The notes below the pieces were generated by a model that worked only from the letters and a program-made list of their open reading frames with translations, was not told where the DNA came from and did not search any database. From a virus, in IMG/VR virus record IMGVR_UViG_3300017990_000058, positions 1-22,976 of that record: 22,976 bases of DNA. The stretch is one strand, 5' to 3'. Within the stretch, counting starts at the first letter, position 1. The number at the start of each line of letters is the position of its first letter. Positions 1-22,976 of the stretch are shown here, piece by piece. A program made the position numbers and the translations under genes.

Positions 1-8
1 GTTGACTG

Positions 9-446
9 ATGAAAAAGCTATTATTTGCATTTAGTCTGCCGATTTTGCTGTTTTGTCTGCAAATACCTCCAGCGGGCGCGCAGCCGGCGGCGACGGCGGT
101 CTGTGACAACGGAACTGAATTGACGATCCACAAAGAAAAACAGTTTGAAATATGCTGGGAACGAAACCCGGAACCGGATGTCGATAAGTATCAGATTTAC
201 ATATCAATGACCGAGGGGCAAGTCGAGGCGACTTTCGGCGAGCCGGTCGACGTGGCCATGGCATGTAATGATAATTATTGCTTTTCGGGGCCGCTGGTCA
301 AGCCGGAGGTCGGGACGTATTGGTTTACCGTAACAGCATTAGACACGTCACAAAATCTCGAAAGTGCGCATAGTAACGAGGTCAAGCTTGTAATAGAGGA
401 CAGAACACCGAGCAAGCCGAGCGGATGCAGCATTCGATTATTCTAA
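9..446 (+). CDS. secreted protein with Fn3-like domain
   Basis: A 145-residue protein with an obvious Sec signal peptide: Lys-Lys at residues 3-4, a hydrophobic stretch to about residue 18, then PPAGAQPA, where cleavage after AGA is plausible. The mature part looks like a single fibronectin type III-like beta-sandwich. It has a CWERNPEPDVDKYQIY segment near residue 50 and GTYWFTVTALDTSQN near residue 102, the usual strand pattern of Fn3 domains, plus four or more Cys that could form disulfides outside the cytoplasm. The ATG lies in TGATG, so it overlaps by one base the stop of a gene that lies mostly off the left edge, suggesting translational coupling in a late operon. The sequence is clearly richer in G and C than the replication genes. 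It may be a surface-binding or tail/lysis-associated protein; the exact role is not visible. Confidence 0.8.
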   Translation: MKKLLFAFSLPILLFCLQIPPAGAQPAATAVCDNGTELTIHKEKQFEICWERNPEPDVDKYQIYISMTEGQVEATFGEPVDVAMACNDNYCFSGPLVKPEVGTYWFTVTALDTSQNLESAHSNEVKLVIEDRTPSKPSGCSIRLF

Positions 447-458
447 AACGGAGAAACT

Positions 459-884
459 ATGACCAGCCCAAGACGAGCAAGCGACAACGGAGCGGAATTT
501 GTTTTCAGGTACCGAAAGGTCTTTGATATTACAACGGCAATAGCAATAATTGGCATACTGGTTTCTGGTGCGATGTGGGTACAGGCGACCGAAGATAGGA
601 TCAAAGCAGTTAATACGGCCCAAGTTCAAGCTCGAATGAATTGTGACGACAATTTTCGGATATTAGAGCGTCGAATCGAAAAGGAGAGCGCTGAAATAAA
701 ACGCCAGCAAGCAATCGACAAACAACATATTGTAGAGCTTGAGCAGCGAGAAGCGAATAACAGAGAGTTTCAGGGCGAAGTCAGATCAGACTTAAAAGCG
801 ATCAAAGAACAGCTAAACAAATTCGTTGAATCAACAACGTCGATGCTTTGGGAATTGGTTAAGAATGGTAAAGATAAGGAATGA
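459..884 (+). CDS. membrane-anchored coiled-coil protein, candidate inner-membrane spanin
   Basis: A 141-residue protein. A positively charged N-terminus (residues 1-22) is followed by one hydrophobic helix, about residues 24-43 (ITTAIAIIGILVSGAMWV). The rest is a long charged, Glu/Lys/Gln-rich segment (residues 50-130) with heptad character, typical of a coiled coil. This N-in/C-out layout is what inner-membrane spanins and some holin-associated proteins look like. A ribosome site GGAG lies 6 bases before the ATG. It sits in the late block with a lipoprotein gene (2052-2480), and its stop overlaps the next start as ATGA. The spanin role is inferred from topology and place only; a structural or holin-accessory membrane protein is equally possible. 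Confidence 0.75.
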   Translation: MTSPRRASDNGAEFVFRYRKVFDITTAIAIIGILVSGAMWVQATEDRIKAVNTAQVQARMNCDDNFRILERRIEKESAEIKRQQAIDKQHIVELEQREANNREFQGEVRSDLKAIKEQLNKFVESTTSMLWELVKNGKDKE

Positions 885-1054
885 AAAACAAACACCAGAT
901 CGAAAAAGAACTCGATGCCAATCTTACTCTGGAAGAACGTCAATCAGATATAAGTTGGAAGATCATTCGGCATACCGGCAGAGAAGTGTATGAACGGTTA
1001 ATTGAGAAAATAAAACATGGTTCCAGAAACCAAAATAATTCGCATAGAAAATAA
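881..1054 (+). CDS. small hypothetical protein, 57 aa
   Basis: A short gene whose ATG overlaps the stop of the upstream membrane protein as ATGA and whose 3' end overlaps the DUF5675 gene start at 1017. The product begins MKNKHQIEKELDANLTLEER, is highly charged and predicted helical, and has no membrane segment or Cys. The upstream GGTAAAGATAAGGA gives a weak ribosome site, consistent with coupled translation. The family is not recognised. The back-to-back overlaps on both sides are the main reason to believe it is expressed. Confidence 0.6.
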   Translation: MKNKHQIEKELDANLTLEERQSDISWKIIRHTGREVYERLIEKIKHGSRNQNNSHRK

Positions 1055-1442
1055 TAAAGCCCACGGCATGTTCGGCGTGCTGCTTGTCTACGACACAGCA
1101 TTTTGTGTGACACTGGAACCGCCCTGGAAAGAGAACGAGATCAATGTGTCTTGTATTCCTGCAGGCCGGTATCTCTGCACAAAATATACAAGCCGTAAAT
1201 ATCCTGCCACATATCAAGTTAATAGCGTGCCAGGGCGGACAAGGATATTATTCCACCCAGGCAACACAGTTGAAGATACAACTGGGTGTGTGATTCTAGG
1301 GCAATATTTCGGTAAGCTACGGACAAGCCAGCGAGCCATTTTGAACAGCGGCAACACGTTTCGCGATTTTATTGCGTGGATCGGCAGCAATCAAAATTTC
1401 TGGCTTGAAATAGAAACGGCGTATGGACACGATAGCGTATAA
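1017..1442 (+). CDS. DUF5675 family protein
   Basis: A 141-residue protein matching the DUF5675 pattern by eye. It has TLEPPWKENEINVSCIPAGR (residues about 32-51), then the VPGRTRILFHPGNT segment and DTTGCVILG near residue 90. The His-Pro-Gly-Asn and Gly-Cys pair resembles the arrangement in L,D-transpeptidase-like folds, but this is a resemblance only; the family has no function I can state firmly. DUF5675 genes are common next to holin and lysis genes of tailed phages. Its start overlaps the 57-aa gene and its end overlaps the DUF1353 gene by 20 bases, so it is part of one compact operon. The ribosome site is weak (TTGAG), suggesting coupling. Confidence 0.85.
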   Translation: MVPETKIIRIENNKAHGMFGVLLVYDTAFCVTLEPPWKENEINVSCIPAGRYLCTKYTSRKYPATYQVNSVPGRTRILFHPGNTVEDTTGCVILGQYFGKLRTSQRAILNSGNTFRDFIAWIGSNQNFWLEIETAYGHDSV

Positions 1443-1833
1443 AAAAGGCTTCAAGTACCAGCTGGTCAAGGATTATGTCGTTGATACGGACGTCATACCG
1501 AGCGGCAACATATCGACTGAGTATATCGACTTGAGCATGGCCGGCACGTTGACGATAAAAAAAGGTTACGCATGGGACGGACCGAGCGGCCCGACGATTG
1601 ACACGTCAAACTTTATGCGTGCAAGCTTGGTGCATGATGCACTTTACCAGCTTATGCGCGAAAATCGCATATCGCGAAGTTATCGCGAAAAAGCCGACGG
1701 TCTTTTAAAACAAATGTGCATAGACGATGGCATGAGCCGGTTGCGTGCGTGGTATGTGCATTTTGCAGTTGATCGAGCGGCAAAGCGAAACGCTCGGCCG
1801 AGCAAACGTCGATCAACATTATATGCACCATAA
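1423..1833 (+). CDS. DUF1353 family phage protein
   Basis: A 136-residue protein with the DUF1353 signature: GYAWDGPSGPTIDTSNFMRA at about residues 48-67, followed by LVHDALYQLMRE and a YREKADGLLKQM helix. The conserved Trp-Asp-Gly-Pro-Ser-Gly-Pro and His-Asp residues are intact. DUF1353 proteins occur in the lysis/late region of many tailed phages; their biochemical role is not established. The start overlaps the DUF5675 gene by 20 bases. The C-terminal tail (about residues 118-132) is strongly basic. It is complete and of normal length for the family. Confidence 0.9.
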   Translation: MDTIAYKKGFKYQLVKDYVVDTDVIPSGNISTEYIDLSMAGTLTIKKGYAWDGPSGPTIDTSNFMRASLVHDALYQLMRENRISRSYREKADGLLKQMCIDDGMSRLRAWYVHFAVDRAAKRNARPSKRRSTLYAP

Positions 1834-1848
1834 ACAAAGGGGCGAATC

Positions 1849-2055
1849 ATGAAAATTAAAGATGTTTTCAAATCTCGAACGGTTTCTTTTAACGCCTTGA
1901 TTGGGGCGGCCGTGCCGATCTGGAACCATGTTGCGGCGCTGGCATTTCCGCAAGCGGTTATCGGGGCAGAATTAGCGAACAACATGCTTGTTTTTGGCAA
2001 TTTGCTATTACGCTTTATGACAGACGGACCGGTCGGAAAGGAGCAAGGAAAATGA
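1849..2055 (+). CDS. small hydrophobic protein, possible lysis accessory
   Basis: A 68-residue protein with a clear ribosome site (AAAGGGGCGAATC before the ATG). After a short basic N-terminus the rest is largely hydrophobic, with a possible membrane segment around residues 13-34 and a second weakly hydrophobic segment ending NLLLRFMTDGP. The tail pattern L-x-x-L-R-F-x-T-x-x-P is one I associate with small phage proteins encoded near holins, but I cannot name the family. The stop overlaps the next ATG (ATGA). It could be a holin or antiholin-like protein, or a soluble small helical protein. Confidence 0.65.
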   Translation: MKIKDVFKSRTVSFNALIGAAVPIWNHVAALAFPQAVIGAELANNMLVFGNLLLRFMTDGPVGKEQGK

Positions 2056-2480
2056 AAAAAATCATAATTGTTTTTTTATCAATTCTATTTTTATTCAGCT
2101 GCGTTCATTTAATAAAGCAGCCGAGTGTATGTGACCAACCAGGAGCCGAGAAATCCTATCTATGCGCACAATGCGAATCAATAGGGGCACGGATTGAAGA
2201 TGTGGATCTGTTTCTGCAGATTGCAACTGCTGAAATAGATGTCGATAAAGAGGAAGTCCTGAAGTTTTTAGATGATGTCGAATCGTTTCTTTTAGTAACC
2301 AGCAGCTATGTTGAACTATTCATATTCGTAAATCGGTATATCGACATCAGCGACACTTCTACCTTAATCATATCGCAATATTTAAAGCACCTTAATTCAC
2401 CAGCTATGATCAGCGAGTTTGATCGAGGCTTGCTAATGATTCATATTGAGAATCAGAGACAGCTTTTAAGAACATTATAG
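2052..2480 (+). CDS. lipoprotein
   Basis: A 142-residue protein with a type II signal sequence: MKK, a hydrophobic core, and the lipobox LFSC with Cys17 as the lipidated residue. The mature part has three more Cys (CDQ, LCAQC) and then a long, acidic, mostly helical domain. The predicted location is the periplasmic face of the inner or outer membrane. It is the last gene of the plus-strand block, 72 bases before a strong terminator. As a phage-encoded lipoprotein next to a membrane-anchored coiled-coil protein it could be the outer-membrane half of a spanin pair, or a superinfection-exclusion lipoprotein. Neither is proven by sequence. Confidence 0.8.
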   Translation: MKKIIIVFLSILFLFSCVHLIKQPSVCDQPGAEKSYLCAQCESIGARIEDVDLFLQIATAEIDVDKEEVLKFLDDVESFLLVTSSYVELFIFVNRYIDISDTSTLIISQYLKHLNSPAMISEFDRGLLMIHIENQRQLLRTL

Positions 2481-2551
2481 CTGCGGCGTTGGTGGCCTAT
2501 AGGCTACATCAAATAAAAAATAACCAGGTGAGCAGCCACGGCGCAAGCGGG

Positions 2552-2580
2552 ACCGGGAGTTAAATTAGCTCCCGGTTTTT
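2552..2580 (+). terminator. intrinsic terminator of the plus-strand late operon
   Basis: A perfect 8-bp stem ACCGGGAG/CTCCCGGT (2552-2559 with 2569-2576), 9-base loop, followed by a T-run (2576-2580). It ends the rightward lysis-side operon. The minus-strand VRR-NUC gene stops inside the loop (stop at 2565-2567), so the same stem lies at the 3' end of the converging transcript. On that strand the stem is followed by CCCGC rather than a U-run, so it should terminate efficiently only on the plus strand. Confidence 0.88.
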
Positions 2581-2861
2581 ATTAATGACAGGATTAAATC
2601 AATATCTTGTTTACTGTAAACGACATACATATAGGGCGTTGATTTCTCGATTACGTGAATAAAATATTTTTGTAACAGAGTAAGTTTACCTGTTTTACGC
2701 TTTACTTCTATAAAGATAGGCGGGATATTCGGTATAAATACTATTCTATCAGGTACTCCACGATGCTGCAATGAGTTCCACTTTAAAGCTACTCCTCCTA
2801 ATTTTTTAACTTCCTTGCACAGATACTGTTCGATTGTACGTTCTAATGGATTATCTGTCAT
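2565..2861 (-). CDS. VRR-NUC domain nuclease
   Basis: A 98-residue stand-alone VRR-NUC domain, a PD-(D/E)XK-type nuclease often found in phage replication operons. The key parts are visible: an N-terminal helix with NPLERTIEQYLCKEV, GVPDRIVFI (Asp38 of the P-D-R element), IFIEVK (Glu52, Lys54) and KLTLLQKYFI, which matches the family's conserved Lys-Leu-x-x-x-Gln. I chose the ATG at 2861, which overlaps the upstream stop by 11 bases. An in-frame ATG at 2912 would add 17 residues but overlaps the upstream gene by 62 bases and has no ribosome site. It is the last gene of the leftward operon and ends inside the terminator stem. Expected roles are resolving or trimming branched DNA; substrate not visible. 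Confidence 0.88.
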   Translation of the reverse strand: MTDNPLERTIEQYLCKEVKKLGGVALKWNSLQHRGVPDRIVFIPNIPPIFIEVKRKTGKLTLLQKYFIHVIEKSTPYMYVVYSKQDIDLILSLIKTGS

Positions 2862-3258
2862 TGTGCTGAGCTGCTCTGGTTGTATTCTTTTTAAGTACTT
2901 TTGAATACTCATAGTCTAAGTTTTCAGGAGTAATACCTACAGCTAACAGTATGTTGAGTAAGAAGCAAAGCGAATCTATCGCCTCCTCTTTAATTGCTGC
3001 TGAGGAGATCATGGGAGACTCATGTATAGCTTTATAATTTTTTGCCCATGGTTTATGTATATCACGTGAGTTATCTCCTAAAGCTTCCATTAGCTCAGTT
3101 AATTCCTCTGCTAAGCAAAACTTCATCTGCTGTATGAATTGGTAAATTTCGCCCACTGTATACTTTTCATACTCACTTGGATTTAAAAGAGGATATCCGT
3201 CTTTACTACAAAGAGTAGCTTGAAAATTTGCTTGAGCTTTTAAAATTTTATCCAACAT
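2851..3258 (-). CDS. all-alpha NTP pyrophosphatase (dimeric dUTPase / MazG-like)
   Basis: A 135-residue helical protein with the metal-binding pattern of the dimeric dUTPase/MazG superfamily: AEELTELMEAL (Glu52, Glu55) and KEEAIDSLCFLLNI (Glu92, Asp95). It then has DYEYSKVLKKNTTR, the Lys-x-x-x-Asn-x-x-Arg tail typical of dUTPase type 2. The likely reaction is dNTP to dNMP plus pyrophosphate. With ThyX and a dNMP kinase directly upstream, dUTP to dUMP is the natural guess, but other dNTP preferences (as in MazZ of base-Z phages) cannot be excluded. The start at 3258 follows GAGGGGGCAGGTG and overlaps the ThyX stop; a start at 3273 is possible. Confidence 0.8.
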   Translation of the reverse strand: MLDKILKAQANFQATLCSKDGYPLLNPSEYEKYTVGEIYQFIQQMKFCLAEELTELMEALGDNSRDIHKPWAKNYKAIHESPMISSAAIKEEAIDSLCFLLNILLAVGITPENLDYEYSKVLKKNTTRAAQHNDR

Positions 3259-4177
3259 CACCTGCCCCCTCATATATATATTTTATTTCACCAATTTGTC
3301 TAATAACTTTTTTCTTAATAGCTTCATATTTTTCATGACCTGGAAATTCGTCACGACGTTTAGGATAAAGAAACCAGTTAGCCTTGTAGTCAAATGTATC
3401 GTTTTCAGGTTTAGGCATATAAATATTACTACCTCGACCAGAAGGCACTGTTTTTTTATACCACTCGTCGGGACCGCCTATTTTGATTTTATCAATCAAA
3501 GGCGGATATTGTTTCACAATAGCTAACCACATTTGCATTGCAATAACATTATCACTCATGGGCTGTATTTGTTCGTCCAATCTTTGACGTATAAACGCCA
3601 TACAATCTTTTAAGTTACCACGTGCATAGTAAAACGTGGCAAGATTTCGCGGTAAAATAGTTCTGGCATCTAAAATAGACACTAAATTTGAATCAACCAT
3701 TTCAGCGTATAATTCTTTTGCAGCTTCTGTAATTCGCATAAAACGTTCAAGATACGCGCTTTCAGCAATGGCAGGTTTAATTACGACGTCATCATGACGT
3801 TGATCACGATCAGCAGTGCATTGTGCAGAAAAACTAAACATACGATGACGAAGGAGATGTGTGACATCGATGTAATCCATGCCGCTTATTTTAAATGTCA
3901 AATTAATTGTTTCATAAGCAGTGGGTAGCAATAAATTGTCAAATAAATCTCTTAACAGTTCATACCGCTCATGTTTTGGTATGTCATAGTAAGGCTCGTC
4001 CCGCCATGTCGCTGTACAAAAATCAGGAATATAGTTAAGTAGTTCATCAATTGTGGGGGCATATAGAAGATCAACTTTAATTGTTTCTAATTGATCGTAA
4101 TAGCAGGTGATAGATTTTTCACCTGTTTTAAGTTTTACTGGAAGCTTGACGTCTGGTAATGAGTTGTCAATAGGCAT
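3248..4177 (-). CDS. thyX: flavin-dependent thymidylate synthase ThyX, variant signature
   Basis: A 309-residue ThyX-like protein, expected to make dTMP from dUMP with methylene-tetrahydrofolate, FAD and NADPH. The signature Arg-His-Arg is at residues 110-112 (LLRHRMFSFSAQCTADRD). Canonical ThyX has RHR-x7-Ser, while here the position is Cys120. A later block (ARTILPRNLATFYYARGNLK, then IRQRLDEQIQ) matches the ThyX dUMP/FAD-binding helices. A C-terminal extension of about 70 residues lies beyond the usual catalytic core. The ribosome site AAGGAGATGAAAA is strong. The start overlaps the kinase stop and the stop overlaps the MazG-like gene. The substitution could be neutral or mark a divergent subfamily with a different dUMP-modifying reaction. 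Confidence 0.85.
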   Translation of the reverse strand: MPIDNSLPDVKLPVKLKTGEKSITCYYDQLETIKVDLLYAPTIDELLNYIPDFCTATWRDEPYYDIPKHERYELLRDLFDNLLLPTAYETINLTFKISGMDYIDVTHLLRHRMFSFSAQCTADRDQRHDDVVIKPAIAESAYLERFMRITEAAKELYAEMVDSNLVSILDARTILPRNLATFYYARGNLKDCMAFIRQRLDEQIQPMSDNVIAMQMWLAIVKQYPPLIDKIKIGGPDEWYKKTVPSGRGSNIYMPKPENDTFDYKANWFLYPKRRDEFPGHEKYEAIKKKVIRQIGEIKYIYEGAGDVG

Positions 4178-4601
4178 TTTTCATCTCCTTTAGCTTTTTA
4201 AGTATTATATTTACGCACACATTTATAGACAATCGTCCTGTATTTAAAAATAATCTATGCTGCCAGTTTGCACGTGTAAACGCCATCATGATATGATTTT
4301 GATGTTCATGGAATGTTAAGTCCCCAGGTAGCGGAGACTCATTAGCTTCTATAAACCGCTCTTTTATAAGCCAGTCTTCAGCAAAAAGACATACGTGTAA
4401 AACAGAATTTGTGTTTAGTGATTGGCACAATTGATGAAAACGTACTTCATCAAAAGGTCTACGTAGTAATTCTGCAAAGTGACGAACTGTGGTAGGGCAG
4501 CGTTCTATAACGTAGTGTTCGTAATTAGTTTTTTTGTTTAGCGCATCAACTAATGTAGATTTACCAGATTTGTCTATACCTGTAATCATTACGCAAAACA
4601 T
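4167..4601 (-). CDS. dTMP kinase-like deoxynucleotide kinase
   Basis: A 144-residue P-loop kinase. The Walker A motif GIDKSGKST is at residues 8-16, in the form used by thymidylate kinases. A basic lid-like stretch (about residues 80-90) and the ending RLFLNTGRLSINVCVNIILK resemble the C-terminal region of dNMP kinases. It is shorter than ordinary cellular TMK (about 200 residues), as is common for phage versions. Its position just before ThyX suggests phosphorylation of the ThyX product to dTDP. Start and upstream stop overlap as TAATG, with AAGGAG upstream. A kinase for another (modified) dNMP is an alternative. Confidence 0.75.
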   Translation of the reverse strand: MFCVMITGIDKSGKSTLVDALNKKTNYEHYVIERCPTTVRHFAELLRRPFDEVRFHQLCQSLNTNSVLHVCLFAEDWLIKERFIEANESPLPGDLTFHEHQNHIMMAFTRANWQHRLFLNTGRLSINVCVNIILKKLKEMKNAY

Positions 4602-5107
4602 TATAGCATAATCTCCTTTAAGGTTTCACATAATGCTGCAGCTCTTTGACGCGAGTCAATAACTACTTGAGACATATATCCATCATTACCTAACGCAACT
4701 TCATTTTCTGCGTACTGCATGCATTGTGTAACATCTGCTAACGCAACAATTCTTGACTCATAAGATTCACCCTTTTCAAATTCGATATACGCATGAAGAA
4801 TAATACTGGGTAGATCTTGTAGCGCAGTAAACTCAACATCTTTTAATGCTTTAGCTACGTTAGGATATTTTTGTTTAATTTCATGAGTTATATCATTGAC
4901 TTCATATTCAGGTATATCATGACATATTGCTAAAAGCAACGCATGTTCTAAATCAAAATCGTATAGCTCGTGTAGCTTGATGACGATACACGCAACAAGA
5001 AATGAATGAGCTGCTACTGTTTCATTTTTAATCCGCGGGAGATTACTGTAACGATTAATGTAATTGAGACGCATTAGCTTATCATAGTATTCTTTTATAT
5101 GTTGCAT
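4601..5107 (-). CDS. HD-domain phosphohydrolase, YfbR/DatZ-like
   Basis: A 168-residue HD-superfamily protein with all metal ligands visible: His34 (VAAHSF), His63-Asp64 (ICHDIPE), Glu67 and Asp125 (VALADV). The N-terminal RYSNLPRIKNETVAAHS pattern resembles 5'-deoxynucleotidase YfbR. The phage dATP triphosphohydrolase DatZ, as I recall, belongs to the same HD group. The reaction is therefore dNMP to deoxynucleoside, or dNTP to deoxynucleoside plus triphosphate; sequence alone does not decide. It lies between a deoxyribosyltransferase and a dNMP kinase, with one-base TAATG overlaps on both sides, so it clearly belongs to the nucleotide-supply group. Confidence 0.82.
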   Translation of the reverse strand: MQHIKEYYDKLMRLNYINRYSNLPRIKNETVAAHSFLVACIVIKLHELYDFDLEHALLLAICHDIPEYEVNDITHEIKQKYPNVAKALKDVEFTALQDLPSIILHAYIEFEKGESYESRIVALADVTQCMQYAENEVALGNDGYMSQVVIDSRQRAAALCETLKEIML

Positions 5108-5541
5108 TATTCAAGTTCTCCTTTCAACGTGTAATTTGGCCACGCATTAGTACGACAAAATTTTGTTATGCCTTGTCTAAGTTGCTTAACATCATAAGCA
5201 ACATAACTAGCAGACTCAGCAAGCATAATATTAAACTTCATATCATTATGTTCAAACCAGATATAGCAAATAGGAACTCCATTTGCGTATGCGTAACCCG
5301 CTTCGAACATAGTACCTACGTCTTTATCATCTGTAATTGCGACCATAAAGTCGCAATGTTTAATTTGATACGCGTTTTCTTCAAATACTTCTTCTGATGT
5401 CATGTCATTTTCAGGAGTATAAAGACAATCATCTTTAGGTGAGTAATAGGAAATCTTAACAAGTTGCAAACTCAATTTTACCAATTCAACGCGCTTTGTT
5501 TGTTCATCATTAAAAAACGGGCCCGCAATATAAGCTTTCAT
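5107..5541 (-). CDS. nucleoside 2-deoxyribosyltransferase
   Basis: A 144-residue protein of the nucleoside 2-deoxyribosyltransferase family, which exchanges the base on a 2'-deoxynucleoside or cleaves the glycosidic bond. It has the N-terminal AGPFF (residues 6-10), CDFMVAITDDKDVGTMFEAG with Asp64, Asp71/72 and the expected nucleophile Glu80, then AYANGVPICYIW. Length and motif order fit the family. The start has a strong AAGGAGGTAACAA and overlaps the helicase stop as ATGA. It is followed at once by the HD phosphohydrolase; together they could break down host deoxynucleotides and re-route deoxyribose, or act on a non-standard nucleotide. Confidence 0.88.
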   Translation of the reverse strand: MKAYIAGPFFNDEQTKRVELVKLSLQLVKISYYSPKDDCLYTPENDMTSEEVFEENAYQIKHCDFMVAITDDKDVGTMFEAGYAYANGVPICYIWFEHNDMKFNIMLAESASYVAYDVKQLRQGITKFCRTNAWPNYTLKGELE

Positions 5542-6917
5542 TTGTTACCTCCTTGTTGAAAACGTTGTTGTAGTTGGTCCCTAAACTCTCTACCAAAGTT
5601 ATCTTTAGTTTGAAGTGCAGCGTATACACTTTCATCAACAGTATTTCGAGTAAGTAAATGGTGGATAGTAACAGGCATTTTTTGATTTTGTCTATAAATA
5701 CGCCCGTTAAGTTGTCTGTATTGCTCATATGACCAGGGTAGACTATACCATATGATATTATGGCCTCCATCTTGTAAGTTCACACCGTGGGAAATAGATG
5801 CTGGATGTACTATTAGACGAGTTAATTCTTTTTTGTTCCAAGATTGAATAAGTTTAGAGGATTCTTTAACAGAAACGCCTCCGTATATTACAGGAACATT
5901 TGGAAAAACTGATTTGATAAAGTCGTACTCAAATCTATACTGTATAGCAATAAGAAAGGATTGAGATTTATAGTTAGCTAAGATGTCAGATAAGGTATCT
6001 AACTTTGTGTCGTGGATTTTATGAGCTTTATGTCCTTCATCATACATTCCGCCGCTAACAAATTGTCTAAGCTTATTTGTTAACGCTGCTGAATTTACTG
6101 CCATAAATGATGTTGAGTTTAACTCGATTAAAAATTGTTGCTCTAGTATGTTGTAATCCTTTTGATGCTTAGACGGGAGTGAACAATAGATGATATTGTT
6201 TGTAAGTTTAGGTAGTTCTAAATAATCAGATGATTGCATCTTTAAAGAAATATCTTTAACTTGATTTCCTATTTTTTTAAATGAAGATCTAAGCGGCTCC
6301 CATGTATAGCCGTAATAATCAACTTGTCTAAAATATTCTTGTCTAAACCTGTACCAACTAGTTCCTAAACGTTTACCCCGATCAAGAATATAGTACTGGG
6401 ACCAGATATTCATTAAGTTACCCGCAACAGGCTCACCAGATAAAATTATGTGTCGCTTAAACAGAGCAACCATACCTCTTAACATTTTAAAACGTTTAGT
6501 TTTAGGATCTTTTACAGCGGTTGATTCATCAAAGATAATTGTGTCAAAAGGAATATTTTTAGACGTGCGTTGCTTTTTTAAAGTACTGTACAGCCATTTT
6601 ATTGATTCATAATTTGTAATGTATATATTTGCGGGCTGCTTAAATCTTGCGTCTTTATGTTTACCGTGCAGAATTACGTGAGTTAGAGATTTTGTATGAT
6701 CCCATTTTTGTATTTCTTGAGGCCATACGTTGTAAACAACTCTAAGCGGCGCAATGATTAGACAGCCTTTAGACTTCTTAGCCTCAAGTAGGCGTTTAAT
6801 AGCAGTTAAGACTACAACAGTTTTACCTAATCCCAAGTCTAAGAATAAAGCGCAGTCGGGATGTTTTAACGTGTGGAGGACTGCCTCAACTTGATATTTA
6901 TGCGGGTTTATTTTCAT
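5538..6917 (-). CDS. SNF2/DEAD-type helicase
   Basis: A 459-residue superfamily 2 helicase of the SNF2-like type found in phage replication operons. Visible motifs: HKYQVEAV at the N-terminus; Walker A in LDLGLGKT (residues 27-34, Lys32-Thr33); Asp130-Glu131-Ser132 as motif II; LSGEPV as motif III, where SGTP is usual; a C-terminal lobe with HPASISHGVNLQDG (motif V) and QLNGRIYRQNQK (motif VI, arginine finger). I chose the ATG at 6917, 20 bases inside the upstream gene and preceded by GGAAG. An in-frame ATG at 6971 lacks a ribosome site. It probably remodels or unwinds DNA during replication or recombination alongside PolA and SSB. Confidence 0.92.
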   Translation of the reverse strand: MKINPHKYQVEAVLHTLKHPDCALFLDLGLGKTVVVLTAIKRLLEAKKSKGCLIIAPLRVVYNVWPQEIQKWDHTKSLTHVILHGKHKDARFKQPANIYITNYESIKWLYSTLKKQRTSKNIPFDTIIFDESTAVKDPKTKRFKMLRGMVALFKRHIILSGEPVAGNLMNIWSQYYILDRGKRLGTSWYRFRQEYFRQVDYYGYTWEPLRSSFKKIGNQVKDISLKMQSSDYLELPKLTNNIIYCSLPSKHQKDYNILEQQFLIELNSTSFMAVNSAALTNKLRQFVSGGMYDEGHKAHKIHDTKLDTLSDILANYKSQSFLIAIQYRFEYDFIKSVFPNVPVIYGGVSVKESSKLIQSWNKKELTRLIVHPASISHGVNLQDGGHNIIWYSLPWSYEQYRQLNGRIYRQNQKMPVTIHHLLTRNTVDESVYAALQTKDNFGREFRDQLQQRFQQGGNK

Positions 6918-7239
6918 AGACTGGGACTTCCAATTGTCTTGTGCTTTGATCAAGAATGGGTGAAACAACATCAGCTTTTACTTTTTCTAATGCTTCTGCT
7001 GTTTCTTCATAAAGATCCATTTTTATAAATCTTGTATAGCGTCCCAGTAAACGTTCTAGAATTTTAGCTCGTCGTTTATAGTTTATTTCGATAATAATTA
7101 ATAGTTCAAGTTGATATTGGGTTAAGTCTTTAATTGATTTAGACAGGACAACCCAATTCTGTAGATGTACAGCTTCTTTTTTAATTTCATCTTCTGACAC
7201 GTTAGTGTTTTTGAGAAATTTAGGCTTGATCAATTCCAT
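6898..7239 (-). CDS. hypothetical protein between polymerase and helicase
   Basis: A 113-residue soluble, helical, charged protein (begins MELIKPKFLKNTNVSEDEIK). No membrane segment, Cys pair or nuclease motif is visible, and the family is not recognised. The ATG at 7239 is preceded by AAAGGATAAGCTT, and the polymerase stop sits inside that ribosome site, so the two genes are coupled. A longer in-frame start at 7281 would lie inside the polymerase gene and lacks a ribosome site. Its 3' end overlaps the helicase start. The conserved place between PolA and the helicase suggests a replisome accessory role, which is inference only. Confidence 0.75.
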   Translation of the reverse strand: MELIKPKFLKNTNVSEDEIKKEAVHLQNWVVLSKSIKDLTQYQLELLIIIEINYKRRAKILERLLGRYTRFIKMDLYEETAEALEKVKADVVSPILDQSTRQLEVPVYENKPA

Positions 7240-7243
7240 AAGC

Positions 7244-9226
7244 TTATCCTTTCTTATAACGATTAGTAATAAATCCTTCACTGTCTATTGGAAGCCCAGG
7301 ATATGTTTGTTTATCAGTATCACACATAATCTTGGTAAAGTGATCTAAAGATCCGAAATTCTCAGGGTCATGTGATACGACTTCATCATGCACAGAAAAT
7401 ATTACGTTGTAACCTTGTTTTATTAATCGTATTTTTGCCTCAGCTAAAATGTCTCTGGCTAATCCTTGAGCAGCGTTTTCAATAAGACGGCCGGGTATAA
7501 TCTGAAGTCGTTTCCACTTGCGTGTGTATGGATCACTTCCCATAAACGTTATACAAGGTCTAATCTCTCCCCACGGCGTTTCTTTAGGCTCAACGAGCGG
7601 CTTATAATACGCAATTCGTCTGCCCGACGGAAGTATCATAAAGAGAAAATCGTGATCATATAAAAATCTAATATGTTTATAGCGTGTTAGAGCTTTCTCA
7701 ATAATAGCAGTTTTTGCTGCAGTGTAAAGTTTGTCCCACAGAGTAACTATCAAATGAAAAATTTCACGATAGAGTTGTACTGTACGTTTTGATTCATACA
7801 AGTCAATATCGAATCCATAGGAGACACATGTTTTATGGAATTGCGTATATCCCATTCCGTATCCCAAACCTAAAATTGCTGTTTTAGCATGTGTTCTCTG
7901 GTGTTTGTTCACATCTTCATAAGTAATACCGTTATAAAGCTTTGTTGCAAACCACTTGTACTGATCCATGTTCTTGCGAAATAATTTCAGAGATTCTTCA
8001 TCTCCTGCTAACCAGCAGGTAACTCTATTTTCAATACTTGAAAAGTCTGATACGATTAACTTATAGCCAGGTTTAGCTGCCACAATTGGTCGTACCATAG
8101 CAGATCCGACATACATAGGATCGTCGTAGAATAGCATAAATGTTTCAAGCGCGTAATGTTTCACAAGATACGCAACTAAATCTGGGTCCTTAACTTTAGC
8201 GTTTGGTAAATTGTGCACCTGAAAATTTTTACCGCCCCACCGTCCCGTAGTAGCTCGGTGGTAGAATAAGATGTCGTGTATAAATCCGTTTTTATCTACA
8301 GAATCAATAAGCCTATCAAACTTCTTAGTTGATGTACGACTCATTTTCTGACGTATTGTTAAAACATCAACTACAGGTTTAGGTGGTTGTAGTTTTGATT
8401 CTAATATAGTTTTAACTGTATTAGCTGTTAAGTCAGGTAACTCTAGTCCTTGTTTTTTGGCCCATGCAATAATCTTGTCACGTTGTCCGGGCGTAGCAAC
8501 ATCGCCATTCGTAATACGCTGTAGCTTTGCAACTTGAGTAGTTTCATAATCATCAAGGAGATGTTTTAAATTTTTAACTGTCTCTATATCTATAGGTACA
8601 CCGTTAACATTCATGTTAACAGTCATTAACCATAATTGACGTTCATAATTGAGCAGTTTGGCATAAGGTAATACTTTAGCAATTGCTCTTTCTGCTTGTA
8701 CATCTTGGATGCAATAGCTATACATGTCTTCATAATCTTGTGTTGCAGCTTCATAGGACCAGCGTATATGAGGATTTGACTTTGTAGGTTTTCTTGGTTT
8801 TGAGAGTTTATTGATTAAATAGGTGCCGCGCTTATCTTTTTGTATATCTAAATTCAATGCTTTTCCACAATCAGCAAGGTGAGCAGGTAAAGCAAATGAT
8901 GTTGCAAATGCCATTGTGTCGTGATATTGTTCAAGCGGTATCTTAGGCCAGTCAAATTGTTTTGTACCGCAATAATTCCAAATAAGAAATTCGAATTCTG
9001 CATTCCAAGCGTGGAGTTCCCACCCTAGTTTAATTCGTTGTAGTAGCACAGCTATATCTGAAAGGTTTGTTGTCTGTGGTGTATAAATACAGGGCTCTTC
9101 ATCGTTAAACGCAAATGACAGGCAGATAATTCTAGTAGACGGGTGATTGGCATATTGGAACGCGCCTACTTTTTTTAAATCCGCTTCTGAGTATGTTTCA
9201 AAGTCATGGTAGATTATATTAGGCAT
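7244..9226 (-). CDS. family A DNA polymerase with 3'-5' exonuclease domain
   Basis: A 660-residue replicative polymerase. The N-terminal DnaQ-like exonuclease shows Asp8 and Glu10 (YHDFETYSE), WNAEFEF near residue 75 and YCIQDVQ as the third exonuclease motif. The polymerase part has motif A (SDFSSIENR, about residue 391), motif B (RTHAKTAILGLGYGMG, about residue 438) and motif C (VHDEVV, about residue 612). There is no 5'-3' exonuclease domain, as usual for phage PolA. I chose the ATG at 9226 because the product then begins directly at the exonuclease domain (MPNIIYHDFET). The frame is open to 9286, but that extension lies within the structured leader. The gene follows a 162-base leader with an unusual RNA structure, unlike its tightly packed neighbours. 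Confidence 0.96.
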   Translation of the reverse strand: MPNIIYHDFETYSEADLKKVGAFQYANHPSTRIICLSFAFNDEEPCIYTPQTTNLSDIAVLLQRIKLGWELHAWNAEFEFLIWNYCGTKQFDWPKIPLEQYHDTMAFATSFALPAHLADCGKALNLDIQKDKRGTYLINKLSKPRKPTKSNPHIRWSYEAATQDYEDMYSYCIQDVQAERAIAKVLPYAKLLNYERQLWLMTVNMNVNGVPIDIETVKNLKHLLDDYETTQVAKLQRITNGDVATPGQRDKIIAWAKKQGLELPDLTANTVKTILESKLQPPKPVVDVLTIRQKMSRTSTKKFDRLIDSVDKNGFIHDILFYHRATTGRWGGKNFQVHNLPNAKVKDPDLVAYLVKHYALETFMLFYDDPMYVGSAMVRPIVAAKPGYKLIVSDFSSIENRVTCWLAGDEESLKLFRKNMDQYKWFATKLYNGITYEDVNKHQRTHAKTAILGLGYGMGYTQFHKTCVSYGFDIDLYESKRTVQLYREIFHLIVTLWDKLYTAAKTAIIEKALTRYKHIRFLYDHDFLFMILPSGRRIAYYKPLVEPKETPWGEIRPCITFMGSDPYTRKWKRLQIIPGRLIENAAQGLARDILAEAKIRLIKQGYNVIFSVHDEVVSHDPENFGSLDHFTKIMCDTDKQTYPGLPIDSEGFITNRYKKG

Positions 9227-9270
9227 TAGGAATATTGTCTCCTGGAGTCTCTTGGAGTCTCCTGCATAAC

Positions 9271-9378
9271 AAAAAAGACCTGCCAACTATGTATTAAGTG
9301 CCCACCCGACACTTTTAAATACGAGCAGCTGCGGTTGACTAAACCGTAGTTAAAGATTTTTATTGCATAGCTGGCAGG
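9271..9378 (-). ncRNA. three-way-junction RNA with terminal U-run upstream of DNA polymerase
   Basis: Read on the minus strand, CCTGCCAGCTATG (9378-9366) pairs over all 13 positions with CATAGTTGGCAGG (9291-9279), one pair being G-U. Inside lie two more hairpins: CGGTT/AACCG (9346-9342 with 9336-9332, 5-base loop) and AAGTG/CACTT (9314-9310 with 9300-9296, 9-base G-rich loop). The closing stem is followed at once by TCTTTTTTG (9278-9270). The element fills a rare gap in an operon whose other genes mostly overlap. It could be an attenuator that lowers polymerase output relative to SSB, a riboswitch-like leader, or a processed RNA. I do not recognise a known class. Confidence 0.6.
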
Positions 9379-9388
9379 CATCATAGAA

Positions 9389-9958
9389 TTATCCAAATAG
9401 CGCGTCAACATCTACGTCTTTAGCAACAGTTTCTTCTTTAGCATCAGTTTTTGCGTCTTCAATAAGATCTTTAAAATCTTCATCTGCTGAAGCTCTACCA
9501 TCAAGACGTTCTGCGTCACGTGTTTTCATGACATTATTGAGACCAAATGACACGCCTTTATTACCGTTTTTATCATAATAGAAAGCTGTAATAGAGGCTC
9601 TTGCGTACATTCCGCTATAGACGTCGTCAGCATTAAAAAGTAATTCACCCTGCTGGTTAATGACTTGCGGCTTTTCAAAGGACGACACGTTAACGAACAT
9701 ACAATCAGCATATAGCGCATCATCACGTTCATTACCATCACGAAATGGTGATCGAATGTTTTTGGGCCAGGTTTTCTGATCAGGCCCGAACTTTTTAGCA
9801 ATCGCTTCGGCTGCTGCTTCTTTCATTTCAGTAAGATCTGTGCCCTTTTCAAAGATCATACTAACAGAGTATTTTTCATCATCGTTTAGCGATTTACCTG
9901 GTTGAAGTAAACGAGCATAGCTTGCTCTAAATTCTGGTGTAATAATTCGTGTTCCCAT
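9389..9958 (-). CDS. single-stranded DNA-binding protein, Enc34/DUF2815 family (short form)
   Basis: A 189-residue protein matching the DUF2815 family, known as Enc34-type phage SSB. Visible elements are the opening TRIITPEFRASYARLLQPGK, KYSVSMIFEKGTD, SPFRDGNERDD, and a VYSGMYARASITAFYYD strand followed by GVSFGLNNVMKTRD. The acidic C-terminus ends DVDVDALFG, like the tails of many SSBs that recruit partner proteins. The start at 9958 has the strongest ribosome site of the region (AAGGAGG, 8-base spacing) and matches the usual family start. The frame continues upstream into a zinc-knuckle extension (separate entry), so a 226-residue form may also be made. Downstream comes the structured RNA and PolA. 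Confidence 0.9.
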   Translation of the reverse strand: MGTRIITPEFRASYARLLQPGKSLNDDEKYSVSMIFEKGTDLTEMKEAAAEAIAKKFGPDQKTWPKNIRSPFRDGNERDDALYADCMFVNVSSFEKPQVINQQGELLFNADDVYSGMYARASITAFYYDKNGNKGVSFGLNNVMKTRDAERLDGRASADEDFKDLIEDAKTDAKEETVAKDVDVDALFG

Positions 9959-10069
9959 AATTGTTTCCTCCTTGGTTTTAGTTGCGGGTTTCATTGTTTC
10001 GCCCTTACAAATAGGGCATTGTGGAATTGAGTCATAATAGTGTTGGCTATGTTTAGGACAATATTTCAT
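9959..10069 (-). CDS. in-frame zinc-knuckle N-terminal extension of the SSB (long form)
   Basis: The SSB frame stays open upstream for 37 more residues from an ATG at 10069 that overlaps the stop of the 155-residue gene as ATGA. The extension reads MKYCPKHSQHYYDS followed by IPQCPICKGE, a C-x2-H/C-x2-C pattern typical of a small zinc ribbon or knuckle. Random coding of such a motif is unlikely, so I take the extension to be translated by coupling, with a second, stronger start at 9958 giving the short form. A TTG at 10093 could extend it by eight residues. This would yield two SSB isoforms from one frame; alternatively the whole gene simply begins at 10069. Confidence 0.55.
9967..9973 (-). 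promoter_or_regulatory. internal ribosome binding site of the short SSB form
   Basis: AAGGAGG, eight bases before the ATG at 9958, lies inside the open frame of the zinc-knuckle extension. It is the best match to the anti-Shine-Dalgarno sequence in this part of the operon and decides the internal start. Confidence 0.8.
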
Positions 10070-10533
10070 CGATTTTTTCTTGTGCGATACCAATACAGAC
10101 AGGCACGCGAATCTTTTTTAGAATTAGGAAAGTGTTCACGAATATCAGCTGCAATTTCATCATCTGTCATATGAGCCCACTCATCTGAGTAAAGCATGGA
10201 CTTTACATATGAACCCATAAATCGTTGCGCGCGGGGTATAGATTTTTTTCTGAGTTTAACTTCAACTGATACAATTTCCCAGTCCATTCCGTTAACAGTG
10301 TCCCAAATTTTTTGGCAATGTTTGAACTTACTATCGACCTTTTTAATTTCTGTGAGGCCAACATTGACACGAAGTTTGATAATGTGATTTGCTTTCAATT
10401 GCATAAGACTGTCAGCTGAGTTAATAACTAAATAATCAAAGTTTGATTTACGTCCAGCTTCATTTGCGTCAAATTCATCCTTGTACAAAGCTTCAAATTT
10501 AAGATCTGTAAAGTTCAAGAGAAACGATTTCAT
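10066..10533 (-). CDS. hypothetical protein upstream of SSB, 155 aa
   Basis: A 155-residue soluble, basic protein. The ATG at 10533 follows GAAAGGATTG, and the stop overlaps the ATG of the long SSB form (ATGA). The N-terminal two thirds alternate strands and basic helices (KVDSKFKHCQKIWDTV, VEVKLRKKSIPRAQRF). The last 35 residues (DDEIAADIREHFPNSKKDSR, then LYWYRTRKNR) resemble a small C-terminal module I associate with several phage proteins of unknown function. The family is not recognised. The position between DUF932 and SSB suggests a replication or recombination accessory, possibly nucleic-acid binding given its basic character. That is inference. Confidence 0.75.
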   Translation of the reverse strand: MKSFLLNFTDLKFEALYKDEFDANEAGRKSNFDYLVINSADSLMQLKANHIIKLRVNVGLTEIKKVDSKFKHCQKIWDTVNGMDWEIVSVEVKLRKKSIPRAQRFMGSYVKSMLYSDEWAHMTDDEIAADIREHFPNSKKDSRACLYWYRTRKNR

Positions 10534-10550
10534 ACTAATACAATCCTTTC

Positions 10551-10571
10551 GGGAGAGCTATTAACTCTCCC
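10551..10571 (-). repeat. perfect 7-bp hairpin between DUF932 and the 155-aa gene
   Basis: GGGAGAG/CTCTCCC with a 7-base loop, just upstream of the ribosome site of the 155-residue gene. In the direction of transcription it is followed by GAAAGG, not a U-run, so it is more likely an RNA-stabilising or processing hairpin than a terminator. Confidence 0.6.
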
Positions 10572-10581
10572 TGTTTTAAAT

Positions 10582-11289
10582 TTATGCAGCGTATTGTAAA
10601 TAATAGTCGTCAGTAACTGCTGTTAACAAAGGAGTTGAATCAGATACGGTCATCAGCGGCTGTTTTCTCAAAAGCCGAGTTACCCCGTTGTGCACTGTAT
10701 TCAATGTTCTAACATTGCTGCCCAGCTCCATTTCTTCATCCATACAATTGTGGAAATTGTGGAATTGACTGGGTGAAAATACTTTGTTCATAATTAGGTC
10801 ATACGTGATTTCTTTTAAGACAGGAGTTTCAATTTCAATCTCAGCGTATTGAGCTAACTTGGTGTCCATTTGTTCCTTGTAAACAGGTAACTCGATAACA
10901 GCTTCTTTTGTAAGGTCCTCCACTTCTTCAATATACAGGCCGCTCGTATGTTTTCTGAATGTGAGGAACTTACCGCTGAACATAAGATTTGCACAGTTGA
11001 CAATATGGAGACCGGAGCAAAGTCCTATAGATAAGGTTTTGTCTGTGCTGTTTCTCCAGCCAAGCATGAAGTCTGAATCATTTCCAGAGTTAAGAATAAG
11101 AGTACCAAAAGCCTGTGAGCCGGATTTATTGGTATCAATTCGATGAGATTTTAGTTCAAAGCCTTGAGAATCAATTTGTGCCTCAACAATGGCTGCAAGA
11201 TCATAATGGGCCACTGGATGGAAAGTACTGGTACCCTTAACCGAAGGTAAAGCCTTTAAGTCGTTGATTGATACGTTTTGTCGTTTCAT
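10582..11289 (-). CDS. DUF932-like phage protein
   Basis: A 235-residue protein resembling the DUF932 (phage/plasmid-like) family. It has FHPVAHYDLAAIVEAQIDSQ near the N-terminus, a FGTLIL strand, LGWRNSTDKTLSIGL and IVNCANLMFSG, the Arg-Asn-Ser and Cys-Ala-Asn signatures of the family, and then a helical second half. It is shorter than plasmid-type DUF932 proteins of about 300 or more residues, so it may be a compact version. The start follows AAAAAGGAGAAAATC. Function is not established; the gene usually travels with phage or plasmid replication and recombination genes, as here, upstream of SSB and PolA. Confidence 0.8.
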   Translation of the reverse strand: MKRQNVSINDLKALPSVKGTSTFHPVAHYDLAAIVEAQIDSQGFELKSHRIDTNKSGSQAFGTLILNSGNDSDFMLGWRNSTDKTLSIGLCSGLHIVNCANLMFSGKFLTFRKHTSGLYIEEVEDLTKEAVIELPVYKEQMDTKLAQYAEIEIETPVLKEITYDLIMNKVFSPSQFHNFHNCMDEEMELGSNVRTLNTVHNGVTRLLRKQPLMTVSDSTPLLTAVTDDYYLQYAA

Positions 11290-11358
11290 GATTTTCTCCT
11301 TTTTAGTCTATGAGTTTTGCCAAGTCCATGTCAAACGCATGGAAGTAAAAAAAAAAAA

Positions 11359-11541
11359 TTAAATTATTTTTTCACAGGACATATTTTTACAATGGAATTT
11401 ATATTTAGCTAAAATACCCAATCCCCGGACTAAAGAAACTTCAACAACCCACTTAGACTTCCGGTTAATAATAAACTCACAATCACCTGAAATATTTGCT
11501 GAATTTTTTAATTTAGTTTTGGCTGCTTTTGAAAGATTCAT
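11359..11541 (-). CDS. small hypothetical protein, 60 aa
   Basis: A 60-residue basic protein (begins MNLSKAAKTKLKNSANISGD) with three Cys, two of them near the C-terminus (FHCKNMSCEK). AGGAAAAACG precedes the ATG at good spacing, and a promoter-like element lies directly upstream (11581-11609). The gene is separated from the DUF932 gene by about 70 bases that include an A-run and a 5-bp hairpin. The family is not recognised. As the first gene after an internal promoter it may be an early regulatory or host-interaction protein. Confidence 0.6.
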   Translation of the reverse strand: MNLSKAAKTKLKNSANISGDCEFIINRKSKWVVEVSLVRGLGILAKYKFHCKNMSCEKII

Positions 11542-11580
11542 CGTTTTTCCTATTTTGTTTTATTTGTTATTGTTGAGTAT

Positions 11581-11609
11581 AGCGTACCATACAACAAAAG
11601 ACGCGTAAA
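11581..11609 (-). promoter_or_regulatory. internal promoter of the leftward operon
   Basis: On the minus strand TTTACG (11609-11604), 17-base spacer ending in TGG, then TACGCT (11586-11581). The spacing and the TG just before the -10 box match the other phage promoters found at 15399-15427, 15440-15468 and 21208-21236. The match to 15399-15427 extends further: TATGGTA sits exactly 12 bases after the -35 box in both, and both continue with a CAATAACA element. A-rich tracts upstream could act as an UP element. The expected start is about 33 bases before the 60-residue gene. Confidence 0.6.
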
Positions 11610-11638
11610 GGCTTTTTTTTAATTTTTTTCACTTTTTT

Positions 11639-11779
11639 TTAACTTTTTACAATATTTTTTAAACATCCAAGCACAAGTAGGAAATTTAAAAGAACTGCAA
11701 ATGATGTTATGAGTCCAGCCTCTTTATAAACTCCTATAGCAAACATGCCTAAAATAAGTAAAACAATTAAACTTTTCAT
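11639..11779 (-). CDS. tiny membrane protein, 46 aa
   Basis: A 46-codon gene whose ATG overlaps the stop of the upstream 63-residue gene as ATGA. The product is almost wholly hydrophobic, with two predicted membrane helices: SLIVLLILGMFAIGVY and ITSFAVLLNFLLVLG, separated by a short KEAGL turn, ending KNIVKS. No family is recognised. It is one of three consecutive tiny membrane-protein genes (11639-12157), a typical phage accessory cluster that often carries host-takeover or exclusion functions. Low length is the main uncertainty; the overlap and two clean helices support it. Confidence 0.55.
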   Translation of the reverse strand: MKSLIVLLILGMFAIGVYKEAGLITSFAVLLNFLLVLGCLKNIVKS

Positions 11780-11967
11780 TTTTGCACCTTTACAGGTAAA
11801 GCTGTTCTATATAACGGTTTTCCATCAATACGTTGTATATCAACGACCGTCATTCTAGGAGCAGCTACAGCTTCTTTTATGCTATTCATAAATGTAATAA
11901 CCTGTACAAAAGTTATTATTCCTAAGAACACGCATATCACGGCTAAATAACCTTTTATTTCATTCAT
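11776..11967 (-). CDS. small membrane protein, 63 aa
   Basis: One predicted membrane helix near the N-terminus (about residues 6-28, GYLAVICVFLGIITFVQVIT) followed by a soluble, basic tail of about 35 residues. A ribosome site GGAG lies 9 bases before the ATG. It is separated by four bases from the preceding 61-residue gene and overlaps the 46-residue gene by ATGA. The family is not recognised. Confidence 0.6.
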   Translation of the reverse strand: MNEIKGYLAVICVFLGIITFVQVITFMNSIKEAVAAPRMTVVDIQRIDGKPLYRTALPVKVQK

Positions 11968-11971
11968 TTTT

Positions 11972-12157
11972 TTAATCTCCGTATACAGCTAAATTAGCGC
12001 CGGGCCGGACTTCGACATCATAATTCATTGAATAGTGATAAGTTCGAACCGGCCGCCAATCGTCCATTTTAACATTTATTTGCCCGACTTCGATCAAGAT
12101 CCACATCAGAAGCCAAGCGATGATTAGCAATATGAAATCAGTTGTGTGATTTTTCAT
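11972..12157 (-). CDS. small membrane protein, 61 aa
   Basis: The N-terminal membrane helix (about residues 7-25, DFILLIIAWLLMWILIEVG) is followed by an external or cytoplasmic tail with several Tyr and Asp. The ATG overlaps the stop of the zinc-ribbon gene (ATGA), indicating coupling. The family is not recognised; it belongs to the tiny membrane-protein cluster. Confidence 0.6.
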   Translation of the reverse strand: MKNHTTDFILLIIAWLLMWILIEVGQINVKMDDWRPVRTYHYSMNYDVEVRPGANLAVYGD

Positions 12158-12408
12158 GGATTTAACGGTAATATTTGTTTACAATTTACACAAAACATAC
12201 GTTGCTCTTGATAGTAAACAATTTTACCTGTACTATTTGCCAAGCCTGAAATTTTGTGAAAAATTGTGCCGGGGGTAAATAGTTTACCTTCACATTTTTG
12301 ACATTTAACTGCTGGCTGTTTAACCGGATCAACATCAAATTGAATTTGTTGCTGACCTTGTCCTACTCGCGGTATTTGCATTGGAATTTGCATCTTTTTG
12401 TTATTCAT
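12154..12408 (-). CDS. small zinc-ribbon protein, 84 aa
   Basis: An 84-residue protein with a Gln/Pro-rich N-terminus (QIPMQIPRVGQGQQQIQF) and a C-x2-C ... C-x2-C zinc ribbon: VKCQKCEGK near residue 36 and MFCVNCKQ near residue 74. It has a strong ribosome site GAGGAG seven bases before the ATG. The layout suggests a nucleic-acid or protein-binding adaptor of the kind common in phage early regions. It is translationally coupled to the next membrane gene. The family is not named from sequence. Confidence 0.75.
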   Translation of the reverse strand: MNNKKMQIPMQIPRVGQGQQQIQFDVDPVKQPAVKCQKCEGKLFTPGTIFHKISGLANSTGKIVYYQEQRMFCVNCKQILPLNP

Positions 12409-12454
12409 AACTTAACTCCTCACATATTGGGCATTCTGCTGCTACTTCTGGATT

Positions 12455-12727
12455 TTAGTGTATATGACTACGTTTTATACCTACATTTAAATCTTTATAG
12501 CCTTTAAGATTCCAGTCAAAACTAACTGTATATTTTGGAGTTACTAACGGTATGGGTCCCCCAGGAATAATTTCTGGTAAATCTGGATGCTCAACGACTA
12601 TTTCAAGGTCACCGCGTTTATGTGTTATTCTAGCACGCATAAATTTACATTCACACGGTAGATTTAGGTGTTTAATTAATATTGCGGGTGAAATTCTAAT
12701 TCGTGCTGCATGATATGTATCATTCAT
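12455..12727 (-). CDS. hypothetical protein, 90 aa
   Basis: A 90-residue soluble, beta-rich protein (begins MNDTYHAARIRISPAILIKH) with a Cys-Glu-Cys in the first third, a Pro-rich centre (IIPGGPIPLVTPKY) and a C-terminal HIH. The ribosome site AAGGATAAATA is good. The 3' end fragment of another gene (12743-12782) lies immediately upstream, and this gene's ribosome site sits at the edge of that repeat. The family is not recognised. Confidence 0.65.
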   Translation of the reverse strand: MNDTYHAARIRISPAILIKHLNLPCECKFMRARITHKRGDLEIVVEHPDLPEIIPGGPIPLVTPKYTVSFDWNLKGYKDLNVGIKRSHIH

Positions 12728-12742
12728 TATTTATCCTTTTTT

Positions 12743-12782
12743 TACTTGATTTTCAAGATACTATTCAGCGAATGCTTTCATT
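12743..12782 (-). pseudogene. decayed duplicate of the 3' end of the 68-aa gene
   Basis: About 40 bases match 13684-13723 with five differences. On the minus strand the fragment encodes MKAFAE-stop-YLENQV, where the intact gene has MKAFAEWYLENQV: the Trp TGG has become TAG. Nothing else of the gene is present. The two copies flank the GC-rich Ala/Trp-repeat gene, so the duplication probably arose when that cassette was inserted. Confidence 0.7.
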
Positions 12783-12841
12783 TCCGATATCTATCCACCG
12801 GTTGATGCTTCGCTATCTTCCTACCGGCCGACGTTAAAACG

Positions 12842-13534
12842 TTATGCCGTATCATTGTTGTTGCCATTTCTCCCCCCTAATATCATCCAGTATAGACGAT
12901 TATTTTGTTTTTCCCTCGCAATAGCCCATGCAGCATCTCTCGCAGCCCTTACATCAGCCCTCGCAGCAGCCCGCGCAGCATCCCACGCAACAGCCCACGC
13001 AGCCCACACAGCAGCCCTCGCAGCATCCCACCACGCATCCCACGCAGTAGTCAACGCAGCATCCCACCACGCATCCCACGCAGCCCACGCAGCCCTATCA
13101 GCAGCCCTCGCATCAGTCCACGCAGCAGCCCTCGCATCCCTCTCAGCAGCCCTCGCAACAACCCTTAAATCGTCATTGCCTGTTTTTAGATATTGAATAA
13201 CAACGTCGGGCGCATCCCACATATCAATTACGTCAAGGGCACATAATCTTGCGAACTTCCGCAAAATAGGCGTGGCGTCATACCCCCATAGGTATTTGCG
13301 TTCCGTGGCAGCAATTTTATCGTCACCAATAACCATATCTCCGCCCAAATCAACACGCCAAACCATTCCCCCAGGCGCATATTCAAGGGCGTCCAGAGGC
13401 TTTACACTTCCATGCAACCCCTGTTTACACAGGATAGGCTCACAAGCAACGGTATGCGTAACTCCCGCTTTAATAGTGCGCCCATCGCCGTATTGTAGCT
13501 TGCAATCGTTTTGTGAAAAATACCATGCTTTCAT
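12842..13534 (-). CDS. phage protein with long Ala/Trp/Asp helical repeat (DUF7666-like N-terminus)
   Basis: A 230-residue protein in two parts. Residues 1 to about 130 form a domain (MKAWYFSQNDCKLQYGDG, LHGSVKPLDALEYAPGG, ATERKYLWGYDATPILRKFA) that resembles phage proteins I know as DUF7666. From about residue 135 to 215 runs an Ala-rich repeat built from AAW, DAWWDAA and ARAA units, predicted as one long helix with regularly placed Trp. The tail is polar (REKQNNRLYW). I chose the ATG at 13534, directly after AAAGGAGGCGGG, over an in-frame upstream ATG. The gene is much richer in G and C than all neighbours and is flanked by a duplicated fragment, both signs of recent acquisition. Function unknown. 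Confidence 0.8.
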   Translation of the reverse strand: MKAWYFSQNDCKLQYGDGRTIKAGVTHTVACEPILCKQGLHGSVKPLDALEYAPGGMVWRVDLGGDMVIGDDKIAATERKYLWGYDATPILRKFARLCALDVIDMWDAPDVVIQYLKTGNDDLRVVARAAERDARAAAWTDARAADRAAWAAWDAWWDAALTTAWDAWWDAARAAVWAAWAVAWDAARAAARADVRAARDAAWAIAREKQNNRLYWMILGGRNGNNNDTA

Positions 13535-13588
13535 CCCGCCTCCTTTGGCGGGGCCGGCAAGCCGTCCGGTAACCCCTTTATCCGGCCC
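13535..13588 (-). promoter_or_regulatory. leader hairpins overlapping the ribosome site of the Ala/Trp-repeat gene
   Basis: Two perfect inverted repeats lie just before the ATG: CCCGCC/GGCGGG (13547-13552 with 13535-13540), whose loop and 3' arm hold the ribosome site AAAGGAGG, and GGGCCGG/CCGGCCC (13582-13588 with 13551-13557). They share two bases, so full pairing of one limits the other. This could gate translation of the gene. Confidence 0.5.
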
Positions 13589-13668
13589 TCTAAATCTCAG
13601 CATTAAGCCGGACCCCGTTCCATTTCGCACTCGGCTTGCCCTTGCCCCTTAAATACTTGCCCAAATCA

Positions 13669-13875
13669 TCACAAGCCTTGTGGTACTTGATTCTCAAGAT
13701 ACCACTCAGCAAATGCTTTCATCTTTTCACGTGGTATGCTTATTCTGACATACGGACTTATTTCAATAATTGCACTTGTCCCATTGGCAGTAAAACTATA
13801 ATTGTTGAACGCAATTCCCTGTTCATTTAAACCTGTTCTTAACTGCAACAATGATTCGCAATCACATGGTCTCAT
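13669..13875 (-). CDS. hypothetical protein, 68 aa
   Basis: A 68-residue protein (begins MRPCDCESLLQLRTGLNEQG) with Cys4 and Cys6, a beta-rich centre (AIIEISPYVRISIPREKM) and a C-terminal helix KAFAEWYLENQV. Its ATG overlaps the DUF2800 stop as ATGA. A degraded copy of its 3' end lies 940 bases downstream, on the far side of the Ala/Trp-repeat gene. The family is not recognised. Confidence 0.65.
   Translation of the reverse strand: MRPCDCESLLQLRTGLNEQGIAFNNYSFTANGTSAIIEISPYVRISIPREKMKAFAEWYLENQVPQGL
13684..13723. repeat. intact copy of the 40-bp duplicated segment
   Basis: This is the copy inside the 68-residue gene that corresponds to 12743-12782: 35 of 40 bases match, in the same orientation. 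Together the two form a direct repeat framing the GC-rich cassette. Confidence 0.7.
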
Positions 13876-15074
13876 GATTTTTCCTCTTTACTCATGTGCT
13901 CCTCAAAATCATGTGCTGCGTTAACTAAAATAGCTTTCTTAGGACTTGATTCAGGAGCTATTGTAGGATTACCTTTTATATAGTCAATGTAGCTTGTGAG
14001 TTTTTCATGTTTTTTCTTATCGATGATTTTAAGTACTTGCGGCGGTGATTTGAGTTTCTTGGTAAAAATGTCACCTACTTTCATTCTAAACTCTTTTCGA
14101 AGCACGTCTTTCATTACAGACTCATCTTTCCACTTTCTGGTCACCCGTCCTTCTACAAGTTTGAAATCGTCAATAGGGATGCCTTTGAGCAGCAACCCGT
14201 GCGCATGAACTCTTACATTAGTAATCCACGTTTCTAAAAACTTCAACAACTGCAGTGCTTTGGAGATGTCTGTGTTTGATAGTTTAAATGGATCTGTCAT
14301 CTCCTGTTCATACGTGTTAACTTGTGTAGCATCAAATGTTTTAAATTCTTGTCTTGCGACGTTTAATGCCAGCTCAGCTTGATATTTGCACGTACCGCTT
14401 GCAGTGCACCAGCGACATGCTTCTTCTGATGCTTGGAATGTGGGATTTTTAGAATTTGCATTTTTGATGGCGGGCTGCACAATATTCTCAAGCCATAGCT
14501 TTAAGTCTCTTGGATCATGTTTTGCTATTTTATATTGATTACCGTCTCTATCACGCGGTTGAATAATGATTGTATGGATACTTTCATACGTTTCAAGTAA
14601 CTTCCCTGCAGCCATAATCGCGTATAGTTTTGGTTGCGGTGAATCTGCAGAAACAGAAACGCCTTTACCGCCTTTTAGATCTACAACAATAAGAGTGTCA
14701 AATTTTACATCAATTATACAATCAGCAGTACCGTATATATCTTTTGTTAAATAGACCTTTTTTTCATACGACATTTTTGCGTCGGGATACGTGTCTTTTA
14801 AATTCCAAATAGAGTCAATGTAAAAACGTACTGTGTCTTCAAATTCTTCAGTAAACACAATATCAAAACCGTCTATTTTAAATGTTTGTCCCAGCAATTG
14901 TGACGGGTCTAAATCTGGATCACGTAAACACTCTTCACTAATTTTATGCATCAAAGTTCCTTCTGCGGCATATATAGACGGTTTTGCATTTGAATAATCC
15001 TGTATAGACGCACTTCCAGGACATGTCAACCATCTTGAAGCAGAACTTGGACTTAAATAAGCGTGTTTGGCCAT
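13872..15074 (-). CDS. DUF2800 family Cas4/RecB-like nuclease
   Basis: A 400-residue protein of the DUF2800 family, a PD-(D/E)XK exonuclease related to Cas4 and RecB and common in phage replication operons. Visible: LSPSSASRWLTCPGS with Cys18; EGTLMHKISEE with His43; GTADCIIDV with Asp118; VVDLKGGKG with Asp132 and Lys134 as the D-x-K catalytic pair; and a Cys cluster ACRWCTASGTCK at about residue 220, fitting the Fe-S or zinc cluster of Cas4-like nucleases. The usual family length is close to this. The start overlaps the upstream stop as TAATG. The likely role is DNA-end processing for recombination with the SSB encoded in the same operon. Confidence 0.9.
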   Translation of the reverse strand: MAKHAYLSPSSASRWLTCPGSASIQDYSNAKPSIYAAEGTLMHKISEECLRDPDLDPSQLLGQTFKIDGFDIVFTEEFEDTVRFYIDSIWNLKDTYPDAKMSYEKKVYLTKDIYGTADCIIDVKFDTLIVVDLKGGKGVSVSADSPQPKLYAIMAAGKLLETYESIHTIIIQPRDRDGNQYKIAKHDPRDLKLWLENIVQPAIKNANSKNPTFQASEEACRWCTASGTCKYQAELALNVARQEFKTFDATQVNTYEQEMTDPFKLSNTDISKALQLLKFLETWITNVRVHAHGLLLKGIPIDDFKLVEGRVTRKWKDESVMKDVLRKEFRMKVGDIFTKKLKSPPQVLKIIDKKKHEKLTSYIDYIKGNPTIAPESSPKKAILVNAAHDFEEHMSKEEKS

Positions 15075-15358
15075 TATGCCCCCCTTTGTGCAGCGTTAAC
15101 AAATTTTGTGTATTCAGTCTCTTTGATGTCACTAACCTTCTTAGCATTAAACTTAGCTAAGAAGTCAATTGTTTTTTCTTGGCCTTGTTTATCAAGATAC
15201 GCAGCCAAAGCTGTACGCACATCGTCGATCGTTTTGGGCTCTTCAGTCTCTGATTTGGATAGTCCTTTAGGCTCTGGCCAGGCGGCAAGTTGGGCAACAG
15301 TTTGATTTAATTCGTCAATAGAGGCTTTTAGCTTTTTAATTTCATTTTCTAAACTCAT
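15074..15358 (-). CDS. first gene of the leftward operon, 94-aa coiled-coil protein
   Basis: A 94-residue protein: an N-terminal coiled coil (LENEIKKLKASIDELNQTVA), a Pro/Glu/Ser-rich linker, then a helical module (VRTALAAYLDKQGQEKTIDF) that ends KFVNAAQRGA. It has a strong ribosome site AAAAGGAGACGGATT and a promoter about 40 bases upstream. It is coupled to the DUF2800 nuclease by TAATG, a pairing that suggests a partner or regulator of the nuclease. The family is not named from sequence. Confidence 0.78.
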   Translation of the reverse strand: MSLENEIKKLKASIDELNQTVAQLAAWPEPKGLSKSETEEPKTIDDVRTALAAYLDKQGQEKTIDFLAKFNAKKVSDIKETEYTKFVNAAQRGA

Positions 15359-15398
15359 AATCCGTCTCCTTTTAAATAAATTGTTATTGTGTTATATG

Positions 15399-15427
15399 AA
15401 GCTACCATAAAATAAATGATTTGTAAA
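15399..15427 (-). promoter_or_regulatory. main leftward early promoter
   Basis: On the minus strand TTTACA (15427-15422), a 17-base spacer ending in TGG, then TAGCTT (15404-15399). TG directly before the -10 box gives an extended -10 character. The 5' leader before the 94-residue gene is about 35 bases. The -35 box forms half of a palindrome with the rightward promoter. Confidence 0.65.
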
Positions 15428-15445
15428 TACTTTTTTTTATTTACA
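15422..15445. repeat. palindrome joining the two divergent -35 boxes
   Basis: TGTAAATA (15422-15429) and its exact inverted copy TATTTACA (15438-15445) are separated by 8 bases, mostly T. Each arm contains the -35 box of one divergent promoter. A dimeric regulator bound here would control both operons at once. Confidence 0.6.
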
Positions 15446-15468
15446 TTGATAAAAAATGATGATAAAAC
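15440..15468 (+). promoter_or_regulatory. rightward promoter of the primase gene
   Basis: TTTACA (15440-15445), 17-base spacer ending in TGA, then TAAAAC (15463-15468), about 30 bases before the primase ATG. It shares -35 box, spacing and TG element with the other three candidate promoters. An ACAGTAA heptamer (15467-15473), the same as in the candidate origin, overlaps the -10 box. Confidence 0.65.
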
Positions 15469-15498
15469 AGTAAAAAATTCAAAAAATAGGATGAGAGT

Positions 15499-17823
15499 AT
15501 GACTCAAGAACGTTTTTATCAGGCAAACGAGTTTTTGAAGCTTTTAGATCCTAACACAACACAATTCACTTTTCAAACTTTTGACAATACAGATAACCGA
15601 AATCCTTCTTTAATCCATATCTTCCACGGCAGCTTAAGCCAGCATTGGGAACGATTGTGTCAACTCAATGAGCAAGGCGCTGGCATATATGTTACTATAA
15701 ATCGTACAGATCTTAAAGGCCGCAAAACTAAAAACATAACACATATACGGTCTGTGTTCTTTGAAAATGACGATGGAGTTAACCCGTCAAAAGTTCCATT
15801 TGATATGTCAATGGTAGTAAAGACCAGTCAAGGTCGCGGGCATATGTACTATTTGCTTGACGACGCTATCAGGATAAACGAAGAATCGTCGAAACAATTT
15901 CGAAATATTATGGAATATATGATCAGCCTGGGAAGCGACAAAAACGTAAAGGATTTAGCAAGAGTATTACGTCTCCCAGGTTTTTATAATCACTCACACG
16001 GCAAAAAAGAACTTGTTGAGCTCAAGCTAACAACAAAGTACCGCCATACATGGGAACAACTATGCAGTGTGTGCAAGTCAAAACAAGAAGCTGACGTTCT
16101 AGAACAATTAAACGTAGGTGATACGAAGAAGATCGTTGAAATAGCTCTTATATATTCAGCTTTACAAGCAATTGACCCAGATGAGTCATATGAAACGTGG
16201 TTAAAAATAGGTATGGCATTACATCATGAAAGCGGCGGCGGTAGTGAAGGACTTGAGTTATTTCATAAATGGAGTATAAAAGGTGCTAAATACCAGCAGG
16301 GCGATTGTTCAAAAAAGTGGAAAACATTTGAGCAAAAAGCAGATAGCGAGCACGATATAACGATTAGAACTTTGTTTAACGTCGCATATAATAGCGGTTG
16401 GTCAGGATCTTATTCTCTCCACGAACGATATATCAATCTGGAACGACATAGAAAACTTGATTTGATCAATCAACAATATGCTGTTATTTATATGGGTGAT
16501 GGTGTAAGAATTGTGCATAGAGGCTATTCTTCTATACGTCAATGGACAACTAAATTTTTTACAAAGCAAGACTTTGAATTAAAGCTTAAGAATCAATTCC
16601 TGCCATACGTCGTTTGGTCAAATCACGCAACTCCGCGTCAACTTCTCAAAATCAAGCCTGCTGCCACTGTTTGGCTTGAATGGTCTAAAAGACGTGAGTA
16701 CAAAGGTGTTGTGTTTAATCCTGATAATAAAATTCAACTTAGCAATGTGCCTCAGCAGCTTCCCAATACGAAATTCTATAATCTATATCTTGGTTTAGCA
16801 AATCCAGGGAAACCCGGAACTTGGCCTATGATAAAAGATCACATATACGAAATATGGTGTAAAAAAGATAAAGCAGCTTTTGAGTACGTGATTAATTGGC
16901 TATGTAATATGTTTCAAAATCCGGGAAGTCGCGGGCATACGTGCTTAGTACTAAAAAGCGACAAACAAGGCGCTGGTAAGAATATAATAACCGATATAAT
17001 CACTGAGGCATTTGGAGAACATGGTGTATCTGTGTCAAGCAACATAGGCTTAACGGGAAATTTTAACGCATTGTACGCTAAGTCTATATGCTTTGTTGCG
17101 TCAGAAGCGGTGTGGGCAGGGTCAAACAAGGCACGAAATATGTTAAAAGGCTATATAACGGATTCTCAGATTGAATGTGAAGAAAAATTTCATCCACGAT
17201 ATATAGTCAAAAATTGTAGTCATTTGATTTTTTTGTCCAATGAGGAGTGGAATGCTCCTGTGGAGTTAGGGGATAGACGATACTTTGTATTAGACGTAAG
17301 TAACAAATATGTGAAAAATTATGAATATTTTGACCAATTAGCTCATTGCATAAAACAAGGTGAAGGGGACGCGTTTATTCATTTTTTACGTACACATAAT
17401 CTCAATGGATTTAAACCGCAGCGTATGCCGCAAGTAATTTCTGAGGCTAAGATCGACAATATAATGCATGGTCTCGGATCTGTTGAAGCATATATTATGT
17501 CAGCTTTGCATGAAGGTACCTTCATAAACATTTTGGGTGAATACTCAGATGAACCTGTGGAGACTGAAGTGACGTATACTAATAAGCAGTTATATACAGC
17601 TTATTCAGAGTATGTGAAATCCGCCACAGGGATGCGTTATACGTTACAGTCTAAGGTTCACTTCTTTCGGAGATTTAGAAAATTTTTCGGTAGCGATGGA
17701 ATTTATCCCGCAAGACCTACAATTGAAGGAAAACAGCAAAGAGGTTTTAAGTTAGCGCCTATGAGCGATTTGCGCAAAATTGCAGAAAATGTTGTGGGAG
17801 GTAGCATAGAATGGCTAAATTAA
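15499..17823 (+). CDS. primase-helicase (RepB-type primase, PriCT-2, SF3-type helicase)
   Basis: A 774-residue multidomain replication protein. The N-terminal archaeo-eukaryotic-type primase shows GAGIYVTINRTD, VFFENDDGV (acidic residues 89-92), TSQGRGHMYY with His115, and LARVLRLPGFYN (about residue 158). A PriCT-2 domain follows at about 213-290 (LQAIDPDESYETWLKIGMAL, AKYQQGDCSKKWKTF). The helicase part has Walker A KQGAGKN (about residue 486), a ICFVASEAVW acidic motif, HLIFLSNEEW and GDRRYF, matching the DUF5906/D5-like AAA+ group. The ribosome site is AGGATGAGAGT. It is transcribed away from the rest of the replication genes and is followed at once by the repeat-rich candidate origin, where it probably acts. 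Confidence 0.93.
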   Translation: MTQERFYQANEFLKLLDPNTTQFTFQTFDNTDNRNPSLIHIFHGSLSQHWERLCQLNEQGAGIYVTINRTDLKGRKTKNITHIRSVFFENDDGVNPSKVPFDMSMVVKTSQGRGHMYYLLDDAIRINEESSKQFRNIMEYMISLGSDKNVKDLARVLRLPGFYNHSHGKKELVELKLTTKYRHTWEQLCSVCKSKQEADVLEQLNVGDTKKIVEIALIYSALQAIDPDESYETWLKIGMALHHESGGGSEGLELFHKWSIKGAKYQQGDCSKKWKTFEQKADSEHDITIRTLFNVAYNSGWSGSYSLHERYINLERHRKLDLINQQYAVIYMGDGVRIVHRGYSSIRQWTTKFFTKQDFELKLKNQFLPYVVWSNHATPRQLLKIKPAATVWLEWSKRREYKGVVFNPDNKIQLSNVPQQLPNTKFYNLYLGLANPGKPGTWPMIKDHIYEIWCKKDKAAFEYVINWLCNMFQNPGSRGHTCLVLKSDKQGAGKNIITDIITEAFGEHGVSVSSNIGLTGNFNALYAKSICFVASEAVWAGSNKARNMLKGYITDSQIECEEKFHPRYIVKNCSHLIFLSNEEWNAPVELGDRRYFVLDVSNKYVKNYEYFDQLAHCIKQGEGDAFIHFLRTHNLNGFKPQRMPQVISEAKIDNIMHGLGSVEAYIMSALHEGTFINILGEYSDEPVETEVTYTNKQLYTAYSEYVKSATGMRYTLQSKVHFFRRFRKFFGSDGIYPARPTIEGKQQRGFKLAPMSDLRKIAENVVGGSIEWLN

Positions 17824-17824
17824 T

Positions 17825-17842
17825 TTGTGCGAAACGCGCAAA
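17825..17842. repeat. 18-bp direct repeat, left copy
   Basis: TTGTGCGAAACGCGCAAA, matched by 18116-18133 with one difference (G to A). The unit is itself nearly palindromic (TTGTGCG/CGCGCAA). The two copies bracket the iteron-like region. A partial copy, TTTTTGCGCAAG, occurs near 17898. Confidence 0.75.
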
Positions 17843-17938
17843 TAGCACAGTAAGCACAGTAAAACTGGTCAAATGTACAGTAACTCGTACACTAACTTTT
17901 TGCGCAAGTGATTGAAATGTATTTATATTTCTTATTTA

Positions 17939-18036
17939 GTACAGTAAATACAGTAAATAATAAATTATATATGCTAACCTATTCTAGTACTTTTATCTAT
18001 AAGATAGATGAGCCCTTTTTACTGTATTTACTGTAC
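17939..18036. repeat. 19-bp perfect inverted repeat in the candidate origin
   Basis: GTACAGTAAATACAGTAAA (17939-17957) is repeated exactly in inverted form at 18018-18036, with 60 AT-rich bases between the arms. Each arm consists of two ACAGTAA units nine bases apart. Inside the spacer ATCTAT/ATAGAT (around 17996-18009) forms a further small hairpin. Confidence 0.85.
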
Positions 18037-18115
18037 ATTTTAACAGTATGGTGAATTATGTCAATAGCTTAACCTAGTACAATAAGAGAATTTTACTGTA
18101 CACTATACCGTATGG

Positions 18116-18133
18116 TTGTGCGAAACACGCAAA
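18116..18133. repeat. 18-bp direct repeat, right copy
   Basis: TTGTGCGAAACACGCAAA, one base different from the copy at 17825-17842, 291 bases away and in the same orientation. It marks the right edge of the repeat-rich region. Confidence 0.75.
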
Positions 18134-18164
18134 AAAAGTAAAGGGGGCATATAGGGAGGATATA

Positions 18165-18578
18165 GTGGCTACCTTAAAGAAATGCAGCATATTTCATTGC
18201 TACAACAAAACAACTAAGACCTATTGTAAGGAACATAATGCGTTTAATGAACAGTCTAACAGGCGGCGAGGCTCTTCGTATGAACGAGGTTACACTGTTA
18301 AGTGGCGTGTAGCGCGTCTTGACTACTTAAGTAAAAATCCGCTATGCGTAACATGCGCCAAAAGAGGAATAACTACATTTGCTACTGTGGTTGATCATAT
18401 AGTGCCGCATAAGGGGGACTACAAACTATTTTGGGATAGATCTAATTGGCAGTCTATGTGTAAGGTATGTCATGATAGTAAAACAGCCAAAGAAACAGAA
18501 GGATTTGGCAAACAAAAGCCAGATATAGGGCTTATCAATGCTAATAGGGGCCCTTCGCGTGGGGATACTGGTACATAA
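18165..18578 (+). CDS. HNH endonuclease next to terminase
   Basis: A 137-residue HNH nuclease of the type that sits beside the terminase of many cos phages and assists genome packaging (HK97 gp74-like). The core is at residues 61-106: C61-x2-C64, then VVDHIVPHKGD (Asp77-His78, His82), SNWQSMCKVCHDSKT with Asn94, C99-x2-C102 and His103. An extra N-terminal Cys/His set (C7, C12, C21, H24) may bind another zinc. The start is GTG with AGGGAGGATATA before it. It is not an intron-type homing nuclease: it does not interrupt a gene, and the terminase genes follow in order. Confidence 0.92.
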   Translation: MATLKKCSIFHCYNKTTKTYCKEHNAFNEQSNRRRGSSYERGYTVKWRVARLDYLSKNPLCVTCAKRGITTFATVVDHIVPHKGDYKLFWDRSNWQSMCKVCHDSKTAKETEGFGKQKPDIGLINANRGPSRGDTGT

Positions 18579-18961
18579 TGAAGGTGGCTATATATACAGA
18601 AACAGGTGGCTGTATACATGTAGAAAGGTAGTGGATACATGATTGAGGCACCAAAGAGTACAAGACACACATGCTATGCTAAGCTGTGGATTGCGCAGTG
18701 TGGCAGATACGGTTGTAGGCGCCGGGTTGATGTATTTTGGTTGTATTCTGGTGCTTTTGTATTGTGTAAGTTTATTTGTGTGTATGCACGTGCACAGTTT
18801 TGGTTGACACAACGTAACGCTGCAGCTGCTGTAGGTAATATCTGCAGTAAGTTTCTCTTACAGCTAGGTACCAGGGCCCCCTAAGTTTCTGGACGATACA
18901 GGACAGTAACCGGACATTCAGGTAACGCTACACAAAGACGATATTAAGTGGAGATGAGAAA
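18579..18961. other. gap between HNH and TerS; imperfect tandem repeats, possible packaging region
   Basis: There is no convincing gene. The left end holds an imperfect 22-base tandem repeat beginning GGTGGCT at 18583 and 18605, with a third weaker unit at 18627. Farther right are a palindrome TGCACGTGCA (18785-18794), a GC-rich box CCAGGGCCCCC (about 18871-18881) and a single ACAGTAA (18903-18909). An 81-codon open frame (18639-18884) has a mediocre ribosome site and no recognisable features. The place, between HNH and terminase, is where cos sites often lie, but no cos motif can be recognised by eye. Confidence 0.4.
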
Positions 18962-19477
18962 ATGGGTAACATAGTAGGTCAAGGACGTCGAAAGAAGCTC
19001 AAATCTTTACGTTCTCTTGAAAACGCAGCGTACACAGGAGATTCTCCTCCAAGGAAATATGTTAAATCAAAATTGCCGTCAGCTCCTCGATATTTAAGTG
19101 TGTCGGCAAAAAAAGAGTGGAGACGTGTGGGTAAATTATTACTAAAGCATAACTTGATTAGTCGATTGGACTTTACAGCGTTTGCTGCGTATTGTCAGGC
19201 GTATGGTTTATGGGTCGAAATTGAGGAGAGACTTAACATATTTAGACAAGACGGTGAAAATATCTTTAGTGATAAGAATAATAAGGAGCATGCATCTGAA
19301 ATTCAACAGCTTCTTAGGCTGTCTCAGCAAATGTCTACGCGCGTGCATAAGCTGTTGCAAGAATTTGGGCTTTCTCCATCAAGTAGAAGCAAAGTGCCTT
19401 TTGAAGAGGAGACAGAGGATAATCCGTATGAGCAGTGGAAAGAAGGAAAAAACGACACTAGTCCAGCGAAGAAGTAA
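18962..19477 (+). CDS. terS: terminase small subunit, P27 family
   Basis: A 171-residue small terminase resembling the P27 family. It has a basic N-terminus, PSAPRYLSVSAKKEWRRVGK (about residues 39-58), LLKHNLISRLDFTAFAAYCQ, an oligomerisation helix, and the typical end LLQEFGLSPSSRSKVPF. It recognises the packaging site and loads the large subunit. The ribosome site GGAGATGAGAAA is good. The 3' end overlaps the large-subunit start by 50 bases. Confidence 0.92.
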   Translation: MGNIVGQGRRKKLKSLRSLENAAYTGDSPPRKYVKSKLPSAPRYLSVSAKKEWRRVGKLLLKHNLISRLDFTAFAAYCQAYGLWVEIEERLNIFRQDGENIFSDKNNKEHASEIQQLLRLSQQMSTRVHKLLQEFGLSPSSRSKVPFEEETEDNPYEQWKEGKNDTSPAKK

Positions 19478-21200
19478 CTTTGATTATGAGGATCATCCTG
19501 CTGTTCGCTACGCGCTTGATGTTTGTAATGAGGTCATTTTAACTTGTGACTGGACTAAATTAGCAGTTGAACGCTATTTTTCTGATTGGGAAAGAGCAGA
19601 AAATGACGATCCGGAGTTTCCTTTTTATTTCGATGTTAACGCTGCTATTAGCGGAATAAAATTTTTTTCTTGGCTTCATCATTCAAAAGGTGAGTGGGCA
19701 GGGCAGACATTTGACTTACAGCCGTGGCAGCAATTTTATTTGTGGCAGTTGTTTGGGTGGAAGCGAAAGTCTGATAAGTCTAGACGATTTAGAACTTTTT
19801 ACTTATCTGTAGCAAGAAAAAACGGGAAAACGACTCTTGCAGCGGGATTGGGATTGTATTTTTTGGATGGAGACGGAGAACCGGGAGCTGAAGTTTATAG
19901 TGCTGCGACAAAATTTGATCAAGCAAAATTGACTCATATTGAAGCTGAACGAATGGTGAAGTCGTCTCGATTTTTGCGTGATCATATTACAATTCACGTT
20001 AATAATATTTTTTGTAAGAAAACAAATAGCTTTTTTAGAGCCTTAGGACGTGATCATGATAGTTTAGACGGGCTAAATATGTCGTGTGGTATTGTTGATG
20101 AACTTCACGCACATAAAACTCGTGATTTATGGGATGTGCTTGATACAGCAACAGGATCTCGTCGTCAGCCGTTACTGTTTACTATTACAACTGCAGGGTT
20201 TAATAAATACTCAATTTGTTATGAGATTCATACATACACACAGCAGATCTTAGAACAATCACAAGTTGATGATACGTTTTTAGGCGGTATTTATACTATA
20301 GATCCAGGAGATGATTGGACTGATCAGTCTATATGGATAAAAGCAAATCCTAGTTTAGGCGTTTGTACAAAGCTAAATGATGTACAACGTAAGTTTAAAA
20401 AAGCGTCTGCAATTGCTGCTGCTCAAAATTCATTTATGCGTTTACATTTAAATATGTGGACTGAATCTGAGACTCGTTGGATTACAAATACGACTTGGTT
20501 GACAGCAGGATCTGATTTTAATCACAGTCTTTTACGGGGTCAGCAGTGTTGTGCAGGGCTTGACTTATCTACTACAACTGACGTTTCTGCGTTTATTCTT
20601 GTATTTCCGCCTACGTATAAAATTGATACATATAACGTTTTGTGTAGATTTTTTATTCCCTTAGACAATATTCATAAACGTGTCAGGAAAGATAAGGTTC
20701 CATTTGATGTTTGGATTGATGAAGGTTTTGTAACTGCAACTCCAGGAAAAGTAATTGACTATTCGTATATTATTGAACAAATAGAAAGAGACTCGTATGA
20801 TTATGACTTAAGAACTATTGCATTTGACCGATGGGGCGCAACAAAAATATCACAAGACATACAAGATCTTGGTTATGAAATGTTTTCTGACGCGAAGTCT
20901 AAAAAACGATTACAAAATCGATTACTATTTCCTTTTGGACAAGGATATAAGAGCATGAGTCCGCCAATGAAAGAATTGGAAAAACTTATAATTTCTCAAA
21001 AATTAGATCACGGTAATAATCCAGTTTTAACATGGATGTGTTCTAATGTTGTTACAAGAGAGGATCCCGCAGGAAATATTAAGCCTGATAAGTCAACATC
21101 TGTTGATAGAATCGATGGAATTGTTGCGCTAATTATGGCATTAGACGCTGCTTTAAAGTTAAAACCTAAGATGAAGATTAAAATGCCTAGCGTAGCATAA
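19428..21200 (+). CDS. terL: terminase large subunit
   Basis: A 590-residue large terminase of the Terminase_1 (HK97/P27-associated) type, the packaging ATPase and nuclease. The ATPase part has an LQPWQQFYLWQLFGW adenine-binding segment, Walker A in ARKNGKTT (about residue 128) and Walker B CGIVDELH (Asp-Glu near 223). The RNase H-like nuclease has GLDLSTTTDVSAF (Asp near 378), IAFDRWGA, and a C-terminal SVDRIDGIVAL (Asp near 561). The start at 19428 has AGAGG before it and overlaps TerS by 50 bases. The open frame continues upstream inside terS, but that part reads as an out-of-frame shadow without family similarity. Confidence 0.95.
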   Translation: MSSGKKEKTTLVQRRSNFDYEDHPAVRYALDVCNEVILTCDWTKLAVERYFSDWERAENDDPEFPFYFDVNAAISGIKFFSWLHHSKGEWAGQTFDLQPWQQFYLWQLFGWKRKSDKSRRFRTFYLSVARKNGKTTLAAGLGLYFLDGDGEPGAEVYSAATKFDQAKLTHIEAERMVKSSRFLRDHITIHVNNIFCKKTNSFFRALGRDHDSLDGLNMSCGIVDELHAHKTRDLWDVLDTATGSRRQPLLFTITTAGFNKYSICYEIHTYTQQILEQSQVDDTFLGGIYTIDPGDDWTDQSIWIKANPSLGVCTKLNDVQRKFKKASAIAAAQNSFMRLHLNMWTESETRWITNTTWLTAGSDFNHSLLRGQQCCAGLDLSTTTDVSAFILVFPPTYKIDTYNVLCRFFIPLDNIHKRVRKDKVPFDVWIDEGFVTATPGKVIDYSYIIEQIERDSYDYDLRTIAFDRWGATKISQDIQDLGYEMFSDAKSKKRLQNRLLFPFGQGYKSMSPPMKELEKLIISQKLDHGNNPVLTWMCSNVVTREDPAGNIKPDKSTSVDRIDGIVALIMALDAALKLKPKMKIKMPSVA

Positions 21201-21207
21201 GTTTTCC

Positions 21208-21236
21208 TTTACATTATTTAATTTATTTGATATATA
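21208..21236 (+). promoter_or_regulatory. candidate promoter ahead of the portal genes
   Basis: TTTACA (21208-21213), 17-base spacer ending in TGA, then TATATA (21231-21236), in an AT-rich gap just after terL. It shows the same -35 box, spacing and TG element as the primase promoter, so it probably belongs to the same promoter class. It would drive the 49-residue membrane protein and the portal. Confidence 0.55.
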
Positions 21237-21306
21237 AAATATAATTTAGTGTGTACTGTTGAAAACTGGAGAAGATTGGGATTTTTTGTGATGTAGAGAA
21301 TACACA

Positions 21307-21456
21307 GTGAAATCATTTATTTCTAAACCGGATATATTTATCGCAGTAGGCTTGTCTCTATTAGGGACAGGCCTTTTTATTTGGTTCTCTGTAGGGGTAT
21401 CTCTATCAGTTTTGGGAGCTATTTTTTTAAGTCTTGGAATATTAGCTAATCGATAG
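21307..21456 (+). CDS. small membrane protein between terminase and portal, 49 aa
   Basis: A 49-residue product starting at GTG (VKSFISKPDIFIAVGLSLLG...). It has two hydrophobic helices, DIFIAVGLSLLGTGLFIWF and VSVLG-type residues 29-46, with no charged residues between. The ribosome site is poor (TAGAG). It ends 8 bases before the portal ATG. Tiny membrane proteins at this place, between terL and portal, are seen in other HK97-type phages; the role is unknown. Confidence 0.6.
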   Translation: MKSFISKPDIFIAVGLSLLGTGLFIWFSVGVSLSVLGAIFLSLGILANR

Positions 21457-21464
21457 GTTGCTTT

Positions 21465-22976
21465 ATGGGTATTTTTCCGTCTGTACTTAGACTATCGTCC
21501 AAATACGGACCTGAATCTGATTTTTGGTATAATAGAGTTGTAGCTCCTACAGATGCGGGTATTGATGTCAACGAACAAGTTGCGCTAACGTATTTGACTG
21601 TCTTTGCGTGTATATCTTTAATTGCGGGTGATGTTGCAAGGCTTCCCCTTAATCTTTATCGTAAGCGTAAAGATGGAGGTAAAGATACAATAACTGATCA
21701 CGCGCTGTATGATATACTACATAACGTGCCTAATCCTGAAGTTACTTCATTTAATTATCGTGAAGCAAAACAGGGGCAATTGTTATTATGGGGTAATACT
21801 TTTGACTTTATAGAACGGGATAAACAAGGTAGAGTTCGTGCTTTATGGATTATTGAGGATCCCAATAAAGTAAAAGTATTTCGTTCAAAATCGGGAGAAA
21901 TTGCGTATCAGTATAAACGCGCTGACGGTACAGAGGTTACTCGCACACGATATGAAATTTTTCATATTCCTGGGTTTGGATTTAATGGCTTATACGGCAA
22001 ATCAATGATTACTATTGCACGTGAGTCAATAGCAGTTGGGCTTGCTGCTGAAAAGTATGGCAGTCGTTTTTTTGGCTCAGGAACTCACCCTAGCGGAATT
22101 TTATCTTTACCTCCTGAGGTCGAGCTCGGCGAAGAGGAGGACGCATATAATAAGTCGATCAAGGAACAATATGCGGGTTTAGGAAAATCACATAGCGTAA
22201 TGATCTTAAAAAACGGTGAGACATATCAAGCTTTAAATATGAGTATGGAAGATGCTCAATTTTTAGAGACTCGAGATCATCAAAAAGTTGAAATTTGCGG
22301 AATGTATCATGTTCCGCCGCACAAGATTGCTTTGCACGGCGCGAATAGTAACTATAATAATTTAGAACAGGAAAACGCGGCATATGTTGATTCATGTTTG
22401 GTTAGATGGTTGACTAGATGGGAATCATGTATTTCACAACAGCTTCTTACAGAAGCGGAACGTCGTTCAGGACTATTTTTAGAGTTTTTAGTTGATGGAC
22501 TTTTACGCGGTGATGCTCAGGCTCGGGCTACTCATTACAATAAAATGTTTCAAATTGGCGCGATAACTCCTAACGAAATTAGGGCAAAAGAAAATATGAA
22601 TCCTCTTGATGTCCCTGAAGCTGATTCTTCTTTTGTTATGTTGAATTTGGGTAAGTTGGAAGATTCTTTAAGTATAGGAGATCTTGATTCACAGCCGCCG
22701 CCAGGGAAACAAGTTGAAGAACAACCCGAAGCTAAGCAGTTATATCGGGACTTTTTTACGCGGACACTTCCTTCTAGACAAACAGTTATTGTGCGTGATC
22801 GAATTGCAAAACGCTATGCTCCGTTAATTCGAGATGCTGCTCAAAATATAGTTAATCGGGAAGCAAAAGCAATTAAAAATAGAATACACGCAAGAGATAT
22901 TGACTCATATGATATTTCATTATTCTTAGATGAGTTTTATGAAAAGTTTCCTGAATATATTGAACGAAAAATGGGA
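21465..22976 (+). CDS. portal protein, HK97 family (3' end cut by window edge)
   Basis: The frame is open for 504 residues to the end of the window without a stop. It is an HK97-family portal: VNEQVALTYLTVFACISLIA (about residues 40-59), DVARLPLNLYRK, LLWGNTFDFIERD, FHIPGFGFNGLYGKSMI, and the HVPPHKIALHG ... NNLEQENAAYV block near residue 285, followed by the GAITPNEIRAKENMNPLD stretch. The standard portal ends at about residue 405. After an acidic, Pro/Gln-rich linker a further helical region begins (residues about 425-504, RDFFTRTLPSRQTVIVRDRI), and it continues past the edge. It may be a C-terminal extension or a fusion with a head-morphogenesis domain. Confidence 0.93.
   Translation, partial: MGIFPSVLRLSSKYGPESDFWYNRVVAPTDAGIDVNEQVALTYLTVFACISLIAGDVARLPLNLYRKRKDGGKDTITDHALYDILHNVPNPEVTSFNYREAKQGQLLLWGNTFDFIERDKQGRVRALWIIEDPNKVKVFRSKSGEIAYQYKRADGTEVTRTRYEIFHIPGFGFNGLYGKSMITIARESIAVGLAAEKYGSRFFGSGTHPSGILSLPPEVELGEEEDAYNKSIKEQYAGLGKSHSVMILKNGETYQALNMSMEDAQFLETRDHQKVEICGMYHVPPHKIALHGANSNYNNLEQENAAYVDSCLVRWLTRWESCISQQLLTEAERRSGLFLEFLVDGLLRGDAQARATHYNKMFQIGAITPNEIRAKENMNPLDVPEADSSFVMLNLGKLEDSLSIGDLDSQPPPGKQVEEQPEAKQLYRDFFTRTLPSRQTVIVRDRIAKRYAPLIRDAAQNIVNREAKAIKNRIHARDIDSYDISLFLDEFYEKFPEYIERKMG

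Follow-up and report, generated by a model that had tools for sequence, protein, structure and literature searches.

A putative leaky terminator with a large folded loop behind the SSB gene of a phage replication operon

The SSB-polymerase gap and its surroundings

The virus record analyzed here (22,976 bases, the whole of which is referred to below as the window) carries a replication operon on its minus strand, in which an Enc34/Gp2.5-type SSB gene precedes the genes for a family A DNA polymerase (Pol) and a helicase (Table 1). Homology to known SSBs starts near an in-frame ATG at about 9958. The SSB and Pol genes are separated by 162 nt (9388-9227), the length given in the original prediction, which also described the gap as lying in an operon where almost all genes overlap. 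This second point needs qualification: there are further gaps, for example at 10534-10581 and 11542-11775. Much of the first of these, 48 nt long and two genes upstream of SSB, is taken up by a 7-bp GGGAGAG hairpin (10551-10571) with no U-run on the coding strand; the second, of ~230 nt, includes imperfect TTTTTTTTAA-like repeats (coding-strand A-tracts) at 11612-11662. Upstream of the Pol start codon there are ~2.5 repeats of a GGAGACTCCA unit, which are perhaps duplicated ribosome-binding sites.

Table 1. Positions of genes and other features in the window.
Feature	Position	Strand	Evidence or remark
Exonuclease gene	13872-15074	-	Replication operon member
SSB gene, Enc34/Gp2.5-type	9389..10093	-	PF10991 Enc34_ssDNA-bd, E 5.5e-43; phrog_112, E 1.3e-45
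Promoter-like TTGACG-17-TATGAT, 10/12, inside SSB 3' end	9380..9408	-	Promoter scan; function doubtful
P1 5' arm (CCUGCCAGCUAUG), ~10 nt past SSB stop codon	9366..9378	-	Fold prediction
Interior, 74 nt	9292..9365	-	Fold prediction
P1 3' arm (CAUAGUUGGCAGG)	9279..9291	-	Fold prediction
U-run UCUUUUUU, expected RNA 3' end	9271..9278	-	Sequence; shuffles
Purine-rich ribosome-binding-site region (GGAGACTCCA/AGAGACTCCA/GGAGACA) ahead of Pol start	9239..9262	-	Sequence reading
Family A DNA polymerase gene, start ATG 9226	7244..9226	-	phrog_17, E 9.5e-87; PF00476
Helicase gene	5538-6971	-	Replication operon member

A closing helix with a U-run and a 74-nt interior

On the minus-strand transcript, positions 9378-9366 pair with 9291-9279 to form a closing helix (P1) of 13 bp, one of them G-U, exactly as originally predicted. 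Its base (CCUGCCA/UGGCAGG) is GC-rich, its pair probabilities in the ensemble fold are 0.92-1.00, and it contributes ~21 kcal/mol to the predicted stability of the element (-35.3 kcal/mol with P1, -14.2 for the interior alone). The U-run expected behind the helix is present, but the six U do not follow directly: they are preceded by UC, for a complete run of UCUUUUUU. Dinucleotide shuffling of the gap (40,000 shuffles) never produced a comparable arrangement, defined as a 13-bp helix, no more than one of its pairs being other than Watson-Crick, with six or more T among the next eight positions. The minimum free energy (MFE) of the element has a z-score of -3.9 to -4.05, with none of 200 shuffles as good. 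Structure alone is not unique in the window, since several other segments in a scan of 110-nt tiles also have z < -3.5; the combination of helix and U-run in the SSB-Pol gap is.

The interior is less well determined. Of two internal hairpins originally predicted, the MFE structure contains the 3' one (7 bp, 9314-9296), which, like P1, is also firmly kept in the centroid fold. The 5' one (CGGUU/AACCG, 9346-9332) belongs to an alternative fold that is 0.5 kcal/mol less stable; the MFE structure has another arm in its place. There are several near-isoenergetic folds, and the 5' half is poorly defined. Most likely, the branched 74 nt amount to no more than a large loop that folds on itself.

Measured against intrinsic terminators, P1 as modeled supplies the GC-rich, stable helix that should stand just before the release site, and UCUUUUUU the U-run within 0-2 nt of the helix. 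Loops of 3-8 nt are usual in such terminators, if not strictly required, and a standard terminator scan of the window with that loop range does not list the element. With its 74-nt loop, it is therefore proposed to act in the manner of a terminator, though an atypical one, rather than to be a standard member of the class.

Searches for sequences of the same kind gave little. No Rfam family matches at gathering score, and the best result of a loose search (RT-7) has 9.7 bits against a gathering score of 116.8, in agreement with the original reading that no known riboswitch or phage RNA class could be recognized. A covariance model of the element found only chance-level matches, and no homologue, among 236 related loci; no exact match to the P1 arms turned up in a pattern search of viral contigs; BLAST of the gap against phages returned nothing; and there is no second copy among the window's listed repeats. 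Scans with single proteins (Pol, SSB, and helicase in viral contigs, Pol in genome contigs) yielded no close relatives; the best Pol relative among the matches listed, at locus L168, is 39% identical.

Terminators behind SSB genes in relatives

Position offers the informative comparison. It was made with more distant loci, taken as samples (up to 80 per scan), whose non-redundant set of phage SSB genes in this family numbers 131; the stops of other genes in the same loci served as controls. A compact terminator was defined as a stem of 5 bp or more containing no more than one mismatch, a loop of 3-12 nt, a T-run, and a dG of -10 or below, within ~110 nt of the stop codon. By this definition, which was picked after part of the set had already been viewed, compact terminators lie behind 48 of the 131 SSB genes and 34 of 732 other genes among the sampled loci (Fisher, 3e-22); these rates are approximate, given the sampling and the simple longest-ORF gene calls. 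For genes followed by a gap of at least 30 nt, again among sampled loci, the counts are 39/92 for SSB and 19/246 for others (2e-12). SSBs in prophages of bacterial genomes, dereplicated against the first set at 80%, follow the same pattern (8/22 vs. 7/105, p 7e-4; with gaps of at least 30 nt, 4/10 vs. 3/35, p 0.03), with three of the eight prophage terminators lying within the Pol 5' coding region.

The stems behind SSB mostly begin 3-33 nt past the stop, and in 40 of the 48 cases Pol is downstream on the same strand. Their frequency depends on spacing: terminators are found in 14/25 loci with an SSB-Pol distance of 25-60 nt and in 7/9 at 61-130 nt (together, 21 of the 34 with Pol 25-130 nt past SSB), and in 2/9 at 131-250 nt. 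Many relatives have none, above all where SSB and Pol are tightly packed (3/27 with a spacing of at most 24 nt); the feature is thus dispensable. Long-loop stems with a T-run (loop 13-120 nt, at least 11 pairs) are commoner behind SSB genes (20 of 132, the window included) than behind others (35 of 732), but part of these stems lie outside the gap. That phage SSB genes are so often followed by terminators may not have been described before; a brief literature search, too small to show absence, found no description of them.

Individual cases vary in form. At L168 the terminator is GAGGGGUGGAAACACCCCUC-UUUUU, 7 nt past the SSB stop; L030 has a 63-nt, internally structured one, GGGGCUGA...UUCAGCCCC-UUCUUUUUU. 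Strong post-SSB hairpins with no T-run are also seen, at L028 (3867-3965, a long stem-loop of ~84 nt) and L199 (2611-2650); these suggest that in some phages the hairpin serves mRNA processing or the mRNA 3' end.

The element in the window has a GC-rich helix and a U-run in common with compact post-SSB terminators such as those of L168, L077, L056, and Pseudomonas phage KPP23 (L005), as well as their location, within a few tens of nucleotides of the SSB stop and before a co-directional gene, in most cases that for DNA polymerase. With a stem that starts ~10 nt past the stop of an Enc34/Gp2.5-type SSB gene, and a co-directional gene next, it falls within the ~110 nt allowed for post-SSB terminators. 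It differs in its interior, structured and 74 nt long where the compact loops have 3-12 nt (the limit of the scan), and in having no sequence similarity to them: the enrichment concerns position, with no sequence homology between the element and the terminators of relatives. Since distant relatives often have an ordinary terminator at the same place, only the large branched loop is unusual. Judging by sequence and position, the element is taken here to be functionally the same thing as the relatives' terminators, with an unusually large folded loop.

Interpretation, and other repeats in the window

The likely role of the element is that of a leaky intrinsic terminator, placed immediately past the SSB gene and keeping SSB above polymerase. 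The hairpin as modeled would probably halt most transcripts ahead of the Pol gene. Once the P1 3' arm was transcribed, with the preformed interior hairpins drawing the two arms together, the GC-rich base would close just upstream of UCUUUUUU and most RNA polymerases would be released, leaving an SSB message that ends in a stable hairpin. Only read-through transcripts would then reach the DNA polymerase and helicase genes, which would set a high SSB:polymerase ratio. In the part of the window from the U-run to the start of Pol, no sigma-70-like promoter scored 9/12 or higher, so that polymerase expression would need read-through, or else antitermination. The 74-nt loop, atypical of efficient intrinsic terminators, could itself weaken termination. 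That termination occurs, that it is partial, and that it affects the protein ratio we infer from the fold and from the relatives. The original prediction included a reduction of polymerase, relative to SSB, through a terminator or attenuator; position favors this, given the counts for relatives above, and the expectation of more SSB than polymerase is supported by analogy, through terminators at the same position in distant relatives.

There is a parallel in phage T7, where the terminator T-phi lies directly behind the most expressed gene, gene 10, and genes 11 and 12 are expressed from read-through only (PMC5592923). In both cases a terminator (for the window, a predicted one) directly follows a gene whose product is needed in quantity, with downstream genes reached, or in the window expected to be reached, by read-through. 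T-phi differs in acting on T7 RNA polymerase and in following a capsid gene, where the candidate in the window follows SSB. Confirmation of a leaky terminator here would add SSB-Pol dosage to T7 capsid dosage among the ratios that terminators set. A simple and recurrent phage layout is suggested, in which a leaky terminator past SSB would allow a single operon to yield stoichiometric SSB in bulk and catalytic polymerase sparingly; the recurrent post-SSB terminator is worth more than this single RNA. The large-loop version would be a test of how large a folded loop an intrinsic terminator tolerates.

The hairpin could instead serve in mRNA processing or stabilization, as an RNase III site or a 3'-end block that parts the SSB and Pol messages without termination. 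Such a role has precedents in the RNase sites between T7 genes (PMC5592923) and perhaps in the hairpins of L028 and L199, and the 80 nt downstream of SSB stops are in general more structured than controls when T-runs are ignored (48% with z < -2, against 13%). It is nevertheless unlikely here: the window has a U-run, as do most of the hairpins found in relatives, although the scan demanded T-runs of the latter.

A regulated attenuator, in which P1 closure and with it Pol expression would respond to a ligand, a dNTP, or a protein (such as SSB or an antiterminator of the phage) bound by the branched interior, is very unlikely. Like terminating riboswitches and attenuators, the element is a structured RNA with a helix and U-run ahead of a gene; the interior is branched, its 3' hairpin is well formed, P1 sits right on the U-run, and the promoter-like site just upstream would yield a leader RNA. 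Unlike them, it matches no known family, even at loose Rfam thresholds, and has no conserved binding core; an unsystematic look identified no antiterminator helix competing with P1. The lack of a structural homologue among the 236 related loci, the poorly defined 5' half of the interior, and the plain hairpins of relatives also count against regulation. The ligand-, protein-, or dNTP-sensing domain of the original prediction thus finds no support, with neither a homologue nor a conserved interior. A lineage-specific elaboration of a terminator site common in replication operons of this type, with an interior that responds to SSB, a phage factor, or a nucleotide and tunes read-through into Pol accordingly, is very improbable as well.

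It is highly improbable that the element is a separate small RNA of ~100 nt, made from a promoter of its own and ended by its own terminator. TTGACG-17-TATGAT is correctly placed and stranded for it. However, promoter-like sites barely exceed chance in the same region (54 found, 44.4 expected), the predicted start at ~9373 (inferred from spacing) would lose ~5 nt of the P1 5' arm, and no homologue is known from the searches above. There is similarly little to recommend a plus-strand antisense RNA, a DNA-level cruciform, or an insertion element. The plus strand does fold as well as the minus strand or slightly better (z -4.78), forming a clean three-way junction in which one arm has 10 bp, as follows from an inverted repeat with few G-U pairs, and G-U/A-C patterns favor neither strand; the minus strand is chosen only by the U-run, found on that strand alone, and by gene direction. 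Against a plus-strand or DNA-level role, the list of promoter-like sites from the scan has none on the plus strand from 7705 to 9279, and neither a second copy among the window's repeats nor a sequence relative was found. A 52-aa protein gene, with the fold incidental, is scarcely credible: a frame is open across the gap, from ATG 9384 to a TAATG overlapping the Pol start, but its codon score (-0.11) is like that of off-frame sequence (-0.08) and falls below the whole range seen for 52-codon stretches in the main phage genes (minimum -0.009, mean 0.17), such a frame arises in 9.5% of shuffles, and it has no match in Pfam or among phage proteins.

Repeats are found elsewhere in the window as well. 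The protein encoded at 12842-13630 (minus strand) has a repetitive C-terminal half, rich in alanine, tryptophan, aspartate, and arginine (AAWDAARA-like), that is coded by imperfect 12-base tandem repeats. In the gap between the primase and packaging genes (17864-18113), motifs of the type TTTACTGTA/TACAGTAAA recur, and among them is an inverted repeat that is perfect over 19 bp (17939-17957 with 18018-18036); the motifs look like operator sites or an origin.
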